Assembly (NCBI GenBank): GCA_021792135.1
Contig: JAJYVF010000001.1
Coordinates: 186,001-250,000 of the forward strand
Direction: 5' to 3'
Source of the DNA: Acidobacteriota bacterium
GTDB taxonomy: Bacteria; Acidobacteriota; Terriglobia; Terriglobales; Acidobacteriaceae
Length of the DNA: 64,000 bases
Shown: positions 1 through 64,000 of the stretch, piece by piece
How positions within the stretch are numbered: the first letter of the stretch is position 1
Layout of the letters: each line of letters starts with the position of its first letter
Position numbers and translations under genes: made by a program
The notes under the pieces: model-generated
Told to the model about the DNA's origin: nothing
The model's database searches: none
The model's input: the letters and a program-made list of their open reading frames with translations, nothing else

Positions 1-1561
1 GTTCGAGCGCGGAAGGCAGCGCCTGGAGCAGGTCCGAAACGGAGAGCGGCAGGCCCGTCTCAGCGAGAATCTTGACCACGGCATTCGCGGCGCGGCGCAG
101 CGCGAAGGGATCCTTCGAGCCGGTGGGCTCAAGGCCGATGGCGAACATGGCGGCAATGGTCTGAATCCGGTCGGCGAGGCCGAGCACCTGGCCTTCGATG
201 GTGGGCGGGACGGGGTCGTCGACGGCGGCCGGGGAGTATTGCCAGTAAATGGCCTGAGCGGCGGATTCGCCGAGGCCCTGGACACGGGCGTAGAGGCCGC
301 CGATGATGCCCTGGAGCTCCGTGAATTCCTTGACCAGTTCGGTCGTGAGGTCGGTCTTGGCGAGGCGAGTGGCCGTCAGCAGGGACTGCGCGTCCAGCGA
401 GACTCCGCGTTTCGAGATTGTGTCGGCGATCCTCTCAGCGGTGCTCAGGTTCGCCTGGGTCTTGTCCCAATAGCTGCCCAGTTCCTTATGGAAGGTGACG
501 GACGGGAGCATATCGACGCGGTCTTCGAGGGAGATCTTCTGGTCGACGCGCCAGAAGAAGCGAGCGTCGTTAAAACGGGCGCGGAGGACCCGTTCGTTGC
601 CGTGGCGGATGGTGTCGATGCCGGACTCTTCCGGGTGGGTGTTGAGGACCGCGAGGAAATACGGCTCGAGGCGGCCCTGGGCGTTCTCGACGGCGAAGTA
701 TTTCTGGTGGTCGCGCATGACGGTCACCAGGACTTCCTCCGGGAGTTCGAGGTACTCGCGGTCGAAGCTGCCGAGCACCACCGACGGCCATTCGGTGAGA
801 TGGGTGACGGTCTCGATAAGGGCGGCGTCCTCGCGCCAGCGCGCGCCGGGGATGCTGCGGGTTTCGAGGTCGAGCGCCTTGCGGATGCGGTGGCGGCGGA
901 GGGCAACGTCGGCGGTGACACTTGCGGCCTCGAGCGCGCCCAGATAGTCGTCGGGGTGATCGATGGCGACGGGGGCGTCGCCGTGCAGGATCCGGTGCCC
1001 CTGAGTCCTGTTGCCAGCGCGGACCCCGGCGAACTCGACGGGCAGAATGGCGTGGTCGAGGAGGGCGAGAAGCCAGCGGACGGGGCGAACGAAGCGCTCG
1101 GGCTTGCCTGGCCGCCAGTACATATTCTTCGGCCAGTAGAGGGCGGCGAGTTCGGGGGCGAGCAGATCGCCGAGGACGGCGGCGGCTTCGCGTCCGCGGT
1201 GGACGGCGGTGGCGCCGGCATAATCGCCTTTGGGAGTGGGGATTTTGCGGAGAGCCTCGACAGCGACTCCAGCTTTTTTGGCGAAAGCCTGGGCAGCCGG
1301 GGTGGGCTGGCCCTCGCGGAAGGCGACGCTCCAGGCGGGCCCGGTCATCTCCTGCGCGGCATCGGGCTGGCGGGCGAGGACGCCGCTGACCTGGACGGCG
1401 AGGCGGCGGGGGGTGGAGTAGCTGCGAATCTCGTGCTCCTCGGCGAGGAGGCGTTCGCGGCCGAGCAGGGCGAGAACGCGCTCGCGGAGCTCGGATTCGG
1501 CGGCGGCGATCATGCGCGCCGGAATTTCTTCTAGTCCTGCTTCAAAGAGGAGGTTCGGCAT
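1..1561 (-). CDS. glyS: Glycine--tRNA ligase beta subunit (3' end beyond window)
   Basis: Beta chain of the heterotetrameric class II glycyl-tRNA synthetase; with GlyQ it charges tRNA-Gly and carries the tRNA-binding parts. The frame is open from the ATG at 1561 to the left edge, giving about 520 residues of a family that usually runs near 700, so the C-terminal anticodon-binding part is missing only because the window ends. The N-terminus reads MPNLLFEAGLEEIPARM, matching the family's FEIGTEEIPAR opening with two substitutions. Later segments such as MRDHQKYF and VLGLADRIQTIAAMF are also typical of GlyS. It follows glyQ by 11 bp on the same strand, as in a glyQS operon. Identification is secure. 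Confidence 0.95.
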   Translation of the reverse strand, partial: MPNLLFEAGLEEIPARMIAAAESELRERVLALLGRERLLAEEHEIRSYSTPRRLAVQVSGVLARQPDAAQEMTGPAWSVAFREGQPTPAAQAFAKKAGVAVEALRKIPTPKGDYAGATAVHRGREAAAVLGDLLAPELAALYWPKNMYWRPGKPERFVRPVRWLLALLDHAILPVEFAGVRAGNRTQGHRILHGDAPVAIDHPDDYLGALEAASVTADVALRRHRIRKALDLETRSIPGARWREDAALIETVTHLTEWPSVVLGSFDREYLELPEEVLVTVMRDHQKYFAVENAQGRLEPYFLAVLNTHPEESGIDTIRHGNERVLRARFNDARFFWRVDQKISLEDRVDMLPSVTFHKELGSYWDKTQANLSTAERIADTISKRGVSLDAQSLLTATRLAKTDLTTELVKEFTELQGIIGGLYARVQGLGESAAQAIYWQYSPAAVDDPVPPTIEGQVLGLADRIQTIAAMFAIGLEPTGSKDPFALRRAANAVVKILAETGLPLSVSDLLQALPSALE

Positions 1562-1572
1562 TCGGAATCCGT

Positions 1573-2601
1573 TCAGGCTTCGAGCCCGCGGCGCTGCGCG
1601 GCATAAGCTTTGGCGACGCCCACGACCATGTTGCGGATGCGCGCCATGACGGCGACGCGCTCGGTGACGGAGATGGCTCCGCGGGCGTCGAGCAGGTTGA
1701 AGAGGTGGGAGCACTTGAGGCAGAGCTCGTAGGCGCCGAGGAGGGGAAAACGCCGCAGGGCAATGGCGCGGTCCTCCTCGGGGCGGCCGGCGCCGTCGTG
1801 CACCAGGCGCTCGTGGATCTTCTCGTGGCGCTCGGCGGCCTTTTCGGCTTTGGGGCGGAACTCGGTATTGAACTGGTCAAGGAGGGCCTGGCACTCGGAT
1901 TCATAGAGGCGGAGGTGCTCCCAGAGCCTGCCGATGTCGGCTGCCTCGAAGTTGTAGACGGAGAGCTGCAGCTCTTCCTGGAGGCGGACCTCGCCGTAGG
2001 TGACCTCGCGGCCGGTCCGGGGGTCGCGGCTCCAGACAATGTCGTAGATGGAATCGGTGCCCTGGAGGAACTGGGTGATGCGTTCGAGGCCGTAGGTGAT
2101 CTCGCCGGAGATGGGGTCGAGGTCCATGCCGCCGCACTGCTGGAAGTAGGTGAACTGGGTGATCTCGAGGCCGTCGAGCATGACCTGCCAGCCGACACCC
2201 CAGGCGCCACCGACGGGCCACTCCCAGTTGTCCTCCTCGAACTTGATGTCGTGTTCGCGGAGGCGGATGCCGATGGATTCCAGGGACTGGAGGTAAATCT
2301 CCTGAATGTCGGCCGGCGGCGGCTTGAGGATGACCTGGAGCTGGGTGTGCTTGTAGAGGCGGTTAGGGTTCTCGCCGTAGCGGCCGTCGGCGGGACGGCG
2401 GGAGGGCTGGGTGTAGGCGATGGCGATGGGATCGGGGCCGAGCACCCGCAGGAAGGTGTCCGGCGACATGGTGCCGGCGCCGACTTCCAGGTCGTAGGGC
2501 TGGGCGAGGACGCAGCCCTGCTCCGCCCAGAAACTCTGGAGGCGCAGCAGGAGCTCCTGAAAGGTCAGGGCAGAGGAAGTCGTTCGAGTGGAGACAGTCA
2601 C
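1573..2601 (-). CDS. glyQ: Glycine--tRNA ligase alpha subunit
   Basis: Catalytic alpha chain of the two-subunit glycyl-tRNA synthetase; activates glycine with ATP and transfers it to tRNA-Gly. Recognised by [19 protein letters not shown] at the N-terminus, [18 protein letters not shown], the [17 protein letters not shown] block and the class II motif 3-like ITYGLERI. The start is uncertain: there is no ATG. I choose GTG at 2601 (342 aa); a TTG at 2679 in the same frame would give 368 aa. Neither has a clear Shine-Dalgarno sequence, and homology begins only at LTFQE. An insertion of about 40 residues near the C-terminus (the [16 protein letters not shown] region) makes it longer than the usual family size of about 300. 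Upstream of and co-directional with glyS. Confidence 0.93.
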
Positions 2602-2671
2602 TGGTTCTATGGAAGACAACGTAGTTTCGATTTTATCGGCAGCGGGGTTCCGGCGCACCTCTCGCGGTGCA

Positions 2672-3598
2672 ATGTGCAAACGGGAAGGCGCGCGGGGAGT
2701 CCATTTGTACGTGAGAGCGCATGGCGAGGTGCGGATCGGGATTTCGGGATGGAGGTATCCGGGATGGCGCGGGGAGTTCTATCCCGAGGGGCTGCCGCAG
2801 AGGAAAGAGCTCCAGTATGCGGCGGAGAAGTTCCGGACGATTGAGCTGAACGGGAGCTTCTATTCGCTGCAGCGGCCTGCGAGCTATGAGAAGTGGGCCG
2901 CGGAGACGCCGGAGGGGTTTGTCTTCGCCATCAAAGGCTCGCGGTTCATTACGCACATGCGCAGGCTGCGCGAGGTACGGACGGGGCTGGCGAACTTTCT
3001 TGCTTCGGGCGTGCTGAGGCTGGAGTCGAAGCTGGGGCCGTTTCTGTGGCAGCTTGCGCCGCAGTTCCGGCTGAATCTGGAGCTGCTGGACGAATTCTTT
3101 GCGCTGCTGCCGCGGGACACGCAGGCGGCCGTGGATCTGGCGTGCGAGCACGAGGCGTGGATGAAGGGGCGCGTGTGTCTGGAGACTTCGGCACGCCGGC
3201 CGCTGCGGCATGCGATCGAGATTCGCCATGCCAGCTTTGTCGCACCGGAGTTTATCCGGCTGCTGCGCCGGCATAATGTGGCGCTGGTGTGCGCGGATAC
3301 GGTGGAGTGGCCGCTGCTGATGGACGTGACGGCGGGCTTCGTCTATGTGCGGCTGCATGGGTCGGAGCAGCTCTATGCCAGCGGCTACGACGAAGAGGCG
3401 CTGGATCGCTGGGCGGCGCGGGTGGCGGCGTGGGCTCGGGGCAGCCAGCCGGATGACGGGACGTACGCGAGCACGATCCGGCCGGCGAAACGCGCGACGC
3501 GGGATGTGTATGTGTACTTCGACAACGATGCGAAGGTGCGGGCGCCCTTCGATGCGCTGGGGCTGATGGAGGGGGTGGAGAAGCTGCTGCGGTCGTGA
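2672..3598 (+). CDS. DUF72 domain-containing protein
   Basis: Member of the DUF72/YecE family, a TIM-barrel-like family of unknown biochemical role. The diagnostic start of the domain, [19 protein letters not shown], lies about 15 residues after the ATG at 2672, followed by [18 protein letters not shown] and a C-terminal [18 protein letters not shown], all typical of the family. Several starts are possible (ATG 2588, ATG 2672, and a GTG directly before RIGISG). The 2588 start would overlap the divergent glyQ, so I prefer 2672. It is divergent from glyQ and convergent with the next gene, so it is probably its own transcription unit. Function is not known; the family call is secure. Confidence 0.88.
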
Positions 3599-3610
3599 AG
3601 GCCGCAGCTC

Positions 3611-6600
3611 TCAGCGTTCGGCGGCGATTTCCTCGGTCTGGCGCGACATGCGGGCGGTGCGCTCGATCTTCTCCCAGTTGAAGGGGCGGCCCTCGATGGC
3701 GCGCTTGAGCGTGCGGAAGAGGACGATGGAGAAGAGCTGGCGGTAGGCAAAGCGCTGCAGCCACACGTGGGGGAGCAGCCAGATGTCGCCTTTGTTGGCC
3801 GGATGCCGGGGCTCGAGACTGAAGGCCAGCACCGAGGTGACGAAGTCGATGACGAGGAAGAGCAGGAAGTAGGCCACCAGTTTTTCAAAGCTGGCCGCGC
3901 TGGCCGTTTCCGGGTGGAAGTGCAGGTCGATGAGGTAGTGAAGCACGCCTGCGGCAAACATGATGTCGATGAAGGGCGAGACGAGCGGGAGCAGGATCTG
4001 GAAGATGAGGATGTTGGGCAGGGCGAAGAAGCCCATGGCCAGATTGGTGCGCACCGCAGCGCGATGTTTGAAGACCGACTGCAGAATGCCGAAGGACCAG
4101 CGAAAGCGCTGCCGCATCAGGCTGCGGGCGGTGGCCGGAGCTTCGGTGAAGGCCAGAGCGCGGTCGTCGTAGATGACCTTGTAGCTGTGCTCCAGCAGGT
4201 TCATGGTCAGGTCGGCGTCTTCGGCGACGGTGTTGAGCGGATAGCCGGCGGCTTCCTTGACGGCGCTGGTGCGCCAGGCTCCGATGGCGCCGGGAACGAC
4301 GGTGACGACGTTGAAGAGGTCCATGGCGCGGCGCTCGAAGTTCTGGCTGGTGATGTATTCGAGAGCCTGCCAGCGGGTCCAGAGATTGATGCGGTTGCCG
4401 ACCTTGGCGTTGCCGGCGACGGCGCCGATCTCGGGGTCGGCGAAGTAGACGACCAGCCGGGAAATGGCATCGGGCGCGATCACGGTATCGGCGTCGATGC
4501 CGACGTAAACTTCCTCGTCGACGTGGTCAAGGCCGTAGTTCAGCGCCTCGGCTTTGCCGCCGTTTGTTTTGGTCAGGACGAGGAGACGGCCTTCGGCGAT
4601 CTCCTTCGGATAGGCTCCGCGCGCCACCTCAAAGGTGCGGTCGAGCGAGCCATCGTCGATGACGATGACGCGCAGGCTGGGATAGTCGGACTTCAGGACG
4701 GAGCGGATCGTGCGCACGATCACTTTGTCCTCGTTATAGGCCGGAATGAGGACGGCGATCCGGGGCCGATACGGCTCGGCCGGGAGGTGACGCCTGCGCA
4801 GGCGATCGATGAGGGCGAAGATCCCGATCATGAGGAGACGGGCGCTCATCAGCACGTCGCCAACGAAGAAGATGTCCACGACGAAGTGGGCGAAGAAGGC
4901 AAAGAAGAAGAAGGCCACGCGGTCGATGCGCGCCTGCCAGCGCATGGAGGGCGCGATCGGCGGCATGACCTGGGCCCGCGTCTTGCCCATCAGGTCGGAG
5001 ACCTGGACGAACTGGTAGCCTTTGGAGCGCAGGGTGGTGATCAGGAGCGGCAGGGCCGCGACAGTCGGCGCGCGGTTGCCGCCGCCGTCGTGCATGAGGA
5101 TGATGCTGCCCCGCATCCAGGGGAGCGTCTTCATCTGGTGCAGCTGCTGGAGGACGCTGTCAGTGATCTCCTGGGGACTCTTGCGGGGGTGCTCATTCCA
5201 GTCGTCGGTGTCAATCTTGTTGCCGATGATGGTGTAGCCCATCTGCTGGATGCGGTAGGCCGGTCCGGTTTCGTCATTGGTATCCGGCTCCTGGTCGATG
5301 GAGTAGGGCGGCCGGAAGAAGAGCGGCTGGACACCCAGTTCCGCGGCAAAAAGGCGCTCCGTCCAGTTCAGCTCCACCTCCAGCTGCCGGGGCGAGATTT
5401 CGCTGATGTCCGGATGCGTGAAGGTATGGTTGCCGATCTCCTCCCCATCGCGCATGTACCGCTTCAGCAGGCCGATGTTGTCCTGGGCTTCCTCGCCGAT
5501 GACCATGAAGGTGGCAGGGACGTGGTACTGCCGGAGCACATCGAGGATCTTCGGCGTCCACACCGGGTCCGGACCGTCGTCAAAGGACAGCGCCAGCTTG
5601 TGGGGGTCATACCCGTACTGCTGGATGGTGTAGGAATGCGGCAGCTGGGTCATGTCCTCGTCGATGATGGTGAAGTCATCGGCGTCCATCTGGATGGTGC
5701 GCGCGCCGGCCTGCGGCTCGGAAGTGATGCGCAGGATGTCGCCCTGGCCCTCGGTGTCGACGTCTTCGCCCCACGGCACGGTGCGCAGCTGCTCCGGCGC
5801 GTTCTTCACGGCGGGATTGTTCCAGATCTTCCAGATGGAGGGATCTTCCTCGCCCAGCCGCCACAGCGCGAAGGTACGCAGGCCCATCTGCCGCGCCGCC
5901 CGCATCTCGTTCAGAGCCGTGACACCGTCGAGAAACCAGACCTGATGGCGCAGGTGCGCGTCCTCGTCGTCATAGGCGAAGTGAGGATTCAGCTCGTCGC
6001 CTTCGAGATGAACGTCCGCCCCCGCGTCGGAGGCCCGCTGCCAGGCATCCTGGACGGAAAGGTCGGTGACGTCGACGACCTTGTCCGAAGCCTTCCTGCC
6101 TTTTTCCGGCAGGGGGACAGCCCAGTCGTAGCCGTAGTTGCCGATGGCGCAGATGAGCTTTTCCCGCGGCACAGTGTTCAGAACGCGGGTCAGGTTCTTC
6201 TCGAACCAGGGCTCGGCGGCAACGGGACCGGGCACGCTGGACTCCTCGTGCTCGTCGTAATTCATCAGGATGATGCCGTCGCTGTTTTGGGCCGCGAGCT
6301 TCAGGAAGGCATCGTCGGCACCTGACTGCACATTGACGTAGACTTTCAGATCCTTGGCCTGAAAATCGTTGTGCAGTTCGCCGATCCAGTCGGCGTACAG
6401 CTGCTCATCCTCATCGGGCACTTCTTCGAGATCGAGGCAGAGGCCGCGGTAGCCCGGGTTCCTGTAGAGGAACTTGTCCAGCTGGATATGGAGCCGCTCG
6501 CGCGCGGCAGGGTCGCGCAGCATGGCGCCGGCCTGATCTCCGGCCCAGTCCTGGGTAATGGTGTTGTAGTCGTTGAGCATGGGGAAGACATCGACGTCCG

Positions 6601-7117
6601 CCTTCGCCGCCTCGATGGTAGTTCGAACCTTGTTCTGCGGATCAACACCGGCGATGCTGCCGCTGTCGTTGACCACGCGGAAAAGCCGAACGGGAAACTC
6701 CGCTGTCGAGCCCATCAGATTGCCGTCCGGCGAAACCACATGGAGCCAGTCGGGGAAAAGGATGTCGATCTGATGGATATGCTGCTTCAGGGCCGAATAG
6801 TCTTCCGCGTCGTTTTCGTAATAGGCGGCGCGCAGCGAGATGTCTTCGTTGGGGACGATCTCGTAGGGGTGGCGGTGCACCACCTTTTTACGTCCCGGAT
6901 GGAGAGCGGCCTTCTTCGCCAGCTCCGGCTGCCGTTCCCTGAGAGCGCGGAATTTCGGTTTCTGGGTCGGCAGCAGGAGCTCCGGAAGCCTCTGCCGCTT
7001 GATGACGCTGAAGATAAAAACCGCGAGCACGACCATGAGCCCGATCAGGGACACGTCGGTCAGCCGCCGGATGATCTTCCGACGCCGCTGCCGGGGATCG
7101 TAAAAGACCTGCTTCAT
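3611..7117 (-). CDS. Trimodular GH18-like / polysaccharide deacetylase / family 2 glycosyltransferase
   Basis: A 1168-residue membrane protein combining three carbohydrate-active modules. One N-terminal membrane segment lies at about 22-40. Residues 90-440 resemble a GH18 (chitinase-like) barrel, with LCLDLEE at 226-232 as the catalytic DxE-type strand. Residues 507-710 are a NodB/CE4 deacetylase with SFDDGPD (511-517), HTFTHPD (564-570), FRPPY (601-605) and MHD (675-677). Residues 785-1010 are a processive GT2 with PAYNE, DDGS (821), the DAD metal motif (875-877), EDAD and QRFRW (1003-1007), flanked by membrane helices at about 733-770 and 1025-1135. By analogy with PgaC/PgaB and NodC/NodB it probably synthesises, deacetylates and trims or exports an N-acetylglucosamine-type polymer; the substrate is inference. 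It is monocistronic and divergent from the next gene. Confidence 0.9.
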   Translation of the reverse strand: MKQVFYDPRQRRRKIIRRLTDVSLIGLMVVLAVFIFSVIKRQRLPELLLPTQKPKFRALRERQPELAKKAALHPGRKKVVHRHPYEIVPNEDISLRAAYYENDAEDYSALKQHIHQIDILFPDWLHVVSPDGNLMGSTAEFPVRLFRVVNDSGSIAGVDPQNKVRTTIEAAKADVDVFPMLNDYNTITQDWAGDQAGAMLRDPAARERLHIQLDKFLYRNPGYRGLCLDLEEVPDEDEQLYADWIGELHNDFQAKDLKVYVNVQSGADDAFLKLAAQNSDGIILMNYDEHEESSVPGPVAAEPWFEKNLTRVLNTVPREKLICAIGNYGYDWAVPLPEKGRKASDKVVDVTDLSVQDAWQRASDAGADVHLEGDELNPHFAYDDEDAHLRHQVWFLDGVTALNEMRAARQMGLRTFALWRLGEEDPSIWKIWNNPAVKNAPEQLRTVPWGEDVDTEGQGDILRITSEPQAGARTIQMDADDFTIIDEDMTQLPHSYTIQQYGYDPHKLALSFDDGPDPVWTPKILDVLRQYHVPATFMVIGEEAQDNIGLLKRYMRDGEEIGNHTFTHPDISEISPRQLEVELNWTERLFAAELGVQPLFFRPPYSIDQEPDTNDETGPAYRIQQMGYTIIGNKIDTDDWNEHPRKSPQEITDSVLQQLHQMKTLPWMRGSIILMHDGGGNRAPTVAALPLLITTLRSKGYQFVQVSDLMGKTRAQVMPPIAPSMRWQARIDRVAFFFFAFFAHFVVDIFFVGDVLMSARLLMIGIFALIDRLRRRHLPAEPYRPRIAVLIPAYNEDKVIVRTIRSVLKSDYPSLRVIVIDDGSLDRTFEVARGAYPKEIAEGRLLVLTKTNGGKAEALNYGLDHVDEEVYVGIDADTVIAPDAISRLVVYFADPEIGAVAGNAKVGNRINLWTRWQALEYITSQNFERRAMDLFNVVTVVPGAIGAWRTSAVKEAAGYPLNTVAEDADLTMNLLEHSYKVIYDDRALAFTEAPATARSLMRQRFRWSFGILQSVFKHRAAVRTNLAMGFFALPNILIFQILLPLVSPFIDIMFAAGVLHYLIDLHFHPETASAASFEKLVAYFLLFLVIDFVTSVLAFSLEPRHPANKGDIWLLPHVWLQRFAYRQLFSIVLFRTLKRAIEGRPFNWEKIERTARMSRQTEEIAAER

Positions 7118-7266
7118 TCCACTCCGAACTGCTTAATTTCTCGCAGGATATCGCCCTGCGCCGCCGGGGCCAGGCCAGCACCGCAAGCCGCTATGCAGCG
7201 GAGGGCCTCCGGCCCGCCGATGACTACCTGCCGGCGGACGCCGCGCTAGCTGCTTTAATAGTCCCA

Positions 7267-8646
7267 ATGCCGTTCCCTTCTCTAAAGAAGTGGTGGCCTG
7301 CCGCTCTGCTCCTCGCAGCCGGAGCCAGCCTGCGCCTGTGGTTCATTCATGCCTATCCCGAGGTGCTGGGCGATCCCCTTGTCTACGGCGACATCGCGAA
7401 GAACTGGATGCTGCACGGCATCTATGGTCTGAGCACTCCGCAGGGCATCCATCCCACGCTCATCCGGCTACCGGGTTACCCGCTGTTCCTCGTGCTCTGC
7501 TTCCGGCTCTTCGGAATGGAGCACTACCACGCCGCTATGTATCTTCAGACGGCCGTGGATCTCGGTACCTGCCTCCTTATCGCGGGGCTCGCCCGCCACA
7601 TCTGGAGCGTTCGCGCGGGCTGGTGGGCGCTGGCTCTGGCCGCCCTCTGCCCGTTTACCGCCAATTATGCCGCCACTCCTCTGACGGAGACGGCGGAACT
7701 TTTCTGCATCGCACTTGCCTTTTATTCCCTCGAACGCTTTCTGCGGGAGCCCCGGTGGCTATGGGCGCTGCCGATCGCCTGGGCATGGAGCTATGCCGCG
7801 CTGCTGCGTCCTGATGGCCCTCTGCTGGCCGTCGTTCTCTGCCCGGCCATGATCTGGTATGGCCGCCGGCGCCGGGGGCTTCACTGCATGGCGCGCTGGG
7901 CGGTCCTGTGCGGGCTGCTTTCCATTCTGCCGTTCGTTCCGTGGACGATCCGGAACTGGCGAACCTTCCACGTCTTCCAGCCGCTGGCACCCCGCTACGC
8001 CGTGGATCCCGGAGAAAGCACCGATCCGGGGTTCAATCGCTGGGCAAAAACCGTCTGCGCCGACCTTGCCTGCACCTGGGAAGTCTACTGGAATGCTAAC
8101 ACTGATGAGATCCATCTCGCAGACCTGCCCTCCCGGGCCTTCGACTCCCGGGCGCAGTACGAGCAGACGAAGCAGCTGCTGGAGACCTATAACCGGAGCT
8201 GCACGCTGACCCCGGAGATCGACGCCGCCTTTGGGAAACTGGCGGCGGAGCGCATTCGGGCCCATCCCTTCCGCTATTCCGTGGAGCTGCCGCTGGCGCG
8301 GCTGGCGGATATGTGGCTGCGTCCGCGCACCGAACTGCTGTGGATTGAGCTGCGCTGGTGGCAGTTCCGGCATCACGAGGCGGAGACTGTGTTTGCCTGG
8401 GTTTACGCTGCTCTGAATCTGGCATACCTGGTGGCCGCCGCCGTGGGATTCGCGAAGCGTCCGCTCTTTGCGGGGGCGATTCTGGCGTTTGTACTGCTCC
8501 GCTGTGCGCTGCTGGCCACGCTGGAAGCGCCCGAGCCGCGCTACACGCTGGAATGCTTTCCGCCGCTGATCGCGCTGGCCGCCATTGCGCTTTCGGGAAA
8601 AGAGCAGGGTCGGGAACCAGTTGTTTCCGGCGCGAAAACCGGCTGA
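7267..8646 (+). CDS. Integral membrane glycosyltransferase (GT39/ArnT-PMT-like)
   Basis: A 459-residue protein with many hydrophobic segments and no soluble catalytic domain. The N-terminal membrane helix is followed by a first outer loop (GDPLVYGDIAKNWMLHGIYG) of the kind found in lipid-phosphate-sugar dependent glycosyltransferases (ArnT, PMT, GT39/GT83), where an acidic residue in this loop is catalytic; here D359-like chemistry cannot be assigned, but Asp residues are present in the loop. A long soluble stretch around residues 235-330 contains Cys pairs (VCADLACTW). It probably transfers a sugar from a polyprenyl carrier on the outer face of the inner membrane. It is divergent from the GH18/CE4/GT2 gene, which would fit a shared envelope-glycan role, but acceptor and donor are unknown. 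Confidence 0.72.
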   Translation: MPFPSLKKWWPAALLLAAGASLRLWFIHAYPEVLGDPLVYGDIAKNWMLHGIYGLSTPQGIHPTLIRLPGYPLFLVLCFRLFGMEHYHAAMYLQTAVDLGTCLLIAGLARHIWSVRAGWWALALAALCPFTANYAATPLTETAELFCIALAFYSLERFLREPRWLWALPIAWAWSYAALLRPDGPLLAVVLCPAMIWYGRRRRGLHCMARWAVLCGLLSILPFVPWTIRNWRTFHVFQPLAPRYAVDPGESTDPGFNRWAKTVCADLACTWEVYWNANTDEIHLADLPSRAFDSRAQYEQTKQLLETYNRSCTLTPEIDAAFGKLAAERIRAHPFRYSVELPLARLADMWLRPRTELLWIELRWWQFRHHEAETVFAWVYAALNLAYLVAAAVGFAKRPLFAGAILAFVLLRCALLATLEAPEPRYTLECFPPLIALAAIALSGKEQGREPVVSGAKTG

Positions 8647-8648
8647 AC

Positions 8649-8671
8649 GGCGTGCCCGGTCCGGGCACGCC
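8649..8671. terminator. Perfect 11-bp inverted repeat between convergent genes
   Basis: GGCGTGCCCGG, a one-base spacer, then the exact reverse complement. It lies 3 bp after the stop of the membrane glycosyltransferase and 22 bp before the end of the opposing lipoprotein gene, the position of a shared terminator. There is no U-tract on either side, so intrinsic termination is not certain. Confidence 0.45.
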
Positions 8672-8692
8672 AGTCCGAAGAGTCGATATCGG

Positions 8693-9370
8693 CTAAACGT
8701 CACCCTCGTCGAGGCGGAGTGCGGTGACCTGGATCCGTCCCGCGCAGATCCTCATCGGCTGGTTGATGACAAAGGTGCGCTCCGTTCCGGGAGCGCTGAC
8801 CAGAATGCGCGAGACGGTGGAGCAGTCCTGGCCGGTGGTCCAGATGACCTGAAAGGCGGCGACCTCATGCGGCATGAGCGTGACCACCGCGGCGGGGGCT
8901 GCTGTCGCGCTGGGCGGCTGCTGGGAAAGCTCGGCCACCACCTCGGCCGAGGTGATCTTCTCCGTGGCGATGCTGCCGATGTTCTGGCCCTGGGCATCGA
9001 GGAGGGTCACGACGGGATAACCACCGAGACGGCAGGGGGTGGCGCCACGGTTCATGAAGGCGAGCTTGACGGAACGGAAGATGCCGCTGGAGTCGCCCGA
9101 GATTTCCTCGACCGAAAGCACCCCGGGATCGCAGGGACCTGCATTCCGAGCTTCGAGCGCCGTGGCTCTGGGCACCAGATGGGGCGACCCGGCAGGGACC
9201 ACGTAAGGGGCATTCGGATCAGGACGCCGCGCCACGTCGTCGGGCGCAGTGCCGCGCGCCGCCACAGCAGCGCCATGAGCCGAACGCGAACCGGCACAAC
9301 CCGCACCGGCAGCCAGCAGACAACACGTCATCACGGCCAGAACCACAGAGCGGGGATGCACAGCGCACAT
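8693..9370 (-). CDS. DUF4232-like exported lipoprotein
   Basis: 225-residue protein with an N-terminal signal peptide ending in a lipobox-like LLAAGAGC (Cys25), so probably a lipoprotein. The mature part begins with a low-complexity linker, then a beta-rich domain with conserved Cys pairs (GPCDPG, TPCRLGGYP, GQDCSTV, MRICAG). The PCRLGGYPVVTLLDAQG segment is characteristic of DUF4232 proteins, whose function is unknown. GGAAAGG lies directly before the ATG at 9370; a GTG nine bases downstream would be better spaced from this ribosome-binding site, but either start keeps the signal peptide. It is divergent from the SDR gene. Confidence 0.72.
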   Translation of the reverse strand: MCAVHPRSVVLAVMTCCLLAAGAGCAGSRSAHGAAVAARGTAPDDVARRPDPNAPYVVPAGSPHLVPRATALEARNAGPCDPGVLSVEEISGDSSGIFRSVKLAFMNRGATPCRLGGYPVVTLLDAQGQNIGSIATEKITSAEVVAELSQQPPSATAAPAAVVTLMPHEVAAFQVIWTTGQDCSTVSRILVSAPGTERTFVINQPMRICAGRIQVTALRLDEGDV

Positions 9371-9460
9371 CCTTTCCGGTCGTCCCCCAGGGCCCGGATC
9401 TGTCGGGCGGGACCCTGCATCAGCATTGTGCGCCCGGATGGTTGCGATGCGCCAGTTATT

Positions 9461-9466
9461 TACAAT
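9461..9466 (+). promoter_or_regulatory. Possible -10 element (TACAAT) of a leaderless SDR transcript
   Basis: TACAAT ends six bases before the ATG at 9473, so transcription from it would begin at or next to the start codon. No ribosome-binding site precedes this ATG, which fits a leaderless mRNA. No good -35 box is visible, so this is a weak call. Confidence 0.3.
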
Positions 9467-9472
9467 CAGACC

Positions 9473-10198
9473 ATGAAGCCACTGGAGGGCCAGGCAGCCC
9501 TGGTCACGGGCGCCGCCAAACGCATCGGACGCACGCTCGCCCTCTCTCTGGCGGAAGCCGGAGCCAGCGTCGCCATCACCTGGCGCGAGTCGGAGGCCGA
9601 GGCCCGCCAGACCATCGCGGACCTCGAGGCACGGGGGGTGCGGGCCGCGGCTTTCCGCACCGATCTTCGCGACCCGGCACAGGTACGCTCTGCCGTGGAG
9701 GCGGCGCTGGCGGAGTTCGGGCGCCTCGATATCCTGGTCAACAATGCCGGACGCTATGAGACCGCGCCCCTCCAGGACATCTCCGTCGAGCAGTGGGACG
9801 CCATGTTCGAAACCAACACTCGGGGGCCGTTTCTCACAGCCCAGGCGGCGTATCCCGCTCTGAAGGCCGCATGCGGGCGGATCATCAACATCGGCTCGCT
9901 GGGCGGAATGCATCCCTGGCCGACGCATGCGCACTACTGCACCTCGAAGGCGGCACTGCATATGCTGACGCAGACCATGTCGAAGGCCTTTGCGCCGGAG
10001 ATCAGCGTGAACTGCGTGGCGCCGGGGATGATCGTGAACGGCGAGGTAGCCGCCGAATACGAGGACTTCGCCCGGCGCACGCCGATGCATCGCAACGGCA
10101 CGGCCCAGGATGTGGCCGCCGCCGTGCTCTTCTTCGCCACCGGGCCGCATTTCATCACCGGGCAGATTCTGAGCGTGGACGGAGGGCTGGGGCTGTGA
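9473..10198 (+). CDS. SDR family oxidoreductase
   Basis: 241-residue classical short-chain dehydrogenase/reductase; NAD(P)H-dependent reduction or oxidation of a carbonyl or alcohol. Seen directly: the cofactor-binding TGAAKRIG near residues 12-19, NNAG at about 90, a catalytic Ser in NIGSLGG, and the active-site YCTSKAA (YxxxK). RIG in place of GIG in the glycine motif, together with the C-terminal TGQILSVDGGLGL, recalls pteridine reductase/FabG-like members. The longer open frame upstream overlaps the divergent lipoprotein gene antisense and has no SDR homology, so ATG 9473 is taken as the start. Substrate unknown. Confidence 0.9.
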   Translation: MKPLEGQAALVTGAAKRIGRTLALSLAEAGASVAITWRESEAEARQTIADLEARGVRAAAFRTDLRDPAQVRSAVEAALAEFGRLDILVNNAGRYETAPLQDISVEQWDAMFETNTRGPFLTAQAAYPALKAACGRIINIGSLGGMHPWPTHAHYCTSKAALHMLTQTMSKAFAPEISVNCVAPGMIVNGEVAAEYEDFARRTPMHRNGTAQDVAAAVLFFATGPHFITGQILSVDGGLGL

Positions 10199-10371
10199 GA
10201 CGCGATGCCGGGTCCCGGCTTTGGGCGGACGAGCAAAGGTATTAAAGTAATCGCATCGAAGCGTTCCAGAAAGACTGAACCCGCCTGAGCCGGTTCCGCG
10301 CTCAAGAGGGTGGTTTCTGCGCGTCCTGAAGGAGCAGCTTCTCCGTCAGATCACCCGCAGGGAAAGGAAGA

Positions 10372-10467
10372 ATGGGAGCTGGACAACTTCTGTTGCATTT
10401 GTTGGCGCTGCTGATCCTGGTGGTGCTGGGCGCTGCTTTCTTCGCAGGGATGCGCGATCGCCGTTAG
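10372..10467 (+). CDS. 31-residue single-helix membrane peptide
   Basis: Short frame beginning MGAGQLLLHL and ending AGMRDRR. The middle is a continuous hydrophobic stretch of about 20 residues (LLLHLLALLILVVLGAAFF), followed by a positively charged tail, as in small membrane peptides oriented by the positive-inside rule. It is preceded by a good ribosome-binding site (GGGAAAGGAAG, 3 bp before the ATG), which is the main reason to believe it. It lies between the SDR gene and the convergent phosphatase gene. No family recognised; function unknown. Confidence 0.5.
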   Translation: MGAGQLLLHLLALLILVVLGAAFFAGMRDRR

Positions 10468-10494
10468 CTCGCCCCGAATCGCCGGTCGAGGAGG

Positions 10495-11286
10495 CTATTT
10501 TCCGAAGAGCCGGGAAAAAAGACCTGCCGGCCTGTCGTGATCTTCGTAGACGTAGACACCCTCGGGTTCGGGCTGGGGCGGCAGCTTCTGGTTTTCGAAG
10601 GCGGCGCGGGGATTGGAGACGCAGAGACGTTCGGCCGTGGCTTCGCCCAGGCGCTGGGCGACGGCTTCCCAGGCCGAGCGCAGGACCGGCGGGCGGCCGC
10701 TGATGCTGTGGGCATCGGTGGCAATGAAGTGGACCCAGTTCTTCTCCAGCAGCTCCCAGCTCATCGCCTGGGCTCGGCGGCCAAAACGGCCCTCCAGCGA
10801 GCCGGCGGTGATCTGGACCAGGCAGCCGGTGCGCATCCACTCGGCCATGCGCCCCTGCTCCTTCTGGAGGATGGGGTTGCGCTCGGGATGGGTGATGATG
10901 GGCCGCACCCCGCGCACGGTGAACTCATAGAAGGTTTCGCCGATGTTGTGGGGGATCATGAACTCGGCGAACTCCACCAGAAGGTAGTTACCCTGGTTGA
11001 TGCTGAAGGGGCTGGGATTCTGAAGGGCCGCCTCGATGTTTTCGTAGGACAGGTGGAAATCGCAGCCGAGTCCGAAGGTAAGCCGGTCGCCGATGCGCTC
11101 GCGGATGGCTTCGAGGCGCTCGCGGTTCCGCTCGGGGTTGAACTCCCAGGTATCGTTGGCATGCGGAGTGCAGACGATGTGGGTGATGCCGTCGGCGATG
11201 GCCGCTTCGGCGAGAGCCAGGGAGCTTTCCAGGTCTTTGGGCCCGTCGTCGACCCCGAACAGCAGATGGTGATGAATATCAATCAT
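10495..11286 (-). CDS. CpsB/CapC-type PHP-domain protein-tyrosine phosphatase
   Basis: 263-residue PHP-superfamily phosphatase of the CpsB/YwqE/Wzb-like group, metal-dependent enzymes that dephosphorylate bacterial tyrosine kinases and so control polysaccharide chain length and export. The metal-binding motifs are intact: [14 protein letters not shown] at 3-16, PHAND at 41-45, ITHPERN at 131-137 and TDAHS at 190-194. Its ATG overlaps the purQ stop (ATGA), so translation is probably coupled to purQ, an unusual partner. No BY-kinase or capsule cluster is adjacent; the nearest polysaccharide gene is the GH18/CE4/GT2 protein about 3.4 kb away. Confidence 0.88.
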
Positions 11287-11981
11287 TTACGTTCCGCGAG
11301 AGCTCCCACCAGCGACTCAAAAATTCTAAACCCGTCAGCCGAGCCCAGCAGCGCCTCGCTGGAGCGGTCGGGGTGGGGCATCATGCCCATGACGTTGCGG
11401 CCTTCATTGAGGATGCCGGCGATGTTGTCGAGCGAGCCGTTGCAGTTGGCTTCGGGGGTGATCCGGCCATCGGGGGTCGAGTAGCGGAAGACCACGCGGT
11501 CGCTGCGCTTCAGCCTGGCGAGAGTGGCCTCATCGCAGAAGTAGTTGCCTTCCATGTGGCCGACAGGCATCTTCAGCACCTGGCCGCGGTTGACGGTGCG
11601 GGTGAAGGGCGAGTCGGTGGTCTCGGTGCGCAGCCAGACCTGTTTGCAGATGTAGCGGAGGCCGGCGTTGCGCATCAGCGCGCCGGGCAGCATGCCCGCC
11701 TCGCAGAGAATCTGGAAACCGTTGCAGATACCGAGAACCAGGCCGCCGGCATCGGCGAATTTTCGCACCGACTGCATGACAGGGGAAAAACGGGCGATGG
11801 CGCCGGTCCGGAGGTAATCGCCGTAGGCAAAGCCGCCGGGGACGAGGATCGCATCGCAGTTCTCCAGACTTTCGGAGTCGTGCCAGAGGAAGACCACAGG
11901 CTGGTGGGCGATCTCCGCGACGACGTGCCAGGTGTCGTGGTCGCAGTTGGAACCGGGGAAGACGAGGACGCCGAATTTCAT
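11283..11981 (-). CDS. purQ: Phosphoribosylformylglycinamidine synthase subunit PurQ
   Basis: Glutaminase subunit of FGAM synthase in the fourth step of de novo purine synthesis; works with PurL and PurS, which are not in this window. At 232 residues it is the small stand-alone form. Class I amidotransferase triad is visible: Cys86 in LGICNGFQ, His203 and Glu209 in [10 protein letters not shown]. The N-terminus [14 protein letters not shown] is family-typical. The start at 11981 has GGAG seven bases upstream; an in-frame upstream alternative adds only 11 non-homologous residues. The 3' end overlaps the PHP phosphatase start. Confidence 0.95.
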
Positions 11982-12083
11982 AGGCTGCTCCTTCAGGGTA
12001 GCAGGTGGGGGCACTGAACCCTGGCGGATCGCAACCTCGGCCCCGACGAAGCCCGCCGGCGAGGGGGGTGTCCGGACGCGGCG

Positions 12084-12365
12084 TTACTGGATGATCTTGG
12101 GGAAGCGGGCGATTTCCTGATCGACGAGGGTCTGCTCCTGGCACTCCAGCTCGCGGGCTTCGCATTCGGAGATTTGCAGGGCGCGCATCAGTTCCTGATA
12201 CGAGGTCGCCTTCAGAGGCTGCCCCTCCCAGAGCAGCATGAGCTTTTGCCGCATCTCTTCCGGGTCACGTCCCTGCATAGCGGCGTGGACCAGGCAGCCG
12301 GGGCAGGTCCCGGGCCGGGGACACGCCCGCGTGGACTTTGGGCAGACTATGCGCTGGGACGACAT
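12084..12365 (-). CDS. Small Cys-rich hypothetical protein
   Basis: 93 residues starting MSSQRIVCPKS. Four cysteines in the first 24 residues (C8, C15, C21, C24, within CPKSTRACPRPGTCPGC) suggest a metal site. The rest is charged and probably helical, with two more cysteines (SECEARELECQ). AGGAG lies five bases before the ATG, supporting the gene. It is co-directional with purQ, 102 bp upstream of it. No known family recognised. Confidence 0.62.
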   Translation of the reverse strand: MSSQRIVCPKSTRACPRPGTCPGCLVHAAMQGRDPEEMRQKLMLLWEGQPLKATSYQELMRALQISECEARELECQEQTLVDQEIARFPKIIQ

Positions 12366-12595
12366 GGCATCTCCTGATTTGTGAGAAGATACCGGCCGCT
12401 TTGACTCCTGGGAAGATCACTTTGGGCATGGTGGAACTGCGTTACCAGAGTGCAAAGATTTTGGCGCGAAAGGTGGTGTGGAGGCAACCAGGCGGTTTCC
12501 GCGGCATCAGCAGATGCAGGTCCGGATCGCGCTCAGGTTTTACCGTGGCAATCCCGGAGCGTGTGCCGGTGGTTCTTCAGGGCACAGGACCCGCA

Positions 12596-13933
12596 TCAGT
12601 GGGCGGATTGCACGGCGGCGCAACTGGCGAGCCACTCGTCCATGGCAGCGAGGGCGTGCTCGCACTGGAGACGATGGCGCTCGCGCTTGTCGCGGATGCG
12701 GCGGCGAGTGGCTTCGTCCAGCGGCTCCAGCAGATCGAAGGTGATGTTGGCCGGCTGGAACCGTTTCGGGTCGGCCTGAGTGATGTAGTGGATCAGCGAT
12801 CCAAGGGCCGTTGACCGCGGAACAGGGACAGGCGTACCGCCCTGGGCGAGACTGGCGGCATAGAGCCCGGCGAGCAGGCCGGTGGCGATGGATTCGGTGT
12901 AACCTTCGACGCCGGAAATCTGGCCGGCGAAGAAGATGCCGGGGTGGTCGCGCATCTGGAGAATGGGCGTGAGTACGCGCGGCGCATGGATATAGGTGTT
13001 GCGGTGGATCTGGCCGTAGCGGAGGAATTTCGCGTTCTCAAGGCCGGGGATCATGCGGAAGATGCGGGCCTGCTCGCCAAACTTCATGTGGTTCTGGAAG
13101 CCCACGAGATTCCAGGAATCCGCGCGCAGGTTTTCGCAGCGGAGCTGGACGACGGCCCAGGGCGTTTTGCCGGTGCGCGGATCGCGCAGACCGACGGGTT
13201 TCATAGGGCCGAAGCGCAGGGTGTCGCGGCCGCGGCGGGCCAACTCCTCGATCGGCAGGCAGCCCTCGAAATAATCGAGCTTCTCCCAGTCGCGGGCCTC
13301 GACGCTTTCGGCGCTGAGCAGGGCGTCGTGGAAGGCCTCGTACTCGGCCTGGGACATGGGGCAGTTGATGTAGTCGGCGGTGCCCTTGTCGTAACGGGCG
13401 GCCATGTAGACGCGGTCGCGGTCGATGGAGTCGGCGTCGACGATGGGGCTGATGGAGTCGTAGAAGGCGAGTTGATCGCTGCCGGTGAGGCGGGCGATTT
13501 CCTGGGAAAGCGCGTCGGAGGTCAGCGGTCCGGAGGCGATGATGGTGAGGCCGTCGCCGGGATCGAGGCGCGTCACCTCTTCGCGGTGGACGCGGATGCG
13601 AGGCTCGGCAGCGATCCGCTCACTAATCAGGCGCGAAAACTCGACGCGGTCAACGGCGAGGGCGTGTCCGGCGGGAACGGCGCTTGCGTCAGCACATTCA
13701 AGCAGGGGCGAACCGGCGCGGCGCATCTCCTGCTTCAGAAGCCAGGGCGCGGTGTTTTCGCTCTCGGACTTGAGGGAGTTGGAGCAGACCAGCTCCCCGA
13801 AGTTGGCCGTCTGATGCGCGGGGGTGCTGCGCTGCGGGCGCATTTCATAAAGATCGACTTCGACGCCCATGCGAGCGGCGATGAGAGCGGCCTCGGGGCC
13901 GGCGAGGCCGCCACCAATGACGCGGAGCTTCAT
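12596..13933 (-). CDS. trmFO: tRNA:m5U54 methyltransferase, folate/FAD-dependent (TrmFO)
   Basis: 445-residue flavoprotein that uses methylenetetrahydrofolate and FADH2 to make 5-methyluridine at position 54 in the tRNA T-loop. Recognised by the dinucleotide-binding GGGLAGPEAA at 7-16, YEMRPQRSTPAHQT, FGELVCSNSLKS, and the C-terminal GYTESIATGLLAG, all diagnostic of the Gid/TrmFO family. Length matches. Its ATG overlaps the GNAT stop (ATGA). The 230 bp between its stop and the next minus-strand gene shows nothing I recognise. Confidence 0.95.
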   Translation of the reverse strand: MKLRVIGGGLAGPEAALIAARMGVEVDLYEMRPQRSTPAHQTANFGELVCSNSLKSESENTAPWLLKQEMRRAGSPLLECADASAVPAGHALAVDRVEFSRLISERIAAEPRIRVHREEVTRLDPGDGLTIIASGPLTSDALSQEIARLTGSDQLAFYDSISPIVDADSIDRDRVYMAARYDKGTADYINCPMSQAEYEAFHDALLSAESVEARDWEKLDYFEGCLPIEELARRGRDTLRFGPMKPVGLRDPRTGKTPWAVVQLRCENLRADSWNLVGFQNHMKFGEQARIFRMIPGLENAKFLRYGQIHRNTYIHAPRVLTPILQMRDHPGIFFAGQISGVEGYTESIATGLLAGLYAASLAQGGTPVPVPRSTALGSLIHYITQADPKRFQPANITFDLLEPLDEATRRRIRDKRERHRLQCEHALAAMDEWLASCAAVQSAH

Positions 13934-14427
13934 GCCGGGACTTCGCTGAGAGCCGCGACGGCGGCCAGGGCATCGTCGGCGAGCCGCATCCGCGTCCAGT
14001 CATCGAGCGGGGTCGCGCCGAGGGAACGGTAGAAGGCGATGGCCGGCTCGTTCCAGTCGAGCACATGCCAGAAGAGGAGCCGGCAGCCCCGTTCGACAGC
14101 CAGAGCGGCGACGCGGGTAAGCAGCGCCTTGCCGATGCCGCGGCTGCGGAAGCGGGGGCGGACGAAAAGGTCTTCGAGATGGAGGGAGCGCCCGCGCCAT
14201 GTGGAGTAGACGGGGAAGAAGAGCGCGAAGCCGGCGGGCTGGGCGTCTTCCTCAGCGATGAGGCATTCGAAGTACGGGGATTCGCCGGGGGCGGGAAAGC
14301 CGTCGCGCAGCAGGTCCGCCTCGGCGACGCGGACGGCATGCGGCTCGCGCTCGTACTCGGCCAGCTCACGGATGAAGGCCAGAATGAGGGGCGCGTCTTC
14401 GGGGCGGGCGGCTCGAATCGTGGTCAT
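13930..14427 (-). CDS. GNAT family N-acetyltransferase
   Basis: 165-residue GCN5-related acyltransferase that uses acetyl-CoA. The core is visible as LHLEDLFVRPRFRSRGIGKALLTRVAALA, where RSRGIGKAL is the acetyl-CoA pyrophosphate-binding loop, followed by FWHVLDWNEPAIAFYRSLGA. The overall layout (short N-terminal EYEREPHAV segment, LEDLFV strand) resembles the diamine acetyltransferase (SAT-like) branch, so a small amine or thialysine could be the substrate; this is inference. It overlaps trmFO by four bases and probably shares its transcript. Confidence 0.85.
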   Translation of the reverse strand: MTTIRAARPEDAPLILAFIRELAEYEREPHAVRVAEADLLRDGFPAPGESPYFECLIAEEDAQPAGFALFFPVYSTWRGRSLHLEDLFVRPRFRSRGIGKALLTRVAALAVERGCRLLFWHVLDWNEPAIAFYRSLGATPLDDWTRMRLADDALAAVAALSEVPA

Positions 14428-14670
14428 CTTCTCCCGATTATAAGAAGAGGCTTCTTCGGCGACGGCTGGCCACTATGAATCTGCGGGATGTGGATTCGTA
14501 CCAAATAGGGCGAGATCTGGCGGAGGAGGATGGCGGGGAGTTGCGGCTGGACGCGACATCGACATCCATGGCCACCATGATGCACAAGCATACCTACCCC
14601 TGTTTCGGCACGAGCTCAGGCCAGGAATCGCGGGCCAGAGACCGGCCCGGGAGCCGCTGCGGGGCCCGGC

Positions 14671-14937
14671 CTAGGTGTCGAAGGCGACGCCGTTTTCGCG
14701 CATCGCCGGCTCGCCGGGTGCGGCCAGGTTGCACATGGAGAGCACCTGCAGTTCCTTTGGTGACATGGTCGTGGGGTCCACACCAAGCAGAACCTTCACG
14801 ATGACTTCGGCGACGTCGCACTTGATGCCATCGTCCGGCAGATCGGCGAATCCCCAGCGCCACGGGCCGACCGCCTGCATGATTTCCTGCCGTGAAATAT
14901 GTGAGCCGTCAAAAGCTCCGTCAATGGGTGTCCACAT
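14671..14937 (-). CDS. Hypothetical protein, 88 aa
   Basis: Soluble small protein beginning MWTPIDGAFDGSHISRQE. The start at 14937 is chosen because a very strong ribosome-binding site (GGGGGAGGAG) lies eight bases upstream; the longer frame from 15000 has no such signal. It contains a DVAEVIVKVLLGVDP segment that looks helical and three Cys. No family recognised. It sits alone between the GNAT gene and the divergent deacylase. The 240 bp downstream (14428-14670) shows nothing clear. Confidence 0.55.
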   Translation of the reverse strand: MWTPIDGAFDGSHISRQEIMQAVGPWRWGFADLPDDGIKCDVAEVIVKVLLGVDPTTMSPKELQVLSMCNLAAPGEPAMRENGVAFDT

Positions 14938-15179
14938 AAGCAGCTCCTCCCCCATTTCGTCTGTTCGGAACAGCGCACAGATCATCCCAGAGCGGTACAT
15001 GAGCAGGATGTGACATCGGTCACTCTGCGAACATCAGGCAAATGTCCTGGATCGCCATGTATTTCTGGGCGGCCGCCGGCCCTGCGCCGCGCGCCGCGGA
15101 GGCGGGTGCTGCCGCGTGATACTATCCGGGCACCGCGCAGTCCCGGCCTTTGCTTCAGATTCTTCCGGACAGGAATCCG

Positions 15180-16892
15180 ATGCGCCTCCGTGCTGTCTGT
15201 CTGTTCGCTCTGCTGCTGGCGGAAATCTGCTTCGCGCAGAACGCCGCCATCTCCGGCCCTGGCGCTGTTCACAGCCAGGCGTACGACATCGTCATCGTCA
15301 ACGGCCACATCATCGACGGCACAGGCTCGCCCTGGTATTCCGGGCAAATCGGCATCCGCGACGGCCGCATCGCGGCCATCGGTAACCTCGACGGCGCGCC
15401 CCGCCGCCGGACCATCGATGCCAGAGGTATGGTTGTCGCGCCGGGCTTCATTGACATGCTCGGCCAGTCGGAGCTGACCATGCTCGTCGATCCACGGCTG
15501 CCGTCGAAGATCTATCAGGGCATCACCACCGAGATCACCGGCGAAGGCGACTCGGTCGCTCCGCTCAGCGCCGCCATGATCGCCGCCGACCGCGCCGGGT
15601 ACGAACACCTGAAGATCACCCCCGACTGGATGACCTTCCGCCAGTACTTCGCCCGTCTGGAGCGGCAGGGGATGGGCATCAACCTGGCCAGCTATGTGGG
15701 GGCGACCAGCGTCCGGCGCGTGGTGCTGGGCGACGGCGATGTACAGCCGACTCCGGCCCAGCTTGACCAGATGCGGGCGCTGGTTCGCCAGGCCATGCAG
15801 GATGGCGCCGTCGGTCTTTCCACCGCGCTGCAATACGCGCCTGCTCCCTATGCAAGGACCGATGAGCTGATCGCCCTTGCCTCCGAGGCGGCGAAGTACG
15901 GTGGCATCTACGCCACCCACATGCGCAGCGAGGGGGACACCGAGCCGGAGGCCATCGACGAAGCCGTGCGCATCGGCCGGGAGGCGCATATTCCCGTGGA
16001 AATCTGGCACCTGAAAGCAGCCGGCAGGACGAACTGGGGCAAGATGCCGCAGATCGTCGCGCAGATCGATGCCGCCCGCGCTTCCGGCGTGGATATCAGC
16101 GCCAACACCTATGCCTACACCGCCTGGTTCAACAACCTCTCCGCCTTTATTCCGCCGTGGGCGCACGACGGCGGCGACGCCAAACTCATCGAGCGGCTCA
16201 AAGATCCCGCCACACGCGCCCGCATTCGTAAAGACATGCTCACGCCCGGCGGTAACTGGGACAACGAGTGGCAGGAAATACCAGGTCCGGAGGCTATTGA
16301 GATCGCAGTCGTCCAGAACCCGGAGCTGAGGCCGCTCCAGGGCAAGCGCCTCGCCGACGTGGCGACGCTGTGGCATGAGGATCCCATCGACGCCCTCTGC
16401 GATCTGCTCATCAAGGACAAGGCCTTTACCGAAGTGGCCGTTTTCGGCATGAGCGAGCCCGACGTGGTCCTCGCCCTGAAGCAGCCCTGGGTCTCCATCG
16501 ACAACGATTCGCAGGGGACCTCGCCCGAGGGTCTTCTCGGCCTCGAGCATCCGCACCCCCGCGCTTATGGCACCTTTCCGCGGATCCTGCGCAAGTATGT
16601 CCGCGAGGAGCATGTGCTCACGCTGCCGGACGCCATCCGCAAATTCTCCGCGCTGCCGGCCCAGCGCCTGCGCCTGACCGACCGTGGCGTGCTGAAGAAG
16701 GGCATGTGGGCCGACATTGTCGTCTTCGATCCGGCAACCGTCCGCGATCTTGCCACCTACGAAAATCCCAACCAGCTCTCCCAGGGCATGGAATACGTTC
16801 TGGTGAACGGAGTCCCCGTAATTTCCGAGGGCAAGATGACCGGCGCGCGCCCCGGAAAAGTGCTGCGCGGCCCCGGATACATCGCGGAGTAA
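15180..16892 (+). CDS. Exported N-acyl-D-amino-acid deacylase-like amidohydrolase
   Basis: 570-residue amidohydrolase-superfamily protein of the D-aminoacylase group, expected to hydrolyse N-acyl groups from D-amino acids or related compounds. A signal peptide (about 1-20, ending ICFAQ) implies export. Family features: VIVNGHIIDGTGSPWYSG, YATHMRSEG with His247, EIWHLKAAG with His277, and the C-terminal KKGMWADIVVFDP. Odd: the usual PGFID-xHxH metal-binding strand reads PGFIDMLGQSE (88-98), so both histidines are absent, and the position of the metal-bridging Cys reads TGEGD. The second half of the active site is kept. Start at 15180 has AGGA upstream. Family call good, exact activity unproven. 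Confidence 0.82.
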   Translation: MRLRAVCLFALLLAEICFAQNAAISGPGAVHSQAYDIVIVNGHIIDGTGSPWYSGQIGIRDGRIAAIGNLDGAPRRRTIDARGMVVAPGFIDMLGQSELTMLVDPRLPSKIYQGITTEITGEGDSVAPLSAAMIAADRAGYEHLKITPDWMTFRQYFARLERQGMGINLASYVGATSVRRVVLGDGDVQPTPAQLDQMRALVRQAMQDGAVGLSTALQYAPAPYARTDELIALASEAAKYGGIYATHMRSEGDTEPEAIDEAVRIGREAHIPVEIWHLKAAGRTNWGKMPQIVAQIDAARASGVDISANTYAYTAWFNNLSAFIPPWAHDGGDAKLIERLKDPATRARIRKDMLTPGGNWDNEWQEIPGPEAIEIAVVQNPELRPLQGKRLADVATLWHEDPIDALCDLLIKDKAFTEVAVFGMSEPDVVLALKQPWVSIDNDSQGTSPEGLLGLEHPHPRAYGTFPRILRKYVREEHVLTLPDAIRKFSALPAQRLRLTDRGVLKKGMWADIVVFDPATVRDLATYENPNQLSQGMEYVLVNGVPVISEGKMTGARPGKVLRGPGYIAE

Positions 16893-16973
16893 GCGCTTTG
16901 TTTGCTTCCACGCACGGCGCCGGGCCTTGAATGCTGCATCCAAATTTCCGAGCAGAGCGTGAAGGGAGGCAGC

Positions 16974-17198
16974 ATGAGCGCAGACCAGCAGAAACCCGCC
17001 AGTTCCGCAACCGACCCGTCGATGGCATGCGAGCAGGAGATCAATCCTGCCGCTCCCGCGGGAGCCCGTTCGTCCCTCGGCGCGAAGAGCGACTGCAATG
17101 GCCGTCCAGCCACCGACGATTCCGTCGTCGAGGCCGTCGACGAGCAGGGTCCCCTTTCGGTGTCAAGTCCACGGGGCCGCAGCGACGGCCGCTCCTGA
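16974..17198 (+). CDS. Hypothetical small hydrophilic protein
   Basis: 74 residues, MSADQQKPASSATDPSMA..., rich in Ser, Ala, Asp and Gly with no hydrophobic core and two Cys; looks intrinsically disordered. The only support is an excellent ribosome-binding site (AAGGGAGG, four bases before the ATG) and an open frame. It lies 81 bp after the deacylase. It could equally be a chance frame. The rest of 16893-17381 holds nothing else I can identify. Confidence 0.35.
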   Translation: MSADQQKPASSATDPSMACEQEINPAAPAGARSSLGAKSDCNGRPATDDSVVEAVDEQGPLSVSSPRGRSDGRS

Positions 17199-17381
17199 GA
17201 TGGCACGCAGGCGTGCGGCACAAGGTTCTTTTCTGCCCGCCCTGTGATCTGCCTGATTTGGCGTCGCGAACGTGAAATACTTCTGCTGGGCGCGCGGGGC
17301 GGGTCTGCCAAACTCCTTTCGCTGATGGCATCCAGATCGACCGGCGTGCCCCGAAAAACCGCAGTGTGACCAGGAGACTCC

Positions 17382-18185
17382 TTGGACCGACGCCGATTCG
17401 TTGCCTCCACCCTTGCTGCCTCCGCATTGGCCATGACCAATACCGCAGACAACGCACAGACTGCGTCTTCCTCCGGCAAGCCGCGGCAATACTACGAGTT
17501 GCGCAAGTATCTGCTCACCAACGGTCAGCAGACGCAGCTCACGGAGAAGTATGTTTCCAGCGCGCTCATTCCCGCACTCAACCGATTGGGAATCTCGCCC
17601 GTCGGAGTGTTCAACCTCTACCTTGGGCCGGAGACGCCCACCCTGTATCTCCTCCTCCCCGCCAACAGTCTGGACACGCTGGTCAGTTCTCACCTGCGTC
17701 TTCGCGAGGATCAGGAGTTCCTCTCCGCCGCGGAGCCTTTCTGGAACGCCCCCGCCACCAGCCCCGCGTTCACGCGCGTGGAGAGCGATCTGATGATCGC
17801 CTTCGAGGGATGGCCGCAACTGGTTGTGCCTCCTCCGACCGCGCAGAAAGGCCCGCGCGTCTTCCAGCTGCGCTCCTACGAGAGCCCCAGCGACCGCGAT
17901 CACGTGCGTAAGGTGCGCATGTTCCACGAGGGTGAATTCGAAATTTTCCAGAAAGCCGGCTTCTGGAATGTCTTCTTTTCCGACGCGCTCATCGGCTCGC
18001 GCCTGCCGAAGCTGACTTACATGGTGAGCTTCAGCGACCTGAAGCAGCTCGACGAGCTCTGGGCGGCTTTCGGAAGCAATCCTGACTGGAAAAAGCTGAG
18101 CGCCCGCCCGGAATTCAGTTTCGAGCCCATCGTCAGCAACATTACGAATCTCATCCTCAAACCGACGCAGTACTCGCAGATCTGA
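17382..18185 (+). CDS. NIPSNAP family protein with Tat-like signal
   Basis: 267-residue protein. The N-terminus MDRRRFVASTLAASALAM has a twin-arginine-type signal, so export is likely. The mature region carries two NIPSNAP-type ferredoxin-like repeats: YYELRKYLLTNGQ and, in the second half, RVFQLRSYESPSDRDHVRKV, followed by LTYMVSFSDLKQLDELWAAFGSNPDWKKL. The family often binds or oxidises small hydrophobic compounds, but no activity can be stated. The start is a TTG with AGGAG six bases upstream. It stands alone between intergenic regions. Confidence 0.82.
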   Translation: MDRRRFVASTLAASALAMTNTADNAQTASSSGKPRQYYELRKYLLTNGQQTQLTEKYVSSALIPALNRLGISPVGVFNLYLGPETPTLYLLLPANSLDTLVSSHLRLREDQEFLSAAEPFWNAPATSPAFTRVESDLMIAFEGWPQLVVPPPTAQKGPRVFQLRSYESPSDRDHVRKVRMFHEGEFEIFQKAGFWNVFFSDALIGSRLPKLTYMVSFSDLKQLDELWAAFGSNPDWKKLSARPEFSFEPIVSNITNLILKPTQYSQI

Positions 18186-18419
18186 GCGGTCGCGCAGTTC
18201 AGCGGAACTTTCCCTGAGCTGCGCCCGCAGCTTCCATGGCTTACCGGGTCTGGCCGGAAGAGATCGCAGCTCCAGGAGATCTTCGCCCGCGGTGTGGCAG
18301 CAGGTCGAAGCTGCTCCACGGGCAGCCTCCAGGTTTCCATCGTAATTTGCCCGCTGGAAACGCACCGGAGCGATGCGCATCCGAGGCGATTCCGGCAGAG
18401 GTGTCAGCCGCGGGCCTGC

Positions 18420-18788
18420 TTATCGCCGGGCCGCCGTTTCCTGCACTTCCGGCCGGAGGTAGACAAGTCTCAGGATCTCGGAATGGAACCGTCCCGCAAT
18501 GGCCCGGAGAGCAGGCTCGATCTCCTCCTCGGTCTCATCGCCGGGGACGAAGGCTTTCAGGTAAACGCCGTCCAGCAGCGGAGCGCTGGCATCCATCGAT
18601 TCAAAGCGTCTCTTTTCCTGCCGGAACAGAGTCAGTGCCAGATCGGCCGCGCGATGAAAGGCGGCCCGATCCAGAATCGGCCCCGCTGCCAGAGCATCGT
18701 TCAGCGCCCATACCAGGGTGGCCAACGAAACGGCGTGCGTCGAGAGGTCGTCGGGATGCATTTGCGCGAGCGTGCAGAGGTCTTCCAT
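18420..18788 (-). CDS. Hypothetical protein, 122 aa
   Basis: Soluble, mostly helical protein: MEDLCTLAQMHPDDLSTHA, then LVWALNDALAAGPILDRAAFHRAADLALTLFR and a C-terminal acidic stretch (GDETEEEIEPAL). The start at 18788 is supported by AGGAAAGAG upstream; a longer frame to 18995 adds a segment of unlikely composition. No family recognised. Its neighbours give no functional hint. Confidence 0.55.
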   Translation of the reverse strand: MEDLCTLAQMHPDDLSTHAVSLATLVWALNDALAAGPILDRAAFHRAADLALTLFRQEKRRFESMDASAPLLDGVYLKAFVPGDETEEEIEPALRAIAGRFHSEILRLVYLRPEVQETAARR

Positions 18789-19211
18789 ATGCTCTTTCCT
18801 GCCTGTTTCCCTGCCCCGCAACTGCCTGGGACAATGCAGGGATGATGACAGAAGACCGCCCGCCCCGATGTGAGATGCATCACGGTGGCTATTACCCAGG
18901 AATCGCCGGGCCGCTGCCGGGTCGGCCGAAGTCACGCGCACTGGCTGAGCCGTCGCCGGATTACCACGGTAATCCGCGCAGCCAGCCCCGTTCACGCCTC
19001 AGCGAGTCCGGATCGGAGTTCGCCCATCGGGGGCGGAGGGGACACACAGATGGCGCCGCAGGGCGGCTATCTCCATACCCGGCGGCGCCTGCGCTGTTGA
19101 CCGCGGTGGCTTCGAACCCCTGCCGGTTGAGGATGACCGCCAGGGTGTCGGCAATCGTAGTTTCGTTGCCGGCCCTCCCCGCCCGAGCCGGGAAGGTCTA
19201 GCATTAGGGTT
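18789..19211. other. Intergenic region with a decayed receiver-domain fragment
   Basis: 423 bp without an intact gene. The only recognisable content is a short response-regulator remnant (19081-19167, listed separately). Open frames on either strand here have improbable composition. Confidence 0.5.
19081..19167 (-). pseudogene. Relic of a response-regulator receiver domain
   Basis: On the minus strand the 29 codons read NETTIADTLAVILNRQGFEA then TAVNSAGAA. This matches the first acidic strand end and helix 1 of many receiver domains (DDE-x-IADTLA-x-IL-x-GF-x-A). The preceding hydrophobic strand and the phospho-acceptor Asp region are missing, and the frame downstream loses all similarity. 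It is therefore a fragment left from a deleted regulator gene, unless the similarity is chance. No start codon or ribosome-binding site is present. Confidence 0.45.
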
Positions 19212-19481
19212 GTGGCGCGGAACCTCTACATCCTGGCGGGCGTGCTGCTGCTCTTTGCCGTAATCTCCTTCATCATGGCCTTCACGGCAGGGCGGATGCA
19301 GCCGGCGCTTCCGGCCAACGGCACCCTGTGGAAGACCACGGCCCTGTTCCTCACAGTCGGCGGACTGCTGGTGGCGCTGGGGGGAGTCATGACCGCCCTT
19401 TTCGAGCAGGTCGACCGCCGCACCGAGGAGCGCAGGCTCCGCCACCGGGGCGGACGGGGGAGCAGCCTGCGCAACCGGTAG
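19212..19481 (+). CDS. Small two-helix membrane protein
   Basis: 89 residues with two membrane segments: YILAGVLLLFAVISFIMAF (about 6-24) and LFLTVGGLLVALGGVMTALF (about 46-65), a short linker, and a basic tail (RRTEERRLRHRGGRG) predicted to stay in the cytoplasm. Start is GTG at 19212. No family recognised; function unknown. It lies 44 bp before queD and could share its transcript. Confidence 0.62.
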   Translation: MARNLYILAGVLLLFAVISFIMAFTAGRMQPALPANGTLWKTTALFLTVGGLLVALGGVMTALFEQVDRRTEERRLRHRGGRGSSLRNR

Positions 19482-19524
19482 AATCAAATCAGGCCGAAAT
19501 TCACGTCAGGGTCTTCACCACTCT

Positions 19525-19902
19525 ATGTTCGAAGTCACCGTCGAGCGCGGGTTTTCCTCCGGACACTATCTCCGCAATTACAAGGGGAAGTGCGAGAACC
19601 CGCATGGTCATAACTACAAGGTCCTGATCACCCTCTGCGGTGAAACCCTGGATCAGGCCGGTCTGCTCCTCGACTTCCGCGACCTCAAGCAGGTGATGCG
19701 TCCGCTCATCGACCGCATCGATCACCAGATGCTCAACGACCTGGAGCCGTTCACCCGGATCAACCCCTCGGCCGAAAACCTCGCCAAATTCTTCTATGAC
19801 GAGACCAATCGCCAGCTCCGCGAGATGACCGCCGGACGCGTCCGGGTCAAGGACTGCACCATCTACGAAACCGACACCACGACCGCGACTTACTACGAGT
19901 AA
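19525..19902 (+). CDS. queD: 6-carboxytetrahydropterin synthase
   Basis: 125-residue QueD, which converts dihydroneopterin triphosphate to 6-carboxy-tetrahydropterin in the preQ0/queuosine pathway. Zinc ligands of the family are visible: His in FSSGHYL and the pair in PHGHNY, with the CENPHGHNY motif carrying the catalytic Cys. DHQMLND and the C-terminal TIYETDTTTATYYE are typical. It is followed by queE with six bases between stop and start, so the two form a queuosine operon. queC and queF are not in the window. Confidence 0.94.
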   Translation: MFEVTVERGFSSGHYLRNYKGKCENPHGHNYKVLITLCGETLDQAGLLLDFRDLKQVMRPLIDRIDHQMLNDLEPFTRINPSAENLAKFFYDETNRQLREMTAGRVRVKDCTIYETDTTTATYYE

Positions 19903-19908
19903 CCGCCT

Positions 19909-20589
19909 TTGTACCTGATCGAGATCTACAAATCCATTCAGGGCGAATCCAGCTTCGCCGGCGTGCCCTGTATATTCGTTCGTCTGGCGGGATGCAATCT
20001 CCGCTGCTCCTGGTGCGATTCGGAATACACCTTCACCGGCGGCTACAAGCTCACTGAAGACGAGGTCGTCGCCGCGGTGGAGAAACTTGCCCCCGTGAAG
20101 CTGGTCGAATTCACCGGCGGCGAACCGCTGCTGCAGGAGCGCGAGCTGATCCCCCTCATGCATCGCCTGCTCGCTTCCGGCTATGAGCTGATGATCGAGA
20201 CCAGCGGCGAACGGCCCCTGGACCGCGTCCCACGCGAGGTTCACAAGATCGTCGACGTCAAGTGCCCGGCTTCCGGCGAAGCGGGCAGCTTTCGCCTCTC
20301 CAGTCTCGACTGCCTCACCCTGCGCGACGAGGTGAAGTTCGTCATCGCCAGCCGCGCCGACTACGAGTTTGCGCGAGGCTTCATGCGGGAGCACGCTCTC
20401 GCCTCACGCGCCGGCGCCATCCTGCTCTCGCCCGCCTTCTCCAAAACACCCTCACCCGAGCGGAGCACCGGCAACTGCGCCCTCGATCCGCGCGATCTGG
20501 TCGAGTGGATGCTCGCCGACGGCCTGCCCGCCCGGCTGAGCCTGCAGATTCACAAGTACGTCTGGGAGCCGATGAAGAAGGGTGTCTGA
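19909..20589 (+). CDS. queE: 7-carboxy-7-deazaguanine synthase
   Basis: 226-residue radical SAM enzyme that turns 6-carboxy-tetrahydropterin into 7-carboxy-7-deazaguanine, the step after QueD. The QueE-type cluster motif CNLRCSWC is present (about residues 24-31), preceded by the signature IYKSIQGESSFAGVP and followed by EFTGGEPLLQ. Start is TTG at 19909, six bases after the queD stop; homology starts immediately, leaving little room for another start. Length is normal. Confidence 0.94.
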   Translation: MYLIEIYKSIQGESSFAGVPCIFVRLAGCNLRCSWCDSEYTFTGGYKLTEDEVVAAVEKLAPVKLVEFTGGEPLLQERELIPLMHRLLASGYELMIETSGERPLDRVPREVHKIVDVKCPASGEAGSFRLSSLDCLTLRDEVKFVIASRADYEFARGFMREHALASRAGAILLSPAFSKTPSPERSTGNCALDPRDLVEWMLADGLPARLSLQIHKYVWEPMKKGV

Positions 20590-20600
20590 CCCCGGGCCTC

Positions 20601-21284
20601 TCAGTGCCTTTGCGCGTTCAGATACTCGTCGAAGGGAATCTCGAAATAGAACAGCTCGTTCCCGTCGGCATTGCGCAGTTCGCGCAGCGTGAGCTTTGCC
20701 CCGTGCAGCGGATCGTTGCCCAGCCCCTGCATGTCGTAAAAGAGAAAACCCGCGCGCGTGGTGTGCGGCTCGACCGCCAGGGCCGCGTACTCGAAGCGGT
20801 CGAAGTCCTGCTCAACCTTCTTGTCGGAGGCCCCGTGCTTCGGATGGATATGAATCGGACCGATGGGAATCCCGCCCAGCCCCCCGGCGTCCGGCGGTTT
20901 CAGGCGGCGTTCCACGTCCTCCGGCTCCGCCGCCAGAATCCTGTCTCCCGCCGCACTGATGAAATAAATGCGCGCATCGCGCAGCGAGATCGGCCGGTCG
21001 CCATTGTTGGTCACGACGATGCGGATCGGCATGAAATCGTATTTCAGGTAATTCACCTGAAACATCCTGCATTTCTTCTCCGTATCGCAGGGCTCCGCCG
21101 CGATGGCCACCTGCTCCTTTGCATGCACATCGACGGCGGGATAACTGGTAGCCGCTTTCTCGGGCGCGCTATCGGTGGCGTGCAGTGCCGGGGCGATCAG
21201 CAGAGCAGCGAGCGCCCCCAGCAGCAGACCGAAGCCTCGTCTCAGCAGGTTGTGCGGGCGCGAGCGCATCGACACCATTATCAT
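20601..21284 (-). CDS. Exported hypothetical protein
   Basis: About 227 residues with an N-terminal basic segment and hydrophobic signal sequence (FGLLLGALAALLIAPALHA), so probably periplasmic or outer-membrane. The mature part is beta-rich: QVNYLKYDFMPIRIVVTNNGDRPISLRDARIYFIS looks like an immunoglobulin-like strand pair of the sort found in DUF-type envelope proteins. Several ATGs lie close together (21284, 21278, 21269); the last gives a more usual signal peptide. It is convergent with queE and divergent from waaA. Function not known. Confidence 0.65.
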   Translation of the reverse strand: MIMVSMRSRPHNLLRRGFGLLLGALAALLIAPALHATDSAPEKAATSYPAVDVHAKEQVAIAAEPCDTEKKCRMFQVNYLKYDFMPIRIVVTNNGDRPISLRDARIYFISAAGDRILAAEPEDVERRLKPPDAGGLGGIPIGPIHIHPKHGASDKKVEQDFDRFEYAALAVEPHTTRAGFLFYDMQGLGNDPLHGAKLTLRELRNADGNELFYFEIPFDEYLNAQRH

Positions 21285-21323
21285 CTGGGCTTATGACCGC
21301 GCGAAGGCGAGATTGGTAAGCGC

Positions 21324-22613
21324 ATGCTGGTGATCTACAGCTTCGCCCTGCTTCTGGTTCTGCTGCTGGGCAGCCCCTGGTGGCTGCTCCGCATGGCTGC
21401 CAGCGGCAAATATCGCGAAGGCCTGCGGGAGCGGCTGGGCATCATCCCTTCCCGAATCCGGTCCCGCCTGACGGGACAGCCCATTCTCTGGATTCATGCC
21501 GTTTCGGTGGGCGAGGTCCTGGCTGCCGGCCGCCTGATCCAGGAACTGACCCGGCGGCTCTCCGCCAGCGGCTCGGATTCGGCAGCTCTGCCGATGCGCG
21601 TGGTGATCTCCACCACGACCCGAACCGGCCAGACCCTGGCGCGCCAGCGATACGGCCCGGATCGCGTCTTCTATTTCCCTCTGGACTTCGCCTTTGCCGT
21701 CCGTGCCTGGATGCGCGCACTGCGCCCGCGCATGGTCGTGCTGGTCGAGACGGAGTTCTGGCCCCGCATGCTGGTGGAGTGCCGCCGCGCAGCCATCCCC
21801 GTTGCCGTCGTCAACGCGCGCATCTCCGACCGCTCCTGGCCTCGCTACCGCCGGCTGGCCCGGCTCTGGAGGTACCTGCTGGGCGGGTTCGCCGCCGTCC
21901 TCGCCCAGACTGAGCTCGACGCCCAGCGCCTGCAGGCCCTCGGCGCGGCCAATGTGCGCGTCGCCGGCAACCTGAAATACGATGTGCGCGCCGCCACTCC
22001 GGCTCCGGTGACTCTGGCTCTGCGCCAGTATCTGCCGCCCGGCTCTCCCGTGCTGGTCTGTGGATCGACCCTCAGCGGGGAAGAGGACCTGCTGCTTGAG
22101 GCCCTGCCGCCGGATGTCGTCACCATCCTCGCCCCTCGTCACCCCGAGCGCTTCGAAGAGGTTGCCAAGCTGCTGCGCCGCCGCGACGCCCGCTTTGTGC
22201 GCCGCTCCGAGTGGCTCAGCGCCCCCTCGGCAATCGAGCCCGGGACCCTGTTTCTCCTCGACTCCATCGGCGAACTGGCCTCCGTCTACTCCCTCGCGCA
22301 GGCCGCGTTCGTTGGCGGAAGCCTGGTGTCCGCCGGCGGTCACAACCCGCTGGAAGCCGCGCAGTTTGCCGTCCCCGTCATCATGGGTCCGAGCTACAAG
22401 AACTTCCGCGGCATTGTCGACAGGCTGCGGCAGCACGATGCCATCCGCATCGTCGATCCTCCGCAACTCCGGGCCGCACTCTGCGCCGCTCTCGCCGGCA
22501 GTTCTGAAATGCAGGCCATGGGATGCCGCGCCCACCAGGTCTTCGAGAGCGAAGCGGGCGCAACCGGGCGAGCCGTCGAGGCGCTGCTCGCCATCCTGGG
22601 GGAGCCGGCGTGA
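21324..22613 (+). CDS. waaA: 3-deoxy-D-manno-octulosonic acid (Kdo) transferase
   Basis: 429-residue GT30 enzyme that adds Kdo to lipid A precursor at the cytoplasmic face of the inner membrane. N-terminal membrane anchor (about 2-22), then IWIHAVSVGEVLAAGRLI, VISTTTRTGQ, and VLVETEFWPRMLVEC with the family's acidic active-site region. C-terminal SLVSAGGHNPLEAAQFAVP and MGPSYKNF are typical of KdtA/WaaA. It starts a packed operon with lpxK, a heptosyltransferase, an ICMT-like gene and a DUF3108 gene; its TGA overlaps the GTG of lpxK. Confidence 0.95.
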   Translation: MLVIYSFALLLVLLLGSPWWLLRMAASGKYREGLRERLGIIPSRIRSRLTGQPILWIHAVSVGEVLAAGRLIQELTRRLSASGSDSAALPMRVVISTTTRTGQTLARQRYGPDRVFYFPLDFAFAVRAWMRALRPRMVVLVETEFWPRMLVECRRAAIPVAVVNARISDRSWPRYRRLARLWRYLLGGFAAVLAQTELDAQRLQALGAANVRVAGNLKYDVRAATPAPVTLALRQYLPPGSPVLVCGSTLSGEEDLLLEALPPDVVTILAPRHPERFEEVAKLLRRRDARFVRRSEWLSAPSAIEPGTLFLLDSIGELASVYSLAQAAFVGGSLVSAGGHNPLEAAQFAVPVIMGPSYKNFRGIVDRLRQHDAIRIVDPPQLRAALCAALAGSSEMQAMGCRAHQVFESEAGATGRAVEALLAILGEPA

Positions 22614-23596
22614 ACGCCGCCCTGCTTCCCTTTGTCCCGCTCTACGCCGCCGGAGCCGGTCTGAAGAATCTCGCCTGGAATCGTGGCTGGCTGCACCCGC
22701 AGCGCCTGCGGCATCCGGTGGTCAGCATCGGCAACCTCTCTGTCGGGGGAGCGGGCAAGACTCCCCTGGTCATCCGCCTCGCCCAGCTACTCGCCGAGCG
22801 CGGGGTCGCCGTCGACGTTCTCTCCCGCGGCTACGGCCGGCAGTCCTCGCATCCGGAGCGCGTCAACCCGGAGGGCTCCGCGCAGCAGTTCGGCGATGAG
22901 CCGCTGCTGATCGCCCAGGCCGCGGGCGTCCCGGTCTTCGTCGGCGCAAACCGCCATGCAGCCGGAGTGCTGGCCGAGGCGCAGCAGAGCGCTCCGCTTC
23001 TGCACCTCCTCGACGATGGCTTTCAGCACCGTCAGCTTGCCCGCGACGCGGATATCGTCGTCCTCCATCGCAGCGACTTCGACAGCTGCCTCCTTCCCGC
23101 GGGGCGCCTGCGTGAGCCGCTTTCGTCGCTCCGCCGCGCGCAGTTCATCGCCCTGCGCCGGGAAGACCGCGATCTGGAGCCGGAATTGCGCCGCCGCGGT
23201 CACCCCCAGCCCATCTGGTGGATGGAACGGCGGCTCGAGGTTTCCGGTCCTGACCGGATCGTCGCCTTCTGCGCCATCGCCCGCCCTGACGAATTCCAGG
23301 CGGCCCTGCGATCTCAGGGATCGGCCGTCGCCGTCCTGCGTGCCTGGCGCGATCACCACCCCTATACAAACCCCGACCTGGCCGAGCTGATCGAGCTCCG
23401 CCGCCAGCATGAAGCCGATGCCTTTGTGACCACCGAGAAGGACCTGGTGCGCCTCTCGCCCGAACAGCGCCGCACGCTCGAAACCGCCGCCCCACTCCAC
23501 GCCGCCCGTCTGGTGGTGCGCATCGAGGGCGAATCCGCCCTTGTGGATGGCCTCCTGGCCCTGCTCTCCAGCCCTGGCTCGTCCGCGATGCCATGA
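22610..23596 (+). CDS. lpxK: Tetraacyldisaccharide 4'-kinase
   Basis: 328-residue lipid A kinase; phosphorylates the 4' position of the tetraacyldisaccharide lipid A precursor. The P-loop SVGGAGKTP lies near residues 42-50, preceded by HPVVSIGNL. RGYGR, LLDDGFQHRQLARDADIVVL and FVTTEKDLVRL are family hallmarks. GTG at 22610 is chosen because it overlaps the waaA stop (GTGA), has GGGGGAG upstream, and places the membrane-associated N-terminus correctly. Part of the LPS operon. Confidence 0.94.
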   Translation: MNAALLPFVPLYAAGAGLKNLAWNRGWLHPQRLRHPVVSIGNLSVGGAGKTPLVIRLAQLLAERGVAVDVLSRGYGRQSSHPERVNPEGSAQQFGDEPLLIAQAAGVPVFVGANRHAAGVLAEAQQSAPLLHLLDDGFQHRQLARDADIVVLHRSDFDSCLLPAGRLREPLSSLRRAQFIALRREDRDLEPELRRRGHPQPIWWMERRLEVSGPDRIVAFCAIARPDEFQAALRSQGSAVAVLRAWRDHHPYTNPDLAELIELRRQHEADAFVTTEKDLVRLSPEQRRTLETAAPLHAARLVVRIEGESALVDGLLALLSSPGSSAMP

Positions 23597-23608
23597 GAAA
23601 ATAGGAGA

Positions 23609-24679
23609 TTGTCTGCACATTCAAAGAATCTGCGTCTGCTCGTGGTGCGTCTGGGCGCGATGGGCGACATCCTCCATTCCCTGCCCGCGGTGACCGCTCT
23701 GCGCCAGGCCCATCCGGAGTGGTTCATCGGCTGGGCCATCGAGCCGCAGTGGCGCGGTCTCTTCTCTGCCGGCGAACCCGGATCCGGTGCCCCCGGTGAA
23801 AGTTCCACGCACACTCCGCGGATGCCCCTCGTGGACCGGCTGCACATCGTTGCCGCAAAAAAATGGGCCAGATCCCCGCTCAGCCCGGTCACTCTGGCCG
23901 AAATCCGCCGCGTCCGCCGCGAGCTGCGCGCCATGCAGTACGATGTCGCCGTCGACATGCAGGGCGCCGTGCGCTCGGCCATGATCGCCCGCTGGGCAGG
24001 CACGCGAAAGATCATCGGTGAAGCCCAGCCCCGCGAATGGGCCGCGAAGTGGCTCTTCGGTCAGCGCGTCCCCACCCGCGGCGTGCACGTCATTGAACAA
24101 TCGATGGAGGTGGCCAACGCCATTGCTGGAGATACCCTGCCTGTGACCCAGCCCCTGCTTCCCTGCGAGCCCCGTGCCGATGCTCAGGCGGCCGAGCTGC
24201 CGCAGCCCTTCGTCCTCATCAGCCCCGGCGCCGGATGGGGCGCAAAGCGCTGGCCCCCGGCGCGCTACGGCGCCGTGGCGCGCCAGCTGACGGCCGCCGG
24301 CTACAGTGTCGTCGTCAACAGCGGTCCCGCGGAGGAGTCCCTCGCCGAGGAGATCGTCGAATCCAGCCAGGGCGCGGCCCGCAACCTGCCGCTCGACATC
24401 CCCGGCCTGATCGCCGTGACCCGGCGCGCCTCGCTGGCTATCGCCGGCGACACCGGTCCGCTGCACCTGGCCTGCGCCCTGGGCAGGCCCGTCGTCGGCA
24501 TCTACGGCCCCACCGATCCCGCCCGCAACGGCCCCTTCGGCTGCGCCAGCCGCGTACTGCGTCATCCCGAAAGCGTGCGCGACCACACCCGCCACAGCGA
24601 GCCCGAAGCGGGTCTGCTGACCATCACCCCCGAAGCCGTGACCGCAGCCGCGCTCGAGCTCCTGGAGGAGGCGCGCTGA
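23609..24679 (+). CDS. Heptosyltransferase-like GT9 (LPS core)
   Basis: 356-residue glycosyltransferase family 9 protein, which transfers heptose to Kdo or the growing core. The N-terminus LRLLVVRLGAMGDILHSLPA is characteristic of WaaC/WaaF, with VDMQGAVRSAMIARWAG in the middle and, in the nucleotide-sugar site, ISPGAGWGAKRWPP and AGDTGPLHLACALGRPVVGIYGPTDP. The position next to waaA favours a WaaC-like role, but WaaC and WaaF cannot be separated from sequence alone. Start is a TTG at 23609 with AGGAG only one base upstream; a downstream GTG (23642) is possible. Ends in a one-base overlap with the next gene. Confidence 0.9.
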   Translation: MSAHSKNLRLLVVRLGAMGDILHSLPAVTALRQAHPEWFIGWAIEPQWRGLFSAGEPGSGAPGESSTHTPRMPLVDRLHIVAAKKWARSPLSPVTLAEIRRVRRELRAMQYDVAVDMQGAVRSAMIARWAGTRKIIGEAQPREWAAKWLFGQRVPTRGVHVIEQSMEVANAIAGDTLPVTQPLLPCEPRADAQAAELPQPFVLISPGAGWGAKRWPPARYGAVARQLTAAGYSVVVNSGPAEESLAEEIVESSQGAARNLPLDIPGLIAVTRRASLAIAGDTGPLHLACALGRPVVGIYGPTDPARNGPFGCASRVLRHPESVRDHTRHSEPEAGLLTITPEAVTAAALELLEEAR

Positions 24680-25233
24680 TGGCCTCCGGCTGGAACCGCA
24701 TCGCCCGCCGCATCCGCGTTCCGCTGGGCTTCGCCTTCGCGGCATTTTTCCTCTGGCTCGCCCGGCCCACGCCGGTGTTTCTCGCCGTCAGCCTGGTCCT
24801 CGTGGTTCCCGGCATCCTCCTGCGCGCCTGCGCCTCCGGCTACGTGAAGAAGAACGCCGAGCTGACCGTCACTGGCCCCTATGCCCACACCCGGAATCCG
24901 CTCTACCTCGGCTCCATGCTCATCGCCTTCGGCTTCGCGCTCGCCGCGCGCAGTCTCTGGGCCGCCCTTGTCCTCGCCGTCCTCTTCGCCGCGATCTATA
25001 TCCCGGTCATCCGCTCGGAAGAGGAGTATCTGCGCTCCGTTTTCAGCGGATTTCCCGAATACGCCGCCGCTGTCCCCCGTCTCCTGCCCCGAATCGTTGC
25101 CGCCCCGACGACCGGTTCCGCGCCGGGACGATTTTCCGCGGCGCTCTACCGCAAACATCGCGAATACAACGCCCTCCTGGGAGCCGCGAGCATGTATGCT
25201 GCTCTCATCCTGAAGCAGGTCTTTTTCAAATAA
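24679..25233 (+). CDS. Isoprenylcysteine carboxyl methyltransferase-like membrane protein
   Basis: 184-residue integral membrane protein of the ICMT/PEMT-like methyltransferase group. Four or so hydrophobic segments, with the family signature GPYAHTRNPLYLGSMLIAFGF (about 75-95) and the later SEEEYLRSVFSGFPEYAAAV, where the ERxL-F-like acidic/aromatic block contacts S-adenosylmethionine. Bacterial members methylate unknown lipids or small molecules. The ATG overlaps the heptosyltransferase stop (TGATG), so it belongs to the LPS operon and may act on an envelope lipid; this is inference. Confidence 0.82.
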   Translation: MASGWNRIARRIRVPLGFAFAAFFLWLARPTPVFLAVSLVLVVPGILLRACASGYVKKNAELTVTGPYAHTRNPLYLGSMLIAFGFALAARSLWAALVLAVLFAAIYIPVIRSEEEYLRSVFSGFPEYAAAVPRLLPRIVAAPTTGSAPGRFSAALYRKHREYNALLGAASMYAALILKQVFFK

Positions 25234-25244
25234 AAGGGACCCGA

Positions 25245-26060
25245 TTGAGCAGTTACCGCAGCGTTTTCCTTTGCGCTTCTCAGGTCGCGAAGCTCCTCTT
25301 ATGTGCCGGGCTCGCCTGTGCCGCCAGCCCCGCCCCGGGCCAGGCCGCGCGGCCTGCGCAGAACGTGCCCCTCATCCCTCCGGGGCCCGGCTACAGTTTC
25401 CCCGCGCGCCAGACGCTGACCTACGCCGTGGACTGGCGCGTCTTCCCCGCGGGCACCACCGTCATGCACCTGCAGCAGGATGGCAACGAGGAGCGCGTCT
25501 CCGCCACCGGCGACACCCTGGGGGCCATCAATCTCATTTACCGCGTCAGCGACCGCTTCCAGTCGTCCTTCAACCGCACCACAGGCTGTTCATCCGGCTT
25601 CTCCAAGCAGCTCCAGGAAGGCCGCCGCCAGGTCAGCACCGATCTCCGCTTCGACTACGCCCATGGCAAGGCCGTCTTCAACGAAAAAAACCTGGTGAAG
25701 AGAACCAGCAAGCACCAGGAAGCCCCCATCGGCCCCTGCGTCACCGATCTCCTCTCCGCCATTTTCTATCCGGCATCGCAGCCCCTCGTCCTCGGCCAGA
25801 GCTTCCAGGTCCCCCTCGCCGATGCCATGCACACGGTCGTCGTCACCATGAAGGTGGAGGCCCGCGAGGCTGTAAAGACCCCCCTCGGCACCTATCAGAC
25901 GATCCGTGTCCAGCCCACCGCCGCTGCCGGCGTGGTCAAGGCCCGGGGCAATATCTGGATCTGGTATAGCGACGACGAACGCCACATCCCGGTGCAGATG
26001 CGCGCGCGGCTCTTCTGGGGAACCATCACCTTCCGGCTCACCGCGCTCGACCAGAAATAA
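25245..26060 (+). CDS. DUF3108 domain-containing exported protein
   Basis: 271-residue protein with a signal peptide (about 1-28, LLLCAGLACAASPAPGQA). The mature part fits DUF3108: LTYAVDWRVFPAGTTVMHLQQ, then YRVSDRFQSSFN, CVTDLLSAIFYPA and the C-terminal IWIWYSDDERHIPVQMRARLFWGTI. The family is an exported beta-barrel-like lipid-binding fold of unknown function, often encoded beside envelope-lipid genes. It lies 11 bp after the ICMT-like gene at the end of the LPS operon. TTG start at 25245. Confidence 0.85.
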   Translation: MSSYRSVFLCASQVAKLLLCAGLACAASPAPGQAARPAQNVPLIPPGPGYSFPARQTLTYAVDWRVFPAGTTVMHLQQDGNEERVSATGDTLGAINLIYRVSDRFQSSFNRTTGCSSGFSKQLQEGRRQVSTDLRFDYAHGKAVFNEKNLVKRTSKHQEAPIGPCVTDLLSAIFYPASQPLVLGQSFQVPLADAMHTVVVTMKVEAREAVKTPLGTYQTIRVQPTAAAGVVKARGNIWIWYSDDERHIPVQMRARLFWGTITFRLTALDQK

Positions 26061-26086
26061 ACCTCCGATAAACTTCCGACTCCCTC

Positions 26087-26380
26087 TCAGTGGATTCGGA
26101 AGCGCTCCCGCATCAGCCGCTGCAGCCGCGGTCTGTAAATCAGATCGAAGGCCAGCTCCTTGCCGGGAAACATGGCCAGCGCGGCGCGGCGCGTGTCCGC
26201 GACCATCTCCGAGGCCTCATCGATCGTCAGCGTCAGGTCCTGGCCGATCACCGACATCACCATGCTCACCATGATCTGGAGACGCCGCAGCCTGCGCCGC
26301 TCATCCTGCAGTTCTTCCGGGGACTGACGGATCGGCTCCGGCTGGGATCCGAAGTCGGAATACTCGGGTTGTAACCCCAT
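26087..26380 (-). CDS. Conserved hypothetical protein, 97 aa
   Basis: Small helical protein: MGLQPEYSDFGSQPEPIRQS, a charged helix (EELQDERRRLRRLQIMVSMVM), then QDLTLTIDEASEMVADTRRAALAMFPGKELAFDLIYRPRLQRLM. The C-terminal block looks highly constrained, suggesting a genuine conserved family, though I cannot name it. GGAGG lies about eight bases before the ATG. It is convergent with the DUF3108 gene and lies 74 bp downstream of the uncharacterised 251-aa gene. Confidence 0.7.
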   Translation of the reverse strand: MGLQPEYSDFGSQPEPIRQSPEELQDERRRLRRLQIMVSMVMSVIGQDLTLTIDEASEMVADTRRAALAMFPGKELAFDLIYRPRLQRLMRERFRIH

Positions 26381-26454
26381 TCAGGTGGTCCTCCGTTGCG
26401 AGGATCGTATACCTACTAAGACTCCGGGAGACAGGCAAAAGATGCGCGGGGGGT

Positions 26455-27210
26455 CTACCCCCGCGCACGGGGGATCGGGATCGCTTCGCCATCGCGCAGG
26501 ACCGACACTGGCAGCGCTTCAGAATGAAGCCGCTGCAGGAAGCCCGGAATTTCCGCCTCGGCCATCCGCAGGCACTGGCGGTTGCCAAAACTCCGCCCCA
26601 GCTGCCGCGGAGCCGCCTCCAGCCACCGCCGCCGCGCCGCGGTGTCGGACCGCGACGGGTCCAGCGCCTCTCCCGCAAGCCGGGAGATCCGCAGCAGGCG
26701 CCGCGCCGGTTCAGCCGCCACGGACCACACGAGCAGCGAAGTACCCGCCGGCGCCGGATCGGTTTCGAGCAGAGGAACGGCTCCACGTTCTTTCAGCATG
26801 AGCGCGCCGTTCTGCCCGCCGGACTGTCCGACGGAAATCAGATCCGGCTGCAAACCGCGCTCGACCAGTTCCTCGATGCATCGCCGTGGATCGGCCTTCA
26901 GGCAGACCGAAACCGGCCGGCTTCGGCGCAGCTCATTTTTCAGGATCCGCAGCGCCTCATTCAGATTACTGACCACGAAATCGCAGAGCCCGTTCCGCAG
27001 CGCACCGGAGACCCGGGCTGCCTCATCGTCTGCGCAAAGCGAAGCCGCGCCGGCTACGCTACCCGCCACGATCGCGGCGATCCCATCCGCATCGAGCGCG
27101 GACCGGAACAGCAACTTGCCGCCCAGCCCGCGTCCGAAGTGCTCAAGGGCGACACGGCTCAGCGACAGGTAGACTTCATGGATTCGCTCCAGTTCGGGAA
27201 GGATCAGCAT
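26455..27210 (-). CDS. Uncharacterised protein, 251 aa
   Basis: No firm family. Starts MLILPELERIHEVYLSLSR (ATG 27210). It contains a putative nucleotide or substrate-binding helix region (CADDEAARVSGALRNGLCDF), VVSNLNEALRILKNELRRSRPVSVCL, and a Gly-rich SVGQSGGQNGALML. The middle block distantly recalls urocanase-like proteins, but I would not assign that. No signal peptide or membrane segment, so cytoplasmic. The frame is open upstream to 27351, but that extension lacks a ribosome-binding site. The Oar/TonB receptor ends 154 bp upstream. Confidence 0.62.
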   Translation of the reverse strand: MLILPELERIHEVYLSLSRVALEHFGRGLGGKLLFRSALDADGIAAIVAGSVAGAASLCADDEAARVSGALRNGLCDFVVSNLNEALRILKNELRRSRPVSVCLKADPRRCIEELVERGLQPDLISVGQSGGQNGALMLKERGAVPLLETDPAPAGTSLLVWSVAAEPARRLLRISRLAGEALDPSRSDTAARRRWLEAAPRQLGRSFGNRQCLRMAEAEIPGFLQRLHSEALPVSVLRDGEAIPIPRARG

Positions 27211-27363
27211 GCCTGCTGCGATTCTGCCACACGCCACTGCACTCCCGCGCTGCCTGATGCCATCTCTCCCAAAGCGGGAAATCCAGGGAAAACCTGCCCC
27301 GGGCACATTGCCTTGCAGGGCTCCGGTCTCACCGGCGTCCGGCAAAACCATCCTGCTCTGAAT

Positions 27364-30300
27364 CTAGTAAATCAGCTTGAGCGAGAACTGGATCTGGCGC
27401 GAGGTGCCGGCGGTCTTGCTGATCTCTCCAAAGCCCGAACCCTTGATGGTGTTGGCGGGCAGGCCCATGTTCACAATATTGAAGAGGTTGAAGAACTCCC
27501 CCCGAAACTGCAGGTCGGTGCGTTCCACGCCGCTGCTGCGATGGCCGAAAGGCGTGTCCTTGATGAGGGCGTAATCGAAGTCGTAGTAAGCGGGGCCGAA
27601 GAAGGTGTTGCGTCCCAGGGTGCCGAGGCGTCCGGAGTTGGGGCCGGAGCCGCCGGGAATGCCGATCGGAATATAGAAATAGGAGCTGTTGTCCGCACCC
27701 TTCCCGAGGTAATCTTCCCGCGGGCGCGTGGAGCTGTGCGCGGTGGAGAGGTCGGGCTTCCCGATCTGATCGGGGCGGTCGGTGCCGTTGGTCCCATAGC
27801 CGGTCTGCTGGATTCCCGAATAGATGGTGAAGGGTGAGCCGCTGGTGATGGTGGAGATGCTGAGGAACTCCCATCCCCACGTGAGCGGCCGCACGGACTG
27901 GGGAAAGATGTCCTGGAGATGAAGGTCCTGGGCGGCGCTGAGGGTGAAGGCGTGGGCGACATCGAAGTTCGAGGGGCCCTTTTCCGGGTGGGTATTGTAG
28001 GGATCCTGGGGGTAGGGCAGAGCCACGGCTCCGGTGGAACCGGTGCCGCCGATCACGGCGCTGGTATCGTCCAGCGACTTCGACCATGTGTAGCCGGCCT
28101 GAATGCCGGGGCCTCCGTGTCTGAAGGTGCCGGCCAGGGAGGTCTGCAGCGCGTTGTAGGAGGAGTGGGCGGTGGCCGTAATGATCTGCTCAAGACCATA
28201 GCCGCCGGTCACGTTGCCCTTGCTGTCGAAGTGGGTAAAGGGGGCAAAGCCCGGGTCCGCGCCGGGGAAGGCATTGGGGAACGAGGTGCGCGGCAGCCGG
28301 AAGGATGCGGTGCCCACATAGGCGGCATCCGCCGTCAGTCCGCCAATCTGGCGCTCGAACCCCAGGGTCCAGGCCTGGAGGTAGCCGTCGCCGAAATGAC
28401 GGTCCACGGCGCTGATATTGAGCAGCGAGAGCTGGTGCGACGGCGAGAGAGCGGCCATGTCTTCCTGGTAGCGATTGACGTCCATGGGGGTGTTGGGCGC
28501 CACGTTCTTCGGATTGCCGCTCGCGAAGATGTTCTGGCCGGAGGGCGTATAGGCGGGCGGCAGCTGCGAGGGCGTGATGGAGAATCCGTACTGGATGGGC
28601 GCGCCTTTGGCGGAGTTGATGCGCGGGTAAATGGCAAAGGGCGTGGAACCAGTGAGGAAGTTATCCTGCCAGATGTTGGGCGGGATGACGGTGATGGCCC
28701 CGCCCACGTGAACCACGAACTGGCTGGGCGCGCGCCAGTCCAGCTGCACGCGGGGCCCCCAGCCGTTCCAGCCGGACTGGTAGCCGGGCTGGGGATCGAT
28801 GACGTACACCTGATCGGAGCCCTGGGGCGGATACACCTTGAGAAAACCGGCGGTACGGTGGGCGCGCTCGGTGATGGGCGAGTAGACCTCATACCGCAGG
28901 CCGTAATCGAGCGAGAAGCTGGGAGAGATTTTCCAGGTGTCCTGGGCGTAGACGTTCACGTCGTTGCGGTTGATGGCGGCCGGGCCGATGTGGGGGCCGC
29001 TGGAGAAATAAGGCGGCGCGACGGCCACGGTGTAGTCGTAGGGATAGCCGATCAGCAGGCTGCTGAGCGTGTCGGGCAGAGGATCGCCGGGCTGGATATC
29101 GTGCGTCCCGCTCTGCGAGGGGATAAAGATGGGCGAGTAGACGGTGCCGCCGCCGAAATCGTACTCGCCGTTGGGACTGATGCCGTAATAGGTGGTATCG
29201 CGGTTCAGGCGTACTTCCCCGCCGAATTTCACCTCGTGGCTGCCGGTCGTCCAGGTGAAATTCTGCTGGCCCTGGAAGAGGTTGCCGAAGGCCGACATCA
29301 CGGAGCCGCCGGCGGTATTGAAGCCCTCGAAGAGGCCGTCGACGAATTTGATGGCCGGGTCGGTGTGGTTGGGCGTGGGGAAGGACGGCGTGGTGCGGGT
29401 AATGCTCAGCGAGGACTGCCAGAGGAAGCGCGGCGAGACGGTTCGGGTGTAGGTGAAGACCACGTTGCGCTGGCGGTCCACATACTGGACGCCGAAGGTG
29501 GGGTCGAGGAGGGTTTGATCGGGGTTGGTGGTCGGCCCGGTCATGTTGTCCCAGGTGAAGCGGGAGAAGAACTTCCCTTTTGCGCCGAGGTTCTGGTCGA
29601 TGCGGATGGAAAACTGGTCGGCGTTGGTCGCCACGTTGGAGGGAGCCGCAAAGGTGCGGTCTCCGTAGGCCCCGGTGGGCAGGTTGGGCAGGGGATAACG
29701 GGCCAGCACGGCGGCGATGCGGGGATCGATGGGCAGCATCAGGGTGTCGGTGCTGCCGTCGGGGAAGCGCAGCGTGTCGCGTCCGGCGCGCTCGGCGGCT
29801 GTCGGCACGGGGAAGACCTGGGTGGTGCCGAGGACCTGGCGAAAGCCCTGATACTCACCGAAGTAGAAGGTCTTGCCGCGCCCGTCGTAGAGGTGGGGCA
29901 GGTAGACAGGACCTCCGTTGGTGAATCCAAACTCATTGCGCTTGAAGGGCGGGATGCGTCCGGGATCCGCGATCGAGGGATGATCGAAGAAATTGCGGGC
30001 ATCGAGGACGGAGTTGCGCAGGAACTCAAAGAAGGAGCCGTGAAAGCCGCTCTGGCCCGAGCGCGTGACGATGTTGGTGAAACCGGCAGCGCCGCGGCCG
30101 ATCTCGGCCGGCATCCAGCCGGAGCTGGACTGGAGGTCCTCGATGGCATCGACGTTGAAGTTGGGGAAGGCGGCGCCGCCCATCTCGGGATCGCTGATGT
30201 CGGCTCCGTCCATGGCGAAGACGGCCTCGACCCCGCGCTGGCCGTTGATGGCGAACTGCTGGGTGAAATTGGTGGCGCCGTTCACATCGGTCATGGTTCC

Positions 30301-30813
30301 GGCGGCCAGCAGCAGCAGGGTGCTGAAGTCGCGGCCATTGAGCGGCAGTGAGCTCACCGCCTGGCTGGACAGCTCCTCGCCGCCGGTGGTGTCGCGCTCG
30401 GTTCCGGAGGGCGCGATGGGCGCCGCACTGATGCTCAGGGTGTTCTGGTCGGAGAGCGTGAGCACGATGGCGACAGCCGGCAGGCCGAAGGCGATGGCCG
30501 CCGTTGCGGGCCTGCCCTTCAGACGGACCGCGAGCCGGTGCCGGCCCGGGGGAACGGCGAGAAACGAGAAGCTGCCGTCCGACCGGGTCACGGTGGTGCG
30601 AAGACCGCCCCCACCGGAAAGGACAATCGTCGCCCCGGCGATGGGCTGCCCGGAAGAGTTGCGCAGCACACCGCCCCAGCCGCGAATCACCGTCGTCTGC
30701 TGAGCCCACTGCGGCGAGGTGAACAGGAGAGACCCGAGCAGGAACCAGATCGCCGCTTTCGAAATCCTACTGCCCTGCCTTCTCAGACTAAAAAGACTGC
30801 TGATATCGATCAC
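27364..30813 (-). CDS. Oar-like TonB-dependent receptor with carboxypeptidase-regulatory domain
   Basis: Outer-membrane beta-barrel of about 1149 residues, expected to import large substrates with TonB energy. Signal peptide (AIWFLLGSLLFTSPQWAQ), then a carboxypeptidase-regulatory-like domain (GWGGVLRNSSGQPIAGATIV ... RSDGSFSFLAVPPGRHRLAV), a plug (SSLPLNGRDFSTLLLLAAG, AINGQRGVEAVFAMDGADIS, GFTNIVTRSGQSGFHGSFFE) and a long barrel with many aromatic-ended strands, finishing in QIQFSLKLIY. The terminal aromatic residue suits BAM assembly. Start GTG at 30813 has AGGGAG upstream; GTG 30828 is an alternative. It lies downstream of the alpha-L-fucosidase on the same strand, suggesting glycan uptake. 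Confidence 0.9.
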   Translation of the reverse strand: MIDISSLFSLRRQGSRISKAAIWFLLGSLLFTSPQWAQQTTVIRGWGGVLRNSSGQPIAGATIVLSGGGGLRTTVTRSDGSFSFLAVPPGRHRLAVRLKGRPATAAIAFGLPAVAIVLTLSDQNTLSISAAPIAPSGTERDTTGGEELSSQAVSSLPLNGRDFSTLLLLAAGTMTDVNGATNFTQQFAINGQRGVEAVFAMDGADISDPEMGGAAFPNFNVDAIEDLQSSSGWMPAEIGRGAAGFTNIVTRSGQSGFHGSFFEFLRNSVLDARNFFDHPSIADPGRIPPFKRNEFGFTNGGPVYLPHLYDGRGKTFYFGEYQGFRQVLGTTQVFPVPTAAERAGRDTLRFPDGSTDTLMLPIDPRIAAVLARYPLPNLPTGAYGDRTFAAPSNVATNADQFSIRIDQNLGAKGKFFSRFTWDNMTGPTTNPDQTLLDPTFGVQYVDRQRNVVFTYTRTVSPRFLWQSSLSITRTTPSFPTPNHTDPAIKFVDGLFEGFNTAGGSVMSAFGNLFQGQQNFTWTTGSHEVKFGGEVRLNRDTTYYGISPNGEYDFGGGTVYSPIFIPSQSGTHDIQPGDPLPDTLSSLLIGYPYDYTVAVAPPYFSSGPHIGPAAINRNDVNVYAQDTWKISPSFSLDYGLRYEVYSPITERAHRTAGFLKVYPPQGSDQVYVIDPQPGYQSGWNGWGPRVQLDWRAPSQFVVHVGGAITVIPPNIWQDNFLTGSTPFAIYPRINSAKGAPIQYGFSITPSQLPPAYTPSGQNIFASGNPKNVAPNTPMDVNRYQEDMAALSPSHQLSLLNISAVDRHFGDGYLQAWTLGFERQIGGLTADAAYVGTASFRLPRTSFPNAFPGADPGFAPFTHFDSKGNVTGGYGLEQIITATAHSSYNALQTSLAGTFRHGGPGIQAGYTWSKSLDDTSAVIGGTGSTGAVALPYPQDPYNTHPEKGPSNFDVAHAFTLSAAQDLHLQDIFPQSVRPLTWGWEFLSISTITSGSPFTIYSGIQQTGYGTNGTDRPDQIGKPDLSTAHSSTRPREDYLGKGADNSSYFYIPIGIPGGSGPNSGRLGTLGRNTFFGPAYYDFDYALIKDTPFGHRSSGVERTDLQFRGEFFNLFNIVNMGLPANTIKGSGFGEISKTAGTSRQIQFSLKLIY

Positions 30814-30998
30814 GCGCTCCCTGATCACACCGAACCCTGATCCCTGAGTTTTGCAGGAGAAATCCTTGGGCAGTGTACCCTGTCCCTGCCTGCGGCGGTT
30901 GAGAATTTCGTCGAATCGTTCCGCTTCCGCACGATTGAGCGAGGTTCGGCGCCCGGAACGGAACCGAACCCTCGGCCTACGTCCTTCCGGAACGGACC

Positions 30999-32342
30999 TC
31001 AGACGCCCGCTCTGGGCTTGTTCTCCCTCACGTAGAGCGTGTCCTGAATCGGCTCCGACTCGCACTCGATGGCAATCGTCGTCAGCGGCCAGTCGGGGGC
31101 CTTCTCCGGCAGGCCGATCAGTTTGGTCTGGAAGTCGTCCTGCGCGATCTTCACCTCCGTGCCGGTCTTCAGCAGGCGGGCCGAGAGGGCTTTGGTGCGC
31201 AGGCCGCTCAACGCCACGTAATTGCCAGGCCAGAAGTAGACATGCATATAGAGGGTATTGCCGATGCGGGTGAAATTGGCATAGTCCGAGTGCCGTACCT
31301 GGCACAGCTCCGCCTGGTAGATGGTGTGGCCGTTGGTCTGCAGCCACTCGCCGACCTCGGTGAGGACCCGCACGGACTCTTCAGGGACGGAGCCGTCCGG
31401 CTTCGGGCCGATGTTGAGCAGGTAATTTCCGCCGTCGCGCGAGCACTGGATGAGGTTGCGGATTACGGTCCGCGAAGATTTCCAGTTGTCGTCGGCGCGC
31501 TGATAACCCCAGCTGTCGTTGAGGGTCATACAGGCTTCCCAGGCGCGCCCGTTCTTCGCGGCCTCGATGTGCTGTTCGGGGGTCGAGAAGTCGCCGGGCA
31601 GGCGGTTACGGTTGTTCACGATGATCTCCGGCTGGAGCTGGAAGACCATCTCGTTCATCCGCTCGGATTCCCATCCGTTGGCATCAAGCGGCCAGGCGAC
31701 GTCGTACCACAGCACGTCGACCTTGCCGTAATTGGTCAGGATCTCGCGGATGAGGCCGTGGGTGTAATCCACAAAGCGGCGGCGGGCGGCCTCGTCGGTC
31801 ATGCAGCGGGCGCCGTCGGGATGATGCCAGTCCATGAGCGAGTAGTAGAAGCCGACGTGCATGCCCTCGGCGCGGGCGGCCTCGACATATTCGTGCACCA
31901 GATCGCGCCCGGGGCCCTGCTTCGGAGCGCAGTAGTCGGTCTGCGTGGTGTTGAAGTTGCAGAAGCCCTCGTGGTGCTTGGTGGTCATCACCATGTATTT
32001 CATGCCGGCGGCCTTCGCCAGCCTGGCCCAGGCGCGGGGGCAGTTCGGAGCCGGATGAAACGTCGTGGCATGCGCGGTGTATTCGCCGATGGGGATCGCT
32101 TCCTCCTCCATTACCCACTCATGGCGGCCGATGGTGCTGTAGACGCCGAAATGGATGAACATGCCGAAGCGCGCCGCGTGCCACCACTGCATCCGCTGGT
32201 CGCGGGTCTGCGCCTGGCGGATGTCGGTTGGAGACTGGGGTGCCGTCTGGGAGCTTCCGCTTTGCTGCGCCAGCACTTTCGAGACGCCCGCCGCCATGGC
32301 GGAGGCGCCGGTAGCCTTCAACAGATCGCGACGTGAAAGCAT
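30999..32342 (-). CDS. Alpha-L-fucosidase (GH29), Tat-exported
   Basis: 447-residue retaining glycosidase that removes alpha-L-fucose from glycans. A twin-arginine signal (SRRDLLKATGASAMAAG) sends it across the inner membrane. GH29 features: WWHAARFGMFIHFGVYS, YMVMTTKHHEGFCNF, VGFYYSLMDWHHPDG, and VDVLWYDVAWP with the expected nucleophile Asp, then DGGNYLLNIGPKPDGSVP. C-terminal beta domain follows. ATG 32342 has AAAGGAAG upstream. Followed by the TonB receptor after 185 bp, so the two may form a small utilisation locus; no regulator or SusD partner is present. Confidence 0.93.
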   Translation of the reverse strand: MLSRRDLLKATGASAMAAGVSKVLAQQSGSSQTAPQSPTDIRQAQTRDQRMQWWHAARFGMFIHFGVYSTIGRHEWVMEEEAIPIGEYTAHATTFHPAPNCPRAWARLAKAAGMKYMVMTTKHHEGFCNFNTTQTDYCAPKQGPGRDLVHEYVEAARAEGMHVGFYYSLMDWHHPDGARCMTDEAARRRFVDYTHGLIREILTNYGKVDVLWYDVAWPLDANGWESERMNEMVFQLQPEIIVNNRNRLPGDFSTPEQHIEAAKNGRAWEACMTLNDSWGYQRADDNWKSSRTVIRNLIQCSRDGGNYLLNIGPKPDGSVPEESVRVLTEVGEWLQTNGHTIYQAELCQVRHSDYANFTRIGNTLYMHVYFWPGNYVALSGLRTKALSARLLKTGTEVKIAQDDFQTKLIGLPEKAPDWPLTTIAIECESEPIQDTLYVRENKPRAGV

Positions 32343-32543
32343 GGTCTTCCTTTTGCTGCGGGGATTTGGGCGCCTGGGCTTCCGGGGTCTCCAGGCCAGC
32401 AACAGGGTAAACCGCAAAGCCGCGATCCGGTATGGGTCCGGGGGGCCGGGGGCGAAATGTTCCCGCAGGCCGGGACGATGGCCCCGCACGGCAGACACTC
32501 CGTTCCCGCGGCCTGCCGCCGGGCGGGAAGATCGGGCTGCGTT

Positions 32544-32549
32544 TATAAT
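32544..32549 (+). promoter_or_regulatory. Consensus -10 box (TATAAT) upstream of the PpiD-like gene
   Basis: Perfect TATAAT 90 bp before the ATG at 32639, in an otherwise GC-rich intergenic region. No clear -35 element at the usual spacing, so sigma-70-type promoter is likely but not complete. Confidence 0.4.
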
Positions 32550-32638
32550 GAGGATGCTCCCTGCCGCAACGGGAACTCGATCTCTGCGCGCCTCAGGCCG
32601 CCAGAGCGCTCGCAACAGAAAAGGCAGTCGACCCATCC

Positions 32639-34615
32639 ATGATCCGCTTCCTGCAGAAAGACACCCGCTTCACCAAGGCAATCTTTGTCGTCATCATCGC
32701 GGCCACCTGCGTGCTGATGGTCATCTTCCTCGTGCCCGGCATCTTCAACGACACGGCGAGCAATTCCGACACCTACGCCAGCATCCGTCACGGCGGGTTC
32801 ATCGGGCGCTTTCTGCCGGCCCAGGATACGATTTCCACCGCCGACGTGCAGATCGTGGCCAAGCGCATGATGCGCGGACAGCAGATTCCCGACATGCTGA
32901 TGCCCATGGTGATGCAGCAGGCGGCGCAGGTGGTGATCCAGCAGCGCATCCTGCAGGAGGAGGCACATCGGCTGGGCATTACCGCGACGGACGACGATGC
33001 GCGGCGCTTTCTGCACACCGGCATGTGGGGCGAGGTGCTCTTTCCCGACGGCAATTACATTGGCGACGAGCGCTATGCGGAGCTGGTTTCGGACAACTTC
33101 GGCATGACGACGGAGAAGTTCGAGAACGAGATCAAGGATCAGATCGTTTCCGATCGGCTGCGCGACCTGGTCACCGGCGGCGTGACCGTTTCCCCCGCCG
33201 AGGTGCGGGATTCCTATCGCAGGCAGGCGACGAAGATCAAGTTCACCTATGCGGTGCTCAGCGCCGACGATCTGAGCAAGACCATCAATCCGACGGATGC
33301 GGAATTACAGACCTTCTTCACGCAGAATGCGGCGCGTTACCACAACGCCGATCCCGAGACGAGGAAGATTGACTACATCACCCTGACCGACAAGGACCTG
33401 CCGGGCGGCAAGCCGCAGGTGACCGACGCCGAGGTGCAGCAGTACTACAGCCAGAACATCCAGAACTACCACGTGGACGCGCAGGTGAAAGTGCGCCACA
33501 TCCTGATCTCCGTCGATCCCAGCGCCACGCCCGCGGTTGACGCGGCAGCAAAGGCCAAAGCGCAGAAGATCCTCGATGAGCTGCGCAAGGACGACGGCAG
33601 GAACTTTGCCGAACTGGCGAAGAAGTACTCCGACGATCCGGGCAGCAAGGACCAGGGCGGAGAGCTGGGCTGGATCAAGCACGGCGTGACCGTGCCGGAG
33701 TTCGATAAGACGGCCTTCTCCCTGCAGCCGGGACAGATCTCCGGGCTGGTCCGGACCAAATTCGGCTATCACATCATCCAGACCGAGGATAAGCAGGCCG
33801 CGCACACGAAGCCGCTGGACGAGGTGCGGAGCTCAATCGTCGACATCCTGACAAAGCAGAAGGAAGCGCAGGCCGGGCAGGCCTTCGCGCAGCAGCTGGC
33901 GGCGGAGGCGCAGAAGTCGGGGCTGGCGCAGACGGCGGCCGCGCACCACCTGAAGGTGGAGAGCACGGATTACATAGCCGCAAACTCGGACCTGCCCGGC
34001 ATGACCGACAGCTCGAAGCTGCTGGCTGCGGCCTTTGCGGCGCAACCGAACAGCGCGCCCCAGGTGGCCGCGACCGGTGACAGCGCTTATGCCGTCTTCC
34101 AGGCCACGGGGATGAAACCGGCGCACACGCCGACCTTCGACGAGTACAAGTCGCATATCCTCGCCGATTTCCGCGATCAGCAGGTGACGTCGCTGCTGGC
34201 CCGCAAGACCAACGAGCTGGCCGACCGGGCGCGCGTGGAGAACGATCTGGCGAAGGCCGCGAAGGAAGTGGGCGCGACCCTCAAGACCAGCGACCTGGTG
34301 GGACGCGACGATCAGGTTCCGGACGTGGGCCAGATGGCCAGCGCCGCGCCTTCGCTGTTTGACCTGAAGGTGAACCAGATCAGCAACGCGATCGACGATG
34401 GGCATACCGGCGTGGTGGCGCAGATCCTCGACAAGCAGGAACCCTCGGATGCGGACATCGCGAAGAACTTCGATTCGACGCGCGATACCCTGCTGAACCA
34501 GCGTCGCGACCAGGTTTATGAAGTGTTCATGGGCAACCTTGTAACAAGCTATGAAAAGGCGGACCGCGTCCTTCTGAACCGGAGGATGCAGCAGAACCCG
34601 CTGAGCGGAACTTAG
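32639..34615 (+). CDS. PpiD/SurA-like peptidyl-prolyl isomerase chaperone
   Basis: 658-residue inner-membrane-anchored periplasmic folding factor. One membrane helix (about 13-35, AIFVVIIAATCVLMVIFLVPG), a SurA_N-like helical region (about 55-190), then a PpiC/parvulin domain at about 280-385 (VRHILISVDP, FAELAKKYSDDPGSKDQGGELGW, GYHIIQTED), and a helical C-terminal region. Length and layout match PpiD. It helps fold outer-membrane proteins, such as the TonB receptor encoded nearby. Followed by an intrinsic terminator. Confidence 0.88.
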   Translation: MIRFLQKDTRFTKAIFVVIIAATCVLMVIFLVPGIFNDTASNSDTYASIRHGGFIGRFLPAQDTISTADVQIVAKRMMRGQQIPDMLMPMVMQQAAQVVIQQRILQEEAHRLGITATDDDARRFLHTGMWGEVLFPDGNYIGDERYAELVSDNFGMTTEKFENEIKDQIVSDRLRDLVTGGVTVSPAEVRDSYRRQATKIKFTYAVLSADDLSKTINPTDAELQTFFTQNAARYHNADPETRKIDYITLTDKDLPGGKPQVTDAEVQQYYSQNIQNYHVDAQVKVRHILISVDPSATPAVDAAAKAKAQKILDELRKDDGRNFAELAKKYSDDPGSKDQGGELGWIKHGVTVPEFDKTAFSLQPGQISGLVRTKFGYHIIQTEDKQAAHTKPLDEVRSSIVDILTKQKEAQAGQAFAQQLAAEAQKSGLAQTAAAHHLKVESTDYIAANSDLPGMTDSSKLLAAAFAAQPNSAPQVAATGDSAYAVFQATGMKPAHTPTFDEYKSHILADFRDQQVTSLLARKTNELADRARVENDLAKAAKEVGATLKTSDLVGRDDQVPDVGQMASAAPSLFDLKVNQISNAIDDGHTGVVAQILDKQEPSDADIAKNFDSTRDTLLNQRRDQVYEVFMGNLVTSYEKADRVLLNRRMQQNPLSGT

Positions 34616-34636
34616 GCGCCGGCGCAACAGACAACC

Positions 34637-34681
34637 GAGGCCCGTGCTGTTCGAATCTGTTCGAAGCGCGGGCCTTTCTTT
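34637..34681 (+). terminator. Intrinsic terminator after the PpiD-like gene
   Basis: GGCCCGTGCT and AGCGCGGGCC can pair over 10 bp (one G-U), around a loop containing two TTCGAA copies, followed directly by TTTCTTT. It lies 21 bp after the stop and 24 bp before malQ, so malQ is probably transcribed separately. Confidence 0.75.
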
Positions 34682-34704
34682 GGCCCGTCAACCAGGATGG
34701 ATGC

Positions 34705-36213
34705 ATGCCGTTTGAGCGCTCCTCGGGACTCCTGCTGCATATTTCTTCTCTGCCTTCTTCCGGTGGCATCGGCGACATGGGACCGGAAGCATACGCCTTT
34801 GCGGATTTCCTGGCCGCTGCCAGACAACGGCTGTGGCAGGTTCTGCCGCTGGGACCGACAGGGTACGGTAATTCCCCTTATGCAGGGCTCTCCGCGTTTG
34901 CCGGCAATCCCCTGCTGCTGTCGCTCGAACGGCTCGCCGAGCGCGGATGGATCGATCGGCAGCGCCTCGCCAGCCTGCCGGGAACTTCCGCCCAGGTGGA
35001 CTACGAAGAGGTTTCGGCGAAAAAGCTGCCGCTGATCGAAGAGGCCGCGCGGAATTTTCTTCACCGGCACTCCGGCGCGGAATGGGCTCACTTCGAGAGC
35101 TATTGCCGCGAAAACGCCACCTGGCTGAACGCATGGGCCGTCTACAGCGTGCTGCGGCGCAAATTCAGCTATGTCTCCTGGAACCAGTGGCCGGATGAGG
35201 TGAAGCACCGCGATCCGCAGGCGCTGGAGGAGCTGCGCGGCGAACACGCGGAGGAGATCGCCACCGCGAAGGCCGTCCAGTTCGCCTTCGACGAGCAGTG
35301 GCAGGCGCTGCGGAAGTACTGTGCGGACCGCCGCATTCGCTTCATCGGCGACGTGCCGATTTTCGTCAACTACGACAGCGCCGATGTGTGGACGCATCCG
35401 GAGCTGTTTGAGCTGAACGGCGACCTTTCGCCGATTCGCGTGGCCGGCGTTCCGCCGGACTACTTCTCCGAGACGGGACAGCGCTGGGGAAACCCGCTGT
35501 ACCGATGGGAGGTGCTGGAGCAAAGCGGGTTTGCCTGGTGGGTGGACCGCATCCGGCGGGCGCATCTGCTCTACGATCTGATCCGGCTCGATCACTTCCG
35601 CGGATTCGAGGCCTACTGGGCGATCCCGGGCAGCGACGAGACCGCGGTGAACGGCCAATGGGTCAGGGCCCCCGGCGCGGCGCTCTTTCAGCGGCTGCAG
35701 GAGCAGCTGGGCCATCTGCCGTTCATTGCCGAGGATCTCGGCCTGATCACCAGAGAGGTGGACTCTCTGCGGGAGCGCTTCCGCCTGCCGGGTATGAAGG
35801 TGATCCAGTTTGGGTTTTCCGCGCCTGGAGCGCACATCCACCTGCCCCATCGATATGTAACCAATACCGTTGCCTATACAGGGACTCACGACAACGACAC
35901 GACCCGCGGCTGGTGGGAAGCGGGCGCGTCGGAAAACGAGAAGGCCGCCGTCCGCGCGTATGTGGAGACCAGGGACGGCTGCGTGGTGTGGCCGCTGATA
36001 CGCGCCGTGTCTGCCTCGGTGGCCGATACGTGCCTCTTTCCGGTGCAGGACATCCTCGAACTGGGCAGCCAGGCACGCATGAATACCCCTTCCCGGCTGA
36101 AGGGCAACTGGAGCTGGCGGTGCCCGGAGGGCGCGCTGACGCCCGCCCTGGCCGAGAAGCTCGCGGCCCTGGCCGAGGTAAGCGACCGCGACCGCCCGCA
36201 GCGCGAGGGCTGA
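34705..36213 (+). CDS. malQ: 4-alpha-glucanotransferase (amylomaltase)
   Basis: 502-residue GH77 enzyme that transfers maltosyl and longer glucan units between alpha-1,4-glucans. It is the short, Thermus-type form: LLHISSLPSSGGIGDMG at the N-terminus, LPLGPTGYGNSPY, LIRLDHFRGFEAYW with the nucleophile Asp, AEDLGLI with the acid/base Glu, and TGTHDNDT with the third carboxylate. It is convergent with treY, four bases between stops, so the pair handles maltodextrin and glycogen products, though each is separately transcribed. Confidence 0.95.
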   Translation: MPFERSSGLLLHISSLPSSGGIGDMGPEAYAFADFLAAARQRLWQVLPLGPTGYGNSPYAGLSAFAGNPLLLSLERLAERGWIDRQRLASLPGTSAQVDYEEVSAKKLPLIEEAARNFLHRHSGAEWAHFESYCRENATWLNAWAVYSVLRRKFSYVSWNQWPDEVKHRDPQALEELRGEHAEEIATAKAVQFAFDEQWQALRKYCADRRIRFIGDVPIFVNYDSADVWTHPELFELNGDLSPIRVAGVPPDYFSETGQRWGNPLYRWEVLEQSGFAWWVDRIRRAHLLYDLIRLDHFRGFEAYWAIPGSDETAVNGQWVRAPGAALFQRLQEQLGHLPFIAEDLGLITREVDSLRERFRLPGMKVIQFGFSAPGAHIHLPHRYVTNTVAYTGTHDNDTTRGWWEAGASENEKAAVRAYVETRDGCVVWPLIRAVSASVADTCLFPVQDILELGSQARMNTPSRLKGNWSWRCPEGALTPALAEKLAALAEVSDRDRPQREG

Positions 36214-36217
36214 ACCG

Positions 36218-39200
36218 CTACACCGCCGCGAACAGGGCCACGGGAAACCCGGCGAAGACTTCGCGCAGCGGAAGCCTGCCGTCGGCATCCACGCGCAGCT
36301 GTTCGCCGGTAAAGATATTCTCGATCGACCTGGCGGCCATCTCAGGAACAATCAGCTCGCCACGCCCCCAGGCGCTGCCCAGCGGCAGGCGGGCCCTGCC
36401 GCCCATCAGCGTGTACGCGAAGCGCGGAACCGCGGCCACCACGCTGCGTCCCCGCGTGAAGGCGACGACATGGGGCGCGAACTCTTTTGTCACTTCCACT
36501 GTCACATACTGGCCCCGCCGGAATGCTTCCGGCAGGCGGTTGCGCAGCTGCAGGGCGCGATGCACGGTCCACAGCTTGACGCGTCCGCTTGCGAGACCGG
36601 AAAGCACGTCGCGGCAGACTGCCCACTCTCCCTGGCTGCGGGCAAGTTCCCCAAGGGCGTGAAGCGCGCTGCGCCGGATTTCGTAGTCCACCGGCCGCCG
36701 GTTGTCGGGATCCACCAGGCTGAGGTCCCACATCTCGGTGCCCTGGTAGAAGTCGGGCACGCCGGGCGAAGCGACCTTGAGCACCACCTGAGCCAGCGAG
36801 TTCACCGCCCCGAAGAGCTTCAGCTCGGGCAGGATCTCGCTGAGGGTCTGGACGAAGCGGGATTCGCCGCCGCGCGCGTCGGGCAGGACGATGCCGCGGA
36901 TGAAGTCGTGCACCGCGTCCACATAGGCCGGGTTGGGGTTGGTCCAGCTCAGATTGACCTTGGCCTCGCTGAGGGCTTTGGTCATGTACTGCTGGACTCG
37001 CTCCAGGAACTGCCGGCGGTCGCCGGCGGACTTCATCTCCCATGGCCACGCCCCCGCCAGCGTCTGGTAGAGGAAGTATTCCTCGTTGGGGTCGGGCGCC
37101 ACGCGGCCGTCCTCGAGCGTCCGCCGGAACCTGGCGTTCATCCGAGTCCAGCGGCGCACATACGCCGGCCACTGCCAGGTCATCTCGGAGATCACATTCA
37201 GGCGGTTGCGGACATCCTCGCTGCGCTTGGTGTCATGGGTCGAGGTGGCCAGCATGGCATCGGGCGTCCGGCGCAGGCGCTCGCGATTGGCATCGTGAAA
37301 CAGCTCCGGTTCGATGCCGAACGCATCCGCGGAACTGCCGACATCATTGGAGGAGATGAAGCGGTTGTAGACGTAGAAGGTCGTGTCCTCAACGCCCCTG
37401 GCCATCACCGGTCCGGTAAGCTGCTGAAATTTGAGCGCGAAGTACAGCTCCTGGCGGTCGATCTCCTCGCCGCTCCGGCCGTGCAGCAGCAGCGTGTTCT
37501 CGAGGAAGTCGAAGACCGAAGCGTCCATCTCGCGATTGCGCTGCTTCGCGCGGCTGATGGCCTGGCGGATGAAGGCGCGGTCGTGCTCCATGTATTGGCC
37601 GCGCTCGTCGATGTAGGTGCGGTAGACGGCAAAGCAGGCAATGGTTTCGCGGATGGCCGTCTCCAGCAGGTCGTCGGTGAAGTCGCGGGCGCGGCGGTTG
37701 GCCGATGCCAGCCTGCTCAGCAGCGTGGACAGCACATACACTTCGCTCGACAGCGCATTGCGCATCACGTTCAGCTTCGAGCGGTAAACGATGTCCTCCG
37801 GATGCTCGAACCTGCCTGTCACCCGGGTGTAGAAATCGGTGAATCGGTCTTCGTTCTCGCGGCGGATGAAGATCTGGTTGCCGAAATAGACAAAATCGTA
37901 GCCGGACGTTCCCTGCACCGGCCATTCGTGCGGCAGAGACTCCTTCGGGCCCAGAATCTTCTCGACCACCACATAAAGCGGCCCATGCACGGCGCTCCAG
38001 TCGTACCTGCGCAGCGAGTCGCGGATTTCCACTTCGATTCCATCGGGCGCGGCGGGTTCCTGCGCGGATTCGCCGCCGCACTGGCTGGCGATGTAGAGCA
38101 GCTGCAGGCGGATGAGATACTGCCGCGGGTCGAACATGCCGTCGCAGTGGTCGATGCGCAGGCCGTTGACCTGGCCGCGCGCCAGCAGCCGGCGGATGAG
38201 GCCGTGAGTCGCGGCGAAGACTTCGCCCTGCTCCATGCGCAGCCCAACCAGGTCGTTGATGTCGAAGAAGCGGCGGTAATTGATCTCCTCGGCGGAGACG
38301 CGCCAGTAGGCCAGGCGCCACGGCTGCTGCTCCAGCAGGTCGTGCAGGCGGTCGAAACTGCGGGGAGCGCCCTCGACGCCGTTGATGCGTTCGAGAGCGC
38401 GGCTCACAACTGGCTGCATTTCGGAGCGGAGCAGAGCCTGGCGCAGACGCGGTCGTAGTTCCGACAGCTGTTCGCGCCGCTGCTGGGCCAGCGCAGGATC
38501 GGTGGTTTCATGGGGTGGGATGTGAGCGGTATCGCGGAGCAGATCGCGGAAGAACTGCGGAACCCCGAACTCATCCAGATCCTCCTCGGGAAAGAGTGTG
38601 GGAAGAGAGCGGGGCGCCAGCGGGATGAGGTGGTCGTAGTAGCGCGCCCGCAGGCGTCCGTCCTCGGCGACGACCTGGATCCGTTTCGTCTCCAGTTCCT
38701 CGCCGTAGTGGCAGCCCAGGATGGGCAGCAGCAGCTTGTCCTTCATATCGGGATTCAGCGGATTCCAGTCGATATCGAAGTACCGGGCGTACTCCGAGGC
38801 GCGCCCGTTCTCGAGCACGTCCTGCCACCAGAGGGAATCGTTGCCGACGCCCATGTGGTTGGGGACGATATCCAGCAGCAGCCCCATGCCGGCTTCGCGC
38901 AGCCGCGCCGACAGCCTCGCGAAGCCCTGCTCGCCGCCCAGTTCGGGGTTCACGCGGTCGTGGCGGGTGACATCGTAGCCGTGCATGCTTCCCGGCCGCG
39001 CCTCAAAGATGGGTGAAGCGTAAAAATCGCCGATGCCGAGATCCTTCAGATACGGGACAACCCGCTCGGCGTCGGCGAAGGTAAAGCCGGCATGCAGCTG
39101 TACCCGATAGGTGGAGTGGGGTGCGCGCGCCTCCGCCGCGAGTTGCCGCTCGACGCACGGCTTCCTCTCCTGACCGCTGATGGGAGCTTCCGCTTTCATG

Positions 39201-39226
39201 GATGGCACGGGCGATAGGATGCGCAT
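36218..39226 (-). CDS. treY: Malto-oligosyltrehalose synthase
   Basis: 1002-residue GH13 enzyme that converts the reducing end of maltodextrins into a trehalosyl unit, for release by TreZ. Features: STYRVQLHAGFTFADAERVV, YASPIFEARPGSMHGYD, GLLLDIVPNHMGVG, GLRIDHCDGMFDP carrying the nucleophile, and PVQGTSGYDFVYFGNQIF. Longer than many TreY proteins, mainly in the middle. Two starts are close: ATG 39226 and ATG 39199, neither with a clear ribosome-binding site. treZ is not in the window, so this pathway must be completed elsewhere. Confidence 0.94.
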   Translation of the reverse strand: MRILSPVPSMKAEAPISGQERKPCVERQLAAEARAPHSTYRVQLHAGFTFADAERVVPYLKDLGIGDFYASPIFEARPGSMHGYDVTRHDRVNPELGGEQGFARLSARLREAGMGLLLDIVPNHMGVGNDSLWWQDVLENGRASEYARYFDIDWNPLNPDMKDKLLLPILGCHYGEELETKRIQVVAEDGRLRARYYDHLIPLAPRSLPTLFPEEDLDEFGVPQFFRDLLRDTAHIPPHETTDPALAQQRREQLSELRPRLRQALLRSEMQPVVSRALERINGVEGAPRSFDRLHDLLEQQPWRLAYWRVSAEEINYRRFFDINDLVGLRMEQGEVFAATHGLIRRLLARGQVNGLRIDHCDGMFDPRQYLIRLQLLYIASQCGGESAQEPAAPDGIEVEIRDSLRRYDWSAVHGPLYVVVEKILGPKESLPHEWPVQGTSGYDFVYFGNQIFIRRENEDRFTDFYTRVTGRFEHPEDIVYRSKLNVMRNALSSEVYVLSTLLSRLASANRRARDFTDDLLETAIRETIACFAVYRTYIDERGQYMEHDRAFIRQAISRAKQRNREMDASVFDFLENTLLLHGRSGEEIDRQELYFALKFQQLTGPVMARGVEDTTFYVYNRFISSNDVGSSADAFGIEPELFHDANRERLRRTPDAMLATSTHDTKRSEDVRNRLNVISEMTWQWPAYVRRWTRMNARFRRTLEDGRVAPDPNEEYFLYQTLAGAWPWEMKSAGDRRQFLERVQQYMTKALSEAKVNLSWTNPNPAYVDAVHDFIRGIVLPDARGGESRFVQTLSEILPELKLFGAVNSLAQVVLKVASPGVPDFYQGTEMWDLSLVDPDNRRPVDYEIRRSALHALGELARSQGEWAVCRDVLSGLASGRVKLWTVHRALQLRNRLPEAFRRGQYVTVEVTKEFAPHVVAFTRGRSVVAAVPRFAYTLMGGRARLPLGSAWGRGELIVPEMAARSIENIFTGEQLRVDADGRLPLREVFAGFPVALFAAV

Positions 39227-39408
39227 TCCGGAAAGCGCGTTTGCAGTTCAGACTCCACTCGGGAAGGGATCAGGCGGCCAGAACTTTGCGGCTTTTGGCG
39301 CCCTGACACGAACGATTTGCCGGGAACAAAATTCAGGAGCGCAGGCCGATCGGATTACGTCAGTATGATTGCCGGGCGATGGAAGCCGTTTAGGATAACA
39401 GCGGGAGT

Positions 39409-40569
39409 GTGTGTTTGAGCAGGTTTGCTTCAGGACGGGTTGATTGGCTCGGATGTCTGTTCCTAACCCTGGCGCTCGCGGGGTGCGGGAAATTTTTTCC
39501 TCCGCAGACGAACAACGGCGGAGGCGGTGGTGGTGGTGGCGGCGGTTCAACCAGCGGAGATTATCTGTACGTCGGCAACCTGGGAACGAATCCGCTCAGT
39601 GTTGCGGGATTCACCATCGCCAGCGGGGCGATGAGCGTGACGGCGGGCTCTGCCTGGGCCATGGCCGTTGAGCCCACGGCACTTGCCGTTACGCCCAACG
39701 ACGCTTATCTGTATGTGGGCAGTGCGGCGGGAGGCATTTATGTCTATCTGATCGGCTCGAACGGCTCCATCAGCGTGGGGAATAACGGCGCGCCGGTGGC
39801 GAGCGGGGTCCAGCCTGCGGTGCTGCGCGTGGATGCGACCGGAAACTGGCTGATCGGCGCCGATGCGTTCTCCGGTCAGGCGTATGTCTTTCAGATCGGC
39901 GTCGGGGGCATTTTGACGGCTATCAGCACTTCCGTGGTCACGCTGAATGCCAGCTACCCGGCTACGGATCTGGAGATTACCCCCGGCAACAACTACCTCT
40001 ATGTCTCCAGCGGAGTGGCAGGCATTTACACGCTGGGCTTCAATCCCTCCAACGGAGCTCTGGCTCAGCTCTACGGCGTGCTCAGTCCCAAACTGAATGG
40101 CGGCGCCGACTACGGGATGGCGATCAGCCCCTCGGGCAAGTTCCTCTTCGTCGCCGAAACCGGCGTGGGCGGAGTCCGGATCTTCTCCATCTCCAGCAGT
40201 GGCGCGATTTCGGAGACTTCGGCATCTCCGGTCAAAACCGCCGCGGGCGCGTATTCGGTTCTGATCGACTCGACCGGCAGCTACGTCTATGTGGCCAACC
40301 GAGCGCAGGGCACCATCAGCGGATTCCTGCTGTCCAACAGTGGCACGCTGACGCCCATCTCCGGCTCTCCCTTCGCAGCCGGAATCCTGCCGGTGGCGAT
40401 GGTCGAGGACAATACCGGCAACTACCTTGCCGTCGTTAATTCGGGGGGCAACCCCGACCTGCAGGTCTTCAGCATCAGCAGTACGACACCCGGCGCGCTG
40501 GTCGGTTTCCAGACGGCAAACACCGGAACCGATCCGACGGTGGCAAGCGCCATCGCGGCCACGCATTGA
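39409..40569 (+). CDS. Beta-propeller lipoprotein (lactonase/YncE-like)
   Basis: 386-residue lipoprotein: lipobox LALAGC, a poly-glycine linker of ten Gly after QTNNG, then about seven blades with repeats such as DYLYVGNLGTNPLSVAGFTI, AYLYVGSAAGGIYVY, KFLFVAETGVGGVRIFSI and SYVYVANRAQGTISGFLL. These match the 7-bladed lactonase/YncE group. No catalytic assignment is possible; surface-exposed sensor or binding roles are as likely. Start GTG 39409 or TTG 39415. Neighbours give no pathway clue. Confidence 0.8.
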   Translation: MCLSRFASGRVDWLGCLFLTLALAGCGKFFPPQTNNGGGGGGGGGGSTSGDYLYVGNLGTNPLSVAGFTIASGAMSVTAGSAWAMAVEPTALAVTPNDAYLYVGSAAGGIYVYLIGSNGSISVGNNGAPVASGVQPAVLRVDATGNWLIGADAFSGQAYVFQIGVGGILTAISTSVVTLNASYPATDLEITPGNNYLYVSSGVAGIYTLGFNPSNGALAQLYGVLSPKLNGGADYGMAISPSGKFLFVAETGVGGVRIFSISSSGAISETSASPVKTAAGAYSVLIDSTGSYVYVANRAQGTISGFLLSNSGTLTPISGSPFAAGILPVAMVEDNTGNYLAVVNSGGNPDLQVFSISSTTPGALVGFQTANTGTDPTVASAIAATH

Positions 40570-40658
40570 ATTCGCCGAGTGAGGGTGCACCCGCTGCGCG
40601 CCTGGCTGCCATCCGGGCGCCGTGGTATGCTGACCAGTCTTCTTCCCCGGGCGTCCGC

Positions 40659-42386
40659 ATGACCGAGCCGAAAATTGCAGAACTTCCGCGCCTCCGGAAC
40701 CAGCTTGTCACGAGGCTGGACCCCCATCGCCAGCGAGCCCTCGGCAACACGCGCAGCATGGAGGGTCTGCTGGCTCAGATTCGCGAGCAGGAAACCGAGC
40801 TGCGCCGGGGCGGCGGAGCCAAATCGATCGACGCGCAGCATGCGAAGCAGCGGCTCACGGCGCGCGAGCGTCTGGCCCTGCTGCTCGATCCCGGCACGGA
40901 ATTCTTCGAACTGGCGCTCTTTGCCGCCTTTGGCATGTACGAGGAGTGGGGCGGCGCGCCCGCTGCGGGCGTGGTCACCGGGCTGGGCCGGGTGGCCGGA
41001 CGGCTTTGCATGATCGTCGCCAACGACGCCACGGTCAAAGCCGGGGCGTTTTTCCCCATGACCGCCAAGAAGGTTCTGCGCGCGCAGCACATTGCGATCG
41101 AGAACCGGATTCCGACCCTCTACCTGGTCGATTCGGCGGGAATCTTTCTGCCCCTCCAGGAAGACGTCTTCCCCGATCAGGACGATTTCGGCAGGATCTT
41201 CCGCAACAATGCCGTCATGTCGGCCATGGGCATTCCCCAGATCACCGCGATCATGGGGATGTGCGTGGCGGGCGGCGCTTATCTCCCCGTTATGACCGAT
41301 CAGGTGCTGATGACCGAGGGCAGTGGGCTGTTTCTCGCCGGGCCGGCACTGGTGCAGGCGGCGATCGGGCAGAAATATTCGGCGGAAGAACTGGGCGGGG
41401 CCACCATGCACGCCGAAATCTCGGGAACCGTGGATTTCAAGGAGCCCAACGACCATCTCTGCATCGCGCGGCTGCGGTCGCTGGTTGCCAGGCTGGGTCA
41501 CCCGCCGCGGGCTCCTTTCGATCGCGGGCCCTTCGACCCGGCGAGGGACGCGCCAGGCTGTGCGGCCCGCGACCTGTATGCGCTGCTCGATCCGGCTCCG
41601 GCGAAGGCTGCCGTGAATATCTACGACATGCACGAGGTGATCGCCCGCATCGCGGACCGCAGCGAGTTCGACGAATACCGGCCCGACTACGGGCGCACGC
41701 TGCTGTGCGGATATGCGCGGATTGGCGGCTATGCCGTGGGGATCGTGGCCAATCAGAAAATGCCTCAGCCGCAGACCGGCCACGGGGGTGAAAAGAGGAT
41801 GGAGTTTGGCGGGGTCATCTACGCAGAGAGCGCCGACAAGGCCGCCCGCTTCATCATGGACTGCAATCAGAACCTGGTACCGCTCGTCTTTCTGCACGAT
41901 GTGAACGGCTTCATGGTGGGGCGCGATGCGGAGTGGAGCGGCATCATCCGCTCGGGCGCGAAGATGGTGACCGCCGTTTCCAATTCCGTCGTCCCCAAGA
42001 TCTCGGTCATTATCGGCGGGACCTTCGGAGCCGGCAACTACGCCATGTGCGGCAAGGCCTACGATCCGCGCTTCATCTTTGCCTGGCCGACAGCGCGCTA
42101 TGCGGTGATGAGCGGTGAGTCGGCCGCGAACACCCTGGTGGAGATCCGCATCCGGCAGCTGGAGCGGGATGGCCGCAGACTCAGCGACGAGGAGAAGCAG
42201 GAGCTTTTTGCCTCCATCAAGGCCACCTACGATACGCAGACCGACTGCCGCTACGCCGCAGCGCGCCTGTGGGTGGATGCGATCATCGATCCTGCGAAGA
42301 CGCGCGAAGCGCTGCTGATGGCCCTGGAGGCCGCATCGCTGAACCCCGAGGTTCCCAGGTTCAATCCCGGTGTGATTCAGACCTGA
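40659..42386 (+). CDS. Acyl-CoA carboxylase carboxyltransferase (methylcrotonyl-CoA carboxylase beta type)
   Basis: 575-residue carboxyltransferase that moves CO2 from carboxybiotin to an acyl-CoA. Crotonase-like halves are visible: LYLVDSAGIFLPLQEDVFPD and MGMCVAGGAYLPVM in the first, PLVFLHDVNGFMVGRDAEWSG and GGTFGAGNYAMCGKAYDPRF in the second. VDSAGIFLPLQ and AYDPRFIFAWP are typical of the methylcrotonyl-CoA (leucine catabolism) type rather than propionyl-CoA. The HMG-CoA lyase downstream (44024) supports this. The biotin carboxylase/BCCP subunit is not in the window. Confidence 0.88.
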   Translation: MTEPKIAELPRLRNQLVTRLDPHRQRALGNTRSMEGLLAQIREQETELRRGGGAKSIDAQHAKQRLTARERLALLLDPGTEFFELALFAAFGMYEEWGGAPAAGVVTGLGRVAGRLCMIVANDATVKAGAFFPMTAKKVLRAQHIAIENRIPTLYLVDSAGIFLPLQEDVFPDQDDFGRIFRNNAVMSAMGIPQITAIMGMCVAGGAYLPVMTDQVLMTEGSGLFLAGPALVQAAIGQKYSAEELGGATMHAEISGTVDFKEPNDHLCIARLRSLVARLGHPPRAPFDRGPFDPARDAPGCAARDLYALLDPAPAKAAVNIYDMHEVIARIADRSEFDEYRPDYGRTLLCGYARIGGYAVGIVANQKMPQPQTGHGGEKRMEFGGVIYAESADKAARFIMDCNQNLVPLVFLHDVNGFMVGRDAEWSGIIRSGAKMVTAVSNSVVPKISVIIGGTFGAGNYAMCGKAYDPRFIFAWPTARYAVMSGESAANTLVEIRIRQLERDGRRLSDEEKQELFASIKATYDTQTDCRYAAARLWVDAIIDPAKTREALLMALEAASLNPEVPRFNPGVIQT

Positions 42387-42445
42387 CCGTGACGCCGCGG
42401 ATGCCGTCTTGATCGAGGGGTATCCCGGCGGAGTATTCTCAAAGC

Positions 42446-42841
42446 ATGCCCGCAGTTTCAGCCGTGCAGTCGCGCAGGAGGCGCGACGGAAAGAAGAAGT
42501 CCGCCCGCAGCGGCTGGAGGGGAGTATTGCCGCTGCTGATCGGCATCGTTGTCACACCTTTTGCGGTGCGCGCCGCCAGCATTCTGGCGCTGGCGGGCCC
42601 GAAGCCGTTTGCCCTGCTCTATCCATGGGTGGTGGTTCTGCGCAGCCAGGCGCTGCACGTTCCGCCGGATCTGGCCGGAATGCTCTCGCAGTGGATGATG
42701 TTTCTTCAGTTTCCCCTCGAAGGCCTGCTGATGACGCTCACCTATCGCCCGGGCCAGTTTCATCGCGCGTTCGCCTTCGGTGTTGCCGCGCACTTCGCAG
42801 GCCTCTTCGCGGTCGTGCTGCTGGCCTATCTGGCTCAATGA
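42446..42841 (+). CDS. Membrane protein of unknown function, 131 aa
   Basis: Basic N-terminus (RRRRDGKKKSARSG), then about four hydrophobic segments (VLPLLIGIVVTPFAVRAASIL, FALLYPWVVVLRS, MMFLQFPLEGLLMTL, FGVAAHFAGLFAVVLLAYL). No family recognised. Lies between the carboxyltransferase gene and two further membrane proteins that lead into the HMG-CoA lyase gene. Conservation of this arrangement would be needed to link it to leucine catabolism. Confidence 0.6.
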   Translation: MPAVSAVQSRRRRDGKKKSARSGWRGVLPLLIGIVVTPFAVRAASILALAGPKPFALLYPWVVVLRSQALHVPPDLAGMLSQWMMFLQFPLEGLLMTLTYRPGQFHRAFAFGVAAHFAGLFAVVLLAYLAQ

Positions 42842-42868
42842 CCCAGGACCCGGAAAGAGATCGGCAGC

Positions 42869-43654
42869 ATGAGACTCCATCGGCGCCTGATCCGCATGAT
42901 CGTGACGCAGCTGCGGCTGCGCTTCCTGATTGCGCTGGTGGCGCTGGCTTTGGCCTGCGGGGCGCTGACGCTGCTGTTTCTGGTGGCATGGCACCGCCGC
43001 GGGGATACCTTCGCCCTGGCGCTGGGCGCGCTGCTCAGCTTCTTTGCCTCGGTCATTACGGCGATGGTGACGCTGACTTACCTGCACGTTTCGCGGCGCT
43101 CGCTGGCTGCGGCGGAGGCCGCGATCGCGCTGCAGCGGGAGCAGTGGGAAGCCAGGATGACGGTGCAGCCGCGGTTCTGGATGGAGACTCGATCAGAATC
43201 CAGCGACCGCTTTGCGCATCCTCCGGTGACCATCACCTACCGGCACGACCTGGCGGAGAGCGGCAAATCCTATTACGAATCGATCCCATGGCCGCAGATC
43301 GCGGTCGACGTCTGGAACGACGGGGAACGCTCCTTCCGGGTCTCGGGCTACCGGCTCTGGGTCCGCGAGGAGGAGCATCTGGCCATCGAGCGGTCGCTGT
43401 CGGGATTTGTGGTGCCGCCGAACGAGCTGCACTCCTTCCCCGTTACCCAGGAGCTGATCGCGCTCAGCGCGCGCCAGCGTCACTTCCAGGAAAGATATGA
43501 ACGCCCACCGTGCCCAGAAAGCGTCATCGGACTCCGCCTGCACTACTCGGACTGGCGCGACGACAACCGCTCCAGCCGCGACGAGTACTACCTTCTCCTC
43601 AGCCCGCCACTTTCGAAGGAGCTGCGCATCCAGCGTTTCGAACGCAGTGTCTGA
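42869..43654 (+). CDS. Membrane-anchored hypothetical protein, 261 aa
   Basis: Two N-terminal membrane helices (about 18-41 and 47-69), then a short helical linker (RRSLAAAEAAIALQREQWEARMTV) and a soluble beta-rich domain with WPQIAVDVWNDGERSFRVSGYRLWV, likely in the cytoplasm or periplasm. No family recognised. Its last bases overlap the GTG start of the next gene by eight bases, so the two are probably co-translated. Confidence 0.62.
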   Translation: MRLHRRLIRMIVTQLRLRFLIALVALALACGALTLLFLVAWHRRGDTFALALGALLSFFASVITAMVTLTYLHVSRRSLAAAEAAIALQREQWEARMTVQPRFWMETRSESSDRFAHPPVTITYRHDLAESGKSYYESIPWPQIAVDVWNDGERSFRVSGYRLWVREEEHLAIERSLSGFVVPPNELHSFPVTQELIALSARQRHFQERYERPPCPESVIGLRLHYSDWRDDNRSSRDEYYLLLSPPLSKELRIQRFERSV

Positions 43655-44027
43655 AGGGGCACGCGGGAAGCGATACGACCGGGCCTTCTTCCTGCTGCTG
43701 ATACCGATGGCCGCGGCCTCGCTGCCGTCGCTGCTCTTCTGCGTTTTCGAGATTGCTCTGTGGATCCACGGCATCTCCACGCGCAATCCGCTGGTCTTTC
43801 ATCTGCCGCCCGAGAGCGGCTGGGATCGCCTCTTCGCCGCGCAGTCGGCCGTGTATGGGTGGGTTGCGCGCTGGAATGCGCCGGCCACGCTGGCGGCGAC
43901 TGCCTTCGTGGTTTCTGTGCTGGCGCGGCCGCGCTGGCGTCCGTGGGCGGCTCTGGCGCTGATTCCTTTCGCCCTGCTGCTCTGCGCCGACTTCACCCTG
44001 CGCTGGCGAACCGCGCTGCTGCCATGA
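43647..44027 (+). CDS. Small membrane protein, 126 aa
   Basis: Three hydrophobic segments: AFFLLLIPMAAASLPSLLFC, ATLAATAFVVSVLA and WAALALIPFALLLCADF, with a soluble loop (NPLVFHLPPESGWDRLFAAQ) between the first two. GTG 43647 is chosen because the upstream part of the frame runs antisense-like inside the previous gene; the overlap is eight bases. Its TGA overlaps the ATG of the HMG-CoA lyase (ATGA), tying it to that gene. Function unknown. Confidence 0.58.
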   Translation: MSEGARGKRYDRAFFLLLIPMAAASLPSLLFCVFEIALWIHGISTRNPLVFHLPPESGWDRLFAAQSAVYGWVARWNAPATLAATAFVVSVLARPRWRPWAALALIPFALLLCADFTLRWRTALLP

Positions 44028-44899
44028 GCTCCGCCGTCAAAATCGTCGAATGCCCGCGGGATGCATGGCAGGGACTGCCGAAGATCATTCCGGCCGAGGT
44101 GAAAGCCGATTATCTGCGCACGCTGATTGCCGCCGGATTTCATCACATCGACGCGGTCTCCTTCGTTTCTCCGAAGGCGGTGCCGCAGATGGCGGACGCG
44201 GAACAGGTGCTCAACTACCTCGACCCGCCCAACGATGTGGAGATCCTCGGGATTGTGGTCAACGAGAAAGGCGCCAGCCGGGCGATTGAGACCGAAGCTG
44301 TGTCGACGCTCGGATTTCCATACTCCATCTCGCCGGAGTTCCTGCGCCGAAACCAGAATCAGACGCCCGAGGAGGCGCTGGTGGCGCTGGAAGCGGTGGG
44401 GCAGGCTGCCTTCCAGGCAGGGCTGGGAGTCGTCGCTTATATCTCGATGGCGTTCGGCAATCCTTACGGCGATGGGTGGGATGCGGAGGAGGTCGTCGCG
44501 GCCTGCGATCTGCTGTCCGACTCCGGCATCACGCAGGTTTCTCTGGCGGACACGGTGGGGCTGGCCACACCGGAGCAGATTCGCGGCGTGATGACCGCGG
44601 TTCTGGACTCGGTGGATCCGGAGATGGAGATCGGGCTGCACCTGCATGCCCGGCCGGAGGAAGCCGCAGTCAAAATCGCCGCGGGCTACCAGGCGGGCTG
44701 CCGGCGCTTCGATCTGGCCATGGGCGGCTATGGCGGCTGCCCGTTTGCGCAGGATGCTCTGGTGGGGAATATCGCGACCGAAACAGCGCTGGCGGAGCTG
44801 CGCCGCTCAGGGGCGGATTTGCCGCCGCTGCGCCCGCTGGATTCGCTGCGCGCCGCTGCCGGTGAGATCCAGCGGAAGTTCGGGCCGGTGATTCATTAG
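44024..44899 (+). CDS. Hydroxymethylglutaryl-CoA lyase (Bacteroidetes-type subclass)
   Basis: 291-residue lyase that splits HMG-CoA into acetoacetate and acetyl-CoA, the last step of leucine degradation. Begins VKIVECPRDAWQGLPK, the R-D pair of the HMG-CoA lyase active site in the subclass with ECPRDA rather than GPRDGLQ. Metal-binding HLH is in GLHLHARPEE, where the usual following Asp is replaced; the loop Cys is in GYGGCPFA and the Asn in LVGN. YISMAFGNPYGD and LADTVGLATPEQ are typical. ATGA overlap with the preceding membrane gene. Supports leucine catabolism with the upstream carboxyltransferase. Confidence 0.88.
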   Translation: MSSAVKIVECPRDAWQGLPKIIPAEVKADYLRTLIAAGFHHIDAVSFVSPKAVPQMADAEQVLNYLDPPNDVEILGIVVNEKGASRAIETEAVSTLGFPYSISPEFLRRNQNQTPEEALVALEAVGQAAFQAGLGVVAYISMAFGNPYGDGWDAEEVVAACDLLSDSGITQVSLADTVGLATPEQIRGVMTAVLDSVDPEMEIGLHLHARPEEAAVKIAAGYQAGCRRFDLAMGGYGGCPFAQDALVGNIATETALAELRRSGADLPPLRPLDSLRAAAGEIQRKFGPVIH

Positions 44900-44907
44900 C
44901 GAAACTG

Positions 44908-45213
44908 TTACTGCTGATGCGAGCCCTGGGGAGTCGGGGCGGACTCCCCGAACCGGGCCTCTGTTGCGGCGGATCTTCCTTTGCGGTACGCGCCGCCACG
45001 CCTGCGCAGCAGAACCTGCCTGCGGCAGATGGCACATTCCCACGGATAGAAACCGAATAACGGGAAGACACGGCAGCGAAAGAAACCACGACGTGCGACG
45101 CGCGCCAACTGATCCTGGCGACAGTGCGGACAGCGCAGTTTGATCTTCGCTCCTTTCCTCGCATCCGGTGTCTGCATCGGCGCAGTCCCATTCCAGGGGT
45201 GGATTGTGGTCAT
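44908..45213 (-). CDS. Small zinc-ribbon-like hypothetical protein
   Basis: 101 residues with two CxxC knuckles: CPHCRQDQ at about 28 and WECAICRR at about 59, separated by [17 protein letters not shown], so a zinc-ribbon fold is likely. The N-terminal 12 residues may not be real: a second ATG at 45177 begins [16 protein letters not shown]. The tail is disordered. No family recognised. It is convergent with the HMG-CoA lyase and divergent from mtnA. Confidence 0.6.
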
Positions 45214-45379
45214 CGAATCGGTGGAATCTCAGCCTGAAACTTTATCCACCATCATCTCCTATTCCGGCAATCCTGGAGGGAAAAATGTTTCCCGGCCAGG
45301 AACATAACACTTTTGTGGGATGTGTCGGTCACCCGGGATCCGGGATTCGCGCTCCTGGCCGACCCGCTGCGGGGGCAGG

Positions 45380-45385
45380 TACACT
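45380..45385 (+). promoter_or_regulatory. Possible -10 element (TACACT) before mtnA
   Basis: TACACT ends seven bases before the ATG at 45393, giving a leaderless mtnA transcript if used. No -35 box is clear. It conflicts with the alternative upstream start at 45285. Confidence 0.25.
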
Positions 45386-45392
45386 GAAAGCG

Positions 45393-46451
45393 ATGATTCC
45401 GACGCTCGAATGGACCCCGGAGGGGGTGAGATTCCTCGATCAGACGCGGCTTCCTCTCGAGGAAACCTACGTTCTGGCAACCACTTACCAGCAGGTGGCA
45501 GAGGTCATCACCACCATGGTGGTTCGCGGCGCTCCGGCCATCGGAGTTTCGGCGGCGATGGGCCTGGCGATGGGCGTGAAAAGCAGCCAGGCGGCGACGG
45601 TTCCGTCGCTGGCAGCGGAGTTCGAGACGATGTGCCGGACCCTGGCGGCTACGCGGCCGACGGCGGTGAACCTCTTCTGGGCCATCGAGAGGATGAAGCA
45701 GCTCTTCTCCACAGTGATATCGGTACCCGGGACGACGGTGGAAACGGTCCGGAAGGCGCTGACTGAGGAAGCGCTGCGCATGTATGACGAGGACATCGCC
45801 GCGTGCCGCCAGATGGGCGCCCACGGCGCGCCGCTGCTGCCGGTGTCCGGCGGAGTGCTGACCCACTGCAATGCCGGAGCGCTGGCGACCTGCGGGTATG
45901 GCACGGCGCTGGGCGTGATCCGCGCCGCCGTGGAGCAGGGACACGAGATTCATGTCTATGCCGACGAGACGCGGCCCTTCCTGCAGGGCGCGCGGCTGAC
46001 GGCCTGGGAGCTGATGCACGACGGGATCCCCACGACGGTGCTGTGCGACAACATGGCGGCCAGCCTGATGCGCCAGGGGAAGATCCGGGCTGTCATCGTC
46101 GGAGCGGACCGCATCGCCGCCAACGGCGATGTGGCCAACAAGATCGGCACCTACGGCGTCGCGGTGCTGGCCAAGGAGCATGGGATTCCCTTCTTCGTGG
46201 CCGCGCCCTGGTCGACGGTTGACCTGCGGACGGCAACCGGAGATGCGATCCCCATCGAGCAGCGGCCGGAGATCGAGGTGACCCACCATGCCGGACGGCA
46301 GCTCACGCCGCATGGGGTCGGGATCGAGAACCCGGCCTTCGACGTGACTCCGGCCCGGTACGTGACGGCGATCATCACCGAGCGCGGTGTGCTGCGGCCG
46401 CCCTACAGCGAGTCGCTCCAGGAGCTGGCGGGCGCGGCATCGGCCAGCTGA
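45393..46451 (+). CDS. mtnA: S-methyl-5-thioribose-1-phosphate isomerase
   Basis: 352-residue MtnA of the methionine salvage pathway; isomerises methylthioribose-1-phosphate to methylthioribulose-1-phosphate. Hallmarks: [60 protein letters not shown] with the catalytic Cys, and [21 protein letters not shown] with the catalytic Asp. An in-frame ATG at 45285 has a much better ribosome-binding site (GGAGGG) and would add 36 residues that do not resemble MtnA. Length and homology favour 45393. Confidence 0.94.
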
Positions 46452-46465
46452 AGCTCACACGCTGT

Positions 46466-46493
46466 GGCCTCTGTCGGGTAAAGCGCAGAGGCC
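46466..46493. terminator. Hairpin between convergent mtnA and acyltransferase genes
   Basis: GGCCTCTG and CAGAGGCC form an 8-bp perfect stem with a 12-base loop, 15 bp after the mtnA stop. No U-tract follows on either strand, so its strength as a terminator is uncertain. Confidence 0.45.
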
Positions 46494-46544
46494 GCCGGAC
46501 TTCGCGCCACGCCCGCATGCACCGAAGAGGAGGGGTGGCGCTGC

Positions 46545-47603
46545 TCAGGCCAGCAACCGAATCCACCGGCGCGCGGGCTGCTCCACGACGATGAAGGTGA
46601 CCAGCGAGCCAATCAGCAGGAGCACCGGATAGATCAGCGACCGCGGCGCGGGGAGTTCGAGCCCGCGGCTGATGCAGAGCGCGATCCAGTTGCGGATGGG
46701 CGTCTGCAGGATGTAGATGGCGTAGCTCGCCTGGCCCAGCAGCACCAGCGGCGCGAATTCCAGCCAGGTTCGGATCCGGCTCTCCTGACGCGCAAGAATC
46801 CAGATCAGCGCGGCAAAGGGCACGATCACCAGGATGACAAGCCGGTGAAGATTGAGGGAAAGAAGAAGCAGGAAGGCCACCAGGCACAGCGCGATCGCGG
46901 CGCGGCCGGCGCGCGGTTGTTTCGCCGGCGGCAACGTCGCCAGCAGCATCCCGAGAAAGAACTCAGGAAGGCGCAGCAGGGGAAGCGGTACGTGGCGGCA
47001 CAGCCACGACGCCCGGGTGATAGCGGCCTGTGGTCCATCGATGGCCAGCGCCAGGAGGATGGTGAGAGCCACGGCAAGCCCAGGCCGGCGGATGCGCGCC
47101 AGAAGCGCCAGCAGGACGGGGAAGCTCAGGTAGAAAAACCACTCCACCGAGAGGGTCCAGGCGGGATAATTCCAGGCATCGGGAAATCGGGAGGGGAGCG
47201 TGGTCCAGGACTGGACCATCAGCAGAACCGCGGCGGTTTTGTGAGATTCCGCGGTGTAGAACGGCAGCTGCAGGAGCAGGGCCAGCAGATATACGGGATA
47301 GATGCGCGCAAAGCGCGCGACCAGGAACGGCCTGAAACTCCTGCTGGTCCACTTCGCGGCATAGGTTCTGGTAAGCAGGAATCCGGAGAGCATGAAGAAG
47401 AACGAGACAGCCAGATAGCCGTGAGCCAGAAAGATGCCCAGCGGCCCGTGCGCGCGTGCCTTTCGCAGCGTCAGGTGGAAGGCGACGACGTAAGCAGCGG
47501 CGAAGAAGCGGAGGCTCGTGAGCGAATGGAGACGCGACGGGCGGCGTTCTGCCAGGGTCGGGGGCGGTGGCAATGCAACTCTCGGAACAGGGAAGGACAA
47601 CAC
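46545..47603 (-). CDS. Acyltransferase 3 family membrane protein (OafA/YrhL-like)
   Basis: 352-residue integral membrane O-acyltransferase that acetylates or otherwise acylates exported carbohydrates. About ten hydrophobic segments. The N-terminal signature LTSLRFFAAAYVVAFHLTLR holds the conserved R/H, followed by GYLAVSFFFMLSGFLLTRTY and WNYPAWTLSVEWFFYLSFPVLL, a hallmark of the family. Start is TTG at 47603. The target is unknown; it might modify surface glycans such as those made by the GT2 protein, which is inference only. Confidence 0.88.
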   Translation of the reverse strand: MLSFPVPRVALPPPPTLAERRPSRLHSLTSLRFFAAAYVVAFHLTLRKARAHGPLGIFLAHGYLAVSFFFMLSGFLLTRTYAAKWTSRSFRPFLVARFARIYPVYLLALLLQLPFYTAESHKTAAVLLMVQSWTTLPSRFPDAWNYPAWTLSVEWFFYLSFPVLLALLARIRRPGLAVALTILLALAIDGPQAAITRASWLCRHVPLPLLRLPEFFLGMLLATLPPAKQPRAGRAAIALCLVAFLLLLSLNLHRLVILVIVPFAALIWILARQESRIRTWLEFAPLVLLGQASYAIYILQTPIRNWIALCISRGLELPAPRSLIYPVLLLIGSLVTFIVVEQPARRWIRLLA

Positions 47604-47758
47604 AGAACCGCAGCAATAGAGATTTGGGCGACTATTACGATGCCGGCTGCGCTCCTCCGGGATGCTCGTCAGCTTTTCATGCCACTCCAGACGGCAGTCC
47701 GGAAGGATGTGCTCCGCGGGCGTACCATGGTGGGTGGCAGTTCGAAGCGGAGGTTTCT

Positions 47759-48139
47759 TTGGCTGAGTCCGTTGCCGGCTACCGGTATGAGACCCGTCTC
47801 AACGTCCTGCATCAGCCGCTCGAGGTCATCGACGAAAAGGCGCTCGCCGATGCCTGCGAGTACAGATGGTTCAACCAGACGCTTTGCCAGGTGAACAGCA
47901 GCGTTGTGCGCATGGCGGTGATTGAGGGCGAGTACCACTGGCACCGGCACACAGAGGACGACGAGTTCTTCTATGTGGTCGAGGGGCGGCTGCTGATTGA
48001 CCTTGAGGGCCGCACGGTGGAGCTGGCTCCGCGCCAGGGCTTTGTGGTCCCGCGGGCTGCCATGCACCGCACCCGGGCTCCGGAGCGGACCGTGATCCTG
48101 ATGGTCGAGAACGCCGGGATCGTTCCCACCGGCAACTGA
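47759..48139 (+). CDS. Cupin domain-containing protein
   Basis: 126-residue single-domain cupin. Metal-binding motif 1 is visible as EYHWHRHTEDDEFFYVVEG (HxH then E), and motif 2 as PRQGFVVPRAAMHRTRAPE (P then H). TTG 47759 is chosen because GGAGG lies about five bases upstream and because the frame further 5' has implausible composition. Start of strong homology is near EYRWFNQTLCQVN. Function (binding versus enzyme) unknown. It lies 96 bp upstream of pgi, on the same strand. Confidence 0.78.
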   Translation: MAESVAGYRYETRLNVLHQPLEVIDEKALADACEYRWFNQTLCQVNSSVVRMAVIEGEYHWHRHTEDDEFFYVVEGRLLIDLEGRTVELAPRQGFVVPRAAMHRTRAPERTVILMVENAGIVPTGN

Positions 48140-48235
48140 AGGCGAAAATTCCACTAACTTCCGCCGCCCGGTGCGACGCAAGGCGCCGCGCCGGAATCTG
48201 AATGAGCAAGCGAAACTCCCCAGGAGAGAATAACG

Positions 48236-49894
<1,659 letters not shown>

Positions 49895-50045
49895 ATCAGT
49901 GCCACGCGCGCCTTTCGCCGGAACATTCCATCGAATAGTGTGTTGATACAGGGCAAAAGGTGACGCTTCGGGCAGAGCTGCGTCTGAGTGTTGAACACCC
50001 ACACGACCGGCAGGATGGAGCGAGGCTGAAGCGCGGGAGCGCGGA

Positions 50046-51374
50046 ATGATGCGTACGAGTACGGGGTATTGGAAGCTTTCACTGAGGACGGGCGCGGCGG
50101 CAGCGCTCGCAGTCTGCCTCTGGATTCCGGCGGGAAGCCTGGCGTGGGCCCAGGGTACGACAGCCGAGCCGCAGCAGGGCGCGCAGTCCGACGGGGACAT
50201 CCAGTCGCAGGTAGCGAACGCGCTGGCCCGCGATCCCGCCCTCCAGAACCAGCAGGTCAGGGCCTATACCTCGAACGGGATCGTGACCCTGACCGGCACC
50301 GTGCAGACGGAGCAGCAGCGGCAGGAGGCGGAGACCGTAGCTGCCGGGGTGCCGGGGGTGAGCGGTATCGAGAACGATCTGAATGTGACGGAGACTGCCA
50401 ATCAGGGGCAGAACCCACCGCCGCCGCCGGCGACGAGCCAGCCGGAGCAGGTACCACCGTCGCCCGATGCCGAGCAGGTACCGCCGCCGCCCGATGCCGG
50501 GCAGGTACCCGCGCCGCCCGACGCCGGGCAGGTACCGTCGCCGCCCGATGCCGGGCAGGTACCGCCGCCGCCCGACGCCGGGCAGGCGCCCGCGCCAGCC
50601 AGCCCGGAGCAGGTTCCTCCTCCGCCGCCGCCCGACCAGGTAACACCGCAGGCGCAGTACCCTCAGCAGGGCGGCAGTGGACAGTATCCCGGGCAGCCAG
50701 GATACAACTCTCCGGTCAGCGGGCCGGTCACGATCCCGGCAGGAACGCTGCTGCAGGTTCGCACCAGCGATGCGCTGGACCTGAGCCAGCTGCAGGATGG
50801 GGCCAGTTTCCAGGGGACGGCGGCAAGCGACGTGTTTGAGGGCAACGTGCTGGCCATCCCGCGGGGAGCGGTCGTCGAGGGCACGGTCGTTCATGTGAAG
50901 AAGCCGGGCGCGCTGGGCGGCGCCGGCGAGCTGCAGCTGCAGGTCACGGCGGTGGATCTGGGGGGCAGGGCCTATCCGGTGAACACCGATATCTGGTCGA
51001 GCCAGAGCAGGAGCAAGACCGGCTACACGGCGACGAATACGGTCGGCGGAGCGCTGCTTGGAGCACTCATCGGCGGCCTGCTGGGGCGGGGGCCGGGCGT
51101 GGCGGCTGGCGCGCTGGTCGGGGGCGTAGGGGGGATGGCGGCCTCGGCAGCGACCCACGGACCCGGGCAGGGTCTTCCGGCGGAAACGCTGCTGAACTTC
51201 CACCTGACCCGCGCGGCCTCGGTGCAGCCGGTTTCCTGGCAGGAAGCGCAACAGCTGGCACAGAACGCGCCGCGCCTGCAGCGGAGAACGGTGTACATGA
51301 CACCGTATCCCTATCCTTATGCTTACTCCTATCCGTATCCGTATTACCCGTATCGGATGTATTACGGCTGGTAA
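50046..51374 (+). CDS. Exported BON-domain protein with Pro-rich repeats and glycine zipper
   Basis: 442 residues. Signal peptide to about residue 36 (SLAWAQ), BON domain at about 48-115 (SQVANALARDPALQNQQVRAYT ... VTLTGTVQTEQQRQE), then five 9-residue units QVPxPPDAG and a further Pro/Gln linker, a domain starting VTIPAGTLLQVRTSDALDL, a glycine-zipper segment (GGALLGALIGGLLGRGPGVAAGALVGGVGG), and a Tyr/Pro-rich tail (YPYPYAYSYPYPYYPY). The second half is paralogous to the lipoprotein at 59104. The BON domain and zipper suggest membrane association in the periplasm. Function unknown. Confidence 0.78.
   Translation: MMRTSTGYWKLSLRTGAAAALAVCLWIPAGSLAWAQGTTAEPQQGAQSDGDIQSQVANALARDPALQNQQVRAYTSNGIVTLTGTVQTEQQRQEAETVAAGVPGVSGIENDLNVTETANQGQNPPPPPATSQPEQVPPSPDAEQVPPPPDAGQVPAPPDAGQVPSPPDAGQVPPPPDAGQAPAPASPEQVPPPPPPDQVTPQAQYPQQGGSGQYPGQPGYNSPVSGPVTIPAGTLLQVRTSDALDLSQLQDGASFQGTAASDVFEGNVLAIPRGAVVEGTVVHVKKPGALGGAGELQLQVTAVDLGGRAYPVNTDIWSSQSRSKTGYTATNTVGGALLGALIGGLLGRGPGVAAGALVGGVGGMAASAATHGPGQGLPAETLLNFHLTRAASVQPVSWQEAQQLAQNAPRLQRRTVYMTPYPYPYAYSYPYPYYPYRMYYGW
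50445..50579 (+). repeat. Five 27-bp tandem repeats encoding QVPxPPDA units
   Basis: Five in-frame 27-bp copies starting at 50445, 50472, 50499, 50526 and 50553, each containing CAGGTACC and CCGCCCGA. They encode the Pro-rich linker of the BON protein. Near-identity at DNA level, including silent sites, suggests recent expansion. Confidence 0.85.
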
Positions 51375-51476
51375 ACTCATAAGCAACGGGGAGTATCAAT
51401 TTTCGGGCCGGGCATTGCATCCGGCCCTGGGCTCTCCCATCCCCGCGGGCCGATTCAGCGTCCAACGAAGAGCAGA

Positions 51477-52403
51477 GTGAACCAGACAGCTACATTGGAA
51501 TCCGTTCCCGGCCAGGCCTCGTTCAGGAACGCAGAGGCCGGCACGGCACCGCCGCAGGCCGGACGTCGCCTGACGCGGCGGCATTTCGTTGCGCTCACAG
51601 CCGCCTCGCTCGGGGGGCTGGCCTTGTATGCCGGCGAGATTTCGCGGCATGAGCTGAGCGTCGAGGAGCATACGGTCCATCTCCCGCGGCTGCCGGACGC
51701 CTTCCGCGGGATGCGGGTGGTGCAGATCTCCGACTTCCACTACACGGAATACACCGAGCCGTATTTTCTGCAGAGGGTGGTCCGGCAGGTCAACCGGCTG
51801 CAGCCGGATCTGGTGGTTCTGACGGGAGACTTCGTCAGCTTCGGGCCGTGGGGGCACGCCTATGCCCGGCGGCATGCGCCGGGGTGCGCCGCCATCCTGA
51901 GCGGCATCGAGTGCCCGCTGCGCTACGCCATCCTCGGGAACCACGACGTGGTGGTGGGTTCAAAGTATGTCGTCGGGCCGCTGAAGGATCATGGCATCCC
52001 CACGCTGGTGAACCAGTCGGTTGCGCTGGAACGGGACGGGAGGCGGCTGTGGCTGGTTGGGGTGGGCGATGTGTGCGAGCAGCAGTACGATGCGGCCCAG
52101 GCGTTTTCCCATCCGGGAAGGAACAGCGGCGAGGCGATTATCACGCTCATGCACGAGCCGGACGTTCTGCCCCAGATCGCGGCTTACAACGCCGACCTGA
52201 TGCTTTCCGGGCACACCCACGGGGGGCAGGTACGGATCCCCTTTCTGCCGCCCATCATTCTGCCGCCGTACGGCCGGCGGTATGTCGAAGGGTTCTTCCG
52301 CTACGGGCCGACGCAGCTGTATGTGAATCGCGGCATCGGCGCGGTGGGGCTGCCGTTCCGGTTCCGGTGTCCGCCGGAGATCACGCTGTTCCACCTGGTG
52401 TGA
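51477..52403 (+). CDS. Metallophosphoesterase with Tat-like signal
   Basis: 308-residue calcineurin-like phosphoesterase of the YkuE/LpxH-neighbour type. A twin-arginine-like segment, RRLTRRHFVALTAASLGGLA, precedes the enzyme domain, so it is probably exported or membrane-tethered by an uncleaved helix. Metal motifs: QISDFHYTEY (D-x-H), LVVLTGDFVSFG (GD), AILGNHDVVVG (GNHD), IITLMHEPD and LMLSGHTHGGQV (GHTH). Substrate unknown; exported members often hydrolyse nucleotides, cyclic nucleotides or UDP-lipids. Start GTG 51477. Confidence 0.88.
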   Translation: MNQTATLESVPGQASFRNAEAGTAPPQAGRRLTRRHFVALTAASLGGLALYAGEISRHELSVEEHTVHLPRLPDAFRGMRVVQISDFHYTEYTEPYFLQRVVRQVNRLQPDLVVLTGDFVSFGPWGHAYARRHAPGCAAILSGIECPLRYAILGNHDVVVGSKYVVGPLKDHGIPTLVNQSVALERDGRRLWLVGVGDVCEQQYDAAQAFSHPGRNSGEAIITLMHEPDVLPQIAAYNADLMLSGHTHGGQVRIPFLPPIILPPYGRRYVEGFFRYGPTQLYVNRGIGAVGLPFRFRCPPEITLFHLV

Positions 52404-52529
52404 GTTGCGGCTGGGATCCTGGGAAAAAATTTCGTTAGGCTCTGAGCCCGGTGTCCTGTTTTCAGCGGGTTAGCGGAGGCGGTATCCCTGGACCTCGGCG
52501 AAGTGTCTGATTCGGGGTCAGATCCAGCT

Positions 52530-52721
52530 CGGCCGCGTCTGCTGCAGAGTCGGCTGAGATTGCCGCAGGCCCGGCCGTCTTCGCTTCCGATGACAGGAAA
52601 CCCATCAGTTGCCACTCGGCCGAGTTTGCATCAGCTTCGGCCGAGTTTGCGGGGGACTCGGCCGAGGTTGGATCACTCACGGCTGAGTCTGAGTCAGCCC
52701 CGGCCGAGTTTGCCGGCGAGG
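52530..52721. repeat. Eight 21-bp-spaced palindromic cores (CGGCCGAG)
   Basis: Cores resembling CGGCCGAG start at 52530, 52551, 52572, then after a 24-bp insertion at 52617, 52638, 52659, 52680 and 52701: exactly 21 bp apart inside each block. The best copies extend to the palindrome CTCGGCCGAG and are followed by TTTGC. 21 bp is two helical turns, so protein bound to each core would sit on the same DNA face. It would also give heptapeptide repeats (SAEADAN-like on the minus strand) if translated, but the only frame starts inside a terminator hairpin. Confidence 0.8.
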
Positions 52722-52742
52722 AGTTTTCAAAAAGCGCAGAAA

Positions 52743-52760
52743 GTGCGGCCTGGGCCGCAC
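52743..52760. terminator. 8-bp perfect hairpin GTGCGGCC/GGCCGCAC
   Basis: Stem of 8 bp around two bases, seven bases before the larger hairpin at 52767. On the plus strand AAGGAAAAAG follows it. Together they form a strong double hairpin bordering the repeat array. Confidence 0.4.
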
Positions 52761-52766
52761 AAGGAA

Positions 52767-52801
52767 AAAGCTCCATTCGCGACGAGGCTGAATGGAGCTT
52801 T
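52767..52801. terminator. 12-bp perfect hairpin, likely bidirectional terminator
   Basis: AAAGCTCCATTC and GAATGGAGCTTT pair without mismatch around an 11-base loop. On the minus strand a run TTTTTCC follows; on the plus strand CCTTATTT follows. A typical bidirectional intrinsic terminator; it lies 3 bp from the stop of a minus-strand open frame (52804-53061). Confidence 0.75.
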
Positions 52802-53188
52802 CCTTATTTGTCAGCGTAGGCGCTGCGGAGAGCGGGAGCAAGTGAAATCGGAGCCCTGGACGGTACGGAGGTAACGGGATGGGTAGAGCGGTCCCGCCCC
52901 GACGGAGGCCAGGGAGATTTCGGAACCGTGAAAGATCGGCCGCTCGGCTTCCAATGAGCGCTCGATATCGGAGCGATGTAGAAGCGACATGACTGCGCTT
53001 CGAATTGGGCTGGGATTATTGACATCCGGGGCTTTGCTGACTGGCAGGCTCCGCTCGCCACTGCGAGGATGCTACACGGCGCAGAGCGCGAGTGCGCTAT
53101 TGAGACATGGGCTAGCTGCGCTGCTCGTTAAGCGCGTTTCTGAAGGAAAGATTCAGGTGGGTGAGGGCGGACGAAAGATCGCCTGGGA

Positions 53189-53389
53189 CTACCGGAATAC
53201 TCCGTAGCTCGGCACAGAAATCGCCTTCGGCCCGAGATTACGAAGTGCAGCCGTATTCTCCGGTGCCGTGAAGAAGCTATTGATCGTAATCGTACCGGCG
53301 AGGGAGGGGGCCGTTGATTCGCACTCGTACGGGCTCGCTCCGTGGACTTCCACGCGCCGAATCTCGTCTTGATTGATCACCTTTTCCAT
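53189..53389 (-). CDS. Small hypothetical protein, 66 aa
   Basis: MEKVINQDEIRRVEVHGASP, then YECESTAPSLAGTITINSFF and TAPENTAALRNLGPK. Normal amino-acid composition, unlike chance frames in this GC-rich DNA, and AGGGG eight bases before the ATG. It lies downstream of the SDH-type proteinase on the same strand, with that gene's terminator between them, and in AT-richer DNA. No family recognised; possibly an accessory partner or unrelated cargo. Confidence 0.4.
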   Translation of the reverse strand: MEKVINQDEIRRVEVHGASPYECESTAPSLAGTITINSFFTAPENTAALRNLGPKAISVPSYGVFR

Positions 53390-53460
53390 ACAATCGCCCC
53401 TATCATCTTAAATGGATGGCTATTCTATCGGATCGTTTCGGAGAAATTTTAAATAAAATC

Positions 53461-53490
53461 AAAAAAACTTAAGTCCAATGGAATCATTGG
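53461..53490 (-). terminator. Intrinsic terminator after the SDH-type proteinase
   Basis: On the minus strand CCAATG-ATTC-CATTGG (6-bp stem, 4-base loop) followed by ACTTAAG and then seven T. It begins 12 bp after the stop at 53503. The seven-base gap between stem and T-run is wider than ideal. Confidence 0.5.
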
Positions 53491-53502
53491 CCTACAGGAA
53501 AG

Positions 53503-54612
53503 TCAATCCACCTTCCTCCAGCCAGATTCAGACTCCACGATGTTGACCTTAACTTCCCCGGGAGCTTGGTACCACGCAGAGATTGTGCCCTTTGCACGAG
53601 CCTCCGACGCACACCGCGTGCTCTCACATACGGCTGCAATCAGTTCGTAGGATACCTGCACAGCCCCGTTAGCTGCATTTTGCACGAGTTGATTCACAAC
53701 CGCACCCCAAACCTGTTGGGCAACGCCGAGGGGAGCATTCGCAGGTAACGGTACTGGCGCGATTGGCTGCAGTGTCGCGGCCGCGCTCGGGTCTGCCAAG
53801 AAAACCTGCAGCGGCGAAAACGGCCGCCTAAGTTCCATGAGGGATTCGAGGCCGGAGTAAGCCTGCCACATGAGCTTTTCAAGAGCGGGGTCACTGTCCG
53901 CGATTTTGAGTTGAAGTTCCTTCGCCCTTCCTCTGGATACCGCGTCACCATGAGCAAAGAAGGCTTTGTTCAGGTTCTCTGCGATCTGTCGCGCCCGTCC
54001 GTTGTCGTCCTCGCCCTTCATGTGCATGTGAAGGAGACGTTCCCCTATGTCAGCAGAAAGTTCGCTCGCGCGCTTCGCGGCCCCAATGTTCAAGGGGTCA
54101 GCGACCTGAAATAGCCGTTCCACCACAGACGAGATGTGAGCCTGTTCCGATATTTGAACATCAGACTCTAGAAAGCGCAGGAAGGCTCCCACATCTTCGT
54201 AAGCAAAGACACGGACCGTGCCGTCTGCTTGGCGCATCTGGATTTGAGGATCAATCGGCCCTAACGACGCGTGAGGGTGCATGAAGATCTGGTCTGCACC
54301 GAGCGAGAAGATCGTCGCTGCGCTGAAGGCCATGTATGGCACGAGAACCGATACATCCGTGAATCGCTCGCGAAGCAGCGACATGAGCTTCCAAGCGGTG
54401 AGCGGATCGCCTCCGGTGCTGTGAATCAGCACGTCAACTGCGGCGCCATCGGGCACTGCGTTAACCTGATCGACAAATTCTCGGACAACGTCAGCAGCCA
54501 TCATCGCGTTGACGCCTGCGCGTGTCGAGGTCGCGTAAACGATCAATGGTCGCTTTCGGTATTCTTCGATTTGCTTGTAGAACTCTCGCCTTTGAGCAAG
54601 GTCCACCGGCAC
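53503..54612 (-). CDS. SDH-type Clp-fold serine proteinase
   Basis: 369-residue protein of the serine dehydrogenase-type proteinase family (SppA/Clp fold, PF01972-like). Evidence: VDVLIHSTGGDPLTAWKL (63-76), a nucleophile-region YMAFSAATIFSLGADQI with Ser97, and MHPHASLGPIDPQIQM (111-126), the family's DPHAVLGPVDPQ motif. No signal peptide or membrane helix, so soluble, probably oligomeric. Start GTG at 54612. The DNA is visibly less GC-rich than its neighbours and codon choice differs (many AAG/GCA/TTC-poor stretches), and it lies beside a broken toxin-antitoxin pair, both consistent with horizontal gain. Substrate unknown. Confidence 0.83.
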   Translation of the reverse strand: MPVDLAQRREFYKQIEEYRKRPLIVYATSTRAGVNAMMAADVVREFVDQVNAVPDGAAVDVLIHSTGGDPLTAWKLMSLLRERFTDVSVLVPYMAFSAATIFSLGADQIFMHPHASLGPIDPQIQMRQADGTVRVFAYEDVGAFLRFLESDVQISEQAHISSVVERLFQVADPLNIGAAKRASELSADIGERLLHMHMKGEDDNGRARQIAENLNKAFFAHGDAVSRGRAKELQLKIADSDPALEKLMWQAYSGLESLMELRRPFSPLQVFLADPSAAATLQPIAPVPLPANAPLGVAQQVWGAVVNQLVQNAANGAVQVSYELIAAVCESTRCASEARAKGTISAWYQAPGEVKVNIVESESGWRKVD

Positions 54613-54957
54613 GCACCTGTGTCCTGACGGCTAAGGGGTAAGCGTCAGGATGGATGGAAAACAGAAATAAGCATACGCGAAGCCGCGGCGGTTGGAGCAT
54701 CAACCGAAGGGGGTATGACAGGATGCGAAAAGTTGCTTCGGAGGTCTGGGCAATCTGGGGACAGACGGGGAGTTCCCCATCCTAACTGACGCAGACCGCA
54801 ATCTGTACCCGAAAACGGGCATCGATCAATATTTCCGCGCGGGCAACATCGGCGCGGATCAGCGAAGGCCGCATCTGACATTGTCGCTACGACCCTCACA
54901 GAGGGGGATGCGAGGGATGACTTGCCGCGGATCGACCGATGGGTCACAATGTGACAC
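54613..54957. other. Intergenic region of the accessory island
   Basis: 345 bp between the divergent proteinase and antitoxin genes. I see only a small inverted repeat, GGGGAGTTCCCC, at 54767-54778 and no convincing frame or promoter. Confidence 0.4.
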
Positions 54958-55206
54958 ATGAAGACGATCACCATCCGCGAACTCCACGAGGCCACTGGAC
55001 GATGGGTTCGGCAGGCACAGGCCGGAGAGGTCTATGTGACGAAAGGCGGACAGCTGATCGCCAAAATCGTCCCGGCGTCGCCTCCCCCGGCACAGCCATT
55101 TTTCGCCAGTCCCGCCTGGACGCGGGCCTTCCTTCGGGAACGCAGCCGGCTGCGGGGCGGAACCGACTCAACCGAAATCATCGGTGAAGACCGCGAAGTC
55201 CGGTGA
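54958..55206 (+). CDS. Phd/YefM-type antitoxin
   Basis: 82-residue antitoxin of the prevent-host-death family. The N-terminus MKTITIRELHEATGRWVRQA followed by GEVYVTKGGQLIAKIVP is the DNA-binding Phd fold; the C-terminal disordered part would wrap the toxin. TGA overlaps the GTG of the PIN-toxin fragment (GTGA), the standard TA arrangement. Antitoxins of this type repress their own promoter. The cognate toxin is truncated (next entry), so this antitoxin appears orphaned. Confidence 0.85.
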   Translation: MKTITIRELHEATGRWVRQAQAGEVYVTKGGQLIAKIVPASPPPAQPFFASPAWTRAFLRERSRLRGGTDSTEIIGEDREVR

Positions 55207-55334
55207 TCTACTTCGATAGCAGCTACCTCGTCCGGCTCTATTACCAGGATCCGGGCGCCGATGCGGGTGTCGCTCGCAAGATGGAAGCAACGGGAGCTGA
55301 AAGTGCCAGCGCACCATTGGCGCGGGCCCAGTAA
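55203..55334 (+). pseudogene. Truncated PIN-domain (VapC-like) toxin
   Basis: Begins at the antitoxin stop: VIYFDSSYLVRLYYQDPGAD, the N-terminal strand and first catalytic Asp (D5) of a PIN ribonuclease. After 43 codons (ending SAPLARAQ) a TAA stops it, whereas PIN toxins need about 130 residues and three further acidic residues. The stop comes three bases before the end of the convergent NtrX-like gene, so the rest seems deleted. Not expected to be active. Confidence 0.7.
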
Positions 55335-55336
55335 CA

Positions 55337-56695
55337 TCAGGAGGGCTCGCGGATGCCGATGCCGAGGGCTTTCATTTTGCGGTAGAGGTGGCTGCGTTCG
55401 AGGCCCAGAGTCTCCGCGGCGCGGCTCATGTTGCCGTTGCAGTCATCGATTTTTCTGAGGATGTATTCGCGCTCATAGGCTTCGCGGGCCTTCTGGAGGG
55501 TATCGAAGTCGCCGCCGCGGGCGGCGGCGCGATGCACCAGCATGGGCAGGTGGCGGCGCTCGATGCGCTGGGCCTGCGGGTTGAGGATGAGCACGCGCTC
55601 GATGACGTTCCTGAGCTCGCGGACATTGCCGGGCCAGTGGTACTGGCGGAGAAGCTCGATAGCCTCGTCGCTGATCTCGATGCGGGGGCGGCCGTATTCG
55701 CGGCCGAAGCCGCGGAGGAATTCGCGGACGAGGAGGGGGATGTCCTCGCGGCGGTCGCGCAGGGGCGGGACGTAGAAGGGGATGACGTTGAGGCGGTAGA
55801 AGAAATCCTCGCGGAAGTTGCCCCTGGCAATCTCCTCCTCGAGATCCTTATTGGTGGCGGCGATGACCCGGGTATCGACGCTGATGGGCTGGGCGGCGCC
55901 GACGGGGACGAAGCGCTGCTCGTCGAGAGCGCGCAGGACCTTGGACTGGGTCTTGAGGCTCATGTCGCCGACTTCGTCGAGGAAGAGGGTGCCGCCGTTG
56001 GCGCGCTCGAAGGTGCCGCGCTTTTCAGGAGGGCCGCCGGGGACGGCTCCGTGGCGGTAGCCGAAGAGCTCGCTTTCGATGAAATCCTCGGGGATGGCGG
56101 CGCAGTTGAGCTCGACGAAGACGCGGTCCTTGCGGAGGCTTTCAGCGTGGATGGCGCGGGCGATGAGCTCCTTGCCGGAGCCGGACTCGCCGTAGATGAG
56201 GACGCGGCCGTTGGTGGGGGCCATGAGGGTAATCTGCTGGCGGAGGGCGCGGGCCTGGATGCTTTGGCCGGTGATGCGCGCTCCCTGGGAAAGCTGGCGG
56301 CGGAACTCGAGGTTTTCCGAGCGCAGGCGCCTTGCCTCCATGGCGTTCTTGACGAGGATCAGGGTGCGATCGAGGGTGAGCGGTTTTTCGAGAAAGTCGA
56401 AGGCTCCGAGCTTGGTGGCCCTGACGGCGGTTTCGATGGTGGCGTGGCCGGAGATCACGATGATTTCGGGGCGGGATTCGGCGTCGAGGGTGCTGAGTTC
56501 GGCCAGCACCTCGAGGCCGTCACGGTCGGGCAGCCAGATATCGAGCAGGAGCACATCGTAGACGGCGTCGCGGGTTTCGGCGACAGCCTCGGCGGCGGTG
56601 CCCACGCTGGCGACCGCATAGCCCTCCTCGCGCAGGATCTCCTCGAGGGATCTGCGGATTTCCGCTTCATCGTCGACGATGAGGACGTGATTCAT
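55337..56695 (-). CDS. NtrX/NtrC-family response regulator with altered GAFTGA loop
   Basis: 452-residue regulator: receiver domain with phospho-acceptor Asp52 (LLLDIWLPD), AAA+ domain at about 140-370 with Walker A GESGSGKE (169-176) and Walker B GGTLFLDEVGD (234-244), and a Fis-type HTH at about 425-447 (MSRAAETLGLERSHLYRKM). Where sigma-54 activators carry GAFTGA, this protein reads GAVPGG (216-221) in ELFGYRHGAVPGGPPEKRG. The loop normally contacts sigma-54, so it may act with another sigma factor or with reduced sigma-54 activation. Encoded 12 bp downstream of its NtrY-like kinase. Confidence 0.9.
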   Translation of the reverse strand: MNHVLIVDDEAEIRRSLEEILREEGYAVASVGTAAEAVAETRDAVYDVLLLDIWLPDRDGLEVLAELSTLDAESRPEIIVISGHATIETAVRATKLGAFDFLEKPLTLDRTLILVKNAMEARRLRSENLEFRRQLSQGARITGQSIQARALRQQITLMAPTNGRVLIYGESGSGKELIARAIHAESLRKDRVFVELNCAAIPEDFIESELFGYRHGAVPGGPPEKRGTFERANGGTLFLDEVGDMSLKTQSKVLRALDEQRFVPVGAAQPISVDTRVIAATNKDLEEEIARGNFREDFFYRLNVIPFYVPPLRDRREDIPLLVREFLRGFGREYGRPRIEISDEAIELLRQYHWPGNVRELRNVIERVLILNPQAQRIERRHLPMLVHRAAARGGDFDTLQKAREAYEREYILRKIDDCNGNMSRAAETLGLERSHLYRKMKALGIGIREPS

Positions 56696-56707
56696 GGCGG
56701 GGGGACT

Positions 56708-58966
56708 TCAGCTGGTCCTGCTGAGGGTTGCCGCGGAAATTCCATCCGCGGCGGGGGCCTCGGCCAGCGGTAATTCGATGATAAAACGGGCTCCGGCGGG
56801 GGAGTTATTCTCGGCGCGGATGGAACCGCCGTGCTCCTGGACGATCCTGGCCACGATGGAGAGGCCGAGGCCGGTGCCGCGCTGGCGGGTGGAAAACCAG
56901 GGCAGGAAGAGGCGCTCGCGCATGTCGTCGGTGAGGCCCGGACCGGTGTCGGCGACAACGATTTCGGCCATGCTGTTGCCCTCGCCGGGTCCGGTCTGAA
57001 CGGAGAGCACGCGGAGCAGGCTCTCCTGCATGGCTTCGGCGGCGTTGTCGATGAGGTTGGCGAGGGCGCGGCGGAGGGCCTCGGGATCGGCCAGCACGGG
57101 CGGGAGATCGGCATCGAGCCGCTTTTCGACGCTGATGTTCTGAATGCGGCCCTCGAAGAGCAGCAGCGCGTTCTCGACAATCTGGTTCAGATCCACGGAG
57201 CGGGGGTGAGCAACGGGAAACTCGGCGAGGGCGGCGAACTGACCCACCAGCCGGCGCATGGACTCCACGGAACCGAGAATGACGTCGCAGCATTTGCGGA
57301 TGACGCCCGGGGATTCCGGCAGGCTGCGATCGACGTGGCGGCGGATGCGTTCGGCGGACAGCCCAATCGGTGTGAGAGGATTCCTGATTTCGTGGGCGAC
57401 GCGCTGGGCTACCTCCTTCCAGGCGGCCTGGCGCTGCGCGCGCAGGAACTCGGTGACGTCTTCGAGCACCAGAACGGAGCCGCGCTCCTGAGCCCCGGCA
57501 ATGGTCACGGAGAGGCTCACGGAGCCCTGGGGGGTGCGAAGGTCGAATTCGGAGGAGGCCACGCCCATGCGGTGGGCGCGGCGCTCGAGACGGATCAGTT
57601 CCTGGGTGAATTCGGCGGGCAGGAGGGAGTCGAGCGAGACCCCGACAAGCTCGCGCTGCGGTTCGATGCGCAGAAGATCGGCGAAGGTCCGGTTGCTGAG
57701 AAGGACGCGGCGGTCCGGATCGAGGGTGACCACGCCGGAGGGGATGGTTTCGAGGATGGTCTCCAGTTCCCGGCGGCGGGCTTCCAGAGCCAGATTGGCG
57801 GCGGAGAGCTTGCGCGCGGAACTCTCGGCGAGCAGACGGCTCTGCTCCAGATCGGCGGCCATGTGGTTGAAGGAGCGGACCAGCTCGCCCATTTCGGCGG
57901 TGGCTTCGGCGGTGACGCGATGGCTGTAATCGCCGCGTCCAATGCCGTCCATGGCATCGGCGAGCCCCTCGAGGGGGCGGGTGATCTGGCGCGAGACGAA
58001 GAGGGCCAGCCAGCTGCTGGCAAAGAAGACCAGGGCGGTGAGCATGAGCAGCAGCAGGAAGTAGGTACTCCGGATGATGCGGCGCTGGCGATAGAGCGCC
58101 CAGTACTGGCTGGCGCCGCTGCTGAGGCTGGTCATGATCGCATTCAGGTCGGAGGGCATGGGCAGGCCGGCGACGACCACGCCGCCTCGGGGCAGACTGG
58201 CGGCGCCCAGGGCGTACTCGGAGCCGCCGACCACCAGCATGGGCTCGTCGGCCCGCTGGGAGGCTTTCAGGATCTCCTGGGCCAGAGGCTGACCGGGCCC
58301 GATCTGCTGAAGGTCGTCGGGATTGAGCCAGGAGTGCACTTCCGCGGGGCCGGATGCCTGGGGCAGCTCGTAGGTGGCGAGGGGCGCCGAATCCTGATAG
58401 AGGACGGCGAAGCCGCCCTGAAGGCTGATCTGATGGCCGCGCATCTCGTCGAGCATCGCCTGCCTGCTGCCGGACTGGAGGGCCGCGGCAAGCAAAGGCG
58501 AGCGGGCGAGGCTTTCCGCTTCCGCGCGCGCATTCAGGGAGGCGTAATGAGACAGCTCCATTGCGATCTGGGTGGAGTCGTCGCGAACCTCAGCGGCCGG
58601 CTGGGAGAACCAGCGGTCGATGGAGCGGTTCATCAGCAGAAAGCTGAAGAGAAACATGAAGACGGCGGGCACGAAGGAGAGAAGCAGCGCGCCTATGAAC
58701 ATGCGCGTGCGCAGCCTTGCGCCCAGCACCTGGCTTCGCTGCTCGGCCAGCAGCTTAATGAGATTCCGCCCGAGCAGAACCAGCACGGTTACAAAGAGGA
58801 GGAAGACGAGGACGGAGAGAGAGGTCAGCAGGAGGATCTGACCGGTGGTGCGGGGGTTCAGGGAGCGAACATTGAAGGCGTTGAGTGCCGACAGCAGGGC
58901 GAGGAGCACAAAAACGGCAACGCCGAGGAGGATGAGGGTAGTCCGTCGATTTCTCACTTCAGGCAA
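56708..58966 (-). CDS. NtrY-like membrane sensor histidine kinase
   Basis: About 752 residues. N-terminal membrane helices (LILLGVAVFVLLALLSAL, ILLLTSLSVLVFLLFVTVLVLL, MFIGALLLSFVPAVFMFLFSF), an extracytoplasmic sensing region, another helix (YFLLLLMLTALVFFASSWLALF), HAMP (SRQITRPLEGLADAMDGIG), a PAS-like domain (ILETIPSGVVTLDPDRRVLL), HisKA with RVAHEIRNPLTPIGLSAERI, and HATPase (LIDNAAEAM, VADTGPGL, GTGLGLSIV). This is the NtrY layout. Start is TTG 58966 or GTG 58957. It is followed by the NtrX-like gene, 12 bp away, forming a two-component operon. Signal unknown. Confidence 0.88.
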   Translation of the reverse strand: MPEVRNRRTTLILLGVAVFVLLALLSALNAFNVRSLNPRTTGQILLLTSLSVLVFLLFVTVLVLLGRNLIKLLAEQRSQVLGARLRTRMFIGALLLSFVPAVFMFLFSFLLMNRSIDRWFSQPAAEVRDDSTQIAMELSHYASLNARAEAESLARSPLLAAALQSGSRQAMLDEMRGHQISLQGGFAVLYQDSAPLATYELPQASGPAEVHSWLNPDDLQQIGPGQPLAQEILKASQRADEPMLVVGGSEYALGAASLPRGGVVVAGLPMPSDLNAIMTSLSSGASQYWALYRQRRIIRSTYFLLLLMLTALVFFASSWLALFVSRQITRPLEGLADAMDGIGRGDYSHRVTAEATAEMGELVRSFNHMAADLEQSRLLAESSARKLSAANLALEARRRELETILETIPSGVVTLDPDRRVLLSNRTFADLLRIEPQRELVGVSLDSLLPAEFTQELIRLERRAHRMGVASSEFDLRTPQGSVSLSVTIAGAQERGSVLVLEDVTEFLRAQRQAAWKEVAQRVAHEIRNPLTPIGLSAERIRRHVDRSLPESPGVIRKCCDVILGSVESMRRLVGQFAALAEFPVAHPRSVDLNQIVENALLLFEGRIQNISVEKRLDADLPPVLADPEALRRALANLIDNAAEAMQESLLRVLSVQTGPGEGNSMAEIVVADTGPGLTDDMRERLFLPWFSTRQRGTGLGLSIVARIVQEHGGSIRAENNSPAGARFIIELPLAEAPAADGISAATLSRTS

Positions 58967-59103
58967 ACGCGTTCGCCCCGGGAAACAGGGTTGATTATAG
59001 GCGTATACACTACTGTGGCCGAATATGGTGTTGGCATCGGGCTGGTCTTCCCTGCGCCTGGTTGCCGACCGGATTCGGGAAGACACCTCACAGGGGTTCG
59101 ATT

Positions 59104-59856
59104 ATGAAAGACAAACGGATTCTTTCTGCAGCTGCGGTTCTGGTGATGGCGGGTGCCCTTGCAATCAGCGGCTGCAGCAAGAAGGGCAATCAGCAGGCCA
59201 GCGGTCAAAATACGGCGCAAGGATCAGCACAAACGCCGGAGGAGGCGATTCCGCCACCGCCGCCGGCCGATCAGGCGGGCGCGCAGAGTACTCCGCAGCA
59301 GGCGACCGCGCAACCGACGCCGCCGCCACCACCACCGCCGCCGGCCAGGATCGCGATTCCGGCAGGGACCGATCTCCGGGTCCGGCTGGACCAGGATCTG
59401 GGCTCGAAGATCAATCAGACCGGCGACAGCTTTGGCGCAACCGTGGCCGATGACGTCATTGTGAATGGGCAGACAGTGATCCCGCGCGGAGCGCGCGCGG
59501 TGGGCACCGTGGTCGCTGCCAAACCCCTCGGGCGGTTCGCGGGGGGAGCGGTGCTGGCGCTGCGGCTGGAGCGGGTAAGGACGAACTGGGGGAGCTATCC
59601 TGTTGCCACCAGCACGATGGAGCGGGTTGAGAAGGGCAAGGGCAAGCGCACCGCGTTGTTCGCCGGCGGAGGCGGGGCATTTGGGGCGCTGATCGGCGGG
59701 CTGGCAGGCGGCGGGAAAGGGGCGCTGATCGGAGCGCTCGCCGGAGCCGGAGCGGGCACTGCGGGGACCGCTTTCACCGGGAACAGGGAAATTTTCCTGC
59801 CGGCGGAGACGCTGATTACCTTCCGGCTGGAGCGCTCGGTTCATGTGACGGAATAA
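59104..59856 (+). CDS. Glycine-zipper lipoprotein, paralogue of the BON protein C-terminus
   Basis: 250 residues with lipobox LAISGC, a Gln/Pro-rich linker (PPPPPADQAG, PPPPPPPPARI), a domain starting RIAIPAGTDLRVRLDQDL, then PRGARAVGTVVAAKPLGRF and a glycine zipper (GGGGAFGALIGGLAGGGKGA). The second half aligns by eye with residues 225-400 of the protein at 50046, so both descend from one domain. Probably attached to a membrane and facing the periplasm. Function not known. Confidence 0.75.
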   Translation: MKDKRILSAAAVLVMAGALAISGCSKKGNQQASGQNTAQGSAQTPEEAIPPPPPADQAGAQSTPQQATAQPTPPPPPPPPARIAIPAGTDLRVRLDQDLGSKINQTGDSFGATVADDVIVNGQTVIPRGARAVGTVVAAKPLGRFAGGAVLALRLERVRTNWGSYPVATSTMERVEKGKGKRTALFAGGGGAFGALIGGLAGGGKGALIGALAGAGAGTAGTAFTGNREIFLPAETLITFRLERSVHVTE

Positions 59857-59907
59857 CAACAGCAGAAGGAAATCGGCAGAGGGGGAGCGGATAGCCGCTC
59901 TCCCCTG

Positions 59908-59945
59908 CCGCACCACCCGGCATGCGGGTCCGCAGCGGGCGGTTC
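59908..59945 (-). ncRNA. Group II intron domain V-like RNA with intron 3' end
   Basis: On the minus strand this reads GAACCGCCCG-CTGCGGACCCGC then ATGCCGGGTGGTGCGG, matching the catalytic domain V of bacterial group II introns, with a domain VI-like stem after it and a terminal CTGCCGAT near 59872. The catalytic RNA core looks well kept although the maturase is ruined. Confidence 0.65.
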
Positions 59946-59957
59946 AGGAAGTTGAGG

Positions 59958-60306
59958 TCAACCGAGACGGGGTATACCCAGCCTGTCGGCCCATGCCGGA
60001 TTCAGAACCGCGTTCAGGAGCATCCCGCTGTTGCGCCACCAGCGGCGGGTGTTGGCCGCCACTGGTGCAGCAACATCAGAGCAAGCTCCCGGAGCCAGCA
60101 GTTCCCGATAAACAGTGCCGCTGCTTCGAGACTGCGCCCGCCCGCGCGACGGGTGAGTTTCCGCACCCGCTGCCTGAACGCGCGGCCATCGGCTTGCTGG
60201 CTTCCCGGCGTTGGATCTTGCCGCTGGGCGCCACCCAGAAGCTGCAGCCCAGGAACCTGCGCTGCCACTCGCTCCTGCACACCACTCCATCCTTCGGGAC
60301 TTGCAC
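59958..60306 (-). pseudogene. Remnant of a group II intron maturase/reverse transcriptase
   Basis: Three pieces in different frames. 60193-60255: FLGCSFWVAPSGKIQRRE, the domain X entry. About 60124-60178: FRQRVRKLTRRAGGRSLE, usually followed by a GWKAYF-type stretch of about 45 residues, which is deleted. 59958-60119: GTVYRELLAPGACSDVAAPV then NTRRWWRNSGMLLNAVL and ending RLGIPRLG, the maturase C-terminus. The reverse transcriptase domain itself is missing. A frameshift, a deletion and loss of the 5' end show the element cannot move by itself. Confidence 0.72.
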
Positions 60307-60421
60307 CCGTCAGAGTGCGCCCATGCCGGGCGCACACGGGAAAGGAGAGGCCGCCTGCGGGCGGCCCCTCTGCTGCGCGGGAGTTCCTGCCAGTCGCAAA
60401 CGTTATGATGGTGAAAAGTCG

Positions 60422-63283
60422 ATGCCTTCTGAAACGGACAATCTGTTGAAGGACGCCGGTGGCAGGGAGCGGCGGCGGGAACTGCCGAAGGCCTACGATC
60501 CGACCGCGATCGAGGACCGGTGGGCGGAATACTGGGTGCGGGAACGGCTGTTCGAAGTGAAGACGCCGGAGCCGTCCGAGCTGGCGAAGCTGCGGGCCGA
60601 AGGACACAATGTCTTTGCCATCCTGCTGCCGCCGCCCAACGTCACCGGGCGGCTGCATATGGGCCACATGCTGAACCAGACAGAGATGGATATCCTCACC
60701 CGCTGGCGGCGGATGCGGGGGGACCTGGCTCTGTGGCTCCCCGGCACGGACCATGCAGGCATCGCCACCCAGATGATGGTGGAAAAGAAGCTGGCCACCG
60801 AAGGCACATCGCGGCAGCAACTGGGGCGGGAGACCTTCGTCGAAAGGGTCTGGGAATGGAAGCGGCACTACGGGGGGGCCATTCTTGACCAGATGAAGCG
60901 GCTGGGCGCGAGCGTGGACTGGTCGCGCGAGTACTTCACCATGGACGAGAACCTCTCCATTGCCGTTCGGGAGGCTTTCGTTCGCCTGCACGAGCAGGGG
61001 CTGATCTATCGCGGCATGTACATCGTGAACTGGTGTCCGCGCTGCCAGACGGCGATCAGCGATCTGGAAGTGACGCACGAGGAACAGCAGGGCAAGCTCT
61101 GGGAGATCCGCTACCCGGTGGCGGATGGATCGGGCGAATTCATTACGGTGGCCACCACCCGGCCGGAAACCATGCTGGGCGATGTAGCGGTCGCCGTGCA
61201 TCCCGACGATGAGCGCTACCGGCACCTGCACGGGAAGCTGCTGCACCTGCCGCTGATGGGCCGGGAGATTCCGGTAATCACCGACGAGTGGGTGACGGCG
61301 GAGTTCGGAACAGGCGCGGTGAAGGTGACGCCGGCGCACGATCCCAATGATTTCGAACTGGGGCAGCGGCACGGGTTGTCATCGATCTCGGTAATGGATG
61401 AGACGGCGCACATGACGGCCGAAGCCGGGAGCTATGCGGGGCTGGATCGCTATGAAGCGCGGCGGCGGGTGCTCGAAGACCTGCAGGCGCAGGGGCTGCT
61501 CGGTGGGGCCCGGGATCACGTCAACGCCATCGGCAAATGCGACCGCTGCAAGACGGTCGTGGAGCCGCGGCTTTCGACCCAGTGGTTCGTGAAGATTCAG
61601 CCGCTGGCGGATCGGGCGATTGCCGCCGCGGAGCAGGGGTACATCCGCTTCACGCCGGAACAGTACGCGAAGACGTACTACGAGTGGATGCGCAACATTC
61701 ACGACTGGTGCATCTCGCGCCAACTGTGGTGGGGGCATCGGATTCCGGCGTGGCACTGCGGGACGTGCCAGCAGATCACGGTGGCGAGGGAGACACCCAC
61801 CCAGTGTGCTCACTGCGGCAGCGCGGCGCTGAAGCAGGAAACCGACGTCCTGGACACCTGGTTCTCCTCGGGACTGCTGCCGGTGTCGGTCTTCGGATGG
61901 CCGCGGCGCACGCGGGATTTCGACGTCTTTTATCCGACCCAGCTTCTGGTGACGGGATTCGACATCCTGTTCTTCTGGGTGGCGCGGATGATCATGCTGG
62001 GTTGCTGGTTCACAAAAGACCTGCGAATGCCCGACGGCTCGGAACGCGACCTCAAAGACACGGTTCCTTTCCGCGAGGTGTACATCCACGCCCTGGTACG
62101 CGACGCCGAGCGGCAGAAGATGTCCAAGACGAAGGGGAATGTCATCGATCCCATCGAGATCGTAAAGCGCTACGGCACGGATGCTGTCCGCTTCACGCTG
62201 GCCTCGATGGCTTCGCCGGGCACGGATATAGCCTTCAGCGAGGGGCGAACCGAAGGCTATCGCGCCTTTGCCAACAAGATCTGGAACGCTGCGCGTTTCA
62301 TCTTCATGAATGTGGACAAGTGGCTCGCTGAAACCGGCGGCCACCCTGGTTCCGGCTCCCTGGATCTCCGTGACGTTAACCGTCGCAATGCCGTATTTCT
62401 GGGCTACCCCGCAAATCCAGCTGCCGACGCGCATGGCTCCGCCAATGCAGGGCCGCTCGAACATCGCTGGATTGTGTCCCGCCTCTATGGCACGGCTGCA
62501 GGTGTGAATTCCGCGCTGCAAAACTACCGCTTCGATGAGGCGGCAGGCTTGCTCTATCAATTCTTCTGGGGCGATTTCTGCGACTGGTATCTGGAAATCG
62601 TCAAGCTGTCTCTCGATTCCGGGGATCCGGCGAAGAAGACGATGGCGATGCTCGTTCTTCTCGCGGTCTTCGAGTCCGCGCTGCGGATGCTGTCACCCTT
62701 TATGCCGTTTCTCACGGAAGAGCTTTGGCAGGCTTACTACCAGGGAAGGCCCGCACCAGCCAGGTCCATTGCGCTGATGCCGTATCCGTACACCGAAGAC
62801 CAGGTCCGCGATCAGGAGGCCGAAACCCAGATGGAGATCCTCCAGTCCGCCATTACCTCTGCGCGCGCGGCCCGCAAGGATCTGGGAGTCGAGGAGAAGG
62901 CCTCCGTACCGCTTCGCGTGCGAGCTCACGGCGAAGCGCGCTCAGTGATCAGCGAGAATCAGCCAATCATCGCGAGGCTGGCTCGCCTCTCCCGCATCGA
63001 CGTGATCGACCAGGCTCCCACTGGATCCGGTATTCGCTCCACACCGCAGTTCGATGTCCAGGTGATCTACGAAAAGAAGATCGACGTGGTGGCCGAGCGG
63101 GAGCGCCTCGGCAAGGAAATCGCGAAGCTGGAGAAAGTGATCGCATCCGCAGAACGGCAGTTGCAGAACTCCGCGTTTCTGGCAAAGGCTCCGGCGGCCG
63201 TTGTCGATGGTCTGCGCAGGCAGGAGGCAGACGCGCGGTTGCTGTTGGACAAGACGCGCAAAGGGCTTGAGGAGCTGGGGTAG
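60422..63283 (+). CDS. valS: Valine--tRNA ligase
   Basis: 953-residue class I synthetase that charges tRNA-Val and edits threonyl misloads. HIGH-type motif PPPNVTGRLHMGHML, zinc-type CPRCQTAISDLE, editing-domain TTRPETMLGD and ARDHVNAIGKCDRCK, the VDxxFDI-like WFSSGLLPVSVFGWP, KMSKTKGN in the catalytic loop, and a C-terminal coiled-coil (ERERLGKEIAKLEKVIASAE). An insertion-like stretch at about 655-690 (GHPGSGSLDLRDVNRRN) is not typical of the family. ATG 60422 has no obvious ribosome-binding site; TATGAT lies 13 bp upstream. nadC follows six bases after the stop. Confidence 0.95.
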   Translation: MPSETDNLLKDAGGRERRRELPKAYDPTAIEDRWAEYWVRERLFEVKTPEPSELAKLRAEGHNVFAILLPPPNVTGRLHMGHMLNQTEMDILTRWRRMRGDLALWLPGTDHAGIATQMMVEKKLATEGTSRQQLGRETFVERVWEWKRHYGGAILDQMKRLGASVDWSREYFTMDENLSIAVREAFVRLHEQGLIYRGMYIVNWCPRCQTAISDLEVTHEEQQGKLWEIRYPVADGSGEFITVATTRPETMLGDVAVAVHPDDERYRHLHGKLLHLPLMGREIPVITDEWVTAEFGTGAVKVTPAHDPNDFELGQRHGLSSISVMDETAHMTAEAGSYAGLDRYEARRRVLEDLQAQGLLGGARDHVNAIGKCDRCKTVVEPRLSTQWFVKIQPLADRAIAAAEQGYIRFTPEQYAKTYYEWMRNIHDWCISRQLWWGHRIPAWHCGTCQQITVARETPTQCAHCGSAALKQETDVLDTWFSSGLLPVSVFGWPRRTRDFDVFYPTQLLVTGFDILFFWVARMIMLGCWFTKDLRMPDGSERDLKDTVPFREVYIHALVRDAERQKMSKTKGNVIDPIEIVKRYGTDAVRFTLASMASPGTDIAFSEGRTEGYRAFANKIWNAARFIFMNVDKWLAETGGHPGSGSLDLRDVNRRNAVFLGYPANPAADAHGSANAGPLEHRWIVSRLYGTAAGVNSALQNYRFDEAAGLLYQFFWGDFCDWYLEIVKLSLDSGDPAKKTMAMLVLLAVFESALRMLSPFMPFLTEELWQAYYQGRPAPARSIALMPYPYTEDQVRDQEAETQMEILQSAITSARAARKDLGVEEKASVPLRVRAHGEARSVISENQPIIARLARLSRIDVIDQAPTGSGIRSTPQFDVQVIYEKKIDVVAERERLGKEIAKLEKVIASAERQLQNSAFLAKAPAAVVDGLRRQEADARLLLDKTRKGLEELG

Positions 63284-63288
63284 AGCAC

Positions 63289-64000
63289 ATGGACTGGAAG
63301 AGCAGGCGCATTGAGGCGATTCTGGAGCAGGCTCTTGTTGAGGACAAGGCCACCAGCGACGTAACCACGGCGGTGACGATCGACCCGGCGCTGCGGGCAA
63401 CAGCGACGGTGATTGCGAAGGAAGAGTGCGTGCTCTCCGGGGTGGGCTCTATTCCGCGCTTCCTCGAGATTTTTGCGCGGCTCGACGGCCGGAACAGCGG
63501 CCGCTACGAGGTGGTGAGCCATCCTGAGATCTTCGACGGAGTGCGGGTTCGCAAGGGCCAGGCAGTGGCCGTGATTCGTCACAACGCGCGTGTCGTTCTC
63601 GCCTGTGAACGGGTGATCCTGAACCTGATGCAGCGCATGAGCGGCATTGCAACGCTGACGCGGCGCTATGTGGACGAGGTGGCGGAAACGGGGGCCAGGA
63701 TTCTGGATACACGCAAGACAATCCCGGGATTGCGCATTCTCGACAAGTATGCGGTCTGCTGCGGCGGCGGGGAGAACCACCGGCTCGATTTGTCCGACGG
63801 GATTCTGATCAAGAACAATCACATTTCCCTGGGCGGCGGAATCGAGAAGGTGCTGGAAAACGCGAAGCAGCGGCGCAAACCGGGACAGACCATTGATATT
63901 GAGGTCCGCAACATGCAGGAGCTGGAGGTGGCTCTGGAGCACGGCGCCGAATCTCTGCTGCTGGATAACATGACGCCGGCCGAGGTGAAGACCGCAGTTG
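63289..64000 (+). CDS. nadC: Nicotinate-nucleotide pyrophosphorylase (carboxylating), 3' end beyond window
   Basis: Quinolinate phosphoribosyltransferase of NAD synthesis; converts quinolinate and PRPP to nicotinate mononucleotide. The first 237 residues are visible: LEQALVEDKATSDVTTAVTI, NLMQRMSGIATLTRRYVDE, ILDTRKTIPGLRILDKYAVCCGGGENHR and IKNNHIS, all diagnostic. It starts six bases after valS, on the same strand, so co-transcription is likely. About 45 C-terminal residues fall outside the window. Confidence 0.95.
   Translation, partial: MDWKSRRIEAILEQALVEDKATSDVTTAVTIDPALRATATVIAKEECVLSGVGSIPRFLEIFARLDGRNSGRYEVVSHPEIFDGVRVRKGQAVAVIRHNARVVLACERVILNLMQRMSGIATLTRRYVDEVAETGARILDTRKTIPGLRILDKYAVCCGGGENHRLDLSDGILIKNNHISLGGGIEKVLENAKQRRKPGQTIDIEVRNMQELEVALEHGAESLLLDNMTPAEVKTAV

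Follow-up and report, generated by a model that had tools for sequence, protein, structure and literature searches.

The series of short palindromes at 52528-52708 of the window (the whole 64,000-nucleotide stretch analysed here) raises the question of whether it is a local binding site for a protein, the by-product of a coding repeat or a part of some larger unit. The eight palindromic cores described in the initial annotation, three in one block and five in another with an exact spacing of 21 bp, are borne out: boxes of 10 bp start at 52528, 52549 and 52570 and, in the second block, at 52615, 52636, 52657, 52678 and 52699, with a pitch of exactly 21 inside both blocks. The step between the blocks is 45 (2x21+3), and hence they are out of register with each other. 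The best cores are, as had been claimed, full palindromes, with two of the eight boxes being perfect copies of CTCGGCCGAG and the remaining ones departing from it by 1-3 bases. The lag-21 autocorrelation (identity) of 0.48 was matched by none of 2000 dinucleotide shuffles at any lag of 15-59. Array 2 was also scored by Tandem Repeats Finder, and six units were recovered by a separate repeat search. The hairpin on the right is likewise genuine, with perfect 12-bp arms at 52767-52778 and 52790-52801, and the minus-strand ORF at 52462-52776 (104 aa) is present with its ATG, as noted earlier, inside the hairpin. The recognisable parts of the locus are the following:

52450..52475, plus strand: left-end motif, GGTGTCCTGTTTTCAGCGGGTTAGC; family form GGTGACTTGTTTTCAGCGGGTTAGC, with 60+ copies aligned; profile match from 52451 (L001 1552)
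52506..52527, plus strand: pre-array motif, TGANTNNNNGTCAGNTNC, which recurs in the linker
52528..52579, plus strand: array 1, three boxes at pitch 21, with in-register conservation in other copies
52580..52614, plus strand: conserved linker, GATGACAGGAAACCCATCAGTTGC; family form TGATTGAAAGNGAGTCAGTTGC
52615..52708, plus strand: array 2, five boxes at pitch 21
52646..52656, plus strand: specialised spacer between boxes 5 and 6, TTTGCGGGGGA; family form TTTGACGGGGA, position-specific in most copies
52767..52801, no strand assigned: stem-loop with perfect 12-bp arms, flanked by A and T runs, common to copy L003
52802..52890, no strand assigned: degenerate promoter-like right end, a 10/16 match to TGATATTCTGAACTTA, resembling L003
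52462..52776, minus strand: open frame A (SAE heptads), 104 aa, without a ribosome site and with its ATG inside the hairpin

A BLAST comparison of the region with its own genome recovered further loci at 67-76% identity, and a pattern search added more; a profile (R1) built from nine copies finds 13-15 copies in this 5.1-Mb genome. The distribution was surveyed with profile searches of 60 relatives, 49 of them from outside the genus. Many copies are present in six other genomes of the genus (G002, G004, G005, G007, G009 and G010), two weak copies in G011, and none in G001, G003, G006 and G008. Overall, the own genome and several others of the genus have 10-20 copies each. The 49 genomes outside the genus gave no credible copy, with only marginal matches at E above 1e-4. 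When 84,980 genomes of named species, a set from which the own genome and its near relatives may be missing, were scanned for the pattern, this returned three scattered single matches that look like chance, and a presence outside the genus was accordingly rejected. Among the literature abstracts listed, none fitted this family, and the one match for acidobacterial intergenic palindromes was unrelated.

A total of 63 copies align over 257 nearly gap-free columns, which run from the left-end motif (GGTGACTTGTTTTCAGCGGGTTAGC) through five boxes of array 2. The order of parts is constant in every copy, namely the left-end motif, array 1 with three boxes, a fixed linker, array 2 with 5-6 boxes, a hairpin and a promoter-like block. 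The motif TGA..GTCAGTTGC precedes array 1 and then recurs as the linker before array 2, some copies possess a sixth box in array 2, and in most, boxes 5 and 6 are separated by a GACGGG-type spacer instead of TGMNKCA. The promoter-like block to the right of the hairpin reads TGATATTCTGAACTTA on the minus strand, with its end near CTTGACA, and in intact copies the hairpin is placed between this block and the ribosome site of a minus-strand gene. The neighbours vary among copies, which adjoin unrelated genes such as lysS. The array is one module of a dispersed, genus-restricted element of about 400 bp, which in the window extends from 52450 to about 52890.

The presence of the element at individual loci was compared across the genus. 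The metallophosphoesterase gene to the left of the array was found in 11 genus genomes, and the element adjoins it only in the window genome (G000), being missing from this locus in ten other genus genomes. The distance from the metallophosphoesterase to the response-regulator gene (55337 in the window) is 23-63 bp in six relatives (L176-L180, L183) and 2.9 kb in the window. At a second locus, marked by a DUF4340-like gene identified by reading its sequence, the element is present only in the own genome, and at the lysS locus it is found in the own genome, G007 and G010 and absent from G003, G006 and G008. These differences across three loci show that copies come and go and that some have been long kept; the lysS-linked copy, which three species have in the same place, is as compatible with long retention as with spread. 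Element boundaries were placed roughly from paralogue pairs, the relatives being too diverged for base-exact empty sites. As to the surroundings, 52404-55336 forms a 2.9-kb accessory patch between the two genes separated by 23-63 bp in the six relatives; by eye, it includes, besides the array, a minus-strand ORF of roughly 370 aa (53503-54612) resembling an S49/ClpP-type protease and, near 54958-55334, what is probably a toxin-antitoxin pair. The 27-bp tandem repeat at 50441-50626 is an ordinary coding repeat, encoding a proline-rich stretch of the upstream BON-domain-like gene.

Complete copies contain a minus-strand gene between the promoter block and the array, and its protein of roughly 150-220 aa displays the motif C-x9-C-x10-C-x2-HH, a segment ISDREAGRLLRGLLRRLG and a helical domain. 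There are two strong copies of the gene in the own genome and one to three per array-rich genome; own-genome copies encoding the complete protein lie at C4:7776-8087 and C17:12462-12794. Protein matches above 140 bits are confined to exactly the seven array-rich genomes. Searches detected no family for this protein in Pfam, NCBIfam or PHROGs, nothing significant among PDB sequences and no match in phages or plasmids. The predicted model is weak (pTM 0.39, with two confident parts); Foldseek searches with it gave no match at E below 1, and VIA-align gave an uninformative Z of at most 5.8. No transposase signature was recognised with Pfam, NCBIfam and PHROGs, and the fold searches were uninformative in this respect. 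This uncharacterised protein, encoded by a small gene, is of a metal-binding type. In complete copies L007, L093, L098 and L133 its coding frame enters array 2 in frame B and ends at the linker; in L143, L147, L149, L151, L160, L162 and L167 its stop codon comes at or ahead of the array, leaving the array 3' of the gene. Complete copies of different protein subgroups carry different array unit sequences.

A further protein subfamily (MECRFTFPNGK...) is represented by L163, L164 and L153. The genes of L163 and L153 lack the 21-bp array and are followed by a GGAATCAGCAACCGTCCCGCA-like sequence, which resembles the minus-strand reading of the left end in array-bearing copies (AGAATCAATCACCATCCCGCA in L135); the 3' end may thus be common to a wider element superfamily. 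L168 (G007:C121), another member of the protein family, has a different repeat downstream of its gene, and two inserted copies of a sequence related to that repeat, at 75-79% identity, are seen in the right flank of L087.

Most copies have lost the gene and kept both ends. The comparison of L112 with L111 and L113 is illustrative: the ends and first codons match, and the gene body is absent through an internal deletion. Pairs from the same genome with closely related arrays and different outer flanks were also found, namely L083/L092 (arrays 97% identical) and L103/L109 (83%). No promoter block or ribosome site can be recognised in the window copy, and the same is true of its hairpin twin L003. 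With these parts missing, the window copy is a relic, and we do not consider the frame A ORF at 52462-52776 to be a working gene in this copy. A hairpin CCCACCCTG..GGATGGGGCACCC, which looks like an unrelated dispersed repeat, recurs in the interval between start codon and array of the gene-less copies L135, L120, L118 and L134.

One alternative explanation is that the array is primarily a coding repeat of SAE heptads on the minus strand, part of a fast-evolving low-complexity small protein, with the palindromes as a by-product and the window copy as a pseudogene. The substitution patterns argue against it. In ten close pairs the third positions of frame A change least (0.110 versus 0.137 and 0.156), and eleven pairs yield a pN/pS of 1.28 for frame A, compared with 0.76 for B and 0.83 for C. 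At two wobble positions a change between C and T would always be silent, yet one of them is fixed as T and the other as C, against a background in which comparable codons of three own-genome genes have C in 74% of cases. With third positions slowest, pN/pS at 1.28 and synonymous wobbles frozen, the constraint on the array acts at the nucleotide level. Moreover, the full genes use another frame and terminate ahead of the array or within it, and frame A has no conserved stop: it continues beyond the element, and its length varies randomly between about 88 and 638 codons. In L149, L151 and L162 the best autocorrelation lag 3' of the stop codon is 21 despite quite different units. This agrees with the earlier proposal that nucleotides and spacing rather than codons are constrained: the pitch of 21 is kept genus-wide even where the units have changed or lie past a stop, and setting the substitutions in relatives against codon positions, the check then suggested, revealed no codon-position pattern and a conserved pitch. 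Unusually fast evolution of the array, hinted at by L120/L135, was dropped as array and flanks are equally diverged in L191/L199.

The coding explanation nevertheless has evidence in its favour. Among the 28 gene-less copies with a ribosome site, counted from the copy table after removing complete genes and doubtful starts, 24 have a start-to-array distance (81-207 nt) that enters the array in the SAE frame, frame A. The binomial probability is about 1e-8 by copies and 2.5e-5 for 16 of 20 rough lineages, this being a post hoc test in which related copies are not independent. Frame A is also intact through the arrays in 24/24 ribosome-site gene-less copies as against 25/36 others (p = 0.002); L083 and L084 exemplify the gene-less copies that have a ribosome site. 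Such keeping of the frame points to translation being under selection, and a role in DNA recognition alone leaves this unexplained. The initial annotation had set the coding explanation aside; other copies lend it genuine support, and the window copy has no such start. Taken together, we regard a primarily coding origin of the repeat as unlikely.

The array had at first been interpreted as a cooperative protein-binding array or iteron-like site; on this reading it would stand alone, as an operator or iteron-like array, and act on the genes beside it. The exact two-turn pitch and the conservation at the nucleotide level are what such an array would display, but it always occurs inside the same element with fixed ends and order, its neighbours differ without a tie to any one gene, and no replication or partition genes were seen nearby. 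Nor do the boxes behave as the symmetric binding palindromes formerly envisaged: positions G4, G5, G8 and G10 are 93-96% conserved, as against 74, 84, 79 and 61% for their mirror bases C7, C6, C3 and C1, so that C1 at 61% faces G10 at 94%, and the GACGGG spacer is specialised. A simple homodimer operator would not predict such unequal conservation of the dyad halves. Thus, the array is to be viewed as a fixed module of a dispersed, gene-carrying element, and a stand-alone role appears quite improbable. A structured RNA, in which near-complementary neighbouring boxes of a plus-strand transcript fold into hairpins, could account for the excess of C-to-T changes (262) over the mirrored G-to-A changes (68), which plus-strand G-U pairing would permit, and box pairing does exceed that of slid controls. 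However, two incompatible pairing schemes tie (77.1% and 76.9% paired), as expected for repeated units, the inner pair of TGMNKCA is without covariation (p = 0.58), no Rfam covariance model matches, and the promoter-like block and gene of complete copies sit on the opposite strand. This makes an RNA fold the least probable of the explanations considered. The specific box pairs 2-3, 4-5, 6-7 and 1-8, with z of 1.7 to 3.4 in a within-genome shuffle test, were dropped as alternative schemes score equally.

Given the above observations, we think it somewhat probable that the interval from 52450 to about 52890 represents a relic of a dispersed element, restricted to the genus, whose array is read at the nucleic-acid level. 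The complete form, with one to three copies per genome, would be a minus-strand transcription unit, which begins with the promoter block, the leader hairpin and the ribosome site, continues with the gene and is completed by array 2, the linker, array 1 and the conserved end; the gene-less copies with both ends resemble non-autonomous derivatives of it. The array would most likely serve as a recognition track of two-turn spacing on which the element's own protein acts in trans, and such recognition would spread or regulate the family; in gene-less copies with a ribosome site, the array in addition preserves one open frame from the start codon, as the statistics on frame A indicate. Recognition of the array by the element's own protein, underlying its spread or control, is our leading guess, held with moderate confidence, since strong proteins co-occur with abundant arrays and the units are subgroup-specific. 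Mobility by means of this protein is putative, as no transposase signature, fold match, target-site duplication or terminal inverted repeat was established. A bolder version, which we put forward tentatively and consider rather doubtful, is a new two-part element in which each subfamily of the C..C..C..HH protein recognises its own 21-bp-pitch array, protein and unit sequence change together from one subfamily to the next, and the spread or control of gene-less copies takes place in trans.

Among known systems, the REP/REPIN sequences with their RAYT (TnpA-REP) partners are comparable in having many dispersed, mostly intergenic palindromic copies and few partner genes beside the same repeat, as outlined in the published accounts (PMC3116915, PMC8266576). 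REPINs comprise one or two short palindromes, whereas each copy here has eight or nine boxes, spaced by 21 bp and divided between two blocks, and, in contrast to RAYTs, the element protein matched no Y1 transposase in searches of Pfam, PHROGs and NCBIfam. The gene-less copies that share both ends with a complete copy (L112 versus L111/L113) recall MITEs and internally deleted insertion sequences, but here no transposase was recognised and no terminal inverted repeats or target-site duplications were established. The direct repeats at a helical-turn pitch are reminiscent of iteron and operator arrays; however, this element is dispersed in many copies, its array lies at the 3' end of the gene in complete copies, and it is not sited at an origin or the promoter of one gene. 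Iterons would be accompanied by a replication initiator gene or origin; at the window locus the neighbours are the metallophosphoesterase and other chromosomal genes.

These results add a family of dispersed repeats whose partner protein is unclassified and whose array has been kept by evolution in its spacing and not in its sequence. They also carry a warning that regular palindromes in a single sequence need not mark a local operator and can instead be left over from an element that carries a gene. Within this acidobacterial genus, the element provides a testable case of repeat-protein coevolution, as well as of the origin and persistence of gene-less derivatives.
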